Shown one piece after another: positions 1 through 64,000 of a stretch of 64,000 nucleotides of DNA (position 1 is its first letter; every line of letters begins with the position of its first letter). The notes under the pieces are model-generated. The model saw only the letters and a list, made by a program, of their open reading frames with translations, was not told where the DNA came from and searched no databases. Source of the DNA: Pseudobdellovibrio sp. (GTDB lineage: Bacteria > Bdellovibrionota > Bdellovibrionia > Bdellovibrionales > Bdellovibrionaceae); contig JAMPXC010000004.1 in assembly GCA_023701385.1 (NCBI GenBank), positions 1-64,000 on the forward strand, written 5' to 3'. The position numbers were made by a program, and so were the translations under genes.

Positions 1-65
1 ACTTCTTGCCAATGGGCGAAAAGTTCATTATAAATTTGGACTCATTCTGATTCGTTCAAGTCAGT

Positions 66-142
66 GGCGGCCGTAGCTCAGTTGGTAGAGCATCGGATTG
101 TGATTCCGAGTGTCGCGGGTTCAAGCCCCGTCGGTCGCCCCA
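66..142 (+). tRNA. tRNA-His (GTG)
   Basis: A full cloverleaf can be drawn by hand. The acceptor stem pairs 67-73 with 132-138, the anticodon stem is TCGGA/TCCGA around the loop TTGTGAT with anticodon GTG at 100-102, and the T-loop is TTCAAGC. The extra G at 66 facing discriminator C139 is the G-1:C73 pair diagnostic of tRNA-His. CCA (140-142) is encoded. A T-run follows directly, but I see no hairpin. Confidence 0.96.
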
Positions 143-230
143 ATTTTTTTTAAATCCCCCTATTTTGTTGTAGAGCCCTTGAGTGTGGATGAGTTTAAAT
201 TGATAGGTGTGATCTGCGAATGAGTTTTTC

Positions 231-1127
231 CTAAATTAATATTTTTGTATGCTTTAATTCTTCAATAATGCATTCAACGGTAACTTTAAGCCGCGCAGTT
301 GATGATGGTGCAAGCGGCGAAATCACCGAAACTGGCCAGCTTACGCTTTTCCAATCAGGTAATACTCTTGTAAGTTGTCCGTTTTCTAAATAGTCGCTAC
401 AAATATAACTTGGAACTAAAGCCACACCCCCGTGATCTAAGGCCATTCTCAGTAGGCTACTCATTTGATTGCAAAGAATTTTAGATTGTATAGGTATATG
501 AACAGTATTTTCACCATTTCGCAGAGTCCACCGCTCCGCAGTTTGTTCACTGTTCAGCGACAAACAATTGTGGTCGGATAGATTTCTAGGATGTTTAATT
601 TTTGAATTTGTCTTTAAATATGTTGGAGAAGCAACTGGAATAAGAAACACTTCGCCAGCTCGCTTTAACTTTAAACCGCTATCGCTAATTCGACCAATCC
701 GTATAGCTAGATCGAAGCCATCCTTTATTAGGTCGATACGTCTATCCGAATACAACAGTTCAAATTTTAATTTAGGATGAGCAATGGAAAGCTTTGCTAG
801 TGCCGGCGAAATAACAAATGCCCCTAAATCTTCGGGAGCTGTAATTCGAATAGTTCCAGTTAAAAGATTATCTTGGCCATAAAGTTCTTTTTGCGCATCT
901 TCAAGCTGTTGGATTAACCCCTGACTCGCTTCATAAAATTTTCGCCCTGCTGCGGTAACCGTTAAACTACGTGTTGAGCGTATAAGAAGCTTAGTTCCAG
1001 TTTCGCGCTCCATTCTGGTAATAGATTTACTCACGGTTGAGCGTGGCATTTTCATTGCATTTGCTGCTTTAGCGAAACTGCTAAATTGCACTACTTTTAC
1101 AAAGATTCGCGTTAATTCTAATTCCAT
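231..1127 (-). CDS. LysR-family transcriptional regulator
   Basis: Predicted cytoplasmic DNA-binding regulator of about 298 residues, the usual LysR length. The first 60 residues form the winged helix-turn-helix (FAKAANAMKMPRSTVSKSI). The rest fits the periplasmic-binding-protein-like effector domain, with RIGRISDSGL and GVALVPSY as typical landmarks. I chose the ATG at 1127 because it directly precedes the LELTRIFVKV start of the HTH; the longer frame to 1184 would run into the divergent promoter region. It is divergent from a five-gene oxidoreductase/hydrolase operon starting at 1266, the classic LysR arrangement, so that operon is its likely target. The inducer is unknown. Sequence style is that of the CrgA/aaeR-like LysR group. 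Confidence 0.93.
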   Translation of the reverse strand: MELELTRIFVKVVQFSSFAKAANAMKMPRSTVSKSITRMERETGTKLLIRSTRSLTVTAAGRKFYEASQGLIQQLEDAQKELYGQDNLLTGTIRITAPEDLGAFVISPALAKLSIAHPKLKFELLYSDRRIDLIKDGFDLAIRIGRISDSGLKLKRAGEVFLIPVASPTYLKTNSKIKHPRNLSDHNCLSLNSEQTAERWTLRNGENTVHIPIQSKILCNQMSSLLRMALDHGGVALVPSYICSDYLENGQLTRVLPDWKSVSWPVSVISPLAPSSTARLKVTVECIIEELKHTKILI

Positions 1128-1141
1128 AAACGCTATCTTAG

Positions 1142-1158
1142 CATATTGGTGCCATATG
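1142..1158. promoter_or_regulatory. Candidate LysR operator
   Basis: Between the divergent starts at 1127 and 1266 lies CATAT-N7-ATATG, whose core TATTGGTGCCATA fits the LysR T-N11-A rule with partial dyad symmetry. It sits 14 bp from the regulator's start, as expected for autoregulation. Assignment to this LysR is inferred from position only. Confidence 0.45.
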
Positions 1159-1265
1159 GAAACAGTGAATTTACTTTGGTGCATCTAATCAGTGCAACAA
1201 TGTTGGTCGATACTAAATATATCAAGCAAACTAATGATGGAGACGTCAGTAATAAGGAGAGTTTT

Positions 1266-1841
1266 ATGTCTGTAAAAATTGGAATTATCGGAAGCGGAAA
1301 TGTTGGAAGTGCAATTAGCCGTGGCTTATCAAAAGCCGGTTACGAATCTCGTATGAGCAATGAAGAAAATGTAAATGAAGTGGTGTCGGGCGCTGAAATA
1401 ATTGTTTTAGCCGTACCATTTGGTGCGATTGATGATGTCGTAAAAAAAATGGGCGATAAAGCTAATGGCAAAATAGTGATTGATGCAACTAACGCATTAA
1501 CATCTGAAATGAAATTGGCTTTGGGGTTTACAACTAGCGGCGCTGAAGAGCTTCAAAAAAAGTTAACGAAAGCAAAAGTTGTAAAAGCATTTAACACAGT
1601 ATTTGCACAACACATGGATTCAGGAAAATTAAACGGCCAAACTCTTACAGCATTTGCTGCGAGTGACGACGAAGTGGCTAGAAACAAAGTTTTAGAGCTT
1701 CTGCGCGCTATCGGTTTTGATGCCGTAAATGCTGGTGGGTTAGAAAACGCCCGCCATTTAGAATCTCTTGGATTTTTAAATATTCAGCTTGGCTACGTTT
1801 TAGGAAACGGAACTTCTACTGGATTTAAATACGTTCGTTAA
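1266..1841 (+). CDS. NADPH-dependent F420-reductase-like oxidoreductase
   Basis: A 191-residue Rossmann protein. It opens with the dinucleotide-binding motif GIIGSGNVGSAISRGL. The IVLAVPFGAIDDVV and VIDATNAL segments are typical of the coenzyme F420-dependent NADP oxidoreductase superfamily (COG2085-like), and VKAFNTVFA resembles the family's conserved KAFN motif. Members usually reduce a small cofactor or quinone-like substrate with NAD(P)H; the real substrate is not visible. ATG 1266 was chosen over the longer frame because AAGGAG at 1255-1260 is a good ribosome-binding site and the Rossmann motif starts five residues later. It is the first gene of the five-gene operon divergent from the LysR gene. 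Confidence 0.85.
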   Translation: MSVKIGIIGSGNVGSAISRGLSKAGYESRMSNEENVNEVVSGAEIIVLAVPFGAIDDVVKKMGDKANGKIVIDATNALTSEMKLALGFTTSGAEELQKKLTKAKVVKAFNTVFAQHMDSGKLNGQTLTAFAASDDEVARNKVLELLRAIGFDAVNAGGLENARHLESLGFLNIQLGYVLGNGTSTGFKYVR

Positions 1842-1864
1842 ACAATAAACAAAAGGAAAGAAAA

Positions 1865-2404
1865 GTGAAAAATAATATTATGAAAGCAGTATTGGTACTT
1901 TTAGCATGTATCTCGGTTTCGGTCGCACAGGGCAAAGACAAAAAACAAGCTGACTTCGAAGCTTTACAAAAAAAGGTTGAACAAAATTTAAAAACTTTTG
2001 ATGATCTTGATTTTAACGTCTTCTCAAATCAAAAGTGGGATGAATTAAAACGCAGCCATACAAAAAATGTCAAAGTCCATTGGCCAGACGGTCATGTAAC
2101 AGAAGGTATTGATAAACATATTGAAGACCTTAAATATATGTTTACCTACGCACCGGACACGCGAATTAAAGAACATCCAATTAAAATTGGACAAGGTGAC
2201 TGGACAGCAGTTTACGGAATCATGGAAGGAACTTTCTCGAAACCGATGAAAACCGCAGATGGTAAAGTGATTCAACCTACCGGCAAATCATTTAAAATTC
2301 CTATGGCAACTTTAAGTCATTGGACAAAAGATGGAAATTTCGACGAGGAGTATCTATTCTGGGATAATCAAACTTATATGAACCAATTAGGTTTGGGAAA
2401 GTAG
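1865..2404 (+). CDS. Exported SnoaL/NTF2-like protein
   Basis: A 179-residue protein with an N-terminal signal peptide (MKAVLVLLACISVSVAQG). The mature part resembles the SnoaL-like polyketide-cyclase / NTF2 cone fold: HTKNVKVHWPDGHVTEG, then an EHPIKIGQGDWTAVYGIMEG strand pair and a C-terminal HWTKDGNFDEEYLFWDN. Such proteins are cyclases, isomerases or small-molecule binders. Export is unusual but not unique. The start is GTG 1865, preceded by AAAGGAAAG; ATG 1880 is an alternative that would tighten the signal peptide. It lies 23 bp after the reductase and 2 bp before the esterase, so it is co-transcribed. Confidence 0.75.
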   Translation: MKNNIMKAVLVLLACISVSVAQGKDKKQADFEALQKKVEQNLKTFDDLDFNVFSNQKWDELKRSHTKNVKVHWPDGHVTEGIDKHIEDLKYMFTYAPDTRIKEHPIKIGQGDWTAVYGIMEGTFSKPMKTADGKVIQPTGKSFKIPMATLSHWTKDGNFDEEYLFWDNQTYMNQLGLGK

Positions 2405-2406
2405 TT

Positions 2407-3060
2407 ATGCAAAGGCAACGCTTTGGAACTCTTTCGGCGATGACTTTAGCTCCGGCGGGTAAGCCGAACGGAGCGCTGGTCTTACTTCACGGTGTAGGCA
2501 GTAACGAGCAAAACATGCTTGAGTTAGGCCCCGTACTTGCTGAAGATCGCATGATTATTTCATTGCGAGCTCCGCTTATTCTTGGAGCAAATGCTTTTGC
2601 ATGGTTTCATGTTCAGTTCAGTCAAAATGGGCCAGTTCACAACTGGCCTGAAGCGCAGAATAGTTTGAAGGTTATAGAAGATTCTTTGCAAGATATTTCA
2701 AAACAAACTGGAATTCCATTAGAAAAAATTTCAGTTTTTGGATTTAGCCAAGGGGCAATCATGACGGTCGGTCTAGCATTGCAGTCAAAACTTACACTTG
2801 AAAAGTATATTGCAGCTTCTGGCCGAACACTTCCTGAGTTTGCGAAAAGTTCTGAAAAGTCACCTCTTGCCAGTTACAGTCAGCGAAAAATATTTGTCGC
2901 TCATGGTGAATTTGATTCTAAGTTGCCGGTCAGTCTTGCAAAAAACACTGAAAAAGTTTTGCGTGCCGCTAAGCTAGATGTGAAGTACAAGGAATACAAA
3001 GTTGACCATAGCGTACCGCAAGAGCTAATTAGTGATGCAAAAAAATGGCTGGCTAACTAA
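2407..3060 (+). CDS. Phospholipase/carboxylesterase-family hydrolase
   Basis: A 217-residue cytoplasmic alpha/beta hydrolase of the short carboxylesterase (YpfH/MhqD-like) family. Visible landmarks are the oxyanion region LVLLHGVGSNEQNM, the nucleophile elbow GFSQG with Ser at about residue 115, the acid in HGEFDSKLP and the catalytic His in YKVDHSVPQE. The length is normal for the family. It overlaps the next gene, a ring-cleavage-dioxygenase relative, by one base (TAATG). In Bacillus, MhqD-type esterases pair with ring-cleavage dioxygenases in quinone resistance. That parallel suggests, but does not prove, a detoxification role here. Confidence 0.88.
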   Translation: MQRQRFGTLSAMTLAPAGKPNGALVLLHGVGSNEQNMLELGPVLAEDRMIISLRAPLILGANAFAWFHVQFSQNGPVHNWPEAQNSLKVIEDSLQDISKQTGIPLEKISVFGFSQGAIMTVGLALQSKLTLEKYIAASGRTLPEFAKSSEKSPLASYSQRKIFVAHGEFDSKLPVSLAKNTEKVLRAAKLDVKYKEYKVDHSVPQELISDAKKWLAN

Positions 3061-3950
3061 TGAATCGCCGATTAGCGCTTTTAGCTCTGGGGTGTGCAGC
3101 GGTTGGAGTTTCAACTTATCAACTTACGAAGGTTTTTATGAACAGTAAATTATTAGAAGGGCCGAATACCGAAAGAATGCCTTTGCTATTTATCGGTCAT
3201 GGGTCGCCGATGAATGCTATTGATTCAAATCCTTATACTAAAACTTTAAATGTTTTAGGAGAAAATCTACCAAAGCCAAAAGCCATCTTGGTTGTTTCGG
3301 CGCATTGGATGACCGAAGGTTCTTGGATCACTGAAATGCAAAGTCCAAAAACAATTCATGATTTTTACGGTTTTCCGCAAGAGCTTTTTGATGTTCAGTA
3401 TCCGGCTCCTGGAAGCCCAGAAGTTGCCAAGTTAGTTCGCGAAACTGTTGCCGATCACAAAATTCACCCTGATACGGAAGCCTGGGGCTTGGATCATGGC
3501 ACTTGGTCGGTGCTTCGCCATCTTTACCCTAAAGCCGATATTCCGGTGCTACAACTCAGTTTACACATGGAAAAACCGAATCAATACCATGTTGAGCTGG
3601 GTAAAGAGTTGTCTAAACTTCGCGATAAAGGGGTGCTGATTTTAGGCAGCGGAAATTTAGTTCACAACTTAAGAAATATACGGTGGGAGCCTAATGCAAA
3701 GCCATACGACTGGGCGATCGAATACGATGAATGGCTTAAAAGCAGACTACAAGAAAAAGATTTTTCAGCTGTTTTAAACGACTATCACAACACTGCAGCG
3801 GGAAAATTAAGTATTCCGACTATGGAGCATTATTATCCATTGCACTACATTTTGGGCGCAGCGGATAAGTCTGACGAAATTAAATTTGAATATGAAGAAC
3901 TACAGAACGGCTCAATTTCAATGCGAAGTTTTAGCCTGGGAAGAAAATAA
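3060..3950 (+). CDS. ygiD: YgiD/DODA-type class III extradiol dioxygenase
   Basis: A 296-residue member of the LigB-like extradiol dioxygenase family (YgiD / 4,5-DOPA dioxygenase). Metal-ligand regions are recognisable: FIGHGSPMNAI, VVSAHWMTEG, EAWGLDHGTWSVL and ILGSGNLVHNL, ending with an HYYPLHYILGA segment. It differs from ordinary YgiD by about 35 extra N-terminal residues containing a hydrophobic stretch (LALLALGCAAVGVSTY), possibly a signal peptide or anchor. Initiation inside the family core near ATG 3139 would remove this stretch. The family opens catecholic rings using Zn or Fe. It is translationally coupled to the esterase and followed 16 bp later by an SDR. Confidence 0.86.
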   Translation: MNRRLALLALGCAAVGVSTYQLTKVFMNSKLLEGPNTERMPLLFIGHGSPMNAIDSNPYTKTLNVLGENLPKPKAILVVSAHWMTEGSWITEMQSPKTIHDFYGFPQELFDVQYPAPGSPEVAKLVRETVADHKIHPDTEAWGLDHGTWSVLRHLYPKADIPVLQLSLHMEKPNQYHVELGKELSKLRDKGVLILGSGNLVHNLRNIRWEPNAKPYDWAIEYDEWLKSRLQEKDFSAVLNDYHNTAAGKLSIPTMEHYYPLHYILGAADKSDEIKFEYEELQNGSISMRSFSLGRK

Positions 3951-3966
3951 AATTAGGGAAAGCCTT

Positions 3967-4770
3967 ATGAAAATTGGAGCAGCGATGGGCCTTGATACGA
4001 GTTTGAATGGGCGAACAGCTCTTGTCGGGGGAGCATCTCAAGGAATTGGCGAGGCGACGGTGCGCTTGCTTGCCGAGATGGGAGCTTCGGTTGTTCTGCT
4101 TTCAAGATCTGAAGAAAAATTAAAAACTATTGCTAAGTCTTTACCAAATCCAAAATCTCACCAAGTTTTGGCTGTAGATCTTCAAGATCGAAATCTACTT
4201 CAGCAAAAACTGGCAGAAGTTCTAAAGAAGACTTCTATTGAAATTCTTGTATGTAATGCAGGCGGTCCAAAAAGTGGCCCCATCTTATCTGTCGCAGATA
4301 GCACCTTTCTCGAAGCATTTGAAACTCATATTTTAGCCAATCAACTTCTTGTTAATCTATGTCTTCCCGGTATGAAAAAGTCGAACTATGGCCGAATAAT
4401 AAATATAATTTCAACAAGTATTCGTCAGCCTATTCCGAATTTAGGTGCATCGAATACAATAAGATCTGCCGTGGCAGCGTGGTCTAAAACTCTTTCATCT
4501 GAGATTGGAAATCTCGGTATAACCGTAAATAATATTTTACCTGGATATACTAAAACGCCGCGCATGGAATCTTTGTTGTCTGCTGAAATGCAGAGAAGCG
4601 GTTTGCCCTTGGTCGCTGTAGAAGAAGCTTGGCGAAAAACTGTACCATTGGGTAGGTTTGCAGATCCGCGTGAAATCGCAAATGCAATCGGTTTTTTATC
4701 GTCACCAGCAGCATCTTATATCACGGGCGTAAGTTTAGCCGTCGATGGCGGACGCCTTTCTACGCTATAA
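3967..4770 (+). CDS. SDR-family oxidoreductase
   Basis: A 267-residue short-chain dehydrogenase/reductase. The TGxxxGxG-type cofactor loop reads VGGASQGIGEATVRL, NNAG is replaced by CNAGG, and the C-terminal part has PGYTKTPRMESLL and AASYITGVSLAVDGG. The active-site Ser is visible (NIISTSIRQP), but the usual YxxxK is not: the aligned segment reads GASNTIRSAV. This is the pattern of SDRs where Asn/Arg replace Tyr/Lys, so catalysis may be altered. ATG 3967 with AGGGAAAG upstream was preferred over ATG 3886, which would overlap ygiD by 65 bp. It is the last gene of the LysR-linked operon. Confidence 0.85.
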   Translation: MKIGAAMGLDTSLNGRTALVGGASQGIGEATVRLLAEMGASVVLLSRSEEKLKTIAKSLPNPKSHQVLAVDLQDRNLLQQKLAEVLKKTSIEILVCNAGGPKSGPILSVADSTFLEAFETHILANQLLVNLCLPGMKKSNYGRIINIISTSIRQPIPNLGASNTIRSAVAAWSKTLSSEIGNLGITVNNILPGYTKTPRMESLLSAEMQRSGLPLVAVEEAWRKTVPLGRFADPREIANAIGFLSSPAASYITGVSLAVDGGRLSTL

Positions 4771-4806
4771 ATACACAGCATTAGCTTAACTGGGCGACCG
4801 TAGTTT

Positions 4807-5256
4807 CTATACTTCGTATCGCAATTTTTTAATATCAGGTTCTTCAGTTGGAATTTCGATGACTTTAATATCTTTCATCTCTTTTACTTTTTCAGAATCA
4901 GTATATGAAACTTTATAAAGTACTTCAGTGATGCCACATTGAAATAATAATCTCATGCACACGACACACGGTGAGTGGGTACAGACCACAGTGCAATCAT
5001 CCATTGAAATGCCATGGCGTGCACAGTTAGCGATAAGATTTTGTTCAGCATGAACCATATACGGATATTTATCAGGGCGTGTATTAGGAAGTTCGTTATC
5101 TTTTGTTCCACGAACAAAACCGTTAAAACCAGTAGCTAGAATAGCTCCTGTCTTATTTGATACAAGCAAGGCGCCTACGTGGGTTTCTGCATCGTGAGAT
5201 CGCTGGGCTACAACCTCGGCTAGATTCATTAAATTGGCTACTTTAGATGGTCTCAT
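4807..5256 (-). CDS. dCMP/cytidine deaminase-family zinc enzyme
   Basis: A 149-residue zinc deaminase of the deoxycytidylate deaminase family (ComEB-like). The catalytic motif HAEQN is followed 30 or so residues later by HSPCVVCMRLL, giving the His-Glu and Cys-x-x-Cys set. GFNGFVRG and the HVGALLV opening are also family landmarks. It probably makes dUMP from dCMP for thymidylate synthesis. I start at ATG 5256; the frame extends to a TTG at 5310, but that extension contains a promoter-like TTGACA and no family similarity. No Shine-Dalgarno precedes ATG 5256, which is discussed as a leaderless candidate. Confidence 0.88.
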   Translation of the reverse strand: MRPSKVANLMNLAEVVAQRSHDAETHVGALLVSNKTGAILATGFNGFVRGTKDNELPNTRPDKYPYMVHAEQNLIANCARHGISMDDCTVVCTHSPCVVCMRLLFQCGITEVLYKVSYTDSEKVKEMKDIKVIEIPTEEPDIKKLRYEV

Positions 5257-5260
5257 GGGT

Positions 5261-5292
5261 TTTATATGAGAGGGGGATAAGCTTTTTGTCAA
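5261..5292 (-). promoter_or_regulatory. Candidate promoter of the deaminase gene, possibly leaderless
   Basis: On the minus strand a perfect TTGACA (5292-5287) is followed 20 bp later by TATAAA (5266-5261), or 17 bp later by the weaker TCATAT. The ATG at 5256 lies only 4 nt past TATAAA, so transcription would start at or next to the initiation codon. The 20-bp spacer is longer than optimal. Confidence 0.4.
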
Positions 5293-5503
5293 GATCAGAC
5301 TGGCTGCCAATACATTATGCTATTTTCTTTTATTTTCTAAATTATAACGGGCATTTTTATACGCAAAAGTATCGGCTACAGGTTGCAATAATAAATCAAA
5401 GCGATTTTTTTCAGTCCATGAACGGGCAGACAAAGCCACGTGGCAAGAAACACAGTCCTATAATCCACTGCGGTAGGGTCCGTTTTTTGCTCTTTCATTT
5501 ACT

Positions 5504-7054
5504 GTGGAAAATCAAGATGCCCTAGATGCGGCAAAGCGTTTAAAAAAATCAAAAAAAGAAGTTCTTTCACGGTGGGAGTACATTGTACGCAGTGAGTTCA
5601 CCGAGGCGCAGAAAGAAACGAAGCCACATTTGATGGATTCGCTTCCTAAATTTCTAGATCAAGTGATTCAGGCTTTGATGCGAACTGATGGACGCGGTGA
5701 AGATATTGAAAAAATTGAAGAGGTCTCTGAAGAGCATGCTGTTGATCGGGCGACAACAACTCGGTTCACCATCGAACATATTATTCGAGAATATGAGATT
5801 CTTAGAAAAGTGATTTTTGAATTTTTAGAGCAAGAGAAACCTTTGGGGATTCCTGCGCGTGATACAATACTTAATGCTATTCAAGCAGGACAAAGTAAAG
5901 CCACTTCGCAATTTTCAAATATTACGGTTGAGCAAGAGCGTAATTTTAGAAAACAACTCGAAGAAAAAGAGCAGGTGTTTAAAACGATTTTTGAATTGGC
6001 TGCGGCAGGAAAAGCTATTGTCGATGTTTCATCAGGTCGCTTTTTGCAAGTGAATAGACGTTTTTGTGAAATGCTTGGCTATACCCCAGATGAACTTCTA
6101 AAAAAGACAACGGAGGAAATTACACATCCCGACGACAGCAATTTAGTCATTAACAAAATTCCCGAAGATATATCTTTAATTTCCGAAGGTAAAGTTTGGA
6201 GCATTGAAAAACGTTATCTGCAAAAAGACGGAACTCCACTTTGGGTTTTAATTTCCGGAGCCCTTTATCCGGCGATAGCTGATCAACCAGCGCGCGTGAT
6301 TGCGACTGTTTTTGATATCACTGAAAAAAAGCAGATTGAAAATTTAAAAGACCAGTTTATTAATACTTTAAGCCACGACTTACGAACTCCGCTTTCGGTT
6401 ATCGATATGTCAGCGCAACTGCTGCGGCTTAAATCTCAAGATGCGGCTATGGTGTTAAAATTAGCTGATCGTATCTTAGATAATTCAAAACGCTGTGATA
6501 GTATGATTCAAGATTTGTTAGATACCAGCCGCATTCGTGCGGGTCACGTGATGTGGTTACATATAGAACACTGTGACCTTATTTCTATTGTACAAGAAGC
6601 TATAGATGAACTTTCCAGTCTTCACGGTGACCGGTTTATTTTTAATGGTCCAGCATCTGTTAAAGTCTATTGGAGCAAAAAAGGAATTCGCAGAATCATC
6701 GAAAATCTTTGCAGTAACGCTATAAAATACGGTGCTAAAAATTTTCCGGTACTGATTTCAGTGGATGAAGTCGACAGTACGATAAACCTTTCAGTGAAAA
6801 ATCATGGTGAACCTATTCCTAAAGAAAATATGTCAAGTTTGTTTCAACAGTTTTCGCGCACACGCTCCGCAGAATCGAGCGGTACGCTTGGGTGGGGTAT
6901 TGGTCTTACCATCGTTAAAGGATTCACTGAGGCTCACTGTGGTGAAATTAAAGTGCACAGCACTGAACACGATGGAACGATTTTTACGGTCAGTCTTCCT
7001 AGAGATGCGCGTCCTTGTCAGGAAAATCGTATTAATCAACTTAAAAAAAATTAA
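5504..7054 (+). CDS. Orphan RsbRD_N-PAS sensor histidine kinase
   Basis: A soluble 516-residue histidine kinase. Residues 10-135 resemble the RsbRD N-terminal sensor helix bundle (SRWEYIVRSE, EHIIREYEILRKVIFEFLEQ). Residues 155-275 are a PAS domain (LQVNRRFCEMLGYTPDELL). HisKA follows with the phospho-accepting H291 in SHDLRTPL, then an HATPase domain with the N-box ENLCSNAIKYG (400-410) and G2 box GWGIGL (463-468). The G1 box is KNHGEPIP instead of DxGxGI. It has no membrane segment and no receiver, and no response regulator is nearby. The start is GTG 5504; a perfect TATAAT at 5459-5464 may be its -10. The KGG stress gene follows after 94 bp. Confidence 0.92.
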   Translation: MENQDALDAAKRLKKSKKEVLSRWEYIVRSEFTEAQKETKPHLMDSLPKFLDQVIQALMRTDGRGEDIEKIEEVSEEHAVDRATTTRFTIEHIIREYEILRKVIFEFLEQEKPLGIPARDTILNAIQAGQSKATSQFSNITVEQERNFRKQLEEKEQVFKTIFELAAAGKAIVDVSSGRFLQVNRRFCEMLGYTPDELLKKTTEEITHPDDSNLVINKIPEDISLISEGKVWSIEKRYLQKDGTPLWVLISGALYPAIADQPARVIATVFDITEKKQIENLKDQFINTLSHDLRTPLSVIDMSAQLLRLKSQDAAMVLKLADRILDNSKRCDSMIQDLLDTSRIRAGHVMWLHIEHCDLISIVQEAIDELSSLHGDRFIFNGPASVKVYWSKKGIRRIIENLCSNAIKYGAKNFPVLISVDEVDSTINLSVKNHGEPIPKENMSSLFQQFSRTRSAESSGTLGWGIGLTIVKGFTEAHCGEIKVHSTEHDGTIFTVSLPRDARPCQENRINQLKKN

Positions 7055-7148
7055 ATTATATCGCAGCTCCCTCAGAGTTTCTGACTCAAAAAAAGTACGG
7101 TCTCGTTGTTGCTACCTATATTCAAAACTTAAAACAAAGGAGACGTAT

Positions 7149-7715
7149 ATGCGTCATTCGCAACAAGGTGGAAGATCACGTTCGTCGTCATCTTCATCAA
7201 GATCACAAGGTTCAAGAGGTGGACAAGAAAGCCGTATCGCTTCAGAAGGCGGACGCGCGCGCTGGGGTTATCGTGACTCTGCTCAAGATGATCGTTCATA
7301 TTCGGCACGCGATCAAGATTATGATAACTATCGTGATTATGATGATATTGAAGACGAAGGTTATGAGCGCGGTGGGTACGGACGCTCAAGCGGTCGTGGC
7401 GGTATTGGACGTGGTTATAACCTGAGTGATCGTGACTATGACCGCGATTTTAATCGCAATTACGATGAAGACGAAGGTTATCATGAAGAAAACGTAAGAG
7501 GTCGTCGCGGTTTTGCGGCGATGGACCCTGAAGAACAACGCGAAATTTCGGCAATGGGGGGAAGAGCAAGTCATGGTGGCCGCACCGGTACCAGTCGTAG
7601 CCGCAGCGGTTCAGACGAAGACCACGGTTATGAAGACGAACGCGAATCTCGTGGACGCCAAAGCCAAACGTCAAACCGAAGCCGTTCCACTTCGAGTAGA
7701 TCGGCTAGGCACTAA
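7149..7715 (+). CDS. Disordered KGG-motif general stress protein
   Basis: A 188-residue, very hydrophilic protein. Two KGG/YciG-type stress motifs are visible: ESRIASEGGRARWG near residue 30 and the canonical MDPEEQREISAMGGRASHGG near residues 122-141. Between them is a low-complexity Arg/Asp/Tyr/Gly stretch (about 45-110), and both ends are Ser/Arg rich (RSRSSSSSSRSQ; RSRSTSSRSARH). Bacterial KGG proteins accumulate under stress; their biochemical role is unclear. ATG 7149 has AAAGGAGA at 7135-7142. A long in-frame extension into the kinase gene is spurious. Antisense ORFs here come from the biased composition. A strong terminator follows at 7733. Confidence 0.88.
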   Translation: MRHSQQGGRSRSSSSSSRSQGSRGGQESRIASEGGRARWGYRDSAQDDRSYSARDQDYDNYRDYDDIEDEGYERGGYGRSSGRGGIGRGYNLSDRDYDRDFNRNYDEDEGYHEENVRGRRGFAAMDPEEQREISAMGGRASHGGRTGTSRSRSGSDEDHGYEDERESRGRQSQTSNRSRSTSSRSARH

Positions 7716-7732
7716 TTTTTTTGTAAGCATTA

Positions 7733-7771
7733 GTTAAAGGCGACTACCTATTTGTCGCCTTTAACTTTTTT
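7733..7771 (+). terminator. Rho-independent terminator
   Basis: Perfect 12-bp stem 7733-7744 / 7754-7765 (GTTAAAGGCGAC and its complement), 9-nt loop, then a run of T. It ends the KGG gene and overlaps the stop of the convergent PLD-like gene at 7748. Confidence 0.9.
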
Positions 7772-8701
7772 GGCCTCTTTGATTTGTTTTTTTAAATGTT
7801 TATTTAATTCAAGAGCTAAATTCTTATTTTCTAAAAAAATATAAAGCTGAGGATGAATTTTAACGTCTTGCGCCAGCCAGTTTCCGGTTCCGAGGGCTAT
7901 GTGTTTACCATCGGCTATTAAATATTTTGCATGCGAAAACAAATAGGGCCGTCCCCAGTAAATGTCTTTAATGCCGGATGCATTTAAGCGTTTAACTGTC
8001 GAACGATTAGCCCAAATAAAAGGTAGCGCAAAGCTTTGGTGCCGATGAATGAATCCAGTAATTTTAACATTTCGTTGATGGGCTTTAATTAAGGCCTGTT
8101 CAATTTCTTTATGATTAAAAAAGTAAATCGAAAATTCGATGCGTTTTTTGGCGTTATTAATCATGGTGATCAGTTGGTCTTTAAAATCACCATCAGCAGC
8201 AAACGGAGGGTTAAGTGTTATGCCGCCATGTTTTCCGCCGTTCCAAAGATGATCGGTATAGCGGGTAAATTCCTGAGCGATCTTTGGATTATCGATGAGT
8301 AGGTTGGCTTCGTGATTTTTCATGATCGACTGATTGGTTAAATTTGTTGAGCCGAAGAGAATATAACGGCCATCAATACAAAAACCTTTGGCGTGGGTTG
8401 CGCCAAGTTTAATATGAACGCCAGCTGCTTTTAAATACTGAGCGGTCACTTTGTTACGTGACGAAGTTTCGCGAAACCCTTCGGTAAAAAAGCGGATCTT
8501 TAAATGGTCATGGTGTTTTTTCTGCGCTGATTTAAGTTTTTCAGCGATCTTAAATGGGGCAGACCATGTGGCATGTTTGCCCGTAGCACTGCCGATCGCA
8601 AACGAGAAAGAAACGATATCAATACTTTTTTTTGCCTTGCCAATCAGGCGTAACACCTCGGGCAAATAGTTTTGATCGGTGATCAACTGAGTTTTGGCCA
8701 T
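7748..8701 (-). CDS. Phospholipase-D-like (HKD) protein
   Basis: A 317-residue protein with two HKD motifs: THAKGFCIDGRYILFGSTN (first half) and SHAKYLIADGKHIALGTGN (second half). Each is His-x-Lys-x4-Asp, so both halves of a PLD active site are present. Members hydrolyse phosphodiesters in lipids or nucleic acids. No signal peptide is seen with the ATG at 8701 (MAKTQLITDQN), so a cytoplasmic role, possibly nuclease-like, is likely. The frame extends to 8776 but would cross the start of the divergent epimerase-like gene at 8765, so the shorter start is preferred. Confidence 0.86.
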   Translation of the reverse strand: MAKTQLITDQNYLPEVLRLIGKAKKSIDIVSFSFAIGSATGKHATWSAPFKIAEKLKSAQKKHHDHLKIRFFTEGFRETSSRNKVTAQYLKAAGVHIKLGATHAKGFCIDGRYILFGSTNLTNQSIMKNHEANLLIDNPKIAQEFTRYTDHLWNGGKHGGITLNPPFAADGDFKDQLITMINNAKKRIEFSIYFFNHKEIEQALIKAHQRNVKITGFIHRHQSFALPFIWANRSTVKRLNASGIKDIYWGRPYLFSHAKYLIADGKHIALGTGNWLAQDVKIHPQLYIFLENKNLALELNKHLKKQIKEAKKVKGDK

Positions 8702-8764
8702 GCTGGTTAAGTTGCAATTCTTATTCCTTGCAATTCGCAATTTATGAAAGGCACAATTTAAATT

Positions 8765-9637
8765 ATGGCTAGACAAATTTTAGTAATTGGCGGCAATCGT
8801 TTTTTCGGAAAACGTCTTATTGAAAAACTTATCGCAAATGGTGATCACGTGACAGTGTTAAACCGGGGTCACTTAGATGATGGCTTTGGTAACAAAGTCG
8901 AACGTATTATCTGTGACCGCGATGATCAACCAAAGTTTAAATCCAGTGTGCAACATAAGACTTGGGATATTGTTTACGATCAAGTGTGTTTTGATGCCCA
9001 TCAAGCCAAAGCGGCGATCGAAATTTTTTCGAAGAATGCAAAGAAGTTTATTTTTACATCAACAGTGTCGGTTTACCCGCTGAAAGGAAATCTTCACGAA
9101 GATGATTTTAACCCTCAAACTCATAAGTACGATAAAATTTTAACTCGCGAAGAAAACTACGGCGAAGCTAAGCGCCAGTGTGAAGCTGTATTCTTTAACC
9201 AAAACACGATGCCTGTGGTGGCCGTGCGTTTTCCTATCGTGATGGGACCTGATGACTACACCGAACGATTAAAATTTTACGTCGATAAAATCAAAAATAG
9301 TGAATCCGTATATTTTCCAAACCTGGATGCACAGATGTCATTCATTCATGCGGCTGATGCCGCTGAAGGTTTGTTTCTCCTTGGAAACATTAACTTTACA
9401 GGTCCTGTGAATCTGGCTTCGCGTGCGCCACTACGTTTACAAGAATTAATAAAATTCATTGAGCGAAATGTAGGCAAAAAAGCGTTGATCCACTCTGAAG
9501 CCAAAAGTTCTGATGAAAAGTCTCCTTACGGTTTAGAAAAAGATTGGTTTGTAAATGTTGATCGCGCTCTAAGCTTAGGGTTTAAGCCAGTTGAAATCAC
9601 TGAGTGGATAGTTGCAGTTATTAAAAACTACTTGTAG
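8765..9637 (+). CDS. NAD-dependent epimerase/dehydratase-family protein
   Basis: A 290-residue extended-SDR protein. The N-terminal cofactor motif is GGNRFFGKRLIEKL, a GxxxxGxx variant (VIGGNRFFG) found in the atypical SDR subgroup near the chloroplast RNA-binding protein CSP41. A YxxxK-type pair is present in NYGEAKRQCE, preceded by TSTVSVYP. The family acts on nucleotide-sugars, but several members of this subgroup have no known enzyme activity. No sugar-metabolism genes are adjacent. A lipoprotein gene follows 12 bp downstream and is probably co-transcribed. Confidence 0.85.
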   Translation: MARQILVIGGNRFFGKRLIEKLIANGDHVTVLNRGHLDDGFGNKVERIICDRDDQPKFKSSVQHKTWDIVYDQVCFDAHQAKAAIEIFSKNAKKFIFTSTVSVYPLKGNLHEDDFNPQTHKYDKILTREENYGEAKRQCEAVFFNQNTMPVVAVRFPIVMGPDDYTERLKFYVDKIKNSESVYFPNLDAQMSFIHAADAAEGLFLLGNINFTGPVNLASRAPLRLQELIKFIERNVGKKALIHSEAKSSDEKSPYGLEKDWFVNVDRALSLGFKPVEITEWIVAVIKNYL

Positions 9638-9649
9638 CCTAGTAGGGTA

Positions 9650-10204
9650 ATGAAGTTTTTGTTTACGGTTATTTCAGCTTTGATAGGCATCACCATGCTT
9701 TCTTCGTGCGGAGTTACGTCTGAAGATTTTTGGGGTCATAGTTACATCACGGATCGCTTCGGTGTTCCCGATGAACTTTTTTATCAAACAAAAGGAACCT
9801 GTGCTGCCGGTGATTTATCTTTTCAGTACTTAGTAGGTGGCGGAGCGATTCTTTGGGATGTACCAAACACCCAATCAGAAGCAGATATTCTAACGGGGCA
9901 AGTTTTTATTTATTTAAACCGTGATAACACTTACACGGTTGATTACCGCGAATATGATTTTAATAATTTATTCGTAAAAAAAACTTTCTCTTCGACATTC
10001 AAATACGACACTGAATTTAATATTTTATATTTAAAAAATTTAGGTCAGGCGACAATTAATAAACGTAAAAAAAGATATTATCTACATCTGACATTCACAG
10101 AAAATTTAAATACAAATTTCTTAAAAGGGCAGAGTATTGATGTTTGGTTAAATACATCATTTAACGGTCTTGATACTGATCGTGCTCAGTACTGCGGTTT
10201 TTAG
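9650..10204 (+). CDS. Lipoprotein of unknown function
   Basis: A 184-residue predicted lipoprotein. The signal peptide ends in the lipobox LSSC-G (ALIGITMLSSCGVTS), and +2 Gly is compatible with outer-membrane targeting. The mature part is rich in beta-type segments and aromatic residues (NTYTVDYREYDFNN, KKRYYLHLTF) with two further Cys residues (TKGTCAAG and the C-terminal QYCGF) that could form a disulfide. I recognise no family. It is 12 bp after the epimerase-like gene. The downstream inverted repeat CACCTA-TCT-TAGGTG near 10208-10222 has no T-run. Confidence 0.7.
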   Translation: MKFLFTVISALIGITMLSSCGVTSEDFWGHSYITDRFGVPDELFYQTKGTCAAGDLSFQYLVGGGAILWDVPNTQSEADILTGQVFIYLNRDNTYTVDYREYDFNNLFVKKTFSSTFKYDTEFNILYLKNLGQATINKRKKRYYLHLTFTENLNTNFLKGQSIDVWLNTSFNGLDTDRAQYCGF

Positions 10205-10340
10205 GTTCACCTATCTTAGGTGGGGCAGACATAGGCCTAGTTTCAAACTGGAACTCGTGTTCTGGGCTTTAAATTTTATTTAACAAGTTCACGCTAGTAA
10301 GTAAGCATCTGTTTAAAACCAAGCCACGGAGGGCTTTCAA

Positions 10341-11543
10341 ATGTTTAAACTAAAAACCACTCTTGTGATCGCGTTTGCGATCTTCGCGACTACTTTTGCC
10401 AGAGCCGAAGGCTCTGCTTTTTCCGGCGTAGAAGATTCTTCTGCTCTGAAAGAATGGACCTTCTTAGTGTTCATCAACGGCCACAACAACTTATCTTCAT
10501 TTGCGGATATGAATATCCGCGATATGGAAAAAACGGGTTCGTCAGATAAAGTGAACTTAGTCGTTGAATGGGGTTCGCAGTCATCAAAAATGACAAAACG
10601 TCTATTAGTTAAAAAATCAACGAATCCAAATAAAGTGACATCTCCATCAGTGATGGAAATGCCAAACCACGATATGGGTGATTATAGAAATCTAATCGAC
10701 TTCGTTGCTTGGGGCGTAAAAAACTATCCAGCAAAACGTTACTTCGTAGCGGTTTGGAATCACGGATCTGGCTGGCACAGAACTGGTAAAGTGTCTGCAC
10801 GTGACATCTCATTTGATGATAACACAGGTAACGTGATCACAACTGAGCAATTAGGTACTGCTATGCAAGAGTCAGCTAAGATCATTGGCCGCAATGTAGA
10901 TATTTACGGTTCTGATGCTTGCTTAATGCAAATGATCGAAGTGGGCGCTGAGTTCAACGGTTCAGTTGACTATATGGTTGGTTCACAGGAATTAGAACCA
11001 GGTGAAGGTTGGCCGTATGCTCCATTCGTAAAACAATGGATCGCTAACCCAACAATGACGGCAGCAGAAGTATCAGTATTATTATCTAAAGAATACCAAA
11101 AATCTTACGATGGCGGTGTATACGGTAACAAACCAGATACAACATTCTCAGCTGTGAATCTTCAAAAATTACCGGCTTTATACGCTTCACTTACAACGTT
11201 ACAACAAAGTTTACGTGGTTTAGGTGCTTCACAATTTGCTGAAGTTAAAAAAGCGATCAATAACTCAATGAATTTCTACTACTCTGATTATGTCGACTTA
11301 GGTGATTTTTTAAATAGAACACAATCTTTAGGTTTTTCACGCGCGATCGAAGGCTTGTCAGCTTCTCAATCAGCTTTAAAAGAAGTGGTTCTTACAGCTG
11401 ATAACGGTGATAATTTCTTAAAAGCATCAGGTTTATCAATCTGGTTACCAACTTACCAATCGAGCGAATTAAACCGCTACGATAATTTACAATTCAGCAA
11501 AACAACTGGCTGGAACGAATTAGTTCGCCAGGTTCTTCGCTAA
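10341..11543 (+). CDS. Clostripain-family (C11) cysteine protease
   Basis: A 400-residue secreted protease. A Sec signal peptide (residues 1-22, ending FARAEG) precedes a caspase-like C11 fold. The opening strand is WTFLVFINGHNNLSSFA, the catalytic His lies in AVWNHGSGWH, and the catalytic Cys in DIYGSDACLMQM. Clostripains cut after Arg (or Lys) and are often autoactivated. The segment GSQELEPGEGWPY also matches the family. Ribosome-binding site GGAGGG precedes the ATG by about 7 bp. It is monocistronic: a 136-bp gap upstream and a hairpin terminator downstream. A secreted protease would fit a predatory or saprophytic lifestyle (inference). Confidence 0.92.
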   Translation: MFKLKTTLVIAFAIFATTFARAEGSAFSGVEDSSALKEWTFLVFINGHNNLSSFADMNIRDMEKTGSSDKVNLVVEWGSQSSKMTKRLLVKKSTNPNKVTSPSVMEMPNHDMGDYRNLIDFVAWGVKNYPAKRYFVAVWNHGSGWHRTGKVSARDISFDDNTGNVITTEQLGTAMQESAKIIGRNVDIYGSDACLMQMIEVGAEFNGSVDYMVGSQELEPGEGWPYAPFVKQWIANPTMTAAEVSVLLSKEYQKSYDGGVYGNKPDTTFSAVNLQKLPALYASLTTLQQSLRGLGASQFAEVKKAINNSMNFYYSDYVDLGDFLNRTQSLGFSRAIEGLSASQSALKEVVLTADNGDNFLKASGLSIWLPTYQSSELNRYDNLQFSKTTGWNELVRQVLR

Positions 11544-11563
11544 TTCCGCCTTATCCTTGTAGG

Positions 11564-11576
11564 GGGGCATTGCCCC
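11564..11576. repeat. REP-like palindrome GGGGCATTGCCCC, copy 1
   Basis: Perfect 13-bp palindrome (6-bp arms, central T) between the clostripain gene and its terminator. The same element recurs at 13092 and 14499, with partial copies at 13272, 13699 and 13786, all near the RAYT gene. Confidence 0.75.
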
Positions 11577-11587
11577 AATTTGGTAAA

Positions 11588-11621
11588 AACGGTGTTCACA
11601 AAAGTGAATGCCGTTCTTTTT
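11588..11621 (+). terminator. Rho-independent terminator of the clostripain gene
   Basis: 12-bp stem 11588-11599 / 11604-11615 with two G-T wobbles in the middle, AAAA loop, then CTTTTT. It lies 44 bp after the clostripain stop codon. Confidence 0.85.
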
Positions 11622-11733
11622 AGTACAATCGCACTACAGAATTTGGGCCAGTGGTCTAGCAATAGTCCAGAATCACAAAGGTCCAGTCTAATCCCGAAAA
11701 GTTCACGCCGAATGATTTAGTGGAGGAACCACT

Positions 11734-13065
11734 ATGTCGCAAACACGCAGAGATTTTTTAAAACACTCAGGTATTCTTTCTGCAGGATTAATTACATTCA
11801 AACCATTTGGTGGAGGTTCACGCGTGTGGGCCGCTGATAGCGACGCCGTTAATGCGTTAGCAACGACACCAGCTTACATAGGCTTGTATCCCATTCATCA
11901 AGGTTTAACTTTTGAAGATTTAGCTTATTTAAGTGTATTACGCCCAAAAACAGCTGAACTTTCTTTTGAAGTTGTTGATAACAAAAATGCCAAACAAAGC
12001 TTATTAGCTGTTCAAGCGGTGGGAATGAAAGGCTCAGATCTTCAACTGGACCGTTTTAAAGCCACAGGCCTTCAATTAGGCCAGACTTATAAATTTCGTG
12101 TATTAGATGCTAAAGGTAAAATCGTTGATGAGCGTAACTTTAAAACTCTAGACACAAATAAGAAAAATCCAAAAGTCGCTGTTGCAAGTTGTATGAATGA
12201 CTTTTTTAAATCGGCTTGTAAACAAATGTGGGCATCTTTAGGCAATCAATCTCCAGATGTGGTTTTCTTGGTGGGTGATACTTGTTATGCAGATAATGAC
12301 AATGATGGTACACAACTCGGCTTCTGGAAACGTTACATAGAAACGCGCACAAAAATAGGTATCTTCCGTCATAAAAACTTAGTTCCGGTCATGGCTGTAT
12401 GGGATGATCACGATTTCGGTGGAAATAACTTCGATGGTTCCTACACAGGAAAACAATTTACGTTAGAATTATTTTCAAACTTTTGGTTATACCCAGAGCA
12501 CGATAAATACAAACGTGGCGTTGGTGTATCGCAAGTGTTATCCATCTTTGGTTACAGATTCTGTCTAATGGATGATCGTTTTTATAGAAATGATTCTACG
12601 CAATGGGGCGATACGCAAAAAGACCAATTATTTGCGACATTAAGCTCTGATAATTCACCGGCGTTTTTAATGAATGGCAGTCAATTTTTCGGTGGCTACC
12701 TTAAAAAAGATGCTTACGAATACAAGCAAGCCAAAGATTTATCATTAATCTGCCAGCAATTATCACGCATCAACGCACCAGTGTGCTTTGTGTCGGGAGA
12801 TGTGCACTTTTCAGAAGTTATGCAGATTGAATCAAAATTATTAGGTTATAAAACTTTTGAAATTACTTCGAGCTCGATGCACAGTTTTACTTACTTCGGT
12901 AATCACTTAAGAAAGAAAAATCCACGTCGTTTAGCAGCTACAAGTAAACACAATTTCACGATTTTACAGCTTGATAACACGACTTCGAAGTTTAAATTTA
13001 CTTCAACCGCGTTTGATGAAGACGGGGATAAGAAGATCAACAAGGCCCTGGAAGTCGTTCGTTAA
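11734..13065 (+). CDS. Tat-exported PhoD-like metallophosphatase
   Basis: A 443-residue PhoD-like phosphatase/phosphodiesterase. The twin-arginine signal (SQTRRDFLKHSG) followed by a hydrophobic stretch indicates folded export through Tat to the periplasm. Metal-binding motifs appear in order: VASCMND, VFLVGDTCYADN, VMAVWDDHDFGGNN and FVSGDVHFSEV, matching the metallophosphatase D/D/N/H/H ligand set. PhoD enzymes use Ca/Fe and scavenge phosphate from phosphodiesters. The WDDHDFG motif is typical of the alkaline phosphatase D clade. ATG is preceded by GGAGG. The stop is 10 bp from the convergent RAYT stop. I saw no clear Pho box upstream. Confidence 0.9.
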   Translation: MSQTRRDFLKHSGILSAGLITFKPFGGGSRVWAADSDAVNALATTPAYIGLYPIHQGLTFEDLAYLSVLRPKTAELSFEVVDNKNAKQSLLAVQAVGMKGSDLQLDRFKATGLQLGQTYKFRVLDAKGKIVDERNFKTLDTNKKNPKVAVASCMNDFFKSACKQMWASLGNQSPDVVFLVGDTCYADNDNDGTQLGFWKRYIETRTKIGIFRHKNLVPVMAVWDDHDFGGNNFDGSYTGKQFTLELFSNFWLYPEHDKYKRGVGVSQVLSIFGYRFCLMDDRFYRNDSTQWGDTQKDQLFATLSSDNSPAFLMNGSQFFGGYLKKDAYEYKQAKDLSLICQQLSRINAPVCFVSGDVHFSEVMQIESKLLGYKTFEITSSSMHSFTYFGNHLRKKNPRRLAATSKHNFTILQLDNTTSKFKFTSTAFDEDGDKKINKALEVVR

Positions 13066-13074
13066 TTTTCTCAT

Positions 13075-13671
13075 TTATCCAGCCAAATGCGGGGGCATTG
13101 CCCCTCGTTTGGCGGTGTATCTGGATGGTGTTCGTTTGTAAGGAATCCATCCTAAGACTTCCAAAGTGTTTCGTTCTATGTAATTCATAACATTCGAAAA
13201 ATCCCGTCCCCACGACACCCATCGTGAATAAAGCAGCGCTCCCCAAAACTTGCGGCGATATTTCACAACCTGGGCATTGCCCGTAACTTTTTCTTGGTCA
13301 TTTTTTTCATGTTTAAGTAACGGATATTGCTCGAGAATTTTTTGGGCGATATGTCCTGCAACCACACGAAAGAAATTCTGAATAGCAAACCTGTGTTGGC
13401 CGCGAATCAATAAGTGAATGTGATTTCCACAAATAGCCTGTTGATAGATTTTAATACCAAAGCGTTTCGAAGCTTTATGAAGCACTTTATAGATAAGATT
13501 TTTATGGCGCAGCAGAGACCGTTTTCCGGTAGCGAGTTCGCTGCGTAAGGTAACATGAAACGGGTTTTTAGTAGAGAGCTGGCGTTTCGATTTTCGGCGT
13601 TTGATCGAGAGATCTCCACCGTGTTCTTTTCGAGGAATAAATTTGGCTGGGAAGTAATGGCGTTGTTTCAT
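13075..13671 (-). CDS. REP-associated tyrosine transposase (RAYT, Y1_Tnp)
   Basis: A 198-residue IS200-like HUH transposase. The HUH motif is GNHIHLLIRG (about residue 80 on) and the likely nucleophile Tyr is in MNYIERNTLE, the YxxxN of RAYTs. RAYTs are single-copy, domesticated relatives of IS200/IS605 TnpA that cleave REP hairpins. REP-like palindromes surround this gene: one forms the last codons of the CDS, one lies inside it and partial ones lie upstream. I start at ATG 13671; a TTG at 13689 is possible. The C-terminal tail (RGAMPPHLAG) is encoded by the palindrome itself, so the gene end is fused to its own putative substrate. Confidence 0.9.
   Translation of the reverse strand: MKQRHYFPAKFIPRKEHGGDLSIKRRKSKRQLSTKNPFHVTLRSELATGKRSLLRHKNLIYKVLHKASKRFGIKIYQQAICGNHIHLLIRGQHRFAIQNFFRVVAGHIAQKILEQYPLLKHEKNDQEKVTGNAQVVKYRRKFWGALLYSRWVSWGRDFSNVMNYIERNTLEVLGWIPYKRTPSRYTAKRGAMPPHLAG
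13083..13112. repeat. REP-like hairpin, copy 2, in the 3' end of the RAYT gene
   Basis: The core GGGGCATTGCCCC is at 13092-13104. Flanking CCAAATG/CGTTTGG arms extend it to a 30-nt imperfect hairpin with one bulge, a REP-like shape. It overlaps the RAYT C-terminal codons. A third, shorter core (GGGCATTGCCC, 13272-13282) lies inside the RAYT CDS. Confidence 0.7.
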
Positions 13672-13698
13672 TCCCTTCTTAAGGTGCAAAAAATATTC

Positions 13699-13709
13699 GG
13701 GGCAATGCC
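13699..13709. repeat. Partial REP-like element GGGGCAATGCC, copy upstream of RAYT
   Basis: An 11-bp part of the palindrome in the other orientation, 28 bp upstream of the RAYT ATG. It places palindromes on both sides of the transposase gene, as in classic RAYT/BIME arrangements. Confidence 0.55.
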
Positions 13710-13762
13710 TAGGTTTAAGTGTGTGCGTCGGGCGGAATCTGGAATGACGATTCGGAAGACGG

Positions 13763-13802
13763 AAAATAAAAACTCCGGCAGCTTTGGGGCAATGCCGGAG
13801 TT
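13763..13802 (-). terminator. Terminator of the first YiiX-like gene with a REP core in its loop
   Basis: Perfect 10-bp stem AACTCCGGCA / TGCCGGAGTT (13771-13780, 13793-13802), followed on the minus strand by TTTTTATTTT. The 12-nt loop and right arm contain GGGGCAATGCC (13786-13796), a partial REP-like element. Confidence 0.8.
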
Positions 13803-13829
13803 GAGTGAAGAATTTGATGTGAAATCGAA

Positions 13830-14462
13830 TTACTTACGCGCTTTGATGTACTGTTTGACTAACGTTAGATCAGTTTCGCGCATTTGTGAAACCGGAGTGA
13901 TAATTTCTTCTTCCGGATCTAGTTCGCGGCCTGTATCTGTTAAGCGTTTTTTAATTAAGGCTTTAACGTAAGGGCCATCTAAACGTAAATCTTTAAACTG
14001 CTGAACTGTTCCTACTTCTTTACCAGTCACTTCAAGCATCGCTTTGTAAACTAATTCAGAGCAGTAAGTTCTTTCATCAGACATTTCAAAGTAGATGTCG
14101 TAAGGTTTATTTTGTCTTTTGATCGCGTTATGTAAAGCGGTCGTCATTGTTTTTGGGTTAAAATATTTAAAGCGATAGATTTTGTACTCTTTATTTTTAC
14201 CGCGGTTGATAAAATCTTGTAGTGGAGTGGCTTTCACAGGGCCGATCGCTTCTGCCACATACCATTTACCAGCGTTAGCTACAAGGATACCTACATGAGT
14301 CCACAGTGAACCCGAAGCTTCAGTGATTGCAGCAGCTTGTTGCGACTGACTTTTGTGAAAAATAATATCGCCGACTTGAAGAGCTTGAGCTGCGGCTTTA
14401 GTTGAAATTGTTAAGGCAAATAAGGCGACTGCGATTTTGATTGTTTGTTTGATGTTTTTCAT
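13830..14462 (-). CDS. YiiX/C92-type permuted papain-like hydrolase, exported
   Basis: A 210-residue exported protein of the YaeF/YiiX (C92) permuted NlpC/P60 papain-like family. After the signal peptide (to about residue 26) come the N-terminal VGDIIFHKSQS, the catalytic His in LWTHVGILV and, late in the chain as expected for the permuted fold, the catalytic Cys in RTYCSELVYKAM. Family members cleave amide bonds in cell-wall peptides or lipids. A close relative lies at 33149 (same order of motifs, long identical stretches), and a third, larger member at 15139. The start ATG 14462 gives a clean signal peptide. It has its own terminator at 13763. Confidence 0.86.
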   Translation of the reverse strand: MKNIKQTIKIAVALFALTISTKAAAQALQVGDIIFHKSQSQQAAAITEASGSLWTHVGILVANAGKWYVAEAIGPVKATPLQDFINRGKNKEYKIYRFKYFNPKTMTTALHNAIKRQNKPYDIYFEMSDERTYCSELVYKAMLEVTGKEVGTVQQFKDLRLDGPYVKALIKKRLTDTGRELDPEEEIITPVSQMRETDLTLVKQYIKARK

Positions 14463-14498
14463 ACCGAATTTATCGGCTGAAGTATTTGCTCGAGTTGA

Positions 14499-14511
14499 GG
14501 GGCAATGCCCC
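14499..14511. repeat. REP-like palindrome GGGGCAATGCCCC, copy 3
   Basis: Perfect 13-bp palindrome, in inverted orientation relative to the 11564 and 13092 copies, in the gap upstream of the YiiX-like gene at 13830. It is the outermost copy on this side; I saw no further full copies in the rest of the window. Confidence 0.75.
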
Positions 14512-14540
14512 CATTCCAGTCTAAAGTAGAATCCAGAAAA

Positions 14541-14576
14541 TAAAAAAGCCCGGACTTTGATAAAGTATCCGGGCTT
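14541..14576 (-). terminator. Rho-independent terminator
   Basis: Stem AAGCCCGGA / TCCGGGCTT (14546-14554, 14568-14576), followed on the minus strand by TTTTTTA. It terminates the exported-protein gene whose stop is at 14604. Confidence 0.88.
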
Positions 14577-14603
14577 AAAGTTTGGGTTTTGGTTTTAAAA
14601 AAA

Positions 14604-15110
14604 CTATTTAACGCCCTTAGCTTTCACATCGAAAGATAAAAGTGAAGCTGCGTGAGCAACTTTGCCACCGATTTTTTCTACACGGCAAGTTACACCGATA
14701 GAAACACGGCCTTTAGAACCGATTTGTACGCCGTTAGCATCTTGAACTGCATAAACAACATCAAACATCGCAGGAGCTGTAACACCAACTTTACCGGCTT
14801 GAGCATCAGCTTCAGCGCGAGTCACTGTTTTAGAGTGAGCAGCAACGCTTGAACGTGGGTATGAACCTAATACTTTAGCTTTCATGCCTGATTCTTTTTG
14901 AGCTGTCGTGATTCCTAAGCTTTCTTCAAGTACAGTTACTTTTTTCTCTGAGTAAAGTACGTTATCAGCCGTAGCAGTGATCGCTTTTTGTAATTCATTT
15001 GTTGCACAAGATTCAGTTTTTACACGTTGTAATCTTGTGATCTCAGATTCAGCGAAAGCTGAAGATACAGTTAACAAAGTCACTAGAGTTAATAAAATTT
15101 GTTTTTTCAT
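14604..15110 (-). CDS. Exported protein of unknown function
   Basis: A 168-residue protein with a clear Sec signal peptide (MKKQILLTLVTLLTVSSAFA, cleavage after AFA). The mature part has two Cys residues (TESCATNE and VTCRVEKI), likely a disulfide, and otherwise no motif I know. The signal peptide and a ribosome-binding site (AGGAA) support ATG 15110. It lies 28 bp downstream of the larger C92-like gene on the same strand, so the two are probably an operon; the shared terminator at 14541 fits this. Confidence 0.72.
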   Translation of the reverse strand: MKKQILLTLVTLLTVSSAFAESEITRLQRVKTESCATNELQKAITATADNVLYSEKKVTVLEESLGITTAQKESGMKAKVLGSYPRSSVAAHSKTVTRAEADAQAGKVGVTAPAMFDVVYAVQDANGVQIGSKGRVSIGVTCRVEKIGGKVAHAASLLSFDVKAKGVK

Positions 15111-15138
15111 ATATTCCTCGTATTTTCTTTCGCTTTAA

Positions 15139-16554
15139 TTATTTAGATTGTAAGTCTTTAAGTTTAGCTTTCGGTACGTACTTGATCGTCACTACGTAGT
15201 CGAATTTTTTCTGAGCCACTGCTTCACCGTTGATTTCGTTTGGCATTGCCGCGTGAACGCCGAAACCAGTTGGCGAGTAGTTACGTGGAGAAGCCGGATT
15301 TAACTGAGCTCTTGCACCGTCGATTTTTTGCGGTGTTCTGTCTAATAAAGCTAATTTGAAGTAACCATTCATTTGTTGGATAAGTGGAGCCATTGCCGCA
15401 GCTACACCTTTGTGACCTGAAGATAAACCTTTAGCTTCTTTTTCAACACCTGGTAAAGCGAAGTCGATTAAGTTCATCGTTAACTGCGGGCCAGCACCAG
15501 TTTGTTGGATTAACATCGGGATACCGTCAGTCATACCGTATAAAGACTGGTCTGAAGCTTTACCGCCAGAGAATGCCGTACCTAACATTTGCATTGGCCT
15601 GAAGTATTCAGACACACAAGATTTTAAGTTAGATCCATCTGGATTACAGTCACGTAAAGATAACATAACCCAAGCAAACTCAGAGCAGAACATTTGCATG
15701 TGGTCGTGCTCTTTCATGCTCTTACCTAATAATAAACGAGCTGTATCTGTTACGAAAGAAAGATCACCGTTTTCACGGTATGTCGGGCTGTTGTAATCAG
15801 AGTTGAAAGATAAAGAAGAAGGGTAAACAGTTTTAGCGCGGGCTTTTTCTAAAGCTTTTTCGAACCAAACTTGTAAGTTGGCTCTTTGAGCTTGAGATAA
15901 ACGCGGACGTAAAATTTGTAACATTAAGTTTTCGTTATCACCAGTAAAGTGAGTTGAATCCATTACTGATTTACCGAAACCAACAGCTTTACCACCTAAC
16001 ATGTCTGAATCCATTGGCATGTCTACGTTGTAAACTACTTTACGACCACCTTCAGTAACAACAACGGCCACTGAAATATGAGTGTTTAATAATTGTAAAG
16101 CTAAGTATTGTAATGAGTTAGCAAACTGTGGACGGGTCGAGATGATGATGTCACCTGTTTTGATTAATCCACTTTCAGCCATTGAGCGAGCGGCTTCAAG
16201 ACGTGATTCTTGAGGAGCTAAAGCCATACGTAAACCTAAGGCTGAACCGTTTGCAGATTGAGCGCCCATAGCTACGTAATCTGTTAATACAACTGAGTTT
16301 GAATCATCAGAACGTGGTACGAATGTAACATCATTTAAAGATAAAAATCCTTTTGCCGGATATGTTTCATAGAAAGCTACAGAAGGATTTAACATTGCTG
16401 ACTGAGTCCATTTTCCAAGAACAGACTCGATACCAGCAGCGATTTGAGTGTTAAACGCATTTTTACCTAATTTGTTTACGATAGGGCCAGCAGTTGCTGT
16501 GCTAACTAACAATGCTGTACTTAAAAAGGCGCTAATAGCTTTCTTCATGTTCAT
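15139..16554 (-). CDS. Large exported C92/YiiX-like papain-fold protein
   Basis: A 471-residue exported protein (signal peptide ends near residue 22, STATAG). I recognise the motif order of permuted NlpC/P60 proteins: LIKTGDIIIST (about 130), the His in LLNTHISVAVVV (about 157), and the Cys in MQMFCSEFAWVMLS (about 290). This matches GDI/TH/CSE in the two YiiX-like proteins of the window. It is over twice the usual length, with an N-terminal domain before the core and a 150-residue C-terminal extension that I do not recognise. The assignment rests on motif order only. It starts the operon with the small exported protein at 14604. Start 16548 (MKK) is equally possible. Confidence 0.68.
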   Translation of the reverse strand: MNMKKAISAFLSTALLVSTATAGPIVNKLGKNAFNTQIAAGIESVLGKWTQSAMLNPSVAFYETYPAKGFLSLNDVTFVPRSDDSNSVVLTDYVAMGAQSANGSALGLRMALAPQESRLEAARSMAESGLIKTGDIIISTRPQFANSLQYLALQLLNTHISVAVVVTEGGRKVVYNVDMPMDSDMLGGKAVGFGKSVMDSTHFTGDNENLMLQILRPRLSQAQRANLQVWFEKALEKARAKTVYPSSLSFNSDYNSPTYRENGDLSFVTDTARLLLGKSMKEHDHMQMFCSEFAWVMLSLRDCNPDGSNLKSCVSEYFRPMQMLGTAFSGGKASDQSLYGMTDGIPMLIQQTGAGPQLTMNLIDFALPGVEKEAKGLSSGHKGVAAAMAPLIQQMNGYFKLALLDRTPQKIDGARAQLNPASPRNYSPTGFGVHAAMPNEINGEAVAQKKFDYVVTIKYVPKAKLKDLQSK

Positions 16555-16855
16555 ATGTTTTCTCCGTTTTTAATAATTAATAACCGTTTATAAAAAACTT
16601 AACGAAGGGATAGATTTCAAGAAAGGTGCCCAAAATGAAGCGCTGTAAACAGGATAAAATTGTTTTAACCGGTCAGGATTTGGTGAAGGACAATTATTGC
16701 GGGCCACGCTGTCTAACTCGTCGTCAAACACAGATAGACACACTTAAGACTGAAATTCTCATTTTGATACAAGTTAGGCCTTGATCCATCTAAATAAATT
16801 AAGATTTTAAGGCATAAACCCGAAGAATTAGTGTGTGTAATCTTCTGGGGGAGAT
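16555..16855. other. Intergenic divergent promoter region
   Basis: 301 bp between two divergent genes for exported proteins. It holds a ribosome-binding site for each (CTCC at 16562-16565 on the minus side; GGGGGAG before 16856) and must hold both promoters. I see no tRNA, strong hairpin or repeat here, and no convincing -35/-10 pair. Confidence 0.6.
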
Positions 16856-17953
16856 ATGAAAGTATCGTTTCTTGTGCGCTCAATTCTTGTTTCGCAGGTG
16901 TTTACTTTAGCTGTTCAAGCAGATCAAAAAGAAAGTATTTCAGTCTGTAACGGTCGAAAAAAGATCGAAGTCAAAGTTGATTGTGATAAGAAGCGCCAGC
17001 AAGGTGGAAGATCTGAACATGTCTTAGCTTGCAGCGCTAAATTTCCGGATAAATCAGTTGTTAAAGCTAACGAAGATCTTATGCAAGCTCAGTATAGCAG
17101 AGCTTATTACACAGTGGGCACAGCGCCACGCTTTCGTGCTTTTAATGATAAACAAATGGCCCAGTCTTACGATATTTTCTTAGATAAACTTGCGCGTACT
17201 CCTGAATCATTTGAATTTTGCAAAGAGTACAACCAATGTGAAATGTTTTTAGAAGGTGATGAAGAGCTGGCACCGCTAGCTAAGGCCATTGCCAATGATG
17301 GTCTTATTGATGGTGGAGACGAAGTTCGCCAAATTCAGACAGTTTATTCTGAACGCGATAATAAATTTCGTTCACCAGCGGATCGACCACGCTTAAGACT
17401 TGCAACTTACAGTAAATTTAATTTTTCTCGTAGCGGTAATAGCAATGATATTACTTTAAGTAAAATTTTTGTAACAGATGCAGCACGTGATGCTGTCGAC
17501 CAAGCGCAAGGCCCTTATTGGTCAGCCGTGTGGGATAAGCGTGAAAAAGAAGGAAGCGGTCGTAGACCACAGATTACTGAAAGTGATTTGCAGACTGAAA
17601 AACGTCAGCTGCAAATACGCCGTTCAGATGATTCCGGTGAGCAGACGGTGACGATCACAGATCCGAAAAAAACTTATGATATCGAACTGCGTTTTAAAAA
17701 CGGCCAGTGTTATCCGTGGAAGAAAAAAGTTCCGGCTGATGGGGCGCGAAGATTTGTCAGCGAAAACAGTTGGTATTCAAATTCAGTAAACGGTGATGCT
17801 TGGGATAAGCCTTTTGATCTTTCTGAGTGTGAAAGCATGCCTTCTCGTTGCAGTAAAAATCGTTATTGGCGCGCCTATATCAGTAACAACACAAGTTCTG
17901 AACCAGCCAAAGAATCAAAAAGACCGGCACGGGCTACGAGTTCGTCACGCTAA
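16856..17953 (+). CDS. Exported protein of unknown function
   Basis: A 365-residue protein with an N-terminal signal peptide (about residues 1-22, ending AVQAD). The mature protein is basic and polar, with about eleven Cys residues, suggesting several disulfides (VCNGRKKIEVKVDCDKK near the start; FCKEYNQCEMFL; CESMPSRCSKN near the end). The tail is Lys/Arg/Ser rich (RPARATSSSR). No family is recognised. ATG 16856 has GGGGGAG just upstream. It ends 2 bp before the convergent antiporter stop. Confidence 0.7.
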   Translation: MKVSFLVRSILVSQVFTLAVQADQKESISVCNGRKKIEVKVDCDKKRQQGGRSEHVLACSAKFPDKSVVKANEDLMQAQYSRAYYTVGTAPRFRAFNDKQMAQSYDIFLDKLARTPESFEFCKEYNQCEMFLEGDEELAPLAKAIANDGLIDGGDEVRQIQTVYSERDNKFRSPADRPRLRLATYSKFNFSRSGNSNDITLSKIFVTDAARDAVDQAQGPYWSAVWDKREKEGSGRRPQITESDLQTEKRQLQIRRSDDSGEQTVTITDPKKTYDIELRFKNGQCYPWKKKVPADGARRFVSENSWYSNSVNGDAWDKPFDLSECESMPSRCSKNRYWRAYISNNTSSEPAKESKRPARATSSSR

Positions 17954-17955
17954 AT

Positions 17956-20133
17956 TTAAGAACGTAAACGGTTGATTTTGTCGTAGTCGCCAACGATCCA
18001 TAGAATATCATCTTCTAGAATTTCCATAGAGGAATCAGGACTAATAATATGTTCGCCGTTACGTTCAATACCCACAATTAAACCCGATGTTTTTTCGCGA
18101 ATAGAGCTTTCGCGAATCGTTTTATTTACAAATGGCGAGTTCATAGTTACACGCACCGAACGTAATTTGTAAGATTCAGTCGTAGATTCTCCGTCTTTGT
18201 AAGCCGAAGTTTCTAATTCAATTCCTAATTTATGAACCTGTTCGTCAATACCTATTAAATACAGCTTATCAAAAGGCATAAGAATAAGTCCGCGATCGGG
18301 AGCTAAGTGTTTACTTTCACCACGTTCAACTAAGGCTACAGTTACGTTGTAAGTTTCTTTGATTTTAGAATCTAATAACGTAAGGCCAACGTATTTTGAA
18401 TTGGGATTAATCGTAAAAGTCGCAAGACTTGCATCCCACGGTGCTAGTTTTGGTTTTCTCGTCGGACTTTCGTAAACTAGGTTATTCATAAACTTAGTTT
18501 CAATTTTTTGATAAAAAACCTGTGATGTGCTTCCAAAGAAAACTAATAACGTAAGTGCCCCAAATGAAACTAAACCTTGCCAAGAGTTTAATGTCATAAA
18601 ACTACTTACAGCGTAAAGAGCAAATAAAAAACCTAAAATGTTTCTTCCGATAAACACTCCGATATCAAGGCGGTGTAAACGGATTAATTCTGTTTCAGTT
18701 AAAAATTTTGAAGGCTGGCTAAAACACATCGCCCAGTAAAACGGAATCGATAAAAAGCACACAATTGCAAACGAAAGATAATCACCAAAGCGCGGGCGAA
18801 GAAGTACACCTACTGAAACGATCGCTAAAACTAAAACACCGTTAAGCAACGTCTTCCAGCCATAAGCGCGCCATAAGATTTTAACTAAACCCACTTCAGA
18901 TTGCTCGGCTACGAACGCAGTTTGGTATTTTTCAACACGTGCAAAAAAGTTTTCTGGCAATTTATGGTGTAAGAAGTTTTGTAAACGGTCAGAGTTGCGA
19001 ATCAAATAAGGTGTGGCAAAAGTTGTAATCGCCGAAACTGATACGGCAATCGGGTATAAAAAATCACTGGTTACTTTTAATGTTAAACCAAGAGTTGCAA
19101 TGATAAACGAGAATTCACCAATTTGCGCTAAGCTCATACCAGCTTGCACCGAATGGCGAAAGCTAACTCCCGAAATTAAAGCACCTACTGTAGTACTAAG
19201 AATTTTGCCGGCAATGGTGATTAACGTGATTAAAACAATTTGCCATGCGTATTCTTGTAAAATCGCAGGATCAATCATCATGCCCACAGAGACGAAAAAC
19301 ACGGCGGCAAATAAATCTTTAATCGGATGAAGAATTTTTTCAATACGTGGGCCTTCGCTGGTTTCAGCTAAAATCGATCCCATCACGAATGCGCCTAAAG
19401 CCGGTGAAAACCCAGCGTAAGTCGCAATGCTAACCATCGCTAAGCATAGGCCTAATGACACAATAAGCATCGTTTCATTGTTTAGATATTTTTTAATTTT
19501 ACGCATGATCGTCGGTAACATGTAAATACCCACGATAAACCAAAGAATTAAAAAGAAACCTAAGCGAAAGCCAGAAACAATAAGCTCTTGTCCTGAAAGT
19601 TCACGTGAAATCGCCACCGTTGAAAGTAAAACTAAAAGCAAAATGGCTACGATATCTTCAATAATAAGTACACCAAACACTAAGGAGACAAATTTCTGGC
19701 TTTTTAAACCTAATTCATCGAAGGCGCGAATAATAATTGCGGTTGATGAAATAGATAAAATTCCCCCAAGGTATAAACTATCGATTTGGTTCCATCCCAT
19801 GATTTGGCCGAAGATAAATCCCGACACCAGCATAAAAATCACTTCAAAGACGGCGGTGATGGTGGCAGAACGTCCGGTTTGGACTAATTTTTTAAAACTG
19901 AATTCTAAACCTAGGCCAAATAATAAAACGATGATTCCGATTTCGGCCCAAATTTTAATAGAAGCTACGTCTTTAACATTGGGAAAGTAGGGCACGTGTG
20001 AACTTACTAAAAACCCGGCGATCAAATATCCTAAAACAACGGGTTGGTTAAGTTTTTTGAAGATCAGTGTCACCACGGCGGCGGTGATTAAAATAAAACC
20101 AAGATCCTGGATAAGCTCTGGAAGGTGCATCAT
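17956..20133 (-). CDS. CPA2/Kef-type cation:proton antiporter with two RCK_C domains
   Basis: A 725-residue inner-membrane antiporter. Residues 1-400 form the Na+/H+ exchanger (CPA2) core with about 12 helices; NQPVVLGYLIAGFLVSSH, LGLEFSFKKL, STAIIIRAFDELG and GAFVMGSILAETSEGPRIE are family hallmarks. A further hydrophobic block (about 425-540) follows. The C-terminus carries two TrkA-C/RCK_C ligand domains (about 570-645 and 655-725) but no RCK_N NAD-binding domain. RCK_C domains often bind nucleotides and gate K+ export. It is convergent with the gene at 16856 and divergent from the TPR lipoprotein gene 55 bp away. Confidence 0.92.
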   Translation of the reverse strand: MMHLPELIQDLGFILITAAVVTLIFKKLNQPVVLGYLIAGFLVSSHVPYFPNVKDVASIKIWAEIGIIVLLFGLGLEFSFKKLVQTGRSATITAVFEVIFMLVSGFIFGQIMGWNQIDSLYLGGILSISSTAIIIRAFDELGLKSQKFVSLVFGVLIIEDIVAILLLVLLSTVAISRELSGQELIVSGFRLGFFLILWFIVGIYMLPTIMRKIKKYLNNETMLIVSLGLCLAMVSIATYAGFSPALGAFVMGSILAETSEGPRIEKILHPIKDLFAAVFFVSVGMMIDPAILQEYAWQIVLITLITIAGKILSTTVGALISGVSFRHSVQAGMSLAQIGEFSFIIATLGLTLKVTSDFLYPIAVSVSAITTFATPYLIRNSDRLQNFLHHKLPENFFARVEKYQTAFVAEQSEVGLVKILWRAYGWKTLLNGVLVLAIVSVGVLLRPRFGDYLSFAIVCFLSIPFYWAMCFSQPSKFLTETELIRLHRLDIGVFIGRNILGFLFALYAVSSFMTLNSWQGLVSFGALTLLVFFGSTSQVFYQKIETKFMNNLVYESPTRKPKLAPWDASLATFTINPNSKYVGLTLLDSKIKETYNVTVALVERGESKHLAPDRGLILMPFDKLYLIGIDEQVHKLGIELETSAYKDGESTTESYKLRSVRVTMNSPFVNKTIRESSIREKTSGLIVGIERNGEHIISPDSSMEILEDDILWIVGDYDKINRLRS

Positions 20134-20188
20134 AGTCTGTTTATGCTATCTGTTGCTATTGCGCCTTATCAAGCACATAATCTTAGTG

Positions 20189-21472
20189 ATGCAAAACAAA
20201 AGACGACCTCAGGTTATACTTATTTTATTTATGCTTTGTATTGCGAATTGCATAGCTGGTTGCGCTTCGTTTTTGTCACAATCTGACGAGACGAAAAGTT
20301 TGCTACGCCAAGGCCAAACGTCACAGGCTTTAAAAGATCTTAAAGAAAAATCAGACACTGAAGGTAAAGATCAATTGATGTACATGTTAGATTACGCCAT
20401 GGCTTTGCAAATAGCTGGCGATTACCGTGACTCGGCTGACGCTTTTATTAAAGCAGATCGCCTGCTTGAAGAAAAAGATTATCATTCAGTTAGCCAAGTT
20501 GTGGGTGCGACCTTAGGTGCTGAAGAGATGGTTCAGTATAAAGGCGAATCTTACGAAAAGTTTTTATTAAACAGCATGAATGCGATCAATTATTTAATGC
20601 TGGGTGATTATGATGCGGCTTTAGTTGAGTGCCGAAGAATCAATAGCAAAATTTCATCTTTTAAAATGGAAGGCCGTGAAGCTTATGAGCTTTCGCCTTT
20701 TGCCAGCTACTTATCGGCCATTATCTGGGAATCACAAAAAAAATACGATGATGCCTACATTGAGTATGAAGCGGCCTATAAGTTAGATCCGGCGATTTCA
20801 GGTATCGGTGGAGACTTAATTCGTTCAGCGCGACTAGCTGGACGTGATCAAGCTTTAGCGAAATGGAAAAAAGAATTTAAAGCAGATCAAAATGCTCTTG
20901 ATGAAGAATTAAATGGGCGTAAAAACGGCGAAGTGATCGTGATTTTTCAACAGGGCTTTGGCGCTAGAAAAGTTCCGCGCACTGATGAACCACGTTTTCC
21001 AACGTTAAGAACAGAATACCCAAAAACAACGGTAGCCCAAGTTGAGCTAACACCTATGGAATCATCGACGGGAAAAATCTATACCCAAATGAATAAAACA
21101 AGAACGGTGTACGATATCGACCGCATGGCGATGATTACTATGGATAAAGACTATAATTCATTAGTGGCACGAAGAATCGGTGGCGTGGCTGCAAAAGCCG
21201 TTGTGTCAGATCAAATTCGTCAAAAGAATGAGTTATTAGGAAGTGTCGCATGGATTGCAATGAACTTAGCAGATAGAGCCGATCTTCGCCAATGGTCAAC
21301 GCTGCCATCTAAAATTCAAATGGCACGTGTCTTTATGAAACCGGGGAAATATGACCTAAAAGTTCTTGGCTTGGACAGTTCTGATGTTCCCACGGGTGAT
21401 CAATTGTCTTCGCAAGTCATAGAAATCAAAGCCGGCAAAAAAGTTTTTGTGAATTTCAGATCTTTGCGTTAG
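20189..21472 (+). CDS. TPR-containing lipoprotein
   Basis: A 427-residue lipoprotein. The signal peptide ends in the lipobox IAGC-A, with +2 Ala suggesting the outer membrane. Residues 35-230 contain tetratricopeptide-like helical pairs (YMLDYAMALQIAGDYRDSA, NYLMLGDYDAALVECRRI, WESQKKYDDAYIEYEAAY). The layout recalls COG3014-type proteins of unknown function, by memory only. ATG 20189 is the start that yields the lipobox; the frame stays open upstream to 20057, antisense to the antiporter gene. It leads a run of three same-strand genes (gaps 9 and 3 bp) that all encode exported proteins. Confidence 0.8.
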   Translation: MQNKRRPQVILILFMLCIANCIAGCASFLSQSDETKSLLRQGQTSQALKDLKEKSDTEGKDQLMYMLDYAMALQIAGDYRDSADAFIKADRLLEEKDYHSVSQVVGATLGAEEMVQYKGESYEKFLLNSMNAINYLMLGDYDAALVECRRINSKISSFKMEGREAYELSPFASYLSAIIWESQKKYDDAYIEYEAAYKLDPAISGIGGDLIRSARLAGRDQALAKWKKEFKADQNALDEELNGRKNGEVIVIFQQGFGARKVPRTDEPRFPTLRTEYPKTTVAQVELTPMESSTGKIYTQMNKTRTVYDIDRMAMITMDKDYNSLVARRIGGVAAKAVVSDQIRQKNELLGSVAWIAMNLADRADLRQWSTLPSKIQMARVFMKPGKYDLKVLGLDSSDVPTGDQLSSQVIEIKAGKKVFVNFRSLR

Positions 21473-21481
21473 CCTTTTTGT

Positions 21482-22180
21482 ATGAAATTTTTAGCGACAA
21501 GCTTAGTGTTCTTATTTTCATCGTACGCTTTTGCGGCGATTCCACCGCAAGACTGTAAAGAAGAAATCGTGCGTGTAGGACTTACACAAATTCATCAGCT
21601 TTCAAACCGTGAACAGACAAATTGTTATATTACGACAAGCAATATGAATAACTATGTCGATCTTAAATACCGCGATTACTTAGTTTCGAATGATTCATTA
21701 TTAGTTTTCGTCTCTCTTGATGATGGGCCTGAAGATACTTCAAGTGGTGCCAAAGAATTTTATTTCTTTCCGCGTAACCAAAGAACATCAACTTTTAGTA
21801 TCAGCGAAGATGAACGCGAGATCACAATCAAAGGCCGGTATAACTTTGATTTTATTTTCGATACCGAATCAAGCCACTTAATTGGCATGACCAATGCTAA
21901 AGTTGAAGTTGATCCAAAGATTTCAGCCGAAAACAATGGCGGAGTTTTTATCACGCCAACTCAAGGTTTAGTTTACGAATTGCCGTTTAAATTAGGTGGA
22001 GCACCTTCGGCAGATTTTAGAAAAACCGGCGTGTTTAAAGATTCTTATCAGCATGAATGCCGTGTACAAATCGGTAAAATTTTTAAATTTACTAATAGCG
22101 AAGGTGAAACAGCTGTGAAGTACACCGACGAACAATTAAAAAAAGTGTTAGCGAAACTTTGTCCACTGATTAAGTATTAA
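21482..22180 (+). CDS. Exported protein of unknown function
   Basis: A 232-residue protein with a short Sec signal peptide (MKFLATSLVFLFSSYAFAA). Cys residues in IPPQDCKEE, REQTNCYIT, HECRVQIG and AKLCPLIKY suggest two disulfides. The chain is predicted mostly beta and acidic. I recognise no family. It is 9 bp after the TPR lipoprotein gene and 3 bp before the next small exported protein, so the three are very likely one operon and may act together at the envelope. Confidence 0.7.
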   Translation: MKFLATSLVFLFSSYAFAAIPPQDCKEEIVRVGLTQIHQLSNREQTNCYITTSNMNNYVDLKYRDYLVSNDSLLVFVSLDDGPEDTSSGAKEFYFFPRNQRTSTFSISEDEREITIKGRYNFDFIFDTESSHLIGMTNAKVEVDPKISAENNGGVFITPTQGLVYELPFKLGGAPSADFRKTGVFKDSYQHECRVQIGKIFKFTNSEGETAVKYTDEQLKKVLAKLCPLIKY

Positions 22181-22183
22181 TAT

Positions 22184-22654
22184 ATGCGTAAGTTATTATT
22201 TTTAAGTTTAATTTTAGTAAGTGTTAATTTGCAGGCCCGAACCGAGGGGCGGTTCTTGGGCATGCAATATATGATTAACCTGATTTCTGCTGGCTATGAC
22301 GGAACTTTCGATCATACACCAACACGTTTGTATGAACAGATGGATGTGCCCGAGCAATCAAGTATGCTTGGGCCAGGTAAGGCTTTGCAGGTTTCACAAA
22401 AAGAAATGTCTTTTATCTGTAATAAAAAAGCCGAAAACAGTTACCACTGCTCAATTTTAATTTTCAAATCTCCGCAAGGAAGTTTTGGCTTACGTTCGGC
22501 GCAAATCAAATACGAAGGTGAAAAAGCGAAAGCCATTGTGGCGCAGTTTTTTCCGAATCAAGATGGATCAGATGTGAATATCACAGACGATACTGGCCAG
22601 TTTAATTTAATTATTAAGCCCGATTTATTTCAGTTAACTTTTGAAGCGCAGTAA
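22184..22654 (+). CDS. Small exported protein of unknown function
   Basis: A 156-residue protein with a signal peptide (MRKLLFLSLILVSVNLQA). The mature part has two Cys (MSFICNKKA and YHCSILIF) and a short GSFGLRSAQIKYEG segment. No family recognised. It is the third gene of the operon beginning with the TPR lipoprotein at 20189, and its stop is 12 bp from the convergent barrel gene. Confidence 0.65.
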   Translation: MRKLLFLSLILVSVNLQARTEGRFLGMQYMINLISAGYDGTFDHTPTRLYEQMDVPEQSSMLGPGKALQVSQKEMSFICNKKAENSYHCSILIFKSPQGSFGLRSAQIKYEGEKAKAIVAQFFPNQDGSDVNITDDTGQFNLIIKPDLFQLTFEAQ

Positions 22655-22666
22655 TAAGTACGCTGT

Positions 22667-23920
22667 TTAAAAAGCTTTAAACAGTGGAAATCCTACCGAC
22701 AAGCCCCACATTTCAATTTCGGCAATGTCTGAACCCCAGGTGATGTAATTTAATTCGTAAAACACAGAGCTTCCGAAACGAAGCCACATGTTGCGGTAAA
22801 GCTCTTGGGTTGTTGATAGGAACATACCGTAACTTAAATAGCGGTTCGTTAAGCCAAACGGGTGGTTGTAAGTTAATTCAAAACCTTGCGGATAAATCAC
22901 TTCAAACTCTGTCGGGTATCCTTCATCATATTTGTAGTGAAGACCTTGGAATCCTAATAAAGCGCCTAAAATAACTTGGCCATCGAAAACTTGCGCCAGA
23001 TCGTACGAGAAATATAGCCCTGAGTTATTAAATAGCGATTTGCTATCATAAACTAAAGCATCAAAAGCTTTGAACGACGAAGTCTCTGACAATTCTAATT
23101 TTCCGTATAACATATACGACGGAAGAATATCTGGGCCTTTCGTGTTTAAATTATAATTATTTGTCACCGAATAAGGGCCAAGGCCTCCGGCAAATTTCAA
23201 ACGATGCAAGCGTTCTGGAAGTTTAGCGCTTACTGTGACGTTTACTTTTTCTTTGGTGGCTTTGTTAATTAAAACAGTTTCAACCGCAGAGTTATCTTGA
23301 AGGTTAAATAAAAACGGGGGGTGATCGCCTGAAGGTGTTGTTAAATTCGGAGAAGAAAAAGCAATTTCTAAACGGGGAGTTTCTTTGCCGAAAGAACCGA
23401 TACGGTAAAGCTTGCATCCTGTGGATGTGTACTGTTGTTCAAAACCCGTGATCATCACTTCATAAGGTAAACAAGTATAGTCAATCCACTGTTTTAATTT
23501 TGAACGAGCTACAGATTTAGCCGTAATCGAGATGGTATCTAAAACTTTATCACCTTGATAAATCACAATATTGTGTGGCGTAAAAAGGTTTACATAAAGT
23601 TGCGTAGAGAGCTGCGACTCATTACCAGCGGGAAAGATAACTTGCTGGTCGATTTTAAAATAAACCGGCGCATATTTTTTCGGAATATTGATTTTTAATA
23701 ATACACGCGGAGTAAGTAAGTTGTTTTCAGGGCGTAACCACTGAATCGTGTCTACTAGAAAAAAAGCTTCGATATCTGCATGCGATTTTTCGATATTAAA
23801 ATCGTTAACATCTAAGTCAACTGAAGCTTGGCCCAGTGAAAACGGACCGATAGAAAAAGCCTGCGCAAAAACACAGGCCGAATAAAACGAAAATAATAAA
23901 AAGACTAATTTAATACGCAC
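22667..23920 (-). CDS. Predicted outer-membrane beta-barrel protein with N-terminal periplasmic domain
   Basis: A 417-residue exported protein (signal peptide to about residue 19, CVFA-Q). The first half looks like a soluble beta domain with two Cys (DYTCLPYEV, STGCKLYR). The second half, from about residue 240, shows alternating aromatic strands typical of a barrel and ends in VGFPLFKAF, the C-terminal Phe signature recognised by BamA. Function is unknown. It starts with GTG, overlapping the stop of the upstream chalcone-isomerase-like gene by one base (TAGTG), so the two are translationally coupled. Confidence 0.7.
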   Translation of the reverse strand: MRIKLVFLLFSFYSACVFAQAFSIGPFSLGQASVDLDVNDFNIEKSHADIEAFFLVDTIQWLRPENNLLTPRVLLKINIPKKYAPVYFKIDQQVIFPAGNESQLSTQLYVNLFTPHNIVIYQGDKVLDTISITAKSVARSKLKQWIDYTCLPYEVMITGFEQQYTSTGCKLYRIGSFGKETPRLEIAFSSPNLTTPSGDHPPFLFNLQDNSAVETVLINKATKEKVNVTVSAKLPERLHRLKFAGGLGPYSVTNNYNLNTKGPDILPSYMLYGKLELSETSSFKAFDALVYDSKSLFNNSGLYFSYDLAQVFDGQVILGALLGFQGLHYKYDEGYPTEFEVIYPQGFELTYNHPFGLTNRYLSYGMFLSTTQELYRNMWLRFGSSVFYELNYITWGSDIAEIEMWGLSVGFPLFKAF

Positions 23921-24555
23921 TATTTAAGTAATTCTTTTTTCAGATCAGCTAATTTATCATCCACTGGTTTACCAAGCCAAATGCTAAACATTTGCTCTGG
24001 TAATTTTGCAGAACCTATAACCGTGATGATTTCACCTGATGGTTTTTGTAAGTATAAAAAACCCTTGTCGCCAGAGGTGTTGCCTACGATTGAAAAGATT
24101 TCGCCTTGTTTAAATTCGCTCATTGTCGAGATATGACCCAATACAGTTTTCATATCACCTTCATCAACAGCTACATCGTTAGCTTTTAAAGCTTCAACAA
24201 ATGAATCAGAGATTTTTTTAGCTGGTAAATCACGTAACATCGTTAAACGTAATTGCACGGGGCCTGCGGCTTTTAATGAAGATAAGATGCCGTCATCAGA
24301 TTTTACTAAAGCTTCAGGTTTAGCCGTTAATAATTCAGCGTAATAAACTTTTACCGGAACTAGAGCGAAAAGTTTTTTCTTTCTGATTCCGTGAGAAACT
24401 GGTTTTAAAGCAGATGTTGTGCTGTCGACTTTAAGTTCGGCACTAGAGGCTAAACCATAAGTGTCATATTTTTTATCGCCTACAGTAGTAGTTAAAGTTT
24501 GAGCTTGAGCTGTTACAGCAAAAGCAGCGATCACTAACGTCATTAATAGTTTCAT
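23920..24555 (-). CDS. Exported chalcone isomerase-like domain protein
   Basis: A 211-residue exported protein (signal peptide MKLLMTLVIAAFAVTAQA). The segment SHGIRKKKLFALVPVKVYYAELL and the later LRLTMLRDLPAKKISDSFVEAL resemble the chalcone isomerase-like domain of bacterial periplasmic proteins, where the first element reads G-x-G-x-R-x-K/R then VYxxxLY. Bacterial members have no proven isomerase activity; some may bind fatty acids. It precedes and is coupled to the barrel gene at 22667. AGGAG lies just upstream of ATG 24555. Confidence 0.75.
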   Translation of the reverse strand: MKLLMTLVIAAFAVTAQAQTLTTTVGDKKYDTYGLASSAELKVDSTTSALKPVSHGIRKKKLFALVPVKVYYAELLTAKPEALVKSDDGILSSLKAAGPVQLRLTMLRDLPAKKISDSFVEALKANDVAVDEGDMKTVLGHISTMSEFKQGEIFSIVGNTSGDKGFLYLQKPSGEIITVIGSAKLPEQMFSIWLGKPVDDKLADLKKELLK

Positions 24556-24620
24556 ATTTTCTCCTAAGAATTTATGCTGACAAGACGTTAGTAGAGTGTC
24601 AACCTGTGTGAGGAGGCTCT

Positions 24621-25112
24621 ATGAAGTTATTAAAAATCACCCTGACTCTTGCGATTATGTCACTATTTTCATCACTTGTTTCGGCTAAAGAAATGCCACA
24701 GCGCTTAGGTGTTGGTATTAAGAATAATACTTCTGAGTCTTTACCGTCGTTAGCGGCAGTTTATCACTTAAATGGCTTAACGGCTGTAACGGGTGGTGTG
24801 GGTGTTGATACGCAGAAAGATAATTCAAAATTTCAGATTAATGCGGGTATCCGTCATGTGATTTTTCATGAAAACCAATTGCATTATTACGCTGGTGGTC
24901 AGCTTGGTTTAGTGACTTTTGAAGATCCTATTGATGGAAAAGAGAACGGTTTTGAAGCCAATTTTCTAATGGGTGTTGAGTTTTTCTTCACTGGTTTAGA
25001 AAATGTTGGTTTTTCTTTTGAGGGCGGATTAGGATTGTCTTCTGTTAAAGATACACGTATCCGCACACTAGCTGATGACCCATTCCGTGCTGGTATTATT
25101 TTTTATTTCTAG
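24621..25112 (+). CDS. Small outer-membrane barrel-like protein
   Basis: A 163-residue exported protein (signal peptide ending VSAKE). Short amphipathic strands alternate with turns (LHYYAGGQLGLVTF, FLMGVEFFFTG, VGFSFEGGLGL) and the chain ends AGIIFYF, a BamA-type C-terminal Phe. It is the right size for an 8-stranded barrel. Role unknown. GAGGAGG precedes the ATG. RidA follows after 8 bp, so it heads the run 24621-28061. Confidence 0.7.
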   Translation: MKLLKITLTLAIMSLFSSLVSAKEMPQRLGVGIKNNTSESLPSLAAVYHLNGLTAVTGGVGVDTQKDNSKFQINAGIRHVIFHENQLHYYAGGQLGLVTFEDPIDGKENGFEANFLMGVEFFFTGLENVGFSFEGGLGLSSVKDTRIRTLADDPFRAGIIFYF

Positions 25113-25120
25113 GAGTAAGC

Positions 25121-25504
25121 ATGAAAACTATTCTACACACTGACGGCGCCCCAAAAGCAGTAGGTCCTTATTCACAAGCTGTACAAATGGGTGATTTTTT
25201 ATTTTGCTCAGGTCAAATTTCTATCGATCCGAAAACTCAAGAAGTTTTCACTGGCGATATTAAACAGCAAACTGAAATGGTTTTAAAAAATATTGAAGCC
25301 GTTTTAGCAAAAGCTGACATGAAATTTTCTCACGTGATCAAAACAACGATTTTCTTAACTAGCATGAGTGATTTTGCCACTGTGAATGAAATCTACGCGA
25401 CTCGTTTTTCATCAAATCCACCAGCTCGTTCAACTGTTGCCGTTGCAGGTTTACCTAAAGGCGTAAACGTTGAAATCGAAGTGATTGCCCATAAACAGGC
25501 TTAA
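25121..25504 (+). CDS. ridA: RidA family 2-iminobutanoate/2-iminopropanoate deaminase
   Basis: A 127-residue cytoplasmic RidA (YjgF/YER057c) protein, full length for the family. Typical landmarks: KAVGPYSQAVQMGDFLFCSGQISIDP split over two motifs, the Arg of PPARSTVAVAGLPKGVNVEIE (Arg that binds the substrate carboxylate) and the terminal EIEVIAHK. RidA hydrolyses reactive enamine/imine products of PLP enzymes to keto acids. GGAG precedes the ATG. Its stop overlaps the next start (TAATG). Confidence 0.95.
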   Translation: MKTILHTDGAPKAVGPYSQAVQMGDFLFCSGQISIDPKTQEVFTGDIKQQTEMVLKNIEAVLAKADMKFSHVIKTTIFLTSMSDFATVNEIYATRFSSNPPARSTVAVAGLPKGVNVEIEVIAHKQA

Positions 25505-26079
25505 TGCGTTTAAAACCTAAGTCTTTGATCTTTTATTTTTTCTTTTTACTTGGCGTGAGTATTTTATTTTTTCACGCCAAGAAAATAAAAGATGAGCCCA
25601 TCAATGTCTGGTCGCAAGCTCCCGAAGCTGATTGTGCGGTTGTTTTAACCGGAGCTCCGGGGCGTATTCGTGAAGGCTTTGAGCTTCTTCAGCAGAAAAG
25701 AATTAAAAAATTAATCGTGTCGGGTGTGTTCAAAGAGGCCACTTACACCGAAGTATTTCCGTATTGGCCATACTACAACGAAATTAATCCCGACGATGTG
25801 ATCTTAGAAAAACGCTCACAAACAACATTTGGTAATGCCCATCAATCTGTTGTTTTGGTTGAATCGCTTAAATGCCAAGATGTTTTATTAGTCACATCGC
25901 AACTTCATATGGCACGCGCCTATTCAATCTTTCGTGACGTATTCCCGAATACAATTGATATAAAGAAATTAACTTTGGCCAATGCTAGATCTGAGCAATC
26001 AGTTTTCGATTTTGCTTTAGAGTTGGTGAAGTCTTTATTCTATACAGTCTTTGGTCTAGTTAACTTTGTCGGCCTTTAA
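25504..26079 (+). CDS. YdcF/SanA-like DUF218 membrane-anchored protein
   Basis: A 191-residue protein with one N-terminal transmembrane helix (LIFYFFFLLGVSILFFH) followed by a periplasmic DUF218 domain. Landmarks are DCAVVLTGAPGRIREGFELL, KKLIVSGV, the EKRSQTTFGNAHQS acidic/polar loop and VLLVTSQLHMARAYSIF. Relatives (ElyC, SanA, YdcF) influence envelope integrity and enterobacterial or lipid-II-linked polymers; no reaction is established for most. It is coupled to ridA by a one-base overlap and followed 15 bp later by the pseudo-ABC protein. Confidence 0.86.
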   Translation: MRLKPKSLIFYFFFLLGVSILFFHAKKIKDEPINVWSQAPEADCAVVLTGAPGRIREGFELLQQKRIKKLIVSGVFKEATYTEVFPYWPYYNEINPDDVILEKRSQTTFGNAHQSVVLVESLKCQDVLLVTSQLHMARAYSIFRDVFPNTIDIKKLTLANARSEQSVFDFALELVKSLFYTVFGLVNFVGL

Positions 26080-26094
26080 GCCGATAAAAGTTCG

Positions 26095-26781
26095 ATGGCA
26101 AATTTAATCGATATCAATCAAGTCTACTTAGAAAACGTTACTCTCGTGCAACCAGGGTTAGATCCTGTGCTACAAAGCGTGGACTTTGACCTTCCAACAG
26201 ATCAAACGGTTGTTATCGAATCATCGAATCCAAATTCTTCGCTTCAATTTTTGCAGTTTTTATCGGGTGCTCGTCCATGTGCTTCGGGCCGTCTTTTATG
26301 GAACGGTCAGGATATTTTTTCTGACGAACATGAAGTTGATCCGCGTTCAGTGATGGGTTGTTATTTTGAAGGTGGCCGTCATCATTCAAACGTAACGGTG
26401 AAGGCTTTCTTTGCTCAGTTTACGACACCAGAAGAACTTAAAGTTATTTGTGAACAGTTAGATCTAACTCCTTATTTGAATAACGAGTTAGGAAAACTTA
26501 GCTATAGCTGGCAGAAGCTTGTGTTTATGACTCAGGCGATTGCTAAGAATCCGCAAATGCTTTTATTAGAAGACCCTGCATCGGGTTTAACTGAAGCTCA
26601 ATGGTTGAACTTTTTAGATCTTATTCAGTTCAAACAACGTCAAGGGCATTTACGCCACATTTTTATGACGAATCATCATCCTACAGCGATGAACCATATT
26701 GGTCATAATAAGCTATTTCTTGAAGAAGGTATTATCTACTTCGACGAAACAGCGCCTAGCAAAAAAGTTGCTCATTTTTAA
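26095..26781 (+). CDS. Degenerate ABC-ATPase-like protein (pseudo-ATPase)
   Basis: A 228-residue protein that follows an ABC nucleotide-binding domain from end to end but lacks its catalytic residues. The Walker A region reads ESSNPNSS (42-49) with no GxxGxGKS and no Lys. The signature LSGGQ is LSYSW (135-139), Walker B has Glu-Asp in reversed order (LLLEDPASGL, about 157-165), and the H-loop is MTNHHP. Overall spacing, the SGRLLWNGQDIF strand and AIAKNPQMLLLEDP make the family clear. It lies 38 bp upstream of a LolC-like permease, where an intact LolD would be expected. A structural, non-hydrolysing subunit is inferred. Confidence 0.78.
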   Translation: MANLIDINQVYLENVTLVQPGLDPVLQSVDFDLPTDQTVVIESSNPNSSLQFLQFLSGARPCASGRLLWNGQDIFSDEHEVDPRSVMGCYFEGGRHHSNVTVKAFFAQFTTPEELKVICEQLDLTPYLNNELGKLSYSWQKLVFMTQAIAKNPQMLLLEDPASGLTEAQWLNFLDLIQFKQRQGHLRHIFMTNHHPTAMNHIGHNKLFLEEGIIYFDETAPSKKVAHF

Positions 26782-26819
26782 TCGACAGGCGTTAAGCTGA
26801 GTGTTCTAATAATCTTCGC

Positions 26820-28061
26820 ATGTTGCGGGATTCACTGAGCTATTTCTTTTTAACTAAGCTAATTATTTCTCATCGTTCGGCGTCTTTGATTCGTCGTATT
26901 TCTTTGCTTTCATTTATTGCGATTACTCTTTCTGTGGCTATTTTCTTTTTAGTTTTATTTGTTATGAATGGCATGAATGCCAATATCAAAACTCGTATCT
27001 TAGCGCTTGATCCGCATTTGACGATTATTCAGAAAGAGAAGGCACTTGCGCCGCTTGAGTCGAATAGTGATATGTCGGTGGTTGCTTTTGAAAGTTATGA
27101 TCTTATGCTTCGTACGATTGATGGTCAGTTTCGTGGGACGAGTGCTGTTGGGTATGATCAGGCGGGAATTAGTTTTTGGTTTAAGCAGCTTAAAGATTTG
27201 AAATCGACGCAGCAGCAGAATGCGCAGTTTTCTTTTTATGATCCTTCGATTGATGTGGATCTTGAGCTTCAGCCGAATGAAATTGCTGTGGGGATTGATC
27301 TGGCCCGTTCGTTGGGGTTACTTGAAGGGGATGTGGTGACCCTTATTCCGGCTGAGAGTTTACTTTTAAGTACTATGGAAGCTCCGGTTTTTGAAAAGGC
27401 CACGATTCGTCGTATTGTGACGACGGATTTGTATGATCTTGATTCTAAGCTTTTATTTTTTAATAAAGAGCACTCGATTAAATCGCTGCGTTCTAGCCCT
27501 TCAAAAGTTTCTGGTTACCATTTATGGCTTAAAGATGTTGGCAAGATGGATGAGACGCGTGTGCGGCTAGAAGCACAAGGGTTTGATCATGTTGAAACTT
27601 GGCAGCAGAAAAATTCAGATTTGTTTTTTGCACTTTTTATGGAAAAAACGATGATCGGGGTTTTCTTAGGTCTTGCAGGGTTAATTGCTTCATCATCAAT
27701 CTTAACCGTGCTTGCACTGATCATGTCGCAGAAGAAACTTGATATCGCGATTATTAAAACTTTGGGTTATTCGTCTAAAAAAACTTTATCGTTATTTTTA
27801 ATGATGGGATTATGGATTTCTTTATCAGGTTTATTTTTAGGAACATTGATCGGTGTGGCCGCAGGTTATTACTTGCAGTTTTATCCGTTAAATATTTTAC
27901 CTTCGGTTTATTATGATTCTTCGATTCCGGCTTTAGTGAATCCGGTATTTACATTCTGGGTCGTCTTAGGGGTTACAGCACTTGCAGTCGTTGGATGTTA
28001 TATTCCGGCCCGAGCTTCATTAAAGATCGAACCGGCTATTTTGCTTAAATCAAAACACTAA
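26820..28061 (+). CDS. LolC/LolE/FtsX-like permease
   Basis: A 413-residue inner-membrane protein of the MacB/LolCE type. One helix near residues 25-48 (RRISLLSFIAITLSVAIFF...), a large periplasmic domain of about 220 residues, then three C-terminal helices forming the FtsX domain (MIGVFLGLAGLIASSSILTV; ILKTLGYS is represented by AIIKTLGYSSKKTLSLF; TFWVVLGVTALAVVGCYIPA). It ends with ARASLKIEPAILLK, the classic coupling-helix end of LolC/E. Such permeases release lipoproteins or transmit mechanical signals using an ABC ATPase. Here the adjacent ATPase-like gene is degenerate. No Shine-Dalgarno is visible. Confidence 0.88.
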   Translation: MLRDSLSYFFLTKLIISHRSASLIRRISLLSFIAITLSVAIFFLVLFVMNGMNANIKTRILALDPHLTIIQKEKALAPLESNSDMSVVAFESYDLMLRTIDGQFRGTSAVGYDQAGISFWFKQLKDLKSTQQQNAQFSFYDPSIDVDLELQPNEIAVGIDLARSLGLLEGDVVTLIPAESLLLSTMEAPVFEKATIRRIVTTDLYDLDSKLLFFNKEHSIKSLRSSPSKVSGYHLWLKDVGKMDETRVRLEAQGFDHVETWQQKNSDLFFALFMEKTMIGVFLGLAGLIASSSILTVLALIMSQKKLDIAIIKTLGYSSKKTLSLFLMMGLWISLSGLFLGTLIGVAAGYYLQFYPLNILPSVYYDSSIPALVNPVFTFWVVLGVTALAVVGCYIPARASLKIEPAILLKSKH

Positions 28062-28380
28062 ATTTTTTTGTTTCTATAACTGAAACTTTGACTTGCTCAT
28101 GCTTAAGCCCTGAATCGAACGTCGTCTGTGTGCGGCGCACTTCGGTAACGATTCTTTGCGCCTGAGTGCGGCTGAGTTTTAAAGCCTTTATACAGAATGG
28201 ACGAAGTGATCGAAAGCCATAACGTAAGTACAAACGATTTTGGTCGATCAGGCTTAAAAGTGAAATCAGTTCTCTTTCTTTAGCAAGGAGTTCATCAGAT
28301 TTCTCAACGGTCGAATTTAAAGTGTCGCGAACATATTTAGGATGGATTTTGAAAAGTTGATGTCGAGTCATTTTGGGCAT
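28045..28380 (-). CDS. Short helical protein, possibly a truncated HNH-family N-terminus
   Basis: A 111-residue basic protein overlapping the convergent permease gene by 17 bp. The segment LSLIDQNRLYLRYGFRSLRPFCIKALKLSRTQAQRIVTEVRR (in two parts) resembles the helical region that precedes the HNH nuclease domain in a large group of bacterial proteins (D-x-R-L-Y-x-x-x-G-Y-x-S-L-F...LGLSxxxAxRR). No HNH motif follows, so it would be a remnant or a regulator-like stand-alone domain. ATG 28380 or 28371 are possible; no ribosome-binding site is obvious. Confidence 0.5.
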   Translation of the reverse strand: MPKMTRHQLFKIHPKYVRDTLNSTVEKSDELLAKERELISLLSLIDQNRLYLRYGFRSLRPFCIKALKLSRTQAQRIVTEVRRTQTTFDSGLKHEQVKVSVIETKKFSVLI

Positions 28381-28525
28381 GGTTGCAAGAGGCAATCCAG
28401 CTCTTATAAAACCAACATCGGATTATGGACGATTATATCTGAAATAGTCATGAATGTTTAAATGACATCTCCGAAAGGCGGATAGTCCATTTACGCATAC
28501 AGACGACGTTCGGTTCGGGGAATAG

Positions 28526-28551
28526 AGCGAGCTTCGAAAATTGAGCTCGCT
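28526..28551 (-). terminator. Stem-loop downstream of dapD
   Basis: Perfect 8-bp stem AGCGAGCT / AGCTCGCT (28526-28533, 28544-28551) with a 10-nt loop, 9 bp past the dapD stop. No T-run follows on the minus strand, so it may act as a weak terminator or an mRNA 3'-end stabiliser. Confidence 0.45.
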
Positions 28552-28559
28552 GATTTACG

Positions 28560-29375
28560 CTAAACGCTTACGTTAAAATCACGAAGTGCATCGTTTAACG
28601 ATGTTTTTTTGTTCGTTGATTCTTTTCTTTGGCCGATAATTAATGCTGATGGCACTCCGAAAGTTCCAGCCGGGTAGGTTTTCATTTCAACACCTGGAAT
28701 AACGACTGAGTTTGCAGGAACGCGGCCTTTGTAAACCACGTCTTTTTGAGTTACGTCGATAATTTTTGTCGACGCTGTGATTGTTACACCAGCTCCTAAC
28801 ACTACACCTGGTTCAAGATGAACACCTTCAACCACGATACAACGTGAACCGACGAAACAATCATCTTCAACGATAACTGGTTGAGCTTGAGCGGGTTCTA
28901 AAACTCCACCTAAACCAACGCCACCAGATAAGTGAACATTTTTTCCAACTTGTGCGCATGAACCAACAGTGGCCCATGTATCAACCATTGTACCTGCTCC
29001 CACGTAAGCACCGATATTTACATACGATGGCATTAAGATAGCGCCGGCTTCAACGAAAGAGCCAAATCTAGCAATCGCTTGCGGCACAACGCGAACGCCA
29101 TTAGCCTCAGTGAATTTTTTAACTGGGATTTTATCGAAGTACGATAAATCGCCTGAGTTAATTATTTTGTTTGTTGTGATACGGAAATATAAAAGAATAG
29201 ATTTTTTAACCCATTCATTGGTAATCCATTTTCCTTCATTTTTTTCAGAAACGCGGATTTTACCAGAATCTAAATCATTCATCGCGCTCAAGATTAAATC
29301 TTTATCGGCTTGGGTGATTTGGTAGTCTTTGTTGTCAGCTAATGTTTGGTGTAAATTTAAAATTTCGTTTTTCAT
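28560..29375 (-). CDS. dapD: Tetrahydrodipicolinate N-succinyltransferase
   Basis: A 271-residue DapD, standard length. It transfers succinyl from succinyl-CoA to tetrahydrodipicolinate in the succinylase branch of diaminopimelate/lysine synthesis. The left-handed beta-helix hexapeptide repeats are obvious (GAILMPSYVNIGAYVGAGTM region, then VGSCAQVGKNVHLSGGVG). The family motifs RVVPQAIARFGSFV and GSRCIVVEGVHLE are present. It lies 21 bp downstream of the MpaA-like amidase gene on the same strand, and lysA is divergent from that pair, making a compact DAP locus. Confidence 0.97.
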   Translation of the reverse strand: MKNEILNLHQTLADNKDYQITQADKDLILSAMNDLDSGKIRVSEKNEGKWITNEWVKKSILLYFRITTNKIINSGDLSYFDKIPVKKFTEANGVRVVPQAIARFGSFVEAGAILMPSYVNIGAYVGAGTMVDTWATVGSCAQVGKNVHLSGGVGLGGVLEPAQAQPVIVEDDCFVGSRCIVVEGVHLEPGVVLGAGVTITASTKIIDVTQKDVVYKGRVPANSVVIPGVEMKTYPAGTFGVPSALIIGQRKESTNKKTSLNDALRDFNVSV

Positions 29376-29396
29376 TTTTTAGTTCCTAATGGCGAC

Positions 29397-30071
29397 TTAT
29401 CTTTTCGCCGTTACTTTTAAGCCTTCGATGATGGCTGGTACGTGAATATCAATAATGGGTTTAAATGAAATATCGCGTTCGATTTCGTAAGTTAACGTCG
29501 GGATATTTCTTTCAAAGCCAGCCCATGTTCCTAATGATCCCGGTGTCGGGTAGCCGATATCCGGTTGAATCACATAACCTGTGATTTTTGCGATGGTGTC
29601 AGCTTCTGGTAAAATGCCGTTGGTGTTTAACATCGGCTTCCAAGAGTGAAGTGAAAAGATCACGGTTGGTTTAAAATCTTCAACAAACTTAGCTAAACAT
29701 TGGTTTTCAGCTTCAGACATGGCCGATGGGCCCGGGAAGTAACGTTCACTTGCCGCAACCGGAGACCAATCTTTAGTGTTCATATTGCGGTTAAGGTCGA
29801 CTTTATTTGAGTTTCCGCGTGTTTTTAACAGAACGCCTTCCGGGTTCATTTCAGGAACAAGCACAACCTCTAAATCCAAATCAAACTTTTTCGTAAAAGA
29901 ATCTAATAATCCACGGGCTGCGACCACGCCTTCTGGCTCGTCGCCGTGAATGCCGCCGATCACAAGGGCGCGGTTTTTTGCTTTTCCAGCGGCTGGCAAG
30001 AAGTGGTAGCCATGCAGCGGAAGACCTAATTTCGTATAACCTAAATTAATCATTTTCATTCTTAAGATCAT
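29397..30071 (-). CDS. MpaA-like M14 murein peptide amidase
   Basis: A 224-residue cytoplasmic zinc carboxypeptidase of the succinylglutamate desuccinylase / MpaA type. Zinc ligands are His and Glu of GGIHGDEPEGV and the His of FSLHSWKP. The catalytic Glu is in TLTYEIERD, and DLNRNM is the substrate-binding NR motif. MpaA cuts the gamma-D-Glu-meso-DAP bond of imported murein peptides. The location between dapD and lysA supports DAP recycling as the role, though other M14 substrates cannot be excluded. The ATG at 30071 or the one at 30059 could be the start. It is only 17 bp from the divergent lysA start. Confidence 0.85.
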   Translation of the reverse strand: MILRMKMINLGYTKLGLPLHGYHFLPAAGKAKNRALVIGGIHGDEPEGVVAARGLLDSFTKKFDLDLEVVLVPEMNPEGVLLKTRGNSNKVDLNRNMNTKDWSPVAASERYFPGPSAMSEAENQCLAKFVEDFKPTVIFSLHSWKPMLNTNGILPEADTIAKITGYVIQPDIGYPTPGSLGTWAGFERNIPTLTYEIERDISFKPIIDIHVPAIIEGLKVTAKR

Positions 30072-30088
30072 TAGCTAAGATGGCTTAA

Positions 30089-31270
30089 ATGTCACGCGAT
30101 CTATTCACTTATCAGAATAACGAATTATACTTTGCCGACGCTAAATTAAGCGATCTTCCGGCCATTAAAAACTACCAAGAACCTGTCTTGGTGTATCAAA
30201 AATCGTTGATCAGTGAACGTATAACTTGGGTTAAGTCTTGGGCTAAGCTTAAACAGCTGCATTTTGCCATGAAATCTAACTACCACCCTGAAATCCTAAA
30301 GCTCTTTAAAGACGCGGGTTGTGGGTTAGATGTGGTAAGCCTTGGCGAAATTAAACACGGCCTTGAATGTGGTTTTAGCCCTAGCGACTTTATTTTTTCA
30401 GGTGTGGCTAAAACAATTCCTGAAATTGAATTTGCCATTGATAACCAAATTTTTCAGATCAACGTTGAATCTCCGGCCGAGCTTCGCCGGATCAGCGATA
30501 TCGCTTTAAGAAAAAATAAAAAGGTGAGTGTTGGTTTACGTGTTAATCCATTAATTGAAACACCAACGCATCCGTACATTTCAACAGCGCTTAAAGATTC
30601 TAAATTTGGAATTGATTTAGAAGCGGTTCCTGAATGTTTAGATATCATCAAAAAAAATCCTCTAGTTGAATTTAAATGTTTATCATTTCATATCGGCTCA
30701 CAAATTCTTGATCCATTGGTTTTCAAAGAATCTGTTGAAAAGATGAAAACGTATTTTTTTGATTTGAAAAAACAGTTTTCTACGCTGACACGTTTTGATG
30801 TGGGCGGGGGATTAGGGATTGATTATAAATCTCATGATTTAATCGCTGACTTTGATCGATGGAATAATTTAAAAGCGGCTTACGACGAGTCGCTTAAAAA
30901 CTTCGACGCGGATATTTTATCAGAGCTTGGCCGTTTTATCGTGGCTCGTTCAGCAGTATTTATTTGCCAAGTTCAATACATCAAAAATAAAAATATGCTG
31001 GTGTTAGATCTTGGTATGAACAACAACATGCGCCCATCGTTGTATCAAGCGCATCACCATTTTTATAATTTAAAGAAAAACTCCTCAAACCAAGTGAACT
31101 ACTCATTAGTAGGGCCTATCTGCGAATCATCAGATGTATTTCACAGAAACTTTCCGTTATTTGAAACTAAAGAGATGGATTTATTGGTCATGGCCGACTG
31201 CGGAGCTTATGTCCGCAGTATGGCAAGTAATTATAATTTAAAAAATATCGCCCAAGAAGTATTTATCTAA
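30089..31270 (+). CDS. lysA: Diaminopimelate decarboxylase
   Basis: A 393-residue fold-type III PLP enzyme that converts meso-DAP to lysine. The PLP-binding Lys is in HFAMKSNYHPE. Other landmarks: GLDVVSLGEIKHGL, FHIGSQI, GGGLGIDY (phosphate-binding Gly-rich loop), SELGRFIVA, GPICESSDVF (active-site Cys/Glu from the partner subunit) and the terminal GAYVRSMASNYN. The length is slightly short of E. coli LysA (420). An ornithine/arginine or carboxynorspermidine decarboxylase is less likely given the CESSD motif and the dapD/MpaA context. The gap to the divergent gene is 17 bp, too short for a lysine riboswitch. Confidence 0.9.
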   Translation: MSRDLFTYQNNELYFADAKLSDLPAIKNYQEPVLVYQKSLISERITWVKSWAKLKQLHFAMKSNYHPEILKLFKDAGCGLDVVSLGEIKHGLECGFSPSDFIFSGVAKTIPEIEFAIDNQIFQINVESPAELRRISDIALRKNKKVSVGLRVNPLIETPTHPYISTALKDSKFGIDLEAVPECLDIIKKNPLVEFKCLSFHIGSQILDPLVFKESVEKMKTYFFDLKKQFSTLTRFDVGGGLGIDYKSHDLIADFDRWNNLKAAYDESLKNFDADILSELGRFIVARSAVFICQVQYIKNKNMLVLDLGMNNNMRPSLYQAHHHFYNLKKNSSNQVNYSLVGPICESSDVFHRNFPLFETKEMDLLVMADCGAYVRSMASNYNLKNIAQEVFI

Positions 31271-31291
31271 GTCATGCCGAAGGCGTGCAAA

Positions 31292-32989
31292 CTAACCAGC
31301 GCTGCAGTTATTCATTTTCTTATAAATTCTATGTTGGCAATCAGGTTGGTTTTTCGTGCAACGAAGACGTAAGTGAAAGTGATTCCCGTGACCATCGACA
31401 TGTTGTAAGTTTTCAAATAATTTGGCGTAAGCGGCTTTTTCTGAACCTTTAAACTTTCCAGAATTTTTGGCTTCACGGCAAAGATTATTAATAATCGATT
31501 GATCCACAAATAAACGATCCACCGGTGAAACTTGCTGAGTCATTAAGAATTTAAAAACTTCTAACGTCTTAGCTACCGAGAAATCTGATTTTTTAAGTGC
31601 ACCACCAGAAGCCACGATTGGAAACTGAACTTTACCTTGAACTGTAAAGTAACCAATATCCACATCCATACCATTTTGGTGTGATTTTGAAGGCGGAAGT
31701 CTTCCGCCGGCTTTTGCAGAAATACGGCTGATAAAGATTTTATTTCTTTGTAATGTATTAGCTTTTTCACCGATGGCTTCTAAGATTTCCATCATTTCTT
31801 GTGTACCGTAGTAATTCTTCGGCGAAGAATTTGCGATCACGACTTTGTCAGCTAATTTGTAAGTATCGATATGCGTTTTTAGAAACGAAGCATTACGAAG
31901 ACGTCCGTTATCAGGGCTTCCGACAGCTTGGTTTGATAGACGTAAGCGACCTTTGGTATCTTTTTGTACGGGCACTGCTACCTGTTGATCGTCAGAATCA
32001 TCGTCATCTTTGCTGGATTTTGGTTTACCATCGTTAGCATCTAATTCTTCGATGTCTTTATCTGATAAGAATAATTTCGCAAGCTTTACTAAAGCCGCTT
32101 TACCTTCGTAACGACCAGCAATTGAATCATCATCACCTTCTTCAACTTCAGCTAAAGCTTCAGGATCAGCTTCTTCTTTTGATTCGTCAATCACTACAGC
32201 TGGCTTTGAAGCCGCTGGTGTTTGCACCACAGTGTCGATCACGGGTTTTTTATCTTCAGCTTGGCCTTCTGGAGTGACTTTAACTTGGTTGTTGTCAGCT
32301 TCTGGATCAACTAAATCCATTTCAATTTCAGGCTTTTTATCTTTTTCTTTATGCGCGCCGCCGACTACTTTTGGCTTATCAAATGAAGTTGATTCTAACT
32401 GCTCTGTATAGAAATTATTTTGATGTTTAATGAATAAGTCGATAATGGCACGGGCACAGTCATACTTTTCGCCAAGGTCACTTTTAAAACAAGTAACTAC
32501 AGCGCGAACTTGAATGTCTTTGGCGTCTTTGCTGTCTTCAACCGGACGTAAGTTAATTGTTCCGCGGTCAGCTTTATATTGACCTTTGATTTTGAATTCT
32601 TGTTTTACACGAACAGATTTTTTATCAGCATTTAAAATTTCAGCGATACCTGAAACTTCTAATTCGTTTTTAGTTCTGTCATAGACTGATTTTACGTTTT
32701 TAAGTTTTGTGTAACCCACATAGATTAAGTCTTCGCCGTTTTTAATCGCGTTCGTTGGGGCTTCGTATTGGGCCGCTTTAGTTTCATCTTCTAAGATTTT
32801 TTGAAAGTGGTCGTCAGTCGATACAAGGTCTTGTTCAACAATCGGGGGTAGGTCAGCGTCGTTTTCAGTAATGCCAGCGTTTTGCGTGTTATTTCTGTTC
32901 TTATCGTGCTTCTGGCTTGGTGCACACGAAGAAATGGCCAAGATTAAACTTAGCATCAGGCTTGAGAATTTAATGTTAGATGTTTTCAT
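31292..32989 (-). CDS. MepA-type (M74) murein endopeptidase lipoprotein with long N-terminal region
   Basis: A 565-residue lipoprotein. ATG 32989 gives a lipoprotein signal ending ILAISSC-APSQ (+2 Ala, outer membrane); longer frames lack it. The C-terminal 190 residues are a penicillin-insensitive murein endopeptidase: GGRLPPSKSHQNGMDVDIG and HVDGHGNHFHLRLRC supply the LAS-type zinc ligands. MepA cuts the D-Ala-mDAP cross-link. E. coli MepA is about 270 residues. Here a beta-like domain (about 60-200) and an acidic, low-complexity linker (EEADPEALAEVEEGDDDS; KDDDDSDDQQ) precede the enzyme. Its 5' flank resembles that of the YiiX-like lipoprotein gene at 33149. Confidence 0.88.
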   Translation of the reverse strand: MKTSNIKFSSLMLSLILAISSCAPSQKHDKNRNNTQNAGITENDADLPPIVEQDLVSTDDHFQKILEDETKAAQYEAPTNAIKNGEDLIYVGYTKLKNVKSVYDRTKNELEVSGIAEILNADKKSVRVKQEFKIKGQYKADRGTINLRPVEDSKDAKDIQVRAVVTCFKSDLGEKYDCARAIIDLFIKHQNNFYTEQLESTSFDKPKVVGGAHKEKDKKPEIEMDLVDPEADNNQVKVTPEGQAEDKKPVIDTVVQTPAASKPAVVIDESKEEADPEALAEVEEGDDDSIAGRYEGKAALVKLAKLFLSDKDIEELDANDGKPKSSKDDDDSDDQQVAVPVQKDTKGRLRLSNQAVGSPDNGRLRNASFLKTHIDTYKLADKVVIANSSPKNYYGTQEMMEILEAIGEKANTLQRNKIFISRISAKAGGRLPPSKSHQNGMDVDIGYFTVQGKVQFPIVASGGALKKSDFSVAKTLEVFKFLMTQQVSPVDRLFVDQSIINNLCREAKNSGKFKGSEKAAYAKLFENLQHVDGHGNHFHLRLRCTKNQPDCQHRIYKKMNNCSAG

Positions 32990-33024
32990 AGACGTACTGC
33001 TTTCTTCCATTTCCAGTAGATATA

Positions 33025-33041
33025 GAGCAGGGTCTACGCCA
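33025..33041 (-). promoter_or_regulatory. Possible sigma-54-type promoter of the MepA lipoprotein gene
   Basis: On the minus strand TGGCGTAGACCCTGCTC has the GG-N10-GC spacing of -24/-12 promoters and matches TGGC and TGCT of the consensus TGGCAC-N5-TTGCW. A counterpart with the same spacing lies upstream of the YiiX-like lipoprotein gene at 33843-33859. Chance matches are common, so this is tentative. Confidence 0.35.
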
Positions 33042-33081
33042 GTTCTTAACCGAATATAAACAACAGCCAGGCTTAAAAGGG

Positions 33082-33120
33082 TGTAAAAAAGTTCGTCAGA
33101 TGACAGAAACTGTTTCAAAA
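33082..33120 (-). repeat. Duplicated murI 3' tail (copy A)
   Basis: This 39-bp block is identical at 36 positions to 33899-33937, which spans the end of murI and its 3' flank. On the minus strand the copy and its left flank still encode KDRFETVSVI-stop, echoing the FETVSVI end of MurI. It lies between the YiiX-like lipoprotein gene and the MepA gene. It is a gene remnant rather than a coding feature. Confidence 0.85.
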
Positions 33121-33148
33121 CGATCTTTTGTTAAGAGGAAAAGTCAGA

Positions 33149-33829
33149 TTATTTCTTAAGAAATTCTTTGATCAGAGTCATGTTACTATCTTGCATTTGT
33201 GAGGCAGGAGTAATGATGGGCTCTTCAGGATCTAGGGTGCGACCTTTATCAGTTAAGCGTCTTTTGATTAAGGCTTTTACTTGCGGGCCATTAAGTTTTA
33301 AATCTTTAAATTGCTGAACAGTTCCTAACTCGTGGCCAGTCACTTCTAGCATCGCTTTATACACTAATTCAGAGCAGTAAGTGCTTTCATCAGAAATTTC
33401 GAAGTAAATGTCATAAGCCTTGTTTTGCTTCTCGATAGCCTCGAGTAATTTATCTTCCATAGAGATCACATCGAAGTATTTAAAACGATAAATTTTGTAC
33501 TCTTTGTCTTTACCACGATTGATAAAATCCTGAAGTTTTGTTGAAACCACCGGGCCAATGGCTTCAGACACGTACCATTCATTATTTTGTAAGACAAGAA
33601 TACCTACGTGAGTCCATTCTGACTGCGAAGCTTCTTTGATGGCTTTTGATTGTTTTGATTGGCTTTTGTGAAAGATAATATCGCCCACTTTTAAAGTCTG
33701 ATGAGCCGGGGTTACAACCTCATTGGGTTTTGCAGTTTTAGTCTGATCGCGCTGGCTTGGGGCACAGGCTGTTAAACCTATGGCCAAGATAGATAATAAA
33801 AATAAAATGCGAACGATCGACTTTTTCAT
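33149..33829 (-). CDS. YiiX/C92-type papain-like lipoprotein
   Basis: A 226-residue lipoprotein (lipobox LTAC-APSQ, +2 Ala) of the permuted papain-like C92 family. VGDIIFHKSQSKQS, catalytic His in EWTHVGILV and catalytic Cys in STYCSELVYKAM match the exported relative at 13830 almost residue for residue, including VGTVQQFKDL and a shared LDPEEPIITPASQM-like tail. The main difference is export mode: lipid anchor here, cleaved signal there. A likely wall-peptide or lipid amidase in the periplasm. The gene lies between two copies of the murI tail. I see no good ribosome-binding site before ATG 33829. Confidence 0.86.
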   Translation of the reverse strand: MKKSIVRILFLLSILAIGLTACAPSQRDQTKTAKPNEVVTPAHQTLKVGDIIFHKSQSKQSKAIKEASQSEWTHVGILVLQNNEWYVSEAIGPVVSTKLQDFINRGKDKEYKIYRFKYFDVISMEDKLLEAIEKQNKAYDIYFEISDESTYCSELVYKAMLEVTGHELGTVQQFKDLKLNGPQVKALIKRRLTDKGRTLDPEEPIITPASQMQDSNMTLIKEFLKK

Positions 33830-33842
33830 GCTTAAGGATTTT

Positions 33843-33859
33843 AAGCACAGCCCGCGCCA
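33843..33859 (-). promoter_or_regulatory. Possible sigma-54-type promoter of the YiiX-like lipoprotein gene
   Basis: Minus-strand TGGCGCGGGCTGTGCTT has the GG-N10-GC spacing seen also upstream of the MepA gene. If used, transcription would start almost at the ATG (33829), which weakens the case. The shared motif may just reflect that the two upstream regions are duplicates. Confidence 0.3.
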
Positions 33860-33898
33860 AAGCGTTCTAAAGTTTAAACGGCAGATAAGCTTTTACGC

Positions 33899-33937
33899 TG
33901 TAAAAAGGTTCGTCAAATGACAGAAACTGTTTCGAAA
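33899..33937 (-). repeat. murI 3' tail (copy B, the intact copy)
   Basis: The native murI end: it spans the stop codon at 33913 and 14 bp beyond it. It is 36/39 identical to copy A at 33082-33120. The two copies are in direct orientation and bracket the YiiX-like lipoprotein gene (distance between starts 817 bp). Confidence 0.85.
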
Positions 33938-34722
33938 ACAATTCTTTGATCGGTGAAATCGCCAACTAACGCTAAAGCCAGTTTTTCAAACTGAGTACCT
34001 GCATCGGTTAGACAAATTAATAATTGATCACCTGATTTATTGTTTTTATTTAAACGATTTGAAGCGAAATCTTGCGCAAGTAATTTTGCAATCGCTTCAC
34101 CTGAATCAACAAGGTTTACATGATTACCAAAAACTTTTTGAATCGCCGTTTTTAATAACGGGTAGTGCGTGCAAGCCAAAACCACAGTATCCACATCGTG
34201 GGCTTTTAAACCTTGAAGATAACGAAACGCGATTAAATTTGTGATCGGATCATCGTGCCAGCCTTCTTCAGCTAACGGTACAAACAGCGGACAAGCGGCA
34301 CTAAAAACTTCAACTTCTGGTTTGTGAGCGTGAATTTTTTTAGTGTAGCTTTCTGATTTGACTGTTGCACGTGTTGCGATCACCGCTACGCGATTATTTT
34401 CAGTCATGCGCACCGCTAATTCTGATCCTGGATCAATCACGTTGTAAACAGGTAATCCTTGGTATTCAGTTTCAAAAACTTGCGTTGAAGCCGTATTACA
34501 AGCCACAACGATAGCTTTAACATCACGGCCTTTTAAAAAATTCATATTCTGTTCGGTGTATTTACGAACGGTGTCCGCTGACTTACTTCCGTAAGGCAAG
34601 CGGGCCGTATCACCTAAATAAATGAAATTTTCATCGGGAAAGTTTTTAAGTAATTCACGAAGAACAGTTAGTCCTCCGATACCTGAATCAAAAACTCCGA
34701 TAGGGCGTGGATCAAAAGACAT
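33913..34722 (-). CDS. murI: Glutamate racemase
   Basis: A 269-residue cofactor-independent racemase that supplies D-glutamate for peptidoglycan. The two catalytic Cys are in VVACNTAST and VLACTHYPLL, and the N-terminal GVFDSGIGGLTVLREL and YLGDTARLPYG are classic. It lies 2 bp downstream of the IMPDH/GMPR-family gene. Its 3' tail is duplicated beyond the next gene (33082-33120). The neighbours dapD, lysA, MpaA-like and MepA-like make this a wall-precursor and wall-turnover block. Confidence 0.97.
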   Translation of the reverse strand: MSFDPRPIGVFDSGIGGLTVLRELLKNFPDENFIYLGDTARLPYGSKSADTVRKYTEQNMNFLKGRDVKAIVVACNTASTQVFETEYQGLPVYNVIDPGSELAVRMTENNRVAVIATRATVKSESYTKKIHAHKPEVEVFSAACPLFVPLAEEGWHDDPITNLIAFRYLQGLKAHDVDTVVLACTHYPLLKTAIQKVFGNHVNLVDSGEAIAKLLAQDFASNRLNKNNKSGDQLLICLTDAGTQFEKLALALVGDFTDQRIVFETVSVI

Positions 34723-34724
34723 TA

Positions 34725-35774
34725 TTAGTTTTTCACTCCGTGCGCGCGTGATTCAGAAATACCGTTTGAAGACATTTCCATAAACTGTGTTTTATCACGC
34801 ATTTCAGCGATTGTTTGCGCGTTCATATAAGTCATACCAGATCTAATACCGCCGCAAAGTTCATGTAACACATCTTCAACGTGACCTTTAACATTCACGA
34901 AAGTTGATTCGCCCTCTGGGGCCATGCCTTTTGGCATATCACCGCGCCAAGAAACTTGCGCTTTTTTAGAAGCCATACCACGGTATTGTTTTTTACCATT
35001 CACGATATCGCCCGGTGTTTCGATAGTTCCTGATAACATTGATCCAAGCATAATTGTCGAAGCACCAGCTCCGAACGCTTTCACCATATCACCAGAAGTT
35101 CTAATCCCTCCATCAGCGATAACTGGAACATCGTAAGCTTCAGCGGCTTCAGCACAAAGTGCGATCGCTGTTAATTGCGGAACACCACAACCAGTGATAA
35201 TACGAGTTGTACACATTGATCCAGGGCCGATACCTACTTTAATCGCATCAGCACCAGCTTCGATCAAATCAATCGCGGCATCCGGAGTCGCTAAGTTACC
35301 AGCGATAACTTCTAAACCAGGGAACGTATCTTTTAACCATTTTAAAGTATCCATCATAGCCACCGAGTGGCCGTGAGCGATATCAATCGTCATTAAGTTC
35401 ACACCAGCTTTAACGATGGCGTGGGCGCGTTCTTTAAAATCAGTGTTCACACCGATTGAAGCAGAAATAATATTTGCACCAGCGGCTTTAACTTCTTCGA
35501 TCATGGCTACTTGTTTATCAGTGTCCATAAATCTGTGTAAAATACCAAGGCCTCCGAATTTGTGCATAGCAATTGCCATGCGGGCTTCTGTCACCATGTC
35601 CATGTTGGCAGAAATAATCGGTGTTTCTAAAAATTTAGTTTTTGTAATACGAGATTTCAAAGACGGATCTTTGCGCGATTTCATTTCAGATTTTTTCGGC
35701 ATAATTAAAACGTCATCAAACGTTAAGCCGTGGTCGCGGTTTTTAATATCTTTCCAGTTAAACATTAAGCCCAT
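34725..35774 (-). CDS. CBS-less IMP dehydrogenase/GMP reductase-family protein, probably GMP reductase
   Basis: A 349-residue TIM-barrel enzyme. The catalytic Cys loop [11 protein letters not shown], the phosphate-binding [19 protein letters not shown] and [14 protein letters not shown] are family motifs. It lacks the two CBS domains of ordinary [14 protein letters not shown] and the overall length suit GMP reductase, while GVPQLTAI and the [12 protein letters not shown] tail are closer to IMPDH. I therefore favour GMP reductase with moderate confidence. GMP reductase makes IMP from GMP; IMPDH makes XMP from IMP. ATG 35765 (MFNWKD) is an alternative start; either way the gene overlaps the upstream membrane-protein gene. 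Confidence 0.85.
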
Positions 35775-36537
35775 ATTCGCTTTGTCCTTTCGAATCGTCG
35801 TCTTTAATAAATTTTAAGATTAATTTTAAAATATAGTAATGAAAAATAATTACGATCACCGCATCAACCGCTGTCAGCAAAGATGCGTAAACAAAGTACT
35901 CACGAAAGACGCGGTATTGATCCATACCTAACGATAAAGCCATGGGTAAAATAAACGTAAACATAGTCATGTAGACTAATAACCAAAACCAGTATTTCTT
36001 AGTGATCTTTTGCGCAAGTTTTAAGGCGTCAACTTCGCCGGCCTGGTAGCGTTTAGAGAAAAACACCACAAATGGCACGGGCATATATAAGAAGAACTTA
36101 ACAATGCCTGGAATGATGAACAAAAACGTCCAAAGAAATGTCTTACCCCAAGAGCGAAGCGTTTCTAAAAACGAGAGCTCAAAGTGTTCACCAATAAAGT
36201 CAGGTAGGGTTGTCGGAATGAACTGGTTGTACTCTTGGTCTTGGATCGAACGGGCTAAGGCGTAGCTTGCAAAAAAGCTTATCACTAACGGAAAGAAAAG
36301 TGATGAAAAAATAGAAACCGAACCGTAAAACCAAATGGCCTGTGATAAACCCTGCGGCGAACGCAAAATAGCTTCAATTTTGGAATTTATAAACTGATCT
36401 AGGGTGCCTGAGACTAATAACGCTAAAAAAATCGGCAAAAATGCGGTTTTTATCGCCTTGAATATGTTGAATGTTCTTAAATTTTGTTCATTAGACACAA
36501 CATGATTCATCATTGGCTGAGATGCTGAATGAGTCAA
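35758..36537 (-). CDS. Multi-pass inner-membrane protein of unknown function
   Basis: A 259-residue protein with about six hydrophobic helices (AFLPIFLALLVSGTL, FFPLVISFFASYALA, FLWTFLFIIPGIVKFFLYM, WFWLLVYMTMFTFILP, ASLLTAVDAVIVIIFHYYI). The pattern recalls DUF975/glycerophosphodiester-phosphodiesterase membrane-domain proteins (a YxxVPFVV-like loop after a long helix), but I would not assign it. It overlaps the IMPDH/GMPR gene by 17 bp on the same strand, so the genes down to murI may form an operon. Confidence 0.72.
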   Translation of the reverse strand: MTHSASQPMMNHVVSNEQNLRTFNIFKAIKTAFLPIFLALLVSGTLDQFINSKIEAILRSPQGLSQAIWFYGSVSIFSSLFFPLVISFFASYALARSIQDQEYNQFIPTTLPDFIGEHFELSFLETLRSWGKTFLWTFLFIIPGIVKFFLYMPVPFVVFFSKRYQAGEVDALKLAQKITKKYWFWLLVYMTMFTFILPMALSLGMDQYRVFREYFVYASLLTAVDAVIVIIFHYYILKLILKFIKDDDSKGQSEYGLNV

Positions 36538-36619
36538 CGAAAAGTCCTTTTAAATTTTTTATGAAAAGGCGTGACAAAGTGTTCGGACACCCTTAGATTC
36601 AAACTTCACTTTTTGAAAT

Positions 36620-36711
36620 GCCTCGGTGGTGAAATTGGTAGACACACAGGACTTAAAATCCTGAGCTTCGTTAACACGGGCGTGCCGGTTCAAGTCCGGC
36701 CCGAGGCACCA
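36620..36711 (+). tRNA. tRNA-Leu (TAA)
   Basis: Class II tRNA of 92 nt with encoded CCA. Acceptor stem GCCTCGG / CCGAGGC, anticodon stem CAGGA / TCCTG around CTTAAAA with anticodon TAA at 36654-36656, a long variable arm, and T-loop TTCAAGT. Its 3' end and flank are duplicated at 38103-38120. Confidence 0.96.
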
Positions 36712-36720
36712 TTTCTTTAG
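36703..36720 (+). repeat. tRNA-Leu 3' end and flank (copy 1)
   Basis: The 18 bp covering the last nine bases of tRNA-Leu and its flank match 38103-38120 at 17 of 18 positions in direct orientation. With the duplicated terminators at 36749 and 38127 they bracket a histidine-kinase gene, an attL/attR-like layout. Confidence 0.8.
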
Positions 36721-36748
36721 AAGAATGGTTTCGCCAAAACTTAAAATC

Positions 36749-36780
36749 ATCCCAAGCCTCAAAACTTGGGATTTTTTTTG
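36749..36780 (+). terminator. Terminator of tRNA-Leu (copy 1)
   Basis: Stem ATCCCAAG / CTTGGGAT (36749-36756, 36765-36772), 8-nt loop CCTCAAAA, then eight or more T. The 32-bp unit recurs at 38127-38158 with one difference, in the loop. Confidence 0.92.
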
Positions 36781-36862
36781 TCTAAAAAACGTCAAATGGC
36801 GTACCCCTTGCAATCTTCGTTTTGAATTACAAAACGATGTAGCAGGAGGCTTCTTGGTTGAT

Positions 36863-37999
36863 ATGGACGTAAAAAGTACTCATTCAGGCGTTGAACAAAA
36901 AAACGCTGTCGTGCATTTGGGGCAAATCAAAGAAAAAATTATGGGAATATGGGAGTCTCGTGTTCGCAGCAATGTTTCTTCTGCTACTGAAAAAGAACAG
37001 CTTGTGTTGCGTTACATGCTGCCTGAGCTACTTGAAAATCTGACGGCCAACTTATCCACCGAAACCACAGAGGTGGCCGAAAATTCTTTTCAAAGAGCCG
37101 GTGATATAGGAGCTGAACATGGCGAACAGCGCGGAAATTTGAATGATTACACTATTTCTCAGGTTCTTCACGAATATCGAATTTTACGTCAGGTTATTTT
37201 TGAAGTTTTAGAAATGGAAAAACTCTATAGCTCGAAAATTCGAGATAGCATTCTTAACGTGGTTGACGAGGGGATCCAAAAAGCCATTGAGCGGTTCACG
37301 GTTGTAAGATCAAGAGAACTTGAACAAAGTAATAAAGATCTAGAGCATTTCGCCTCAATTGCTGCGCATGATTTAAAGTCACCATTAGCAACTATTTCAG
37401 GTTACATGGAACTGTTGGATGAAAGTTTGAAAAGAAAAATAGATTTCGAAGATGCTAAATACATAAGTACAATCAAAAGGTCTGCTGCTGCTATGACCGT
37501 ATTGATTGATCGTATTTTAGAGTATTCAAGTGTAGGCAGAAAGTTAGGGGCCTTTAGCCGCGTTTCAACAGATGTCATTGTCCGTGAAGTGGTTGAAAGC
37601 CTCGACAGTCTAATTGAAACTACGGGAGCGAAAATTATTTTTCAGGATTTGCCAACAGTGGTAGCTGAATCTGCTCTTTTGTCACAACTTTTTCAAAACC
37701 TGATCAGTAATGCCGTCAAATTTCGGGATGAGAATCGTACCCCTATCATTCGAATCGAAGCTAAAGAAGAACCAGATAAATGGATCTTCTGTGTTAAAGA
37801 TAACGGTTTAGGCATAAAGCTTGAAGATAGAGAGAATCTTTTCACACTCTTTAAAAAGGTCCACAGTAAAAGTTCGCACAAAGGCTATGGTATTGGGTTG
37901 GCAACGGCGCGAAAGATTGTTGAACTACACGGTGGAACAATTTGGATCGAGTCGCAACCTGGAATTGGATCAACTTTTTTCTTTACCATTGAGAAATAA
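36863..37999 (+). CDS. Orphan RsbRD_N sensor histidine kinase located between tRNA-Leu repeats
   Basis: A soluble 378-residue histidine kinase. Residues 20-150 are an RsbRD_N-like helix bundle related to that of the kinase at 5504 (LHEYRILRQVIFEVLEMEK). There is no PAS. HisKA carries H169 in IAAHDLKSPLATISGY, and the ATPase domain has an intact N-box (FQNLISNAVKF), G1 DNGLGI (313-318) and G2 GYGIGL (341-346), close to the phytochrome-like kinase type. ATG 36863 follows AGGAGG at 36844-36849 by 13 bp; TTG 36854 would have better spacing. No regulator is adjacent. The gene is bracketed by duplicated tRNA-Leu 3'-end sequence, suggesting acquisition or a local rearrangement. Confidence 0.9.
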   Translation: MDVKSTHSGVEQKNAVVHLGQIKEKIMGIWESRVRSNVSSATEKEQLVLRYMLPELLENLTANLSTETTEVAENSFQRAGDIGAEHGEQRGNLNDYTISQVLHEYRILRQVIFEVLEMEKLYSSKIRDSILNVVDEGIQKAIERFTVVRSRELEQSNKDLEHFASIAAHDLKSPLATISGYMELLDESLKRKIDFEDAKYISTIKRSAAAMTVLIDRILEYSSVGRKLGAFSRVSTDVIVREVVESLDSLIETTGAKIIFQDLPTVVAESALLSQLFQNLISNAVKFRDENRTPIIRIEAKEEPDKWIFCVKDNGLGIKLEDRENLFTLFKKVHSKSSHKGYGIGLATARKIVELHGGTIWIESQPGIGSTFFFTIEK

Positions 38000-38102
38000 A
38001 GTTCGAGTTTGACTGGTAAGGATAGGTAAAAAAAAGCAAGCTACTGTCTATTCGATTTTAAGCGCAGATCTCAAGGATCGCGGTTCGATAATCGTTTAGC
38101 AA

Positions 38103-38120
38103 GAGGCACTATTTCTTTAG
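38103..38120 (+). repeat. Duplicated tRNA-Leu 3' end (copy 2)
   Basis: 17/18 identical to 36703-36720. Just upstream a T-arm-like GGTTCGATAATC (38082-38093) and a D-loop-like CTGGTAAGG (from about 38015) may be remains of a decayed tRNA, but the rest does not fold, so this is weak. Confidence 0.8.
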
Positions 38121-38126
38121 TAATTT

Positions 38127-38158
38127 ATCCCAAGCCTTAAAACTTGGGATTTTTTTTG
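38127..38158 (+). terminator. Terminator (copy 2, downstream of the kinase)
   Basis: Same 32-bp unit as 36749-36780 with one base change in the loop: ATCCCAAG stem, loop CCTTAAAA, T-run. It now serves as terminator for the kinase gene that lies between the two copies. Confidence 0.9.
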
Positions 38159-38173
38159 CCCAAAATCTTAAGC

Positions 38174-38674
38174 TTAAAGCGGGCGTTCGTATACTAAAGA
38201 TTTTGCCTGTTCTCCATCGACATAGGTTTTTGTGCGCGAACCGATATATTTAAAGCCATAGTGTTGAATTACCTTTTTAGAAACTTCGTTGTCTTCGCGA
38301 TGCGCGACAACTAAGGCGATAATATTTCCTTGCTCCTTGGCCCAAGCTATACGAGTTTCAAAAAGCAAATCTGATAAATGATAACCACGATATTCAGCTT
38401 TGATATAACTCTGGCCCATCCACGCCCGGTAGCTTCGAGGATCATCGTTTTCGCGATGAATGCTGGTAACACCGATGATCTGACCTTTATCAAACAGGCC
38501 AAAGATCGCCCCATTTTTGTTGGTGATGCGCTCAATCCAATTTTCTGAAATAAATTTTGATTCATCTTCAGACGTAGTAAAGCACTCAGACTCTTTAGCA
38601 AGAGCTTCCATACGAATTTCGCGGTATTGGGGCCAGTCATTTTCGTTGAGCTGACGAATTTTTATCTCTGACAT
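38174..38674 (-). CDS. GNAT-family N-acetyltransferase
   Basis: A 166-residue GNAT protein. It opens with IKIRQLNENDWPQYREIRMEAL, a frequent GNAT start, and the acetyl-CoA motif region reads IKAEYRGYHLSDLLFETRI, a diverged Q/RxxGxG/A loop (RGYHL). The later part, VAHREDNEVSKKVIQHYGFKYIG, is the usual motif B. The substrate is not predictable. It is convergent with the kinase at 36863, ending 15 bp from the duplicated terminator. Confidence 0.88.
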   Translation of the reverse strand: MSEIKIRQLNENDWPQYREIRMEALAKESECFTTSEDESKFISENWIERITNKNGAIFGLFDKGQIIGVTSIHRENDDPRSYRAWMGQSYIKAEYRGYHLSDLLFETRIAWAKEQGNIIALVVAHREDNEVSKKVIQHYGFKYIGSRTKTYVDGEQAKSLVYERPL

Positions 38675-38813
38675 ACTTCATTATTTAAGAATGCAGTAAT
38701 CAGTTCAGGTTAGGTATCTGCATATATTTGTTATAAGCAGGAATTTTGTCCCTGGTTCGGTAGCAGCATGATTCTTTTTGCCCTAACTTAAGTTCATTCG
38801 CTACACTTTCATT

Positions 38814-39923
38814 ATGTCGACGATTTCTATACCAGCCACGTTCATGCGTGGCGGAACAAGCAAAGCTCTTATGATTAAAGCCGAAAATTTACCGGCCGAT
38901 AAAACCAAATGGACTGATTTACTTTGTTCAGCCATGGGAAGCCCTGATGAGTTTGGCAGGCAACTTAACGGCATGGGCGGGGGAGTATCGTCGGTTTCAA
39001 AAGTTTGCGTTGTATCGAAATCAGAAAGAGCTGACGCCGATATTGATTTTACTTTTGTGCAAGTGATGGTTCATGAACGTACGCTAGATCTGTCAGGTAA
39101 TTGTGGCAACATGCTATCAGCCGTTGGACCCTTTGCTGTTGATGAAGGGTTAGTTGAAGTAAAAGGTGATGAGGCCTTTGTTAGAATTTATAACACCAAC
39201 ACGAAAAAAATTATGCATTCGCGCTTTCCTGTTAAAGATGGTCAAAGTGTTTATAAAGGTGATTTACAAATTCCAGGTGTCTCTGGAGCAGGGGCTCCGA
39301 TCCGTCTTGATTTTATTGACCCTGCAGGCGCTACTACAGGAAAGTTTTTACCAACGGGGTCTGTGATTGATACTTTAACTTTGGCAGACGGCAGTCAAAT
39401 TCAGGCTTCGCTTTTTGATGTCGCTAATGCGTGCGTGATCATTCGTGCCAGTGACGTAGGTCTTACGGGCTACGAACAGCCTGAAGAAATTGAAGTGCGT
39501 AAAAATATCTTAGCAAAACTTTCAGAAATTCGTATTGCGGGATCACTGGCTATGGGAATAAGTAAGACCCGTGAAGAAGCCCTAAGTCGTGGCCAAGTTC
39601 CTTTTATTGCATTTTTATCAAAGGCTAAAACTAAAGACATAGATTTTAATGCGCGAGTTATTTCCGCAGGGCAGCCGCACAAAGCACTTCCGTTAACGAT
39701 TACCCTTTGTCTTGCAGTAGCGGCAAAAACAAAAGGATCGATTGCTTTTGAGATGATGAATTCGCAGGGCAATGAACAGATCAGAATCGGTATGCCATCG
39801 GGTGTTTTGACAGCGGGTGCGGTGATCGAAGAAAAAATGGGTGTGACAAAGCCATTGTCTGGCGCCTTTTTTAGGACCGCCCGAAAACTATTTAAAGGCG
39901 AAGTCTACGCCGAGCTAAATTAA
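38814..39923 (+). CDS. PrpF-family isomerase
   Basis: A 369-residue cytoplasmic protein of the PrpF / 4-oxalomesaconate tautomerase family (diaminopimelate-epimerase-like fold). Start PATFMRGGTSKALMI is the family signature, with DEFGRQLNGMGGGVSSVSKV, LSGNCGNMLSAVGPFA (active-site Cys loop) and PSGVLTAG later. Members isomerise tricarboxylate-like double bonds (2-methylaconitate, oxalomesaconate). No methylcitrate-cycle genes are nearby, so the substrate is open. A weak TTGCCC-N18-TACACT promoter precedes it. It ends overlapping the convergent small gene by 4 bp. Confidence 0.9.
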   Translation: MSTISIPATFMRGGTSKALMIKAENLPADKTKWTDLLCSAMGSPDEFGRQLNGMGGGVSSVSKVCVVSKSERADADIDFTFVQVMVHERTLDLSGNCGNMLSAVGPFAVDEGLVEVKGDEAFVRIYNTNTKKIMHSRFPVKDGQSVYKGDLQIPGVSGAGAPIRLDFIDPAGATTGKFLPTGSVIDTLTLADGSQIQASLFDVANACVIIRASDVGLTGYEQPEEIEVRKNILAKLSEIRIAGSLAMGISKTREEALSRGQVPFIAFLSKAKTKDIDFNARVISAGQPHKALPLTITLCLAVAAKTKGSIAFEMMNSQGNEQIRIGMPSGVLTAGAVIEEKMGVTKPLSGAFFRTARKLFKGEVYAELN

Positions 39924-40312
39924 TCTAAAGTCGAATATTCAGGGGCCTGAGGATCAGCATTGTTTGCTGGAAACAGTTTGATCCACTCTTTCGAAGAATC
40001 TTGAAATTCAACACGTACAGAAAAATAATTTCCCGCGACGGAATCGTGTTTATTCCATAAACTCGCTTTTTTAATTTTCTTGGCTGCTAGGCGCGCTTCG
40101 GTATCTTTAATTTCTAATAAGGCTTTGCGCGCTAGTTTTCCGCCGACGGTATCGTAACCGCGGTTGGCCGGTTTATGCTCTAAATCACAATCAGAAATTC
40201 GTGAAAGTTCGGCATAGGATTCACCTTGGCCGTAACTTTCAGGATTGGCGTAAAAAGACAGGGCTTCTAAAGCAATTTTTAATTGGATTTCAAGATCTTC
40301 TAGTTGAGTCAT
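39920..40312 (-). CDS. Small cytoplasmic protein of unknown function
   Basis: A 130-residue soluble protein. The first half is helical (TQLEDLEIQLKIALEALSFYAN, KLARKALLEIKDTEARLAAK), and the second looks like a short beta region (YFSVRVEFQDSSKEWIKLF). EALSFYANPESY also occurs in phage and bacterial DUF-type helical proteins, but I would not assign it. ATG 40312 is preferred over longer frames that would overlap the promoter of the divergent gene at 40373. Confidence 0.6.
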   Translation of the reverse strand: MTQLEDLEIQLKIALEALSFYANPESYGQGESYAELSRISDCDLEHKPANRGYDTVGGKLARKALLEIKDTEARLAAKKIKKASLWNKHDSVAGNYFSVRVEFQDSSKEWIKLFPANNADPQAPEYSTLD

Positions 40313-40372
40313 TAGAAAAACATAGCAAATGCCATATTTGCCAACAAGGCAATACTTGTATAAATTAATCCT

Positions 40373-40972
40373 ATGAAACTTGTTTTTGCCATTCTTGGTG
40401 CAGCTATTCTGATCAGTTCCGGTATTATGATTTTTCTTGTGAAAAAAGGCGCAGCTCTTAGGCCTGCAGGTGTGATTGCGCCGTCTGAGGTCGGAGTAAC
40501 AGCTGATCTGATCGGCCAAGCGGTGGGTCTTCGTCTTTTTCCTGATTTTCAGACAGCTAAAAATGTAGTTTGGTATTTAGATATCGGTGATGAACCGTTT
40601 GTGAATCTTCCTGAAAGTACTTTAGCTAATTATCAAACGAATTTTAAACCCGAACTTTTTGATCTTCGTAAAAATCCGCAAGCTTCTTGTGTTGAAAACT
40701 GCTGGTACGTGCAAACAGCCAATGTGGCTTTACCTGAGGCTCTTCAGCAGAAAATTAAAACTGAACCAAGTCTTGAAATCTTTGTTCAATACTTTGATCG
40801 CGATGAAGCTGTACCTGGATTTTGCGAAAATGAAAAAACTCTTGAAGTTAAATGTGTACGTCCAGTCAGTGTGCGTGAAGTTAGAAAAAAACTAAAAATG
40901 CCGGCGCCATATTTCTTTATGCGCAGGTATTTAGATTCGCAATTTTATCTTTTTATCGAAAAAGCAAAGTGA
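40373..40972 (+). CDS. Membrane-anchored periplasmic protein of unknown function
   Basis: A 199-residue protein with an N-terminal hydrophobic helix (LVFAILGAAILISSGIMIFLV) acting as an anchor or uncleaved signal. The periplasmic part has four Cys (ASCVENCWYV, GFCENEKTLEVKC), plausibly two disulfides. No family recognised. It is 7 bp upstream of a GNAT gene on the same strand, hence likely co-transcribed. Confidence 0.65.
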   Translation: MKLVFAILGAAILISSGIMIFLVKKGAALRPAGVIAPSEVGVTADLIGQAVGLRLFPDFQTAKNVVWYLDIGDEPFVNLPESTLANYQTNFKPELFDLRKNPQASCVENCWYVQTANVALPEALQQKIKTEPSLEIFVQYFDRDEAVPGFCENEKTLEVKCVRPVSVREVRKKLKMPAPYFFMRRYLDSQFYLFIEKAK

Positions 40973-40979
40973 GTTATTC

Positions 40980-41531
40980 ATGGCTATTCTTGCAACGGTA
41001 AATAAAAAAACTAAAGATGGTCTTGATGTAGCTATCGAAACACCACCGTTAAGTGATGCTGCCGAACTTCTAGAAGTGGCTCGTCGAATCATGAATGAAA
41101 GTAAACATCTTTTGACTCAAGGTGATGAATTTAATTTTACCGTCGAAACCCAAGAAAAGCGTATGCGCGATTTCAGAGAACATCCAGACGGATTACAGTT
41201 AGTCGCTAAGATCAACGGTAAAATCGTGGGTATGCTAGATTTCAAAGTTGGCGCTCGTCGAAGAATTGCTCATCATGGCATGATCGGTGTGTCTTTTGTG
41301 CCTGAGTTTGCAGGCAAAGGATTAGGGCGACTGCTTATGAGCGAACTTATTAACTGGGCCAAAGAAAATCCACGCGTTGAAACGTTACGTTTACAGGTGC
41401 ATGCGACAAATGTTCCCGCCATCGCTTTGTATGAAAAACTAGGTTTTACAGTTGAAGGCCGCGAAGTTAAAGGTATCAAGCTTGAAAATGGCCAATACGA
41501 CGATGTCTTAACGATGGCTTTATTTGTTTAA
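40980..41531 (+). CDS. GNAT-family N-acetyltransferase
   Basis: A 183-residue acetyltransferase. The acetyl-CoA-binding motif VSFVPEFAGKGLGRLLMSELINW is canonical (GKGLGR), followed by VETLRLQVHATNVPAIALYEKLGFTVEGREVKG in two parts, the motif B end. It resembles the broad RimI/YhhY group; the substrate is unknown. It follows the anchored protein at 40373 by 7 bp. After it lies a 51-bp gap to the convergent YecM-HAD gene. Confidence 0.92.
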   Translation: MAILATVNKKTKDGLDVAIETPPLSDAAELLEVARRIMNESKHLLTQGDEFNFTVETQEKRMRDFREHPDGLQLVAKINGKIVGMLDFKVGARRRIAHHGMIGVSFVPEFAGKGLGRLLMSELINWAKENPRVETLRLQVHATNVPAIALYEKLGFTVEGREVKGIKLENGQYDDVLTMALFV

Positions 41532-41582
41532 ACGATCATTGCAGTGCATTTAGGGTCAGACCAGTCTTCATAAAACCTAGAT

Positions 41583-42728
41583 TTACAAAGTTTTGCTGGC
41601 AAAGCTCTCTAAAACATCAGTCATCTTGTGAAAGAAAAGTTCGGCCCCGGTTTCAATCAATGAACATTTTTTGGCATAAGGGTCCCATAAGGCAGCGCCA
41701 CGGATGGCATTAATATTCTTTGCACCCTTCATATCTGTGGGGCTATCGCCAATCATAATCATTTGATCTTTTTCAGCTTGAGCCCAGTCGAAACGAAGAC
41801 TTTGGGCGTGAGGTTTAGAGTTAGTTGTCGTGGCAAAACTTAAAGTGACAAAAAAATTTTCGATCTTGTGGTGTTGCAGGATTTTTCGCGCTGAATATTC
41901 ATCGCGGGCTGTCCACAAGTGTAATTGGTAACCTTGGCTTTTAAGATGGGTAAGAGTTTCAAGCGCGCCATCAAAAAGTTCATAAGTATAATTATCAGAA
42001 ATAATACCCCATTCAGCCATAGCTTGTTTTTGTTTTTCGGGATCAGTTAATCCAAAGGCTTCAAACAGTTTGGGAAAATCGGCTTCAAACTTATCAATAG
42101 ATTCTTGAAGCGATACTTCGCGACCTAAGGCCTTTGTCAGCATCTGACGGTTAATTTCAAAAATATGTTCACGTGAATTAATCAGTGTGCCATCAAAATC
42201 AAAAATAATTTCTTTAATTTTAGCTTCTTCAATTTCAATGACTCGTTCTAATGACAGATGATGAAACTTCACTTGTTTTTCATTTTTTAGTTTTAAACTA
42301 AGTTCAGGGTTAAGAGTTTTATTTCCACCCTCGCTAAAGTGAAGCTGAGGATGTTTTTCGCAAAAACTTGCAAAACTTTCGTTAATTACAAATTCTGCAT
42401 GTTCAAAACCAGTTGGGTAAAAAGCTCCGGGTTTAGGAGCGGGTAATTCAACAAGCTCAATTTCATGAGTCGATGTTTTAAATGGATGATGTAACCTAAA
42501 AGTTGAAATCGCTCGGCCATTCACCGTAGCCTCGGTTAAAAGTTTGCCGTGTTCTGATAAGGCCTGTTTGTAAAAGCTGTACTCTTGGTTGGTGCTCACA
42601 CGAAAACAAAGATGGTCGCACTTTAAGGTCTGAACGGGTATTAGAGTCTTAAGTTCAGTGGTTAAATCTTCAAAAAACTGTTGGCCGGCGGCTATAAAGT
42701 TATTTAATTGGAATTCAGTTGTTTTCAT
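41583..42728 (-). CDS. YecM-HAD hydrolase fusion protein
   Basis: A 381-residue two-domain protein. Residues 1-165 resemble E. coli YecM, a VOC/glyoxalase-like metal-binding protein of unknown activity: LKCDHLCFRV, SEHGKLLTEATVNGRAI, EIELVELPAPK, GFEHAEFVI and VKFHHLSLERVIEIE line up in order. Residues 168-381 are a HAD phosphatase: motif I IIFDFDGTLINS, motif II LHLWTARD (WTA for SxS/T), Lys in TNSKPHAQ and motif IV MIGDSPTDMKGA. Both halves keep their metal/catalytic residues. The gene is divergent from a LysR gene, with a perfect 21-bp palindrome between them. Confidence 0.88.
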   Translation of the reverse strand: MKTTEFQLNNFIAAGQQFFEDLTTELKTLIPVQTLKCDHLCFRVSTNQEYSFYKQALSEHGKLLTEATVNGRAISTFRLHHPFKTSTHEIELVELPAPKPGAFYPTGFEHAEFVINESFASFCEKHPQLHFSEGGNKTLNPELSLKLKNEKQVKFHHLSLERVIEIEEAKIKEIIFDFDGTLINSREHIFEINRQMLTKALGREVSLQESIDKFEADFPKLFEAFGLTDPEKQKQAMAEWGIISDNYTYELFDGALETLTHLKSQGYQLHLWTARDEYSARKILQHHKIENFFVTLSFATTTNSKPHAQSLRFDWAQAEKDQMIMIGDSPTDMKGAKNINAIRGAALWDPYAKKCSLIETGAELFFHKMTDVLESFASKTL

Positions 42729-42750
42729 AGGCTTATTGTCGCTTTTTTGG

Positions 42751-42771
42751 TATGTAATTGTAAATTACATA
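42751..42771. promoter_or_regulatory. Perfect 21-bp LysR-type operator
   Basis: TATGTAATT-GTA-AATTACATA: 9-bp arms around GTA, with the LysR core T-N11-A (TAATTGTAAATTA) at its centre. It lies midway between the divergent starts at 42728 and 42794, 22 bp from each, the expected place for a LysR protein that controls both genes. Confidence 0.7.
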
Positions 42772-42793
42772 AAATTCAATTAAAGTGTGCTTT

Positions 42794-43654
42794 ATGGTTA
42801 CATATCCTAATCTTTACCACCTTAAATACTTCGCTGATGCCGTAGCTCTTGGTAGTATCAGTGCCGCCGCACAAAAAAACTTAGTCACTCATCCGGCAAT
42901 CAGCCGCGCTATTTCAGCTTTAGAGAGACATCTGGAGACTGAATTACTGGTGCATCAAAAAAAGAATTTTAAGGTGACTGAAGCCGGTTACAAAGTGGCC
43001 GAGCAAGCCGAGCTTTTATTAACCAAAGCTGCAGAGTTTCAGTCGCAAAGTCTACAGGCTCGTGAAACACAAGCCATCGAAGTTAAAATTGGAATTTCAC
43101 GAAGCTTAGCGCCTAAGTATTTAAACACTTTGCTAAAAGAACTGAGGGCGCAGTTTCCCAATTTAACAGCTAAAGTTAACTTTGGTACAACAAACGCCAT
43201 TATTGAGTCTATCGCCGATGGATCTCTTGATATTGGAATCACGATCGGAACTTTAAACTTACCAACACTTACGCAGACGGTAGTTAAAAAAGGCCAATTT
43301 GTTTTAGCAGAAGGTGGGCCTAAAAAAAATTGGTTAAAGCCGATCAAAGAAAAATTTTTTATTTTGACTGAACCACGCAGTGAAACTGAAAAACTAAAAG
43401 CCAGCTATAATAAAGAATTTAGCAAAGCTTTTCCGCAGCTATTTGAAATCAACAGCTGGGATGTGATTGGTGAACTTGTGCAAAGTGGTTTAGGCGTAGG
43501 ACTTCTGCCGGACGTAGTAGTGAATGACTGGAAAGAGGGTTCGTACCAGATTTTAAAAACAAACTGGTTTCAAAGTTCTTATGAGATTTATATTCATAAA
43601 CTTAAAACCAAAGCTACAAGCCGGGTTTTAGCCGTAGCCAATGATATTTTCTAA
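42794..43654 (+). CDS. LysR-family transcriptional regulator
   Basis: A 286-residue LysR protein. The HTH is LGSISAAAQKNLVTHPAISR, followed by ISALERHLETELLVHQKKN, and the effector domain starts about residue 85. ATG 42794 is chosen; GTG 42785 is possible. It faces the YecM-HAD gene across a perfect palindrome, so it likely regulates that gene and itself. Its stop overlaps the convergent MerR stop by 4 bp. Confidence 0.92.
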   Translation: MVTYPNLYHLKYFADAVALGSISAAAQKNLVTHPAISRAISALERHLETELLVHQKKNFKVTEAGYKVAEQAELLLTKAAEFQSQSLQARETQAIEVKIGISRSLAPKYLNTLLKELRAQFPNLTAKVNFGTTNAIIESIADGSLDIGITIGTLNLPTLTQTVVKKGQFVLAEGGPKKNWLKPIKEKFFILTEPRSETEKLKASYNKEFSKAFPQLFEINSWDVIGELVQSGLGVGLLPDVVVNDWKEGSYQILKTNWFQSSYEIYIHKLKTKATSRVLAVANDIF

Positions 43655-44019
43655 TTTTTAGTGCGGTAAATATGATCTAAAGGGCATTCGGAGCTGAGAG
43701 CCTTTTTTAAATTCTTCTGGAATTTTTTTAAGTCTTTGATTTTTTGATTAAGCTCTTCAACTTTTTTTTCCATGGCCTGGTTTACTTTTTGTTTTTCTAG
43801 TCCAGTTCCAACCATCGCTTTGGCGAAGACTTTAATTTCATTTAAAGTAAACCCTAAATTCTTAGCATAGATTAAAAGCTTTAAAAGTTCCAAAGAATCG
43901 TCGTTGTACTGACGGTAACCATTGTCTGAACGACGTGAAAGAATAAGCCCTCTTTGCTCGTAATATCTGATAGTTGAAGGCGGGATATTCAGTTTTTTTG
44001 CCACTTCGTTAATTTTCAT
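43651..44019 (-). CDS. MerR-family transcriptional regulator
   Basis: A 122-residue MerR protein. N-terminal winged HTH: INEVAKKLNIPPSTIRYYEQRGL and RSDNGYRQYNDDSLELLKLL, then a long coiled-coil dimer helix (EKKVEELNQKIKDLKKFQKNL in two stretches). Only one Cys follows (SSECPLDH), so it is not a typical CxxC metal sensor. The divergent MBL gene has a promoter with a 20-bp spacer and internal dyad, the hallmark of MerR control; this is the obvious target. AAGGGG precedes the ATG. Confidence 0.92.
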   Translation of the reverse strand: MKINEVAKKLNIPPSTIRYYEQRGLILSRRSDNGYRQYNDDSLELLKLLIYAKNLGFTLNEIKVFAKAMVGTGLEKQKVNQAMEKKVEELNQKIKDLKKFQKNLKKALSSECPLDHIYRTKN

Positions 44020-44029
44020 AAAAAGCCCC

Positions 44030-44061
44030 TTGAGCTTAAAGCATACTTTAAGGTTTATAAT
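44030..44061 (+). promoter_or_regulatory. MerR-type promoter/operator
   Basis: TTGAGC (44030-44035), 20-bp spacer, perfect TATAAT (44056-44061). Spanning the -35 end and spacer is the dyad CTTAAAG-CATA-CTTTAAG (44035-44041, 44046-44052). Over-long spacers with an internal dyad are diagnostic of MerR regulators, which untwist the DNA to activate. Confidence 0.85.
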
Positions 44062-44080
44062 AAGTAAATTGGAGATAAAA

Positions 44081-44953
44081 ATGAAACCTTATTTGATCTT
44101 TTTGATACTAGCCTTTGTTAATTTCACCTTCGCTGCCGAAGTAAAGCTTGCACAGATTAAAACCGGGGATGCCAAAAGCTCAGAGTCTTTAGTGTATAAA
44201 GGCGGAAAAATATTTAAACAATCTATTTCAAATCACACAGCCTTTTTAATTAAGCATGATAATGAGTACATCTTATTTGATACAGGGCTCGGCAAAAACG
44301 TTAAAGAACAAGTTAGTAAAGATATGCCGTGGTGGGGAAAAGTTCTTTTCACTTTTGAAAACGTAAATCCGGCGGTTGAACAGTTAAAGGCACAAAATAT
44401 TACAGTGAAAGATATTTACCTTTCGCATTTGCATTGGGATCACGCTAGTGGTCTTACAGATTTTCCAGATAGTAAGTTTCATGTGCCTGAAATTGAAATG
44501 ACCGAAGTATTTGATCCGCACGTTCCTCCTAAGGCCGCCGCTTTTTTAAAGTCGCAGTTTGAATTTAGCAAAGAACAGTGGAGTAAGTTTGAATTTAGCC
44601 AGAAAGAATTTATGGGCTTTAAAAAAAGCTTTGATATTTTCGGTGATCAAAGTGTGGTCTTGGTTTCGCTTCCAGGGCACACGTTAGGTTCGGTGGGAAT
44701 GGTTGTCACAACGGCTAAGAAAAAATATTTTTTAGTGGGAGATTTAGTCTGGAGAAAAAAAGCGCTTGAGGCCTTAGCACCTAAGTTTATTGTAGCCTCT
44801 ATGATTGTTGACGGAAATCGTGATGAAGTGACAAAAACAATGGAGAAAGTCTTAGCTTTTCACAAAACATACCCTGAAGTTGAAATCATTCCGGCTCATG
44901 ACGAAGAAGTTCAAACTCCGTTGGGATATTTTCCAACTTGGGTTACTGAGTAA
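44081..44953 (+). CDS. Exported MBL-fold metallohydrolase under MerR control
   Basis: A 290-residue exported protein (signal peptide MKPYLIFLILAFVNFTFAA). The metallo-beta-lactamase fold is clear: LFDTGLGKN, zinc motif SHLHWDHASG (HxHxDH), second-site His in LPGHTLGSVGMV, LVGDLVW and PAHDEEV. It belongs to the lactonase/alkylsulfatase-like broad group; no substrate can be named. ATG 44081 has GGAGA at 44071-44075 and gives the signal peptide. It is controlled by the MerR-type promoter at 44030, so its substrate or a related stress likely induces it. Confidence 0.9.
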   Translation: MKPYLIFLILAFVNFTFAAEVKLAQIKTGDAKSSESLVYKGGKIFKQSISNHTAFLIKHDNEYILFDTGLGKNVKEQVSKDMPWWGKVLFTFENVNPAVEQLKAQNITVKDIYLSHLHWDHASGLTDFPDSKFHVPEIEMTEVFDPHVPPKAAAFLKSQFEFSKEQWSKFEFSQKEFMGFKKSFDIFGDQSVVLVSLPGHTLGSVGMVVTTAKKKYFLVGDLVWRKKALEALAPKFIVASMIVDGNRDEVTKTMEKVLAFHKTYPEVEIIPAHDEEVQTPLGYFPTWVTE

Positions 44954-44956
44954 AAG

Positions 44957-46084
44957 TTATTTTCTAGCGTCGATCGGAAGGCGAACTGTGAAAGTAGTTC
45001 CGTGAGTGGGACTGCTTTCAAGCGAGACCGAACCATGGTGTGATAGCGCTAACCCTTGAACAAGAGAAAGCCCGATGCCCCAGCCTTTTTGTTTGCTGGC
45101 CTTGGCGAATTCGGTTCTTTGATATTGATGGAAAAGCAATTTTTGATCTTCAGGAGAAATTGGATTTCCTAAGTTGTGTACGCCGACTTCCAGATAATCG
45201 CCATCGCGTTTGATGGAGATTGTGACCGGCGTATCTTCTGAACCATATTTAATAGCATTACTGGCCAAGTTTTCAATCAGGCGGTGAATGGCCATGTTGT
45301 CCCAGAATACATTGATTTTTCCAGCCGGATTTTGCACGACAAATCTTTTTCCATGCAGGTCTTCAAGATCTTTTATGGCGTTGGCAAGAAGCATATCTAG
45401 TTGATGTTCTTCAACAAAGACTGGTAAGCCTTCGTTGGCCTTTAAACGATTGGCATCGAGTAAATCGTGAATCATGCGGTCTGCACGGTCAACATTGTTC
45501 ATTATGCGGTGAAGGCACTTTTCGACGATATCTGGAGTGCAATTTTTAAGTTGTAAAATTTGTGCGCTCATTTTTACAGCGGCAAGTGGTGTTCGTAAGT
45601 CGTGGCTAAGGGCTGAGACAAATTTTTCGCGTAAATCTTTTTCTAATTCTAATTCGCGTAAACTTTGTTCCAGCTTTTTGCGTGCAAGGACTTTGTCGGT
45701 AACTTCTCTTGGGGTGGCTAGGATGCGAAACAGTTGTCCATCGCCATAATCAATACGTGAAAAAGTCGTATCGAAGTAGCGCTCTTCGATTTGGCCAGTT
45801 GTCGTGTTTTTTAGATGAGCAACACCCTCATGGGAAAAGAAATGTTCTCCGGTTTCGTAAACTTTTTTTAAAATATCCGGAAAACGCGAGTTAGCCAGTT
45901 CAGGAACAGCGTCAAGCAGTGGTTTTCCTAAAAGATCGCGACCTGGGTAGATCAATTGATAAGTGTCGTTAAGCATTTCGTAGACCATGTCAGGGCCTTT
46001 GAAAATAACTAATGGGGCTTCGCTGCCGTAAAATACAGCCTCAAACTTCAGTTGTTCTGTGTTTTGATTTTGTGGGTTCCCCAT
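44957..46084 (-). CDS. Orphan PAS sensor histidine kinase
   Basis: A soluble 375-residue kinase. Residues 10-130 are a PAS domain (PLVIFKGPDMVYEMLNDTY, GKPLLDAVPEL). HisKA has H161 in ALSHDLRTPLAAVKMSAQIL, then an ATPase domain with N-box ENLASNAIKYG and G2 GWGIGLSLVQG. The G1 box is HNLGNPIS, lacking the usual Asp, the same variation as in the kinase at 5504 (KNHGEPIP); the two kinases are paralogues over HisKA-ATPase. No receiver or response regulator is nearby. It is convergent with the MBL gene, 3 bp apart. Confidence 0.92.
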   Translation of the reverse strand: MGNPQNQNTEQLKFEAVFYGSEAPLVIFKGPDMVYEMLNDTYQLIYPGRDLLGKPLLDAVPELANSRFPDILKKVYETGEHFFSHEGVAHLKNTTTGQIEERYFDTTFSRIDYGDGQLFRILATPREVTDKVLARKKLEQSLRELELEKDLREKFVSALSHDLRTPLAAVKMSAQILQLKNCTPDIVEKCLHRIMNNVDRADRMIHDLLDANRLKANEGLPVFVEEHQLDMLLANAIKDLEDLHGKRFVVQNPAGKINVFWDNMAIHRLIENLASNAIKYGSEDTPVTISIKRDGDYLEVGVHNLGNPISPEDQKLLFHQYQRTEFAKASKQKGWGIGLSLVQGLALSHHGSVSLESSPTHGTTFTVRLPIDARK

Positions 46085-46144
46085 ATGAGCCCTAGTATAG
46101 GGTGCTCATTGGGGAATGTCAGCCCTTAATCAGGGGTTATTTAA

Positions 46145-47194
46145 TTATCTGACTTTAATCAAAAAAATGAAAAGTGTGAGTGTGATAATGACTTGCAGCA
46201 GGGCAAAGCGCATAAGAACCTGGGTATTTGACCAGCCTTTATTGTGGCGAACGTGATCGTGAAGCGGGAAGCGAATATTTTTTAGAAATGATACTTTGAA
46301 AAAGCGCATAATGGCCACTTTAACCAAACCCGTTCCGCCGTTAACCATAAGCACCGCAGAGACGATCAAAATACAAAATGGATTTCCAGACTTGATCACA
46401 AAAACTCCAAGTAAAAATCCTAAAGCGCGTGAACCTGCGTCGCCCATTAATAAAATCGAAGGGTTTGCGTTGTACCAAAGATACCCCAAAATACAGCCGA
46501 CCATTGAAAAAGCCATCATTCCCCAGACGGCACCGTCGGCATAATGAGGTAGCAACAGGTAATGCGAAATTTCTTTGTGGCCTAAAATAAAATAAAGTAA
46601 AGCGCCCAAACTTGTAAAAGCAAACGCTGTTAAAGTTCCTGATAATCCATCAACGCCATCGGAACAGTTAGTTGAATTGATAGTGGCCCAAAGAAGAACT
46701 GTGGCCAGTGGCACAAATAACCATAGCGGCATAAAAAACATTTGCGAAGTAAATGGCAACCAGATCGAAACATCTTTCATTCCACTTAAGAGTAAGGCTG
46801 CGGCAATGGCTAAAACCATGTCGATTAAACCTTTTTTGTATTCGCCCCAAGATGTTACTGATTTGTCATCTAACCAGCCAGACAACATGGCTCCGAAAGT
46901 TAAAGTCAAAATTCCCAAAATTTCAAATGACCAGGGTAGGAACAGAAGTTCGATAAAAAGAAATAAGCAGATAAAAATAACACCGGCACCTGTGGGTTTG
47001 CCGGCTGCTACCGCACTTTGAACCGCATGGTTACGGCCGCGGTCACGCGGAAGTTTATTCATTAGTCGCGGCAGTAAAATAAATGTCAGTAAAAAACAAG
47101 AAAGAACACTAAGACCGCTTAAAAATAAATGTGATGTTAATAGACGAAAGGGCCCGAAATACTGCGCGAGAAATTCACCTAACCAATAAACCAT
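46145..47194 (-). CDS. MraY-like phospho-sugar:undecaprenyl-phosphate transferase
   Basis: A 349-residue membrane protein with about ten helices. Family motifs: RDRGRNHAV, GKPTGAGVIF, MLSGWLDDKS (catalytic Asp-Asp), NSTNCSDGVDGLSG, LLMGDAGSRALG and a C-terminal PLHDHVRHNKGWSNTQVLMRF. The last element matches MraY's PxHHHxE...GW.E..V..RF, with HDH in place of HHH. It looks like a MraY-type enzyme rather than WecA, but it stands outside any mur/fts cluster and deviates at two motifs, so a second, specialised MraY or another carrier-lipid transferase is likely. A dyad precedes it (47206). Confidence 0.87.
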   Translation of the reverse strand: MVYWLGEFLAQYFGPFRLLTSHLFLSGLSVLSCFLLTFILLPRLMNKLPRDRGRNHAVQSAVAAGKPTGAGVIFICLFLFIELLFLPWSFEILGILTLTFGAMLSGWLDDKSVTSWGEYKKGLIDMVLAIAAALLLSGMKDVSIWLPFTSQMFFMPLWLFVPLATVLLWATINSTNCSDGVDGLSGTLTAFAFTSLGALLYFILGHKEISHYLLLPHYADGAVWGMMAFSMVGCILGYLWYNANPSILLMGDAGSRALGFLLGVFVIKSGNPFCILIVSAVLMVNGGTGLVKVAIMRFFKVSFLKNIRFPLHDHVRHNKGWSNTQVLMRFALLQVIITLTLFIFLIKVR

Positions 47195-47205
47195 TATGCT
47201 TACTC

Positions 47206-47242
47206 CAAGAAGTTACCCTTTTAGTATAAGAGTAACTTCTTG
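47206..47242. promoter_or_regulatory. Operator-like dyad overlapping the MraY-like promoter
   Basis: CAAGAAGTTAC (47206-47216) and its exact complement GTAACTTCTTG (47232-47242), 15 nt apart. On the minus strand the centre contains TATACT, which with TTGGCT 18 bp upstream makes a plausible promoter. The proximal arm abuts the GGAG ribosome-binding site. It could be a repressor site or, in RNA, a hairpin. Confidence 0.55.
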
Positions 47243-47384
47243 ATTGAGCCAAGCTAGAATTGATGTTTTCTTTAAGGGTCACAACGTATAATCCTTAGAC
47301 ATTATTTGCTCCTGAAGTCTCATAAAACGTCACTAGCTCTGGTATAAGCCTCGCAAAGCTTGGTTGATATCACGGGAGAGTTTT

Positions 47385-48149
47385 ATGTTAAAAGCTATCG
47401 CGCCTATTGTAATGTCTTGTTTAATTGCCGCTCCGGCTTTAGCCGCTGATGGCGTACCTCAACTTGATGGGCCACAAGCTAATCAATTTATGACGATCGT
47501 TATTTCGAAGCTTCTAAACAGTATCGATTTTAATAGAACCACAATTAGCTTTAATGCCGCTGATATCAAGATCGGACCAGGTAAAAATGGCCGTAATTCA
47601 GTTTTAAGCATTGAAAAGTTAAATGCCGGCGCTAATGTTTTCTTTAAGCAAGATATCGTGATCGGTACAGATGAGATTTTACCGAGTCTTCCGATGCAGG
47701 CTCAGTTCAAAGATTTAATTCCTAAAATTTCGGTTCTTTTAGACGGTAAAAAGTTAGTGGCTGAAGTGACTTCGCAAAGTGCTGACAGTTTTAAAATCGC
47801 AGCTAATTTTTATGATGCAAAAAATTCTGCAAGTTTAAAAGCTGTTTCTTTACCGATTACTTTAGGTAATTCAGTAAGTTCAAATTTATTAAGCCTTAAA
47901 TTTACTTCTTTAACTCTTGAATTAAGTGCCCCAACAGCTGCAGAACAAGCGAGTGCTTTAAATGAGTTAGATATTGAAGATAAATCGAATTTAAAAGTAA
48001 CTTCAAAAGTTGCAGGCAATTGTTCGATCAGTGATAACACAAATTCAGTTTCGCAAAAATTTGATACTTGTGTTTTAGGTGGATATTACTTCTTAAATAC
48101 ACAAACAAACCAAAGCTTTCCGGCTATTAAATTTAAAATTTCTAAATAA
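47385..48149 (+). CDS. Exported protein of unknown function
   Basis: A 254-residue protein with a signal peptide (MLKAIAPIVMSCLIAAPALAA). The mature part appears mostly beta, with two Cys near the end (AGNCSISD, FDTCVLGG). No family recognised. ATG 47385 has GGGAGAG just upstream; a TATAAT at 47287-47292 may be the -10. It heads three tightly packed genes (gaps 13 and -1 bp) that all encode exported proteins. Confidence 0.7.
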   Translation: MLKAIAPIVMSCLIAAPALAADGVPQLDGPQANQFMTIVISKLLNSIDFNRTTISFNAADIKIGPGKNGRNSVLSIEKLNAGANVFFKQDIVIGTDEILPSLPMQAQFKDLIPKISVLLDGKKLVAEVTSQSADSFKIAANFYDAKNSASLKAVSLPITLGNSVSSNLLSLKFTSLTLELSAPTAAEQASALNELDIEDKSNLKVTSKVAGNCSISDNTNSVSQKFDTCVLGGYYFLNTQTNQSFPAIKFKISK

Positions 48150-48162
48150 ACGGGAATAATTT

Positions 48163-48984
48163 ATGAAAAAACAAATTATTGCGGCAATTCTAATAGTAAG
48201 TACATGTCTAGCTAGTTTTGTTAAAGCTGAAGAAGTGGCTTGGCCATCAAAGCCAGACCTTGAAAATACGAATTATGCCGTATTATACAGTTTAGCAAGT
48301 TTTGTGTTCTGGAACAGTGAAACCTCATTGCAGCAGAACTTCGGCTTACATTCAAATCTATGTACTTACACAAGTAACCGCACGAAAAAAACATTTAAAT
48401 TTAAAAAAATCGGCGCTTGTGCATTCGAGGTCGCTAAAGACAAATTACTTTCTGAAGACAAGATCAATTCAATTTATATTTGGGCTAATAACGATAAAAA
48501 CGAAGAAATCGTTTTTAAACTTGACTGGGAGCCGAAGCTAAATTCTTTCTTTGCGGTTTTAAAACAGGCCGGTGAATTACAATTTGAAGGTGCTTTTAGA
48601 TTGTTGCAAAAAATCGGATATACACCAAGTTATGAAGATTCAATTGTTGGTGATATTAAGCTTACTTTTAAAAACGATGATCAAAATCAAGCGGCTTTAA
48701 GAAATCTATTAACAGAACTTTTACCTTCTCGATTTGAGTTTTTATCAAGCCCTGCTTCGGCAGCTGATATCATGAGCCAAGTTCAAGAAGTGGGTATCAA
48801 ATTTTCGTTTGATAAAGACCAACAAAGAGATACAGAAAAGTATTTACTGCAAAATATTAAGGTCGATGTGGTTTTAAGTAATTACATTTTACACTTTAAA
48901 GGCCGCTCTAACATTAATCCATTAAAAGAAACACGTTCATTTTCGTTAGATGCCCAGCTTAACGTTGAAAGAAGAGGCCAATAA
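48163..48984 (+). CDS. Exported protein of unknown function
   Basis: A 273-residue protein with a signal peptide (MKKQIIAAILIVSTCLASFVKA). Two Cys lie close in the first third (NLCTYTSNR, IGACAFEV). Much of the rest alternates amphipathic strands and helices with no motif I know. Second gene of the exported-protein operon; its stop overlaps the next start (TAATG), implying coupled translation and joint function. Confidence 0.68.
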   Translation: MKKQIIAAILIVSTCLASFVKAEEVAWPSKPDLENTNYAVLYSLASFVFWNSETSLQQNFGLHSNLCTYTSNRTKKTFKFKKIGACAFEVAKDKLLSEDKINSIYIWANNDKNEEIVFKLDWEPKLNSFFAVLKQAGELQFEGAFRLLQKIGYTPSYEDSIVGDIKLTFKNDDQNQAALRNLLTELLPSRFEFLSSPASAADIMSQVQEVGIKFSFDKDQQRDTEKYLLQNIKVDVVLSNYILHFKGRSNINPLKETRSFSLDAQLNVERRGQ

Positions 48985-49706
48985 TGAAAACTTCAATCAT
49001 TCGTTTATTTTTAGCTCTGATGTTATTTAAGTCATACGCCATGGCTGATTCTGGTGCTTGTAAACTGCGTGGCAATGCGATTACTAACTACGCTTCTGAG
49101 ATTTATAAAAGAAATAATGAAAAATGGCCTGATTCTACAATCGTAAATCTTGAAGTCAGCGGCCAGATTTTAGATTCTGATCTTAAATACAGCGCAATCG
49201 GTGAAGCTTTCGTTAAACCTGAAGATGACATTCAATTTTCAATTATTCCGACAAGCTTAGCTTCGGTTAAGTTAGATAAAGACAGGCATTTAATCTATGT
49301 CTGTGCTGAAGTTAAAGACGATGCCCGTTTTACCATCGAGCTTGATTTCTTAGGTAAATCACTTTCAGGTGGCTTTATCAGCAAATTACTTCATAGTTCT
49401 GCTAAAGAAGGAAAAGTTGAATTAATGCCGTTAAAACTTCAAGTGTTATCAATCGGTGCTGAGGCTGATAAAAAAGGTGGCCTGGCTAAGCTTTTATCTT
49501 TGCCATTTGCGATTAATTCAAAAATTATTTCTGGTATCGCGAACACATTAGCCGGTATTACGGGTGTTGAGATTGAGCGTGTTACTTTAACTGAAAAATT
49601 CGCCATCTTAGAAGGTGGAATCGATTTAGATAAACCTAATGCCGCTCGCTTTAGAAAAGTTGTTGATTATAACTCGCCTGAATTCAACGCCGTTAACGTA
49701 CAGTAA
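48984..49706 (+). CDS. Exported protein of unknown function
   Basis: A 240-residue protein with a signal peptide (IRLFLALMLFKSYAMA). Two Cys (SGACKLRG, IYVCAEVKD). The hydrophobic run NSKIISGIANTLAGITGVEIE could be a membrane-contacting helix. No family recognised. It completes the three-gene operon; the stop is 2 bp from the convergent CsaA stop. Confidence 0.66.
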   Translation: MKTSIIRLFLALMLFKSYAMADSGACKLRGNAITNYASEIYKRNNEKWPDSTIVNLEVSGQILDSDLKYSAIGEAFVKPEDDIQFSIIPTSLASVKLDKDRHLIYVCAEVKDDARFTIELDFLGKSLSGGFISKLLHSSAKEGKVELMPLKLQVLSIGAEADKKGGLAKLLSLPFAINSKIISGIANTLAGITGVEIERVTLTEKFAILEGGIDLDKPNAARFRKVVDYNSPEFNAVNVQ

Positions 49707-49708
49707 TT

Positions 49709-50056
49709 TTATAACAACTTAGCGCCGTTTGGAACTTTTTGTTCCGTCGTCGCTAAGATAATGGTTTTTTCATCTAAGTAAAATCCCGTCGTCAGCACTT
49801 CAGACATGAAGTTTGCGACCTGACGGGGTTTGAAGTTCACGACACATAAAACTTGTTTTCCCACTAAGTCTTCTGGTTTGTAGGCCGCAGTGATTTGTGC
49901 CGAGCTTTTTTTGATTCCCAGTTCGCCAAGATCAATTTTTAACTTATAGGCTGGCCTTTTAGCTTCGGGAAACTCGCTAGCCTCAACGATTGTTCCAACG
50001 CGAATATCAACTTTTAAAAATTCTTCCCAGGTAATGATCGGGTTAGCCTCTGACAT
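49709..50056 (-). CDS. csaA: CsaA-type tRNA-binding-domain protein
   Basis: A 115-residue OB-fold protein of the CsaA / EMAP-II / MetRS C-terminal family, full length for CsaA. Typical features: WEEFLKVDIRVGTI at the start, KPRQVANFMSEVLTTGF (the NFKPRQ-x-MS-E-V-L signature) and the end KVPNGAKLL. CsaA was described in Bacillus as a secretion-related chaperone and binds tRNA-like ligands in vitro. It overlaps the upstream DHFR-like gene by 14 bp. Confidence 0.93.
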   Translation of the reverse strand: MSEANPIITWEEFLKVDIRVGTIVEASEFPEAKRPAYKLKIDLGELGIKKSSAQITAAYKPEDLVGKQVLCVVNFKPRQVANFMSEVLTTGFYLDEKTIILATTEQKVPNGAKLL

Positions 50057-50573
50057 TATAAATAACCTCTACGCAAGTATCACCACGTTGGCGAATTTCT
50101 TTAATTTTAAAAGCTGTTTCGGTTCTGCGGTTAAAAAGTTTTTTGCCGTCATTTAAAAACACGGCGACGGTTTGAATATGCATTTCATCAACTAAGCCAT
50201 GATCGTGGAATTGACCGACCAAGTCTCCGCCACCCATAAGCCAAACGTTTTTATCGCCAGCTAGTTTTTTTAATTCTTCGTGGCGTTCAACCACATCACC
50301 CTGAACAAAGCGCACATCAGCGCCTTCAATAGTTTTAAACTGACGGTGAGTGAAGACAAAGCAAGGCACTTTATAAGGCCAAGGTTGGTCGTTTAAATTA
50401 TCTAAAAGCCATTGGTAAGTCGAAGCGCCCATGGCGATTGAGCCGATCGTGGCCACAAATTCATCGATAAAGCTAATATCTGTCGGCCCATTTTTAAAAA
50501 GCCATAAAAGAGAATCATTTTTATCGGCGATATAGCCATCTAGGCTAGAAGCGGTGAAGTAAATTGTTTTCAT
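50043..50573 (-). CDS. Dihydrofolate-reductase-family (RibD_C) reductase
   Basis: A 176-residue protein of the DHFR / RibD C-terminal superfamily. Start TIYFTASSLDGYIADKNDSLLWL is the hallmark of the YyaP/YwjB-type group; MGASTYQWLL and VWLMGGGDLVGQFHDHGLVDEMHI (in two parts) complete the NADPH fold. Role unknown; such proteins may reduce pterin- or flavin-like compounds and are unlikely to be the housekeeping DHFR. It overlaps csaA by 14 bp. Confidence 0.9.
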   Translation of the reverse strand: MKTIYFTASSLDGYIADKNDSLLWLFKNGPTDISFIDEFVATIGSIAMGASTYQWLLDNLNDQPWPYKVPCFVFTHRQFKTIEGADVRFVQGDVVERHEELKKLAGDKNVWLMGGGDLVGQFHDHGLVDEMHIQTVAVFLNDGKKLFNRRTETAFKIKEIRQRGDTCVEVIYNVRG

Positions 50574-50682
50574 TTTAATCCTTTCGGTGCCCCTATGTTT
50601 TGCCTCTGACTTTTAGTGTGAATCGCAGAAAATACTGCGTCAAGCTCTGGACGTGGCCCGGTAAATCATGAAGACTTAAGAG

Positions 50683-51933
50683 ATGCAAAAAAGTATTACG
50701 ATCATCGGTGGTGGAATTATTGGTTTATCTTGCGCGGTTAAATTAGCCGAAGCCGGGGCCGATGTGGTCGTGATTGAAAAGAATGAAGTCGGTTACGGTT
50801 GTTCTTACGGTAATGCCGGGTGGATGACACCTTGTTTTGCGATGCCACTTCCGATGCCTGGCATGTTGATGAAATCCATGAAGTGGATGTTAAATCCAAG
50901 TGGGCCGTTATATATTAAACCGGTTCCAAGTGTGTTGCTTTCGCAGTGGTTAACGCGCTTTTTACTTTCAATGACTGAAGAAAAAGCGCAAACAGCGATT
51001 GAAGCTTTAGTAAAACTATCCATTAAAAGTTTACAAGATTATAAACAGCTGGCTTTAGAGTACCCAGAAATCGATATGCAGCAAAAAGGCCTTTTGATGG
51101 TAAGTGCCACGAAAGACGGAGTCAAAGCTGCGACTCAAGAAATGGAATTAGTTGCTAAACACGGTATTCCGGGAAACTTTTTAACCGGCGAGCAAATTAA
51201 AGAATTTGAACCAGCTCTTCGCGGTAATTTATTAGGTGGAGTTTATTTTTCTCAAGAAGCCCATGCTGAGCCTTTAAAGGTTGTTCAAGCGTTAGCTAAA
51301 AAAGCGCAAAAGTTAGGTGTTCGAATTTTAGAACACACTGAATTTTTAAAAGCCAACATCACAACGGACGGAAAAACTAAAAAAATTAAATCTATTCAAA
51401 CCTCAAACGGTGAAATGATTTCAGATAGTTTTGTTTTAGCTGCCGGAAGCTGGTCGCAAGCTTTAGCAGATGAATTATCACTGAATGTTCCGATTTTAGG
51501 TGGTAAAGGTTATGCCCTGATTGTTGATCAGCTTGAAGCACAACCTAAAGTTCCCATTATGATTGTCGATCGAAAAATTGCGATCACGCCAAGATCAAAT
51601 TCATTACGTATTGCGGGAACTTTAGAGTTAGTAAACCAAGATTTCTCAATTACTGAGCGTCGTGTGAAGGCGATATTTGATGGGGCGAAAGAGTTTTTAC
51701 AAATTCCAAATGATATCAAAGTTTATGAAACATGGCGGGGTCTTCGCCCGTGTACGCCAGATGGTGTGCCGTTAATCGGTTGGGCTAAAGATTACAGTAA
51801 TCTTATGATGGCCTGCGGTCATCAGATGTTGGGTTTACAGGCGGGATTAGGTACAGGCCAGTTAGTCAGTGATCTAGTGACTAAGGGTACATCGGATTTA
51901 CAAAGATCTGTCTACGATCCGGCTCGTTTTTAA
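50683..51933 (+). CDS. DadA-like FAD-dependent D-amino-acid dehydrogenase
   Basis: A 416-residue DAO-family flavoprotein. FAD-binding motif ITIIGGGIIGLSCAVKLAEAG at the start (GxGxxG), SYGNAGWMTPCFAMPLPMPG is typical of DadA, and the C-terminus has WRGLRPCTPDGVPLIGWA and GHQMLGLQAGLGTGQLV. DadA oxidises D-amino acids such as D-Ala released from the wall and passes electrons to quinones. In an organism that cuts peptidoglycan extensively this would recover D-Ala (inference). The YdjM-like gene follows 11 bp later. Confidence 0.9.
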   Translation: MQKSITIIGGGIIGLSCAVKLAEAGADVVVIEKNEVGYGCSYGNAGWMTPCFAMPLPMPGMLMKSMKWMLNPSGPLYIKPVPSVLLSQWLTRFLLSMTEEKAQTAIEALVKLSIKSLQDYKQLALEYPEIDMQQKGLLMVSATKDGVKAATQEMELVAKHGIPGNFLTGEQIKEFEPALRGNLLGGVYFSQEAHAEPLKVVQALAKKAQKLGVRILEHTEFLKANITTDGKTKKIKSIQTSNGEMISDSFVLAAGSWSQALADELSLNVPILGGKGYALIVDQLEAQPKVPIMIVDRKIAITPRSNSLRIAGTLELVNQDFSITERRVKAIFDGAKEFLQIPNDIKVYETWRGLRPCTPDGVPLIGWAKDYSNLMMACGHQMLGLQAGLGTGQLVSDLVTKGTSDLQRSVYDPARF

Positions 51934-51944
51934 AAGAGGGGCAT

Positions 51945-52469
51945 ATGGCTACAGTTTTTTCGCATGCGTTAGTAGGGGCTGCCATTGTTTCTCTGTTTCC
52001 GAAAAAGTATCGCACAAAAAAATCCTACGGTATCGCCGCATTATCAGCTGTGGTTCCAGATTTTGATTATTTAGGTTTTATATCACGTATTCCTTACGAC
52101 AGCCTTTGGGGCCACCGGGGCATGACTCATTCGCTTCTTTTTGCTTTGTTGCTTGCAGCTATTTTTGCTCTTTGGGCCAGAAGTAAAAACGAAAAGACTT
52201 ATCTTGGATTTTTTATTTTATTTTTTCTGACAACGATTTCACATGCGTGTTTAGATGCGTGTACAAATGGTGGGTTAGGCGTTGCGTTTTATTCGCCGTA
52301 CAATACACTTCGTTATTTCTTTCCATGGCGACCTATTCAGGTTTCACCAATGGGGATGGGTTTTTTCTCAGAACGTGGGTTAGTCGTTCTTTTAAGTGAA
52401 CTTTACTGGATTGTTTTACCCTGTGTTATCGTGTTTTGTTTCACTCTGAGACGACAAATAAAAAAATAA
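51945..52469 (+). CDS. YdjM/YfhO-like membrane-bound metal-dependent hydrolase
   Basis: A 174-residue membrane protein (about four helices) of the DUF457 family. Conserved polar residues cluster as FSHALVGAA, VVPDFDYLGF, GHRGMTHSLLFA and SHACLDACTNGG, i.e. the H/D/HRGxTHS/H...D set thought to bind metal. The substrate is unproven. GAGGGG precedes the ATG. Probably co-transcribed with the DadA-like gene. Confidence 0.88.
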   Translation: MATVFSHALVGAAIVSLFPKKYRTKKSYGIAALSAVVPDFDYLGFISRIPYDSLWGHRGMTHSLLFALLLAAIFALWARSKNEKTYLGFFILFFLTTISHACLDACTNGGLGVAFYSPYNTLRYFFPWRPIQVSPMGMGFFSERGLVVLLSELYWIVLPCVIVFCFTLRRQIKK

Positions 52470-52536
52470 TTAGTTCCAGGCTTAATTTCGCGAAATTATT
52501 TTACTTTGCTTTTCTTACGTCCGACATAAGTCTGGT

Positions 52537-53841
52537 ATGAAAAGACTAATTTTACTTAACATTGTGTTTAGTGCGCAGTTCGTTTTGGCGGATTCAGTTT
52601 TAAAATGCAGTCCCTTAAATGAATTGGGTGAAAATATCCAAAACGTTCAAGATGTAAACTGCGAACAAATCAATAAAGAGGGACAGTGTAAAGAAGCTCC
52701 TCCGATTGATGCCAATGCACTAAGAAATAAAATCACAAGATTATTAGATCTCTCTGTTGATCCGGTCAAAATGGAATCAGCCGCACGCAACTGGTCAAAC
52801 TTCGTAAAACAAAATCCGTGGGCTCCGAAAATGTATGCCGAAAGGTCGCAGTACGAAGTGCAGGAAAAGCTGCCACCAATTCCTATTATGGATTGGTTCA
52901 GTGATGTTAAATTTGCCGACGGTGTAAAATCAAAAGAAGAGTATAAAAAAGCTTTCATTGATAAGTATGTGGCCTTTGCGCAAAAGATGGATTGTTCGCC
53001 GACATTTAGAGCCAGCGATAATTACGTTGAACCTCATCCAACAGTTAAAGGTTTTAGCGCTGAAAAAATGGGTCGCGACGAAAAAGAAATGCGCCTTCGT
53101 AAGTTAAAAGAAGAAATGAATGATCCTAAAAACGTTCAAGCCGTTAAAGACCGTATGAAAAAAATCAGTGATGAATCAGCAGATCGTTTTTATATTTGCC
53201 GCGATAAACCAGATCTAGATAGCAACGGTCAGGTGCCAGGGCGTTTTGCAGTGGCCAATCGTTTTCAGCCGTGTGCGGGTAACTTTAAAAAGAACTTTGC
53301 TAATAATAAGTACGATGTTTCGCAACCAGAGCTAGGTAAGCTTTTAGCTACGCCAGAAGCTGATGAGTTATCAAAGTGTATTAAAGAACGTATGGCGCAA
53401 GGAGCGAAAGTTCACCATATTTCTATTAATGCTTCGGCGTCGTCATTAAATAATACTGGTGATGCCGAAAAGCGTTTTTGCAAAAAAGGTTTCTTAGGTT
53501 TATCTGAAGCTCGTGCTGAAACAGCGAAAAGTAAAATCTTACCAGGTCTTTTTGAAAAAGCAGGCCAAGGTGGGTTTGATTTAAGTAAAGCAAAAATCGA
53601 AGTGAGCGCTCAAGGCGCTAATGGCGATGGAACATCTGGCCCGTGTGTGTACGAAACCAAAAACGGTAAAGAAGTTCTAAAACCATATTACAACACTAAA
53701 GCCGGCCAAGAAGAACTTGATGAAAACAGATACGTTAATGTTCAAGTGACTTTTGAAGATACAACGAAAAAAATAAACGACAATATTCCAAAATACGAGC
53801 CGATGTACCGTTGTAAAAAAATCGAATTTAAGTGTGAGTAG
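52537..53841 (+). CDS. Exported protein with a diverged OmpA-like C-terminus
   Basis: A 434-residue exported protein (signal peptide ending FVLAD). The N-terminal two thirds are charged, with Cys pairs, and resemble nothing I know. The last 130 residues recall OmpA-like peptidoglycan-binding domains: HHISINASASS, then LSEARAETAKSKILPGL (compare LSxxRAxxV) and ENRYVNVQVTFED (compare NRRVxIxI). The canonical DAP-binding Asp and Arg are not clearly conserved, so wall binding is uncertain. It overlaps the convergent methyltransferase gene by 14 bp. Confidence 0.65.
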   Translation: MKRLILLNIVFSAQFVLADSVLKCSPLNELGENIQNVQDVNCEQINKEGQCKEAPPIDANALRNKITRLLDLSVDPVKMESAARNWSNFVKQNPWAPKMYAERSQYEVQEKLPPIPIMDWFSDVKFADGVKSKEEYKKAFIDKYVAFAQKMDCSPTFRASDNYVEPHPTVKGFSAEKMGRDEKEMRLRKLKEEMNDPKNVQAVKDRMKKISDESADRFYICRDKPDLDSNGQVPGRFAVANRFQPCAGNFKKNFANNKYDVSQPELGKLLATPEADELSKCIKERMAQGAKVHHISINASASSLNNTGDAEKRFCKKGFLGLSEARAETAKSKILPGLFEKAGQGGFDLSKAKIEVSAQGANGDGTSGPCVYETKNGKEVLKPYYNTKAGQEELDENRYVNVQVTFEDTTKKINDNIPKYEPMYRCKKIEFKCE

Positions 53842-54337
53842 TTTGATCTAACACAAAGATTTCGCGCACGCGGTCTTTTTCATTCACAGAAATAATTTCT
53901 TGAGCTTGCCGGTAATAAAAGCCCGGCAATTTTTTTATCTCATCCATTTTAACTACATCATTCTGTGGGCATAAGATTAAGCGCCTAGCTTTTAGTAAAT
54001 TCTTTTCTTGTAAAGACTTTAGAATTTTAAAAATCGTGTAGCTGCCAACTCCTGAAATTACGATATTGCCTGTTAGTTCTGAAGTTAAATTTTCACCCGC
54101 TGAAGCGATAAAGCGAGACGTTGTTGGGTTTGTATCCTGAGCGATTTCACGTTGAAAGCGCTCTTCTAAGCGAGCCATTATTTCAGGAACTTGATCAACG
54201 AAATTGACCTCAGGAAAGAGCTTACTTTGATAAGCGTGTGATCCCAGGTAGCCATGATCACAGCAAAAATCCCATACAGCTTCACCTGGAATAAGCTGTT
54301 TGTAGATCTGCTGCAATCGTGGAGAAAGAGAAGGCAT
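53828..54337 (-). CDS. TrmK-like tRNA (adenine22-N1) methyltransferase-family protein
   Basis: A 169-residue SAM-dependent methyltransferase of the COG2384/TrmK type. LSPRLQQIYKQLIPGEAVWDFCCDHGYLG is the family start (compare LSxRL...VADIGSDHAYLP), and VISGVGSYTIFKILKSL replaces the usual IAGMGGxxIxxIL. It is shorter than Bacillus TrmK (about 230 residues), with a reduced C-terminal coiled coil. Substrate by analogy: N1 of A22 in tRNA. The motif I change (FCCDHG for IGSDHA) should be noted. Confidence 0.8.
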   Translation of the reverse strand: MPSLSPRLQQIYKQLIPGEAVWDFCCDHGYLGSHAYQSKLFPEVNFVDQVPEIMARLEERFQREIAQDTNPTTSRFIASAGENLTSELTGNIVISGVGSYTIFKILKSLQEKNLLKARRLILCPQNDVVKMDEIKKLPGFYYRQAQEIISVNEKDRVREIFVLDQTTHT

Positions 54338-54346
54338 TAAAGAAAA

Positions 54347-54715
54347 CTATTCGCCGGTCTTTTTTAAGTAGTTTGATTCACAACCACCACGGCCGTTGTT
54401 TGTCATTGATGTGTTATCTTGAACGTCATACGGATAAACGTGATCGCTCATGCCGTTTGAACCTTGGTTGTTTAAATCAAGTCGTTGTAAGACCTTGCCA
54501 TCTTTAGCCACTAGTTCAAAAATTCCGGCAGCTTTGATTTGCATTGATACTTTTTGAATAACAGTTTTTTGGCCATCGATAGACTCATAAGTTAATGTCG
54601 ATTGAGTCATGCTGTAGGTGCTGCTTACGAAAGGCTCGGTAAAAGTACATTTGATAATGTCAGCAGATGCGGTCATTGGTGCTACGAAAGCTAAAGCTAA
54701 TAATACTTGTTTCAT
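54347..54715 (-). CDS. Small exported protein of unknown function
   Basis: A 122-residue protein with a clear signal peptide (MKQVLLALAFVAPMTASA). The mature chain has two Cys (IIKCTFTEP, GGCESNYL) that probably pair. Family unknown. ATG 54715 follows GGAG; longer frames are excluded. A strong dyad (54766-54791) lies upstream. It ends 9 bp before the TrmK-like gene start, so the two may be co-transcribed. Confidence 0.68.
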   Translation of the reverse strand: MKQVLLALAFVAPMTASADIIKCTFTEPFVSSTYSMTQSTLTYESIDGQKTVIQKVSMQIKAAGIFELVAKDGKVLQRLDLNNQGSNGMSDHVYPYDVQDNTSMTNNGRGGCESNYLKKTGE

Positions 54716-54765
54716 ATATTTCTCCATCAAGGGGTTAGGATTTGGGAGATTGAAATATACTCTGG

Positions 54766-54791
54766 CTTAACAGGTTTTATAACCTGTTAAG
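54766..54791. promoter_or_regulatory. Perfect 11-bp-arm dyad, operator or terminator
   Basis: CTTAACAGGTT-TTAT-AACCTGTTAAG: 11-bp perfect arms, 4-nt centre. It lies between the TBDT stop (54845, reading toward it) and the small exported-protein start (54715). No T-run follows on the minus strand. The minus-strand centre reads TTATAAA, which could be a -10 for the downstream gene, making a repressor operator likely. Confidence 0.55.
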
Positions 54792-54844
54792 ATTCTATAC
54801 AGTAAAGGGTTCAAAGCAGCGGCTGTAATGCCGCTTGTTTTGCT

Positions 54845-57043
54845 TTAGAAATCGTAGGTTAGCCCCATGGCTGCAGTGAATGGTTTTCCAGGGCGGTAAC
54901 CAAAGGGTTTAAGCGAAGCCGTATAGGTTTTGTTAAAGACATTATCTAATTTAAGGCGAACAGATAAATTTTGTTTTACTTGATACTGAGCCGTATAGTC
55001 GACAAGACCATAACTAGGCACTTCGATGCGTCCGGCAGCAACGGACTGGTCGTACATTTTTCCTAAATGGTTGATAATCAAACTTTGCTTAAAGCGGCCT
55101 TTTTCAAGCCCAACAATAGCCGTAAATTGTGTTTTTGGAACATAGGGAAGCGGATCGCCTGAATTCACTTGGCCTGTCCCCCATTCGGCATTTGAAGAAA
55201 CAAACGAATCGGCAAAGTGCCCATCAATCACCGTGTAGTTAAGTTGGACCGGTAGCCAAAACTGATTCCACTGAAAACCTTTAGAAGCACGGGCTTCAAC
55301 ACCTTGGATAAGGGCTCGGCCTCCGTCATACTGCTGGTCTAATTGTAAAGCAGAACACCCCGTAGAAGCTGTGCAGGTTCCGGTGATGTTGTCGTAGTCG
55401 TTATGAAAGTATAAAATTTCAAATTGTTCATGGCGAACTTTAGACTGCCACGAAAGAGAAACTTCTTTGTTTAAACTTTCTTCGCGCGATTCTTTACCTA
55501 AAGAATCCAAACCAGAAAGAGTGGCGGCTTGATTGACAGCAACACGTGAAATTAAGGCCTCGTTGATTTGATAAGCTAGGCCAATTCCCGGAATAAAAAC
55601 AGAATCTTCACGTTTTTTACTGCGGCTATTTAATTCGTCATCAAAATTAAACGTTACCGTTTCATAGCGAAATTGCGGAAGTAGAGTGTATTTGCCAAAA
55701 CGCGATTCATCCTGCGCACTTAAAGCAAATGCTATGGCGCTTTCTTCATTGCGTGCAGTAGCGACACGGGTATCACCGGTGCGAATCATTGAGCCACCAG
55801 TCATTGAATAGTAGTCAGCATCATGCTTGCGGGTAATTTGATCGTGGTGAATTAAAGCTTTAACCACAGTCTTTGAGGGAACTTCGTTTGACCACAGGTT
55901 ATTAAGTTCAACTTGGCTTTGCAGGCCTTGACTAAAATAACTGCGGTCATTGTTGGCCATTAATAAATCGGCATTAGCTCCAAGATTTGCCGAATCTTCA
56001 ACACCAGTTAGCACTTCATAGAATGATTGGTTAGTACCTGTGGGATCTTTTAAAATATCGCGAATGACTTGTGTGCTATCGCGAAAACCATCCAGACGAT
56101 ACCACGTTCTTTCAAACTCGTGGTGGTAAGCAGTTGTTTTAATATTTGCAGACGATCCGATTTCAGTTAAGTGTTCGAGCTGAATTTTTTTATGCGTCCA
56201 TTTCATGAGGTCTAGCTCAGAAGAATTATAACGACGGTAAGGTTTGGCTAAAAAGTCATTTTCAGTTAAGCCTAGATACGTCTCATGTGAATCTTCGTTG
56301 CCATAACCTAAACGCAGTTCCAACAGATGCGTGTGCCCTGAAATATCGTAAGCGCGCTGAACTTTAAGTAACGCGTGGTTTTGCTCAAATCCCGTGTTTT
56401 TGCCGTTATCCAGTTCTTTAAAACCATCTGATTGTGAGCGGCCATAAATTAAAACTACACCGTAATCAGAAACTTTTTTATTTAAACCAATTTTTAATAT
56501 GCCGGTGTTGTAACTGCCATAGCTTATGTCGGTTGTTGTTTTATCTTGAGCAATATAATCAGGAGTTTTATAATTGATGGCGCCACCGATTGAGTTTGGC
56601 CCAAAGGGTAAAGCGGTAAAACCTTTAAAGACCTCTAATGACTCAGTCGTAAGCATCGAAGGTGTGTAGTAAGCTGCAGGTGCTGCATACGGCGCTGGAC
56701 CGATTAAAACACCATCTTCCATAATCACAACTTTTTTACTGCGATCAGGATTGGTCCCGCGAAGTCCGATATTTGGACGAAGACCAACACCGTCTTCTTC
56801 GCGGATGTAAACTCCTGGAGACTCTTTAAGTGCGCGGGCTACGTCTGTCGTTGCAATATTTTTTAAGCGCGATTTAGAAATTTTTTTAGCCGAAAAACCA
56901 TTATCAATATCATCAACTAAAACATCGCTGATTTCTAAAGTTGATAGTTGAGTTGTATCTGTAGCGTCTTGCGTAGCTTCCTGAGAAAATAAAGGACTGC
57001 TGTAAAGCAGTCCTAAGAGAGAACAAAATATAATTTTTTTCAT
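54845..57043 (-). CDS. TonB-dependent outer-membrane receptor
   Basis: A 732-residue TonB-dependent receptor. After the signal peptide (ending SPLFSQ), the plug domain has DVARALKESPGVYIREEDGVG, LRPNIGLRGTNPDRSKKV and VFKGFTALPFGPNSIGGAINYKTP in pieces, all typical of FecA/siderophore receptors, followed by a 22-strand-type barrel ending in AAMGLTYDF. RGTNPDRSKKVVIMEDG resembles FecA. Together with imelysin, TonB and FbpA-like genes upstream it points to iron (citrate or siderophore) uptake. It overlaps the imelysin stop by one base (TAATG) and is the last gene of the operon. Confidence 0.93.
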   Translation of the reverse strand: MKKIIFCSLLGLLYSSPLFSQEATQDATDTTQLSTLEISDVLVDDIDNGFSAKKISKSRLKNIATTDVARALKESPGVYIREEDGVGLRPNIGLRGTNPDRSKKVVIMEDGVLIGPAPYAAPAAYYTPSMLTTESLEVFKGFTALPFGPNSIGGAINYKTPDYIAQDKTTTDISYGSYNTGILKIGLNKKVSDYGVVLIYGRSQSDGFKELDNGKNTGFEQNHALLKVQRAYDISGHTHLLELRLGYGNEDSHETYLGLTENDFLAKPYRRYNSSELDLMKWTHKKIQLEHLTEIGSSANIKTTAYHHEFERTWYRLDGFRDSTQVIRDILKDPTGTNQSFYEVLTGVEDSANLGANADLLMANNDRSYFSQGLQSQVELNNLWSNEVPSKTVVKALIHHDQITRKHDADYYSMTGGSMIRTGDTRVATARNEESAIAFALSAQDESRFGKYTLLPQFRYETVTFNFDDELNSRSKKREDSVFIPGIGLAYQINEALISRVAVNQAATLSGLDSLGKESREESLNKEVSLSWQSKVRHEQFEILYFHNDYDNITGTCTASTGCSALQLDQQYDGGRALIQGVEARASKGFQWNQFWLPVQLNYTVIDGHFADSFVSSNAEWGTGQVNSGDPLPYVPKTQFTAIVGLEKGRFKQSLIINHLGKMYDQSVAAGRIEVPSYGLVDYTAQYQVKQNLSVRLKLDNVFNKTYTASLKPFGYRPGKPFTAAMGLTYDF

Positions 57044-58347
57044 TAGTCGTTATCACCTTGATAGATCGGTGGTGCATTTAAAGAAAGTGCAACTAGCACT
57101 TCAGTTTTCATAGTTGTTGTAATTGCGCGAATATCTTCGTAAAGGCTGCAAAGCTCTTCCGCGCGGTTATCCACCGTTGAAGTTTGGCATTGCTCAGGCA
57201 CAATATTAGCCGCCTGTGTTGCTAGATCACCACGTGCTTTAGCGGCCGCTAAATTAGTTTCCGCACGGCTGATAAAACGACCGATTTTTTCTGCGATTTC
57301 CGGATGGTTAGCTTGTTTTAAATAATCATCGATACCGTAAGAATTTACCGATGACGGGCTTCCGCCAAAAAAGCCAAGTTTAAAAGCTTCAAGGCGCGCT
57401 TCGATCGCAGTGAAAGAATTGCCTGAGTAAATATGTTCGCTGCGTTCGGGGCATTTTCCTGTTGTACATTCTTTTTTATTTTTCCCAGTGGGAACACCTA
57501 AACGAATGTCTTTCACAGTTTCTAAAGCGTAAAGAGCATTGGTGATTTCATTGATTGCCGCTTTATGAGTGGGGTATTTAGAACCATCAAGTAAAGTTTT
57601 AGAATAATTGCCTTTTTCGCGGTCCCATTTATTTTTTAATGTATCTGCTAAAGCCGATAAGTCAGCGGCTAAAATAACAGCGACATCACAGCGATTTTTT
57701 ATTTTCGTGGCTTCTGGTAAAGCTAACCAGTCTTTTAACATCGGGTGGGCTTTTAAATTACATTTTACACTTTCAGTGCCGGCAAACAGTAAGTACTCAA
57801 TAGCATCAAGACCTTTTGAATTGTACGGAAGAACTTCGTTAATTTGTCCTTTAAACGCCAAATCGTAAACCGCTTTATCCGCACGACAAAGATTGGTTAC
57901 CGGCCAGCTGTAAAGGCGGGATCTGGTGTCTAAATTTGTTTGCGAATCAATTTCATTGATCGGGCCAAGTGCAAGAGCATCTACTTTGTGATAGTTAGCA
58001 ACGACAGTTTGCCATTGCTGGATAATCGCTGGAGTGATCGCATTCTGAGTACGACAGGCTTGCTTCAGACGTAGGGTGAATATTTGTAGCTCTTGTGAAA
58101 AAGCTTCTGTTACGGGTGAAATAACATTAAGGCCTGTGTTAAGAAGTAATTTCTCTTCAGAAAAAGCACCGACAGTCGGCTCTTCAAATGACCCAGGAAA
58201 TGGATTAACGTCGTTGTTTTCATTTAAGCCGTTAGGATTTTGTACAGTCGCTACAGGTTGACTGTTTTTTTTATTAAAAAAATCACTGCACGCAGTTAGG
58301 GTGAAAATAACACTTACAAGTAACACCATTGATTTTTTTAACGACAT
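57043..58347 (-). CDS. Imelysin-family lipoprotein
   Basis: A 434-residue lipoprotein (lipobox TLTAC-S). The imelysin/IrpA-EfeO (M75-like) domain is recognised by LYSWPVTNLCRADKAVYDL, GLDAIEYLLFAGTES and the late IDDYLKQANHPEIAEKIGRFISRAE. Family members bind iron or other metals in the periplasm and are usually next to TonB receptors, as here. The classic GxHxxE metal motif was not found by eye. Third gene of the iron operon. Confidence 0.88.
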   Translation of the reverse strand: MSLKKSMVLLVSVIFTLTACSDFFNKKNSQPVATVQNPNGLNENNDVNPFPGSFEEPTVGAFSEEKLLLNTGLNVISPVTEAFSQELQIFTLRLKQACRTQNAITPAIIQQWQTVVANYHKVDALALGPINEIDSQTNLDTRSRLYSWPVTNLCRADKAVYDLAFKGQINEVLPYNSKGLDAIEYLLFAGTESVKCNLKAHPMLKDWLALPEATKIKNRCDVAVILAADLSALADTLKNKWDREKGNYSKTLLDGSKYPTHKAAINEITNALYALETVKDIRLGVPTGKNKKECTTGKCPERSEHIYSGNSFTAIEARLEAFKLGFFGGSPSSVNSYGIDDYLKQANHPEIAEKIGRFISRAETNLAAAKARGDLATQAANIVPEQCQTSTVDNRAEELCSLYEDIRAITTTMKTEVLVALSLNAPPIYQGDND

Positions 58348-58356
58348 AACGTCTCC

Positions 58357-58968
58357 TTATAACTTAAATTCGACCGGTAAAATAAATTTCCACGTTGTGC
58401 GCTGGATCTCGTCGGGAAGTTGTTTAAAGTTCTTAGTTTCTAATAAAAGTTTTTGAACCGAATCATTGAGGCTTGCATGTGCTGCCGGTTCTAAAATTTC
58501 GCTGTGAATAATTTCGCCACGGCGGTTAATTTCAAATTGAATAGTCACGCGGCCAGTGTGCCCCATTTTTTTAGCCATAACAGGATATTTTTTTCTTTTT
58601 TCCAGATCGTATTTAAGCTCAGCGATATAAATTTCTTCAGCGGTTTTCGCTAAACGACCGATCTGTCCGGCTTCGTTGGACGTCGCGGTTTGCGGGGCAA
58701 TTTGAGTCATTGCCGTTTTAGCAACATCAACGGAGGTGTGATCAACGGTTTCTTTTGCGGCCGCTACTTGGGGCTGAGCCTTGACCACGGCAGGATTTGT
58801 AAAATTTTTTACTGATTGGTGAAGAACAATATTCACCATTTCATTAATATCAGTTTCAACGTGTTGGAGTTTACTTTTTTGCAAAAGCAAAAACGACGCA
58901 CAGATTATGTGCGCCGCAATTGAAGTTAGAATGTACAGATTAAACTTGTAATCCGTAAACATAATCAT
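58357..58968 (-). CDS. TonB-family energy-transducing protein
   Basis: A 203-residue TonB-like protein: N-terminal helix (LYILTSIAAHIICASFLLL), a variable linker, and a C-terminal domain with YPVMAKKMGHTGRVTIQFEINRRGEI in two parts (YPxxAxxxGxxGxVxVxFxI/xxxG), the TonB_C signature, plus the terminal WKFILPVEFKL. No ExbB/ExbD gene is seen in the window. Located between the imelysin and FbpA-like genes, it probably energises the adjacent receptor. Confidence 0.9.
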   Translation of the reverse strand: MIMFTDYKFNLYILTSIAAHIICASFLLLQKSKLQHVETDINEMVNIVLHQSVKNFTNPAVVKAQPQVAAAKETVDHTSVDVAKTAMTQIAPQTATSNEAGQIGRLAKTAEEIYIAELKYDLEKRKKYPVMAKKMGHTGRVTIQFEINRRGEIIHSEILEPAAHASLNDSVQKLLLETKNFKQLPDEIQRTTWKFILPVEFKL

Positions 58969-58979
58969 CTCTTTTGAAA

Positions 58980-59963
58980 TTACTTGTATTGAACTTCAGA
59001 GATAATTTTTAAAGCTGCAGGAGTGCTTTTGCCTAAAGTTTCCCAAGAAGCTTGTTCCGCTTTAAATAAACCCCAGTCTTTGATTAATGTAGAAGGGATT
59101 AAGTTAGCTTTTGCAGGGTAGTCGTAGTGAGCCGCTGACCATTGTAACTGAGTTTGGTCTTCTAACATTAACTCCATGAATTTTTCAGCAGAAGCTTGGT
59201 TTTTAGAAGCGTTGTAGATACCCATACCAGTACCGTTCGTGTGTGCGCCAGTTGTACCTTGGTTTAAGAAAGTCATTTTAACTACGAACGCAGGGTTAGC
59301 TGCAACATACGGTGCTAAGTAGTAGTGGTTTACGATGCCCACATCACAAACACCTGAAGCGATAGCATCGATAACCGCACGGTCATTCGCCATTGGATCA
59401 ACAGCTAAGTTTCCTAATAAAGCAGTTAAGAATTCAGTTGTTTTTGCAGCACCTAGGTTATGAACAAAGCCAGAAACTAGCGCGTGGTTGTAAGCATGAG
59501 ATCCAGATCTTACGCAAACACGCCCGGCCCATGCATCAGAAGCTAAGTCAGTGTACGATTGGATGTCTGATGGATTAACGATTGTTGAATTGTAAACTAA
59601 AGATCTTACGCGGAAAGAAATAGCTGTCCAAAGATTTTGGCTGTGGCGCATTTGTTCAGGAACAGCAGAAGCAACAACTGGAGAAGTGAATGCTTTAAAC
59701 CAACCTAAATCAGTCATTTCGTTTAAGTAGATTAGATCTTTAACGAAGATTAAATCGGCAGGTGAATTTTCTTTCTCTGCTTCGATACGAGCTTTTAGCG
59801 CTGGGTAAGCTAATTCAACGATAGTTACTTTTTCGCCAGTGCGAGCTGTAAATTCGTTAGCGATCGGTTGTAAGTTCGCTGTTACGCGGTCAGTGTAGAT
59901 TGTTAAATCAGCAAGTACTGATTGAGAGCAGATTAATGCGGCAATAAATAGTGCCTTTTTCAT
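58980..59963 (-). CDS. FbpA-like Fe(3+) ABC-transporter substrate-binding protein
   Basis: A 327-residue periplasmic binding protein of the ferric-ion (FbpA/FutA) type. Signal peptide ends SVLAD. LTIYTDRVTANLQPIANEF, ADLIFVKDLIYLNEM, WAGRVCVRSGSHAYNHALV and CDVGIVNHYYLAPYV (the YY pair that coordinates iron) are characteristic. It is first in the iron operon (AAGGAG ribosome-binding site). Permease (FbpB) and ATPase (FbpC) genes are absent from the window. No Fur-box-like sequence was seen upstream. Confidence 0.92.
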   Translation of the reverse strand: MKKALFIAALICSQSVLADLTIYTDRVTANLQPIANEFTARTGEKVTIVELAYPALKARIEAEKENSPADLIFVKDLIYLNEMTDLGWFKAFTSPVVASAVPEQMRHSQNLWTAISFRVRSLVYNSTIVNPSDIQSYTDLASDAWAGRVCVRSGSHAYNHALVSGFVHNLGAAKTTEFLTALLGNLAVDPMANDRAVIDAIASGVCDVGIVNHYYLAPYVAANPAFVVKMTFLNQGTTGAHTNGTGMGIYNASKNQASAEKFMELMLEDQTQLQWSAAHYDYPAKANLIPSTLIKDWGLFKAEQASWETLGKSTPAALKIISEVQYK

Positions 59964-60100
59964 ACCAAGTTTCTCCTTGTTTTAGATTTTTTGTAGGGAC
60001 GGTCATTCTATTAAAGCTTGTCGCGGTAAAAACACACAATAAAGCGATTTTATGGCTTCGATGAAACTTTGCTGAAAGCGAGTTGAAAACGAATTGAAAG

Positions 60101-60985
60101 TTAGCCTAAACCAAAGCGTAACTTTTTCACATTCGAGGCCGAAGTGTATGTTTTAAACAACTGGTCCCAAACGGAGAGTGACACACCAAAATTTCTGTCA
60201 AAGTGCTCAGGATTTGTCGAATGATGAATTTGATGTTGTTTAGGGCTGATGAATATTCGCTCTAAAGGGCCAAAGGTAAAATCAATATGGCTATGGCGAA
60301 GATTGCTGCCTAAAAGATTAAAGGTAAAACCAAAAAAGTTGATGCCCAACAAAGTTGTCATCGTCAGTTGTGATTGAAACAAAAATACAAAAGCCCCTGT
60401 CGCAATCCCTAAGCTTAAACTGTTGCGTATTGTAGCGATGGCGGATTCAACAGGGTGAGTGCGGTATAAAGTAATGGGAGTCAGAGTTGTGGCTGAATGA
60501 TGAGTGCAGTGAAACTTCCATAACCACGGAATGCGGTGCATACCGAAGTGGTGAATAAAGCGAATAAAATCATCCAGAACAAAAAATGCCAATGTAAAAA
60601 GAAAAAGATTAAAGCTTGTAACTGGTAAGGCCTGGTGATCAGGAACGGTTTTTTGCAATAACCCGATGACAAACATTGAAATGCGAAAAGTCACATCCAG
60701 AAAGGGAATAAAAATAAAAACTTTTAAAAGCGAGTTCAACGCGTAGATTTGATAGTCAAATCGGGTTGATGAATTCCACCAATAATTTTTTGAAAAAAAT
60801 AAAAGTTTGATATAGCGCCAACGAAAGACCTTTTTGGAACTTCTTTTTTTCAGCACCACGGCCCAGATAAAAACAAAGCCTACGCAGAACACAAGGTTCA
60901 GGTGAAAAAGTCTAGAAGTAGGGTCGTCAATCGGAATCAAAAAACGATCGATCCACTGATTGAGGTAAGTTGAAAAAGCCAGCAT
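60101..60985 (-). CDS. Sterol desaturase / fatty acid hydroxylase-family membrane protein
   Basis: A 294-residue membrane di-iron enzyme. The eight-His clusters are HHFGMHR (HxxxH), KFHCTHHS (HxxHH) and HQIHHSTNPEHFDRNFG (HxxHH), in the right order, plus about four or five helices. Members hydroxylate or desaturate sterols, hopanoids or fatty acids. It is monocistronic, 137 bp upstream of the FbpA-like start. Substrate unknown. Confidence 0.9.
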   Translation of the reverse strand: MLAFSTYLNQWIDRFLIPIDDPTSRLFHLNLVFCVGFVFIWAVVLKKRSSKKVFRWRYIKLLFFSKNYWWNSSTRFDYQIYALNSLLKVFIFIPFLDVTFRISMFVIGLLQKTVPDHQALPVTSFNLFLFTLAFFVLDDFIRFIHHFGMHRIPWLWKFHCTHHSATTLTPITLYRTHPVESAIATIRNSLSLGIATGAFVFLFQSQLTMTTLLGINFFGFTFNLLGSNLRHSHIDFTFGPLERIFISPKQHQIHHSTNPEHFDRNFGVSLSVWDQLFKTYTSASNVKKLRFGLG

Positions 60986-61103
60986 GACCTTTTGTATAAA
61001 GATAGCTTTAAGCTACGACAATGGAATTTATCTTTATTTTCAGTTAACTTTCAGTGATGTGTAAAAACGGGGAAACTATGCACTGTTTATTTGCTTTAAA
61101 ATG

Positions 61104-61134
61104 TTGTCACAAACGGTTTTTTGCGTCCTAGTAT
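61104..61134 (+). promoter_or_regulatory. Candidate promoter of the HMA-MauE gene, possibly leaderless
   Basis: TTGTCA (61104-61109), 19-bp spacer, TAGTAT (61129-61134), then only 6 nt before ATG 61141. Transcription would start at the initiation codon. No Shine-Dalgarno sequence is present, consistent with a leaderless message. Confidence 0.4.
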
Positions 61135-61140
61135 ACATAT

Positions 61141-61872
61141 ATGGCAATTCAAACTTATAAAATCAACGGTATGACTTGTAATTCCTGCGTGGAAAAGGTC
61201 ACAACGCAATTAACACAAATTCCCGGAGTAGCTTCGGCGAAGGTCGATTTACAGTCTAAAACGGCAGATATTGATTCTGTTGAGCCGGTGTCGTTGTTGC
61301 AACTACGTATGGCTTTATCAGATTTACCGAAATATTCGGCCGATTATTATGACGATGTTTCAACAAAGGAAGCTATGCCGACTGAGAAAAAATCGCTTCT
61401 TCAAACTTACAAACCGTTGATCGTCGTATTTACTTTTGTAGTTTTGGTCAGTCTTGCTTTTCAGCAAACGTTACCACATTTTTCGGACGAACTTTTCATG
61501 CGTCACATAATGGCGGGATTTTTTATCGGTCTTTCATTTTTTAAATTTTTAGATTTACAAGCTTTTAGCACTGCTTTTTCGAAATACGATCCAGCGGCTA
61601 AGAACTTGCGCGGTTATGGAAAAGTGTATCCTTTTATTGAGATAGCCCTAGGATTAATGTTTGTGGCAGGTCTTGGTTTAAAAGCGGCTAATATTTTAAC
61701 TATTCTTGTCTTAACCACGACCACAATCGGGGTTATTAAGATGATCACATCAAAAAATCAGATCCAGTGTGCCTGCCTTGGGGCTGGATTTAACCTTCCG
61801 TTATCATGGGTCACAGTAGGTGAGAATGCGGTCATGGTCTTAATGGCTATTTACAGCTTGTTTATTGGATAA
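61141..61872 (+). CDS. HMA domain fused to MauE/DoxX-like membrane domain
   Basis: A 243-residue fusion. Residues 1-68 are a heavy-metal-associated domain with the metal motif GMTCNSC. Residues 90-243 are a four-helix MauE/DoxX-like membrane domain (LIVVFTFVVLVSLAFQ, MRHIMAGFFIGLSFFKFLD, YPFIEIALGLMFVAGLGL, VGENAVMVLMAIYSLF). A second Cys pair (QIQCACLG) is near the C-terminus; CACLG-type pairs occur in MauE relatives that handle disulfides or metals. A role in copper or other metal handling or in thiol exchange is inferred. Confidence 0.87.
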   Translation: MAIQTYKINGMTCNSCVEKVTTQLTQIPGVASAKVDLQSKTADIDSVEPVSLLQLRMALSDLPKYSADYYDDVSTKEAMPTEKKSLLQTYKPLIVVFTFVVLVSLAFQQTLPHFSDELFMRHIMAGFFIGLSFFKFLDLQAFSTAFSKYDPAAKNLRGYGKVYPFIEIALGLMFVAGLGLKAANILTILVLTTTTIGVIKMITSKNQIQCACLGAGFNLPLSWVTVGENAVMVLMAIYSLFIG

Positions 61873-61891
61873 AACGGCATACAATTTTTTT

Positions 61892-62407
61892 ATGTCGTTT
61901 AAAAATCTATTATTAGCGTTCTTGGTGTTACTTCCTTTAAAAACTTTTGCTGCTGGATATACGCGTCTGGCGATTATGTACATGAGCGAAAGTTCAGGCC
62001 AAGGATCAACATCTGAGGCATCACGTACGTTAATTGATTTTGGTGCCGGAAAACTTTGGGGCAATGGATTTACTTTAGGTGGTATGTATGGTTCAGAAAA
62101 AAACGAATATTCTACTTATAGCAGAAATCGTACGGGCATCGGTCCAACAATCGGTTGGTTAAAAAGTAAGACTCAAGGTTTCTATATTTTAGGAACATAC
62201 TTTATCAATCCAACAATGACGGGCGGCTTTAAAGGTAAAGGTCATCAAATTGATATGGGCTATCGTTTTATGTTAGATAAAGTTTCGATTGCTCCTCAAT
62301 TAAGCCAAAAAAGCTTCTCTTATGACGAGATGGACGGTGTGCCAATTTCTCCACCTTACGAAGAAAACCGTGTTGACCCGTATTTCGCTGTCTGGATTGA
62401 TTTCTAA
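61892..62407 (+). CDS. Outer-membrane barrel-like protein
   Basis: A 171-residue exported protein (signal peptide MSFKNLLLAFLVLLPLKTFAA). Strands alternate (YTRLAIMYMSE, TLGGMYGSEKN, GIGPTIGWLKS, GFYILGTYFINP, QIDMGYRFML) and the chain ends PYFAVWIDF, a BamA-type terminal Phe. It is 19 bp after the HMA-MauE gene and may be in its operon. Confidence 0.7.
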   Translation: MSFKNLLLAFLVLLPLKTFAAGYTRLAIMYMSESSGQGSTSEASRTLIDFGAGKLWGNGFTLGGMYGSEKNEYSTYSRNRTGIGPTIGWLKSKTQGFYILGTYFINPTMTGGFKGKGHQIDMGYRFMLDKVSIAPQLSQKSFSYDEMDGVPISPPYEENRVDPYFAVWIDF

Positions 62408-62485
62408 CAAACTCCGTCAATAAATAATTTACTCTTTACCCAGCCTTTTTTGACAACTATTTTATAATTGTTAAAAGAGGGTGTT

Positions 62486-63763
62486 ATGGCTATTTCCGCG
62501 CTGCGCGCAGCTTTTACGTTATTATTTTTATCTCTGCCTGTTTGGGCGGTGAATCTTGATCAAGCTGTTCAATCGACTTTAGAAAAAAATGCACTTGTTG
62601 GCCAAAGCCGTTCGCAAGTTCAACAAGCTGAAGAGGCCGTCGATCAGATTCGTGGAAATATTTTACCGAATCTTTCATTAAACGCGACTTACTTGCGCCA
62701 ACCACGACTAAGTGATCCCGTGGCCGCTGGATTTTTTCCAGAAGAACAAATGACAACGAATCTAACTTTAACGCAGCCGATTTTTCGCGGGCTTCGCGAA
62801 TTTTCAGCGCTTGATCGCCAGAAAGAATTACGTACAGCTCAAAAACAAACTCATTTAGTTCAAATGATGGATTTGTACCAACAAACAGCGCAAAGCTATT
62901 TAGCTGTGTTAGCATTAGAACAAGATCTTCGTAATTTGCAAGCGCAACAAAAAATCTATAAAGAGCGTGTGCGTGATCTTCAAGGCCGTGCCCGTCGTGG
63001 GCAATCAAGCTCTGCTGAAGCTTTACAGGCTCAATCCACAGCCGCAGCTCTTGATGCCGAATATCAGCTTCAAAGTTCAAGACTTCGTTCAGCTCGTGAA
63101 AACTTCGTACTGTTAACGGGGTTACCAGCAGGCACTAAGTTAACTGATCTGCCAGAAAACGAAATTAACGGAAAAGTAAAACCACTTGAAGATTATTTAT
63201 CACGTATTGAAAATCGCCCCGATTTAAAAGCCAGTAAATCAGTGGCTGAAGCGGCCGACGAAGACGTTTCAATTGCGAAAGGTGCTCATTGGCCAACCGT
63301 TGATCTTACTGGTAATTATTATTTTACTCGCCCTGAAGGTTTTAGTGAAGATTTAGATTGGGATATTCAGATTCGCGCAACTCTTCCCTTATTTGAAGGG
63401 GGAGTAGCACAATCTAAAGTTCGTATGGCGGTGCTTCAGCGTTCAGAAAAAGATTTAGCGATGACTCAAGCCCGTCGTAAAGCTGAAGCTGAAATCAGAT
63501 CATTGCACGATGCACTTCGCACGCGCGTTGATCAGTTAAAAGCTTTAAAGCTAGCTTCTGATTTGGCCGAAAAAAATTATAAACTTCTTCAGCGTGACTC
63601 ACGTCGTGGATTAGCGCGAAGCCTTGATGTGCAATTAGGTTTAACTGAGTACCGATTAGCGAAAAGAAATTACGATCAAGCCCGTTATCAAGCGCGCTTA
63701 GATCACATTCGTTTAGATTTAGCTTCGGCACAAATTCCAGCGGTCTTAAATAAGGAAATGTAG
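62486..63763 (+). CDS. TolC-family outer-membrane efflux protein
   Basis: A 425-residue TolC-type protein. Signal peptide MAISALRAAFTLLFLSLPVWA. Two OEP repeats: ALVGQSRSQVQQAEEAVDQIRGNILPNLSL (in pieces) and PDLKASKSVAEAADEDVSIAKGAHWPTVDLTGNY, with the periplasmic coiled coils between. ATG 62486 has AGAGGGTG; the frame extends to TTG 62468. It ends 2 bp before an RND pump gene. TolC plus RND implies efflux across both membranes. Confidence 0.92.
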   Translation: MAISALRAAFTLLFLSLPVWAVNLDQAVQSTLEKNALVGQSRSQVQQAEEAVDQIRGNILPNLSLNATYLRQPRLSDPVAAGFFPEEQMTTNLTLTQPIFRGLREFSALDRQKELRTAQKQTHLVQMMDLYQQTAQSYLAVLALEQDLRNLQAQQKIYKERVRDLQGRARRGQSSSAEALQAQSTAAALDAEYQLQSSRLRSARENFVLLTGLPAGTKLTDLPENEINGKVKPLEDYLSRIENRPDLKASKSVAEAADEDVSIAKGAHWPTVDLTGNYYFTRPEGFSEDLDWDIQIRATLPLFEGGVAQSKVRMAVLQRSEKDLAMTQARRKAEAEIRSLHDALRTRVDQLKALKLASDLAEKNYKLLQRDSRRGLARSLDVQLGLTEYRLAKRNYDQARYQARLDHIRLDLASAQIPAVLNKEM

Positions 63764-63765
63764 AA

Positions 63766-64000
63766 ATGACTCTTTCAGATTTATCAATTCGTAGACCGGT
63801 ATTTGCGTGGATGTTGATGTTTGGTTTGATCGTGTTCGGTGCGATCAGCTTTACGCGCATGGGTGTGAGCGACATGCCCGATGTGGAATTTCCGATTATT
63901 GCCTTAACGGCCAGATATGAAGGTGCAGCTCCGGAAGTTATCGAAGCTGACGTTGTCGATCCACTTGAAGACGTCTTGATCAGTATTCAAGGTATTAAAA
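63766..64000 (+). CDS. RND efflux permease, 5' part only
   Basis: The first 78 codons of an AcrB/HAE1-type RND transporter, cut by the window end. The start LSDLSIRRPVFAWMLMFGLIVFGA is the hallmark first helix, followed by VSDMPDVEFPIIALTARYEGAAPEVIE. It uses proton motive force to export hydrophobic compounds or metals; RND subfamily cannot be told from the N-terminus. ATG 63766 has AAGGAA upstream and is 2 bp after the TolC stop. No membrane-fusion-protein gene precedes it; it may follow. Confidence 0.93.
   Translation, partial: MTLSDLSIRRPVFAWMLMFGLIVFGAISFTRMGVSDMPDVEFPIIALTARYEGAAPEVIEADVVDPLEDVLISIQGIK

Follow-up and report, generated by a model that had tools for sequence, protein, structure and literature searches.

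The locus described here raises the question how a single histidine kinase gene came to lie between two copies of a tRNA-Leu 3′ end, each followed by the same terminator, and what kind of element such a unit represents. The window, i.e. the whole analysed stretch of 64,000 nucleotides, belongs to a Pseudobdellovibrio genome (G000). A first-pass annotation had read the layout as an insertion at the tRNA 3′ end, and this reading is retained here.

The window locus

36620–36711, + strand: tRNA-Leu(TAA), the landing site (ARAGORN; Rfam tRNA, 61.7 bits)
36703–36711, + strand: left copy of the shared core, the last 9 tRNA bases GAGGCACCA (repeat comparison)
36712–36780, + strand: trailer of the tRNA with its intrinsic terminator, putative left cassette end (terminator scan; duplicated at 38112–38158)
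36863–37999, + strand: histidine kinase RsbRD_N-HisKA-HATPase_c, 378 aa (Pfam, translation, kinase structures matched by sequence)
38052–38111, + strand: site R, with the constant element end (38052–38102) and the tRNA-end core GAGGCACTA (38103–38111) (model matches)
38112–38158, + strand: second copy of trailer and terminator, putatively the original one displaced (31/32 to 36749–36780; terminator scan)

Both repeats of the original description were verified, namely the 18-bp pair 36703–36720 and 38103–38120 (17/18), which consists of the last nine tRNA bases and the first bases of the trailer, and the terminator duplication (31/32 over 36749–36780 and 38127–38158). The terminators share an identical 8-pair stem (36749–36772 and 38127–38150, terminator scan) within a duplicated block of 44 bp (36744–36787 and 38122–38165, 89% identity). 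Their trailers are unequal by a 22-nt gap, with 28 nt preceding the left terminator and 6 nt the right one. The right repeat starts about 50 bp earlier than first noted, at ~38052, and this extra sequence is missing on the left side. That the window repeat is not due to chance follows from its match with Bdellovibrio sp. qaytius (G013) as query, which extends over 105 bp with 89% identity (E 6e-32). In the Rfam scan of the window locus the tRNA was the sole match. Terminal inverted repeats and a transposase, as in transposons or IS elements, are both absent from the window unit: the repeat comparison found no inverted pair at its ends and the ORF and Pfam searches no transposase. An integrase is likewise lacking inside the unit (ORFs, Pfam), as had been stated before.

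The single gene between the repeats is an RsbRD_N kinase, as annotated, with an intact ORF (E-values in Pfam: HATPase_c 2e-25, HisKA 1.7e-12, RsbRD_N 5.8e-6). Its start is likely the ATG at 36863, which is preceded by the ribosome binding site AGGAGG (36844–36849); the ORF start at 36725 is disfavoured because translation would cross the terminator. The promoter scan detected no promoter upstream of the kinase. The cargo is probably transcribed from its own promoter, since the terminator parts it from the tRNA and cargo genes in general point both ways.

The same locus in related genomes

The genus comparison comprised the window genome and 13 other genomes. Upstream of the tRNA the congeners keep a membrane protein, an IMPDH/GMP-reductase-family gene and a MurI-like gene, and an IMPDH-family and a MurI-like gene also flank the window unit. 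The DNA downstream of the tRNA is different in each congener examined. Presence of the kinase at this tRNA in all relatives had been named as the finding that would favour an old duplication, and none of the 13 congeners has a comparable gene there. This absence speaks against an old duplication, and by comparison with these 13 congeners the kinase is not an old resident of the tRNA locus. Its closest match within the genus (37% identity) is found in a different place with no tRNA within 1.5 kb. The suggestion that the same kinase might occur at other tRNA genes was not borne out, as the four best homologues (35–39%) have no tRNA within 1.5 kb. An empty site for the window unit was not found among the congeners.

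In the closest relative, Bdellovibrio sp. qaytius, CP025734.1, three more copies of the right repeat follow the tRNA-Leu at intervals of ~1–4 kb, and one of them is 89% identical to window positions 38055–38158. Just 3′ of the window unit a PrpF-family gene (38814–39923) is located that is absent from all other genus genomes examined; given this genus-unique gene, the variable region may extend past R.

Anatomy of site R

Site R is ~60 bp long and comprises ~51 bp of non-tRNA sequence followed by the last nine tRNA bases GAGGCAC[C/T]A, behind which the duplicated terminator is situated. Its sequence includes the GTTCGATAATCG block, and its consensus Tc.A..At.GCaGTTCGAtAaTCGtCcac.a.GGGG is constant across loci with different tRNAs. 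When R was compared with its own tRNA (69 sites), the last eight bases (GGGCACCA) agreed at 80–96% per position and the next four at 20–53%. Because the tRNA match is limited to these last eight bases and the consensus remains constant across tRNAs, R is to be regarded, on sequence grounds, as the end of an element with a core of ~8 bp in common with the tRNA and not as a decayed tRNA.

The 13-base tail of R fits the tRNA of its own locus more closely than permuted ones (0/2000), and the same holds for the trailer of R and that of its own tRNA (0/2000). The own trailer is the best match for 18 of 45 R trailers, and many are unlike the local tRNA trailer. At the single tRNA-Ala locus the R tail reads CCCACCA and is nearer to the TCCACCA of that tRNA. 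The terminator behind the tRNA is repeated behind many R copies, and a terminator follows within 70 nt at 25 of 69 sites compared with 21 of 1035 random stretches. No folding of R beyond chance was detected at the 69 sites (folding-energy z-scores averaged −0.13 on one strand and −0.12 on the other), and the consensus fold of six copies showed no compensatory changes.

Distribution of R

A sequence model of R was built from six copies and then from 22, and matches were accepted at E ≤ 1e-3 per genome. With this model R was found in 74 of 369 Bdellovibrionota genomes, representing 44 of 182 genera, often with 2–7 copies that are 0.35–6 kb apart. The earlier proposal of a minimal relic or passively captured gene is not supported: the right end of the window unit is a dedicated site common to more than 100 other places in these 74 genomes, so that the unit is a member of a recurrent cassette family and not a lone relic.

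The inspected set consisted of 34 fetched loci with 69 R copies. A same-strand tRNA was present upstream at 22 of the 34 loci (12 tRNA-Leu with the anticodons TAA, TAG, CAG and GAG, 9 tRNA-Phe and 1 tRNA-Ala); by our own estimate of about one tRNA per 80 kb, both strands taken together, chance alone would place a tRNA on the same strand within ~6 kb at about 4% of loci. Among the remaining loci six are cut by contig ends and five have no tRNA within 7.7–12 kb.

Outside the phylum, nine R copies occur in an Acidobacteria MAG (G141), and 395 other Acidobacteriota genomes, which serve as negative control, gave only three weak matches. The nine R-like sites of this MAG (L146–L150) have the tails GCCCCGCCA or GCTCCACCA, and behind several of them the same terminator recurs. 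The array contigs of the MAG showed no tRNA, which is counted against the main model, as are the five loci with no tRNA within 7.7–12 kb, the many R trailers unlike the local tRNA trailer and the negative promoter scan for the kinase. Searches in phages, plasmids and viral contigs yielded no match to R, and core matches in Nitrosomonas, Bacillus and Caballeronia from a genome-wide pattern scan look like chance.

Units, cargo and signs of mobility

The units (56 measured) range from 346 to 6153 bp with a median of ~1.3 kb. Each holds one gene or a few, unrelated to one another; 78 genes share the orientation of the tRNA and 64 have the opposite one. Cargo families include GNATs, methyltransferases, regulators, hydrolases, glyoxalases and toxin–antitoxin pairs besides many unknowns. 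Behind tRNA-Leu, tRNA-Phe and, in one case, tRNA-Ala such units are repeatedly met, either alone or in arrays.

Synteny from the upstream side ends at the tRNA, stopping 8–39 nt past it. Thus, G184 and G186, which represent two species, are 76% identical in a 7.1-kb alignment that ends 39 nt behind tRNA-Phe, and a third species (G187) shares 78% with G184 over 8.8 kb, ending 8 nt past tRNA-Phe. The tRNA end and trailer of G184 are identical at 55 of 56 nt (98%) to the sequence after the first R of G186, a figure to be read with the caveat that the trailer is more conserved than background and that another unit stands behind it in G184. Approximately, G184 can thus be considered as the empty site of the 2.6-kb G186 unit; this is the clearest such pair and belongs to another genus than that of the window. 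Whole units with edges at R are shared between genera. A complete GFA cassette is common to G173 and G255 from R to R, one unit is duplicated R-to-R in G173, and a toxin–antitoxin-like pair (87% and 81% aa identity) occurs at different positions in arrays of two genera.

Proposed mechanism and search for the recombinase

We consider it probable (about 0.7) that the kinase is cargo of a small mobile cassette, composed of trailer and terminator, one or more genes, and a site R that ends in the last bases of the tRNA, which was inserted site-specifically. The family of such small gene cassettes, which in predators and related bacteria insert at the 3′ terminus of tRNA-Leu and tRNA-Phe genes, is apparently undescribed. 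In the proposed pathway a circular cassette would recombine inside the ~8 bp shared by R and tRNA. The tRNA sequence would be kept and would acquire the terminator of the cassette, the old trailer would be displaced behind R, and repeated insertion at one tRNA would lead to an array. In the simplest reading trailer and terminator constitute the left cassette end.

A reaction of the tyrosine-recombinase type on double-stranded DNA is suggested with moderate confidence by the 8-bp shared core, which has the expected size of a tyrosine recombinase overlap, together with the unstructured flanks. An attC-like single-strand reaction is unlikely because R is not folded beyond chance on either strand. 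Since all units but one have no recognisable recombinase, the enzyme presumably acts in trans.

Apart from one unit of G061 no R-linked recombinase was identified. This genome holds the only intact integrase among ~57 units, the cargo of which was not listed individually in every case. In 19 R-bearing genomes Phage_integrase matches near arrays were restricted, among the matches listed, to G061, G202 and G181. The G061 unit (G061:C1:474204-485189; L206/L241) extends over 10.9 kb between tRNA-Leu(TAG) and R and encodes a 310-aa tyrosine recombinase, a JAB-domain protein and HTH genes, with its terminator duplicated at 41 of 41 positions; it is possibly an autonomous or helper element. As the general recombinase of the family its integrase was rejected, for the distribution of its relatives does not follow that of R, and several of these relatives are found by tRNA-Arg or tRNA-Ser without R. 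Tandem pairs of tyrosine recombinases with no detectable R nearby are present in G018 (C1:1256633-1258274) and G202 (C51 and C110); they include relatives of the G061 integrase, with identities of 64–67% and 47–48%, respectively. When recombinases from eight R-bearing genomes were clustered in a partial comparison, six of these genomes shared XerC-like and XerD-like clusters, and no other widely shared cluster emerged; the g84 genomes fell outside the Xer clusters, and there the motif filter missed several candidates.

Alternative explanations

The arrays might be relics of integrase-bearing islands, each R being an attR, the units deletion leftovers and the constant part the attP arm of one integrase family. 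Islands in general are known to stack at tRNA genes, the 10.9-kb G061 unit holds an intact enzyme between tRNA-Leu(TAG) and R, and ordinary 60–70-nt duplicates of the tRNA-Leu 3′ end are present in G003, G009 and G010 at or near the same tRNA. Nevertheless we regard this origin as unlikely, as the units are consistently small, with nothing missing between terminator and R, intact ones are shared or duplicated R-to-R, the only integrase remnant found is a fragment beyond R in G202, and relatives of the G061 integrase reside by tRNA-Arg and tRNA-Ser in places without R.

Growth of the arrays without a dedicated recombinase, via homologous recombination among the repeats (terminators and copies of R), would be consistent with terminators being alike within a locus and with near-identical neighbouring units (93% in L197; unit ends 95.6% in L191). 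Such recombination may well be additionally at work, but as the sole process it is improbable because it leaves the placement at tRNA 3′ ends and the first entry into an R-free site unexplained. R might also have arisen by decay of a tRNA gene duplicated in tandem long ago; in favour are a T-loop-like GTTCGA, the tRNA-like end and some resemblance of the window R to an anticodon loop. This origin is very hard to reconcile with the constant part, which does not change between tRNA-Leu, tRNA-Phe and tRNA-Ala loci of different families and is unlike each of these tRNAs; moreover, neither ARAGORN nor Rfam detects a tRNA at R. Site-specific insertion of a cassette thus remains the preferred explanation.

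Relation to known systems

Integrons serve as the textbook case of bacteria accumulating single-gene cassettes at one site, and the present arrays resemble them in having tandem units of one to few genes, a shared end site, one primary site, and toxin–antitoxin and GNAT cargo. Small tandem units with an end site are evident here (56 units). In contrast with integrons, no attC hairpin is formed at the 69 sites, the shared core is GGGCACCA instead of the GTTRRRY crossover core, and no intI stands beside the primary site among the matches listed for the 19 R-bearing genomes. A tRNA 3′ end takes the place of attI beside intI as primary site, the units bring a terminator, their cargo lies in both orientations and, but for G061, G202 and G181 among the matches listed, no integrase gene is nearby.

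tRNA islands, tycheposons and phage satellites also insert at tRNA 3′ ends with preservation of the tRNA, as observed here, repeatedly at one tRNA and with hypervariable sequence downstream. These elements are described as kilobases to tens of kilobases in size, encoding a tyrosine recombinase of their own and bounded by a longer repeat of the tRNA, whereas the units described here are ~1.3 kb in size, have no recombinase (none in the window unit; an integrase in one among ~57 units) and combine ~8 bp of tRNA with a constant element end of 40–50 bp. A further likeness exists to the p-dif (Xer) modules of Acinetobacter, which are small, recombinase-free modules (PMC12907356) presumably moved in trans by a host enzyme; these are not known to be tRNA-anchored, however, and R shows no visible 28-bp Xer site (judged by eye).

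A search of mostly open-access literature, directed at the motif, at cassette arrays linked to tRNA genes and at integrons in Bdellovibrio, gave no description of such a system. An IntegronFinder scan of Bacteriovorax sp. As-1 reports no attC or integron arrays (PMC12642874). We tentatively put forward, at somewhat less than even odds, a separate class in which the tRNA 3′ end would be the landing site, R the cassette site, a dedicated or host recombinase would act in trans and a replacement terminator would keep the tRNA working; this would be an integron analogue unrelated to integrons, distributed across the Bdellovibrionota and reaching into the Acidobacteria. The data point to a second, unrelated stockpiling route in a predator phylum, anchored on an essential tRNA gene. 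R offers a 45–60-bp handle with which cassettes can be located across genomes, their gene pool catalogued and the recombinase sought.

Further repeats at the tRNA-Leu loci

The 60–70-nt tRNA-Leu(TAA) 3′ duplicates, which are of the ordinary attR type without R (L064, L065, L067), are located downstream of the same tRNA in G003 and G010 and on another contig in G009. The G003 unit with such a duplicate contains serine-recombinase fragments. The array of Bdellovibrio sp. qaytius (L063) harbours a second repeat, a hairpin of the form AAAACGCACTGG...AGTGCGTTTT, in four copies between cargo genes:

~5116–5175, 6393–6452, 8346–8392 and 10900–10946, reverse-complement coordinates of L063: hairpin repeats
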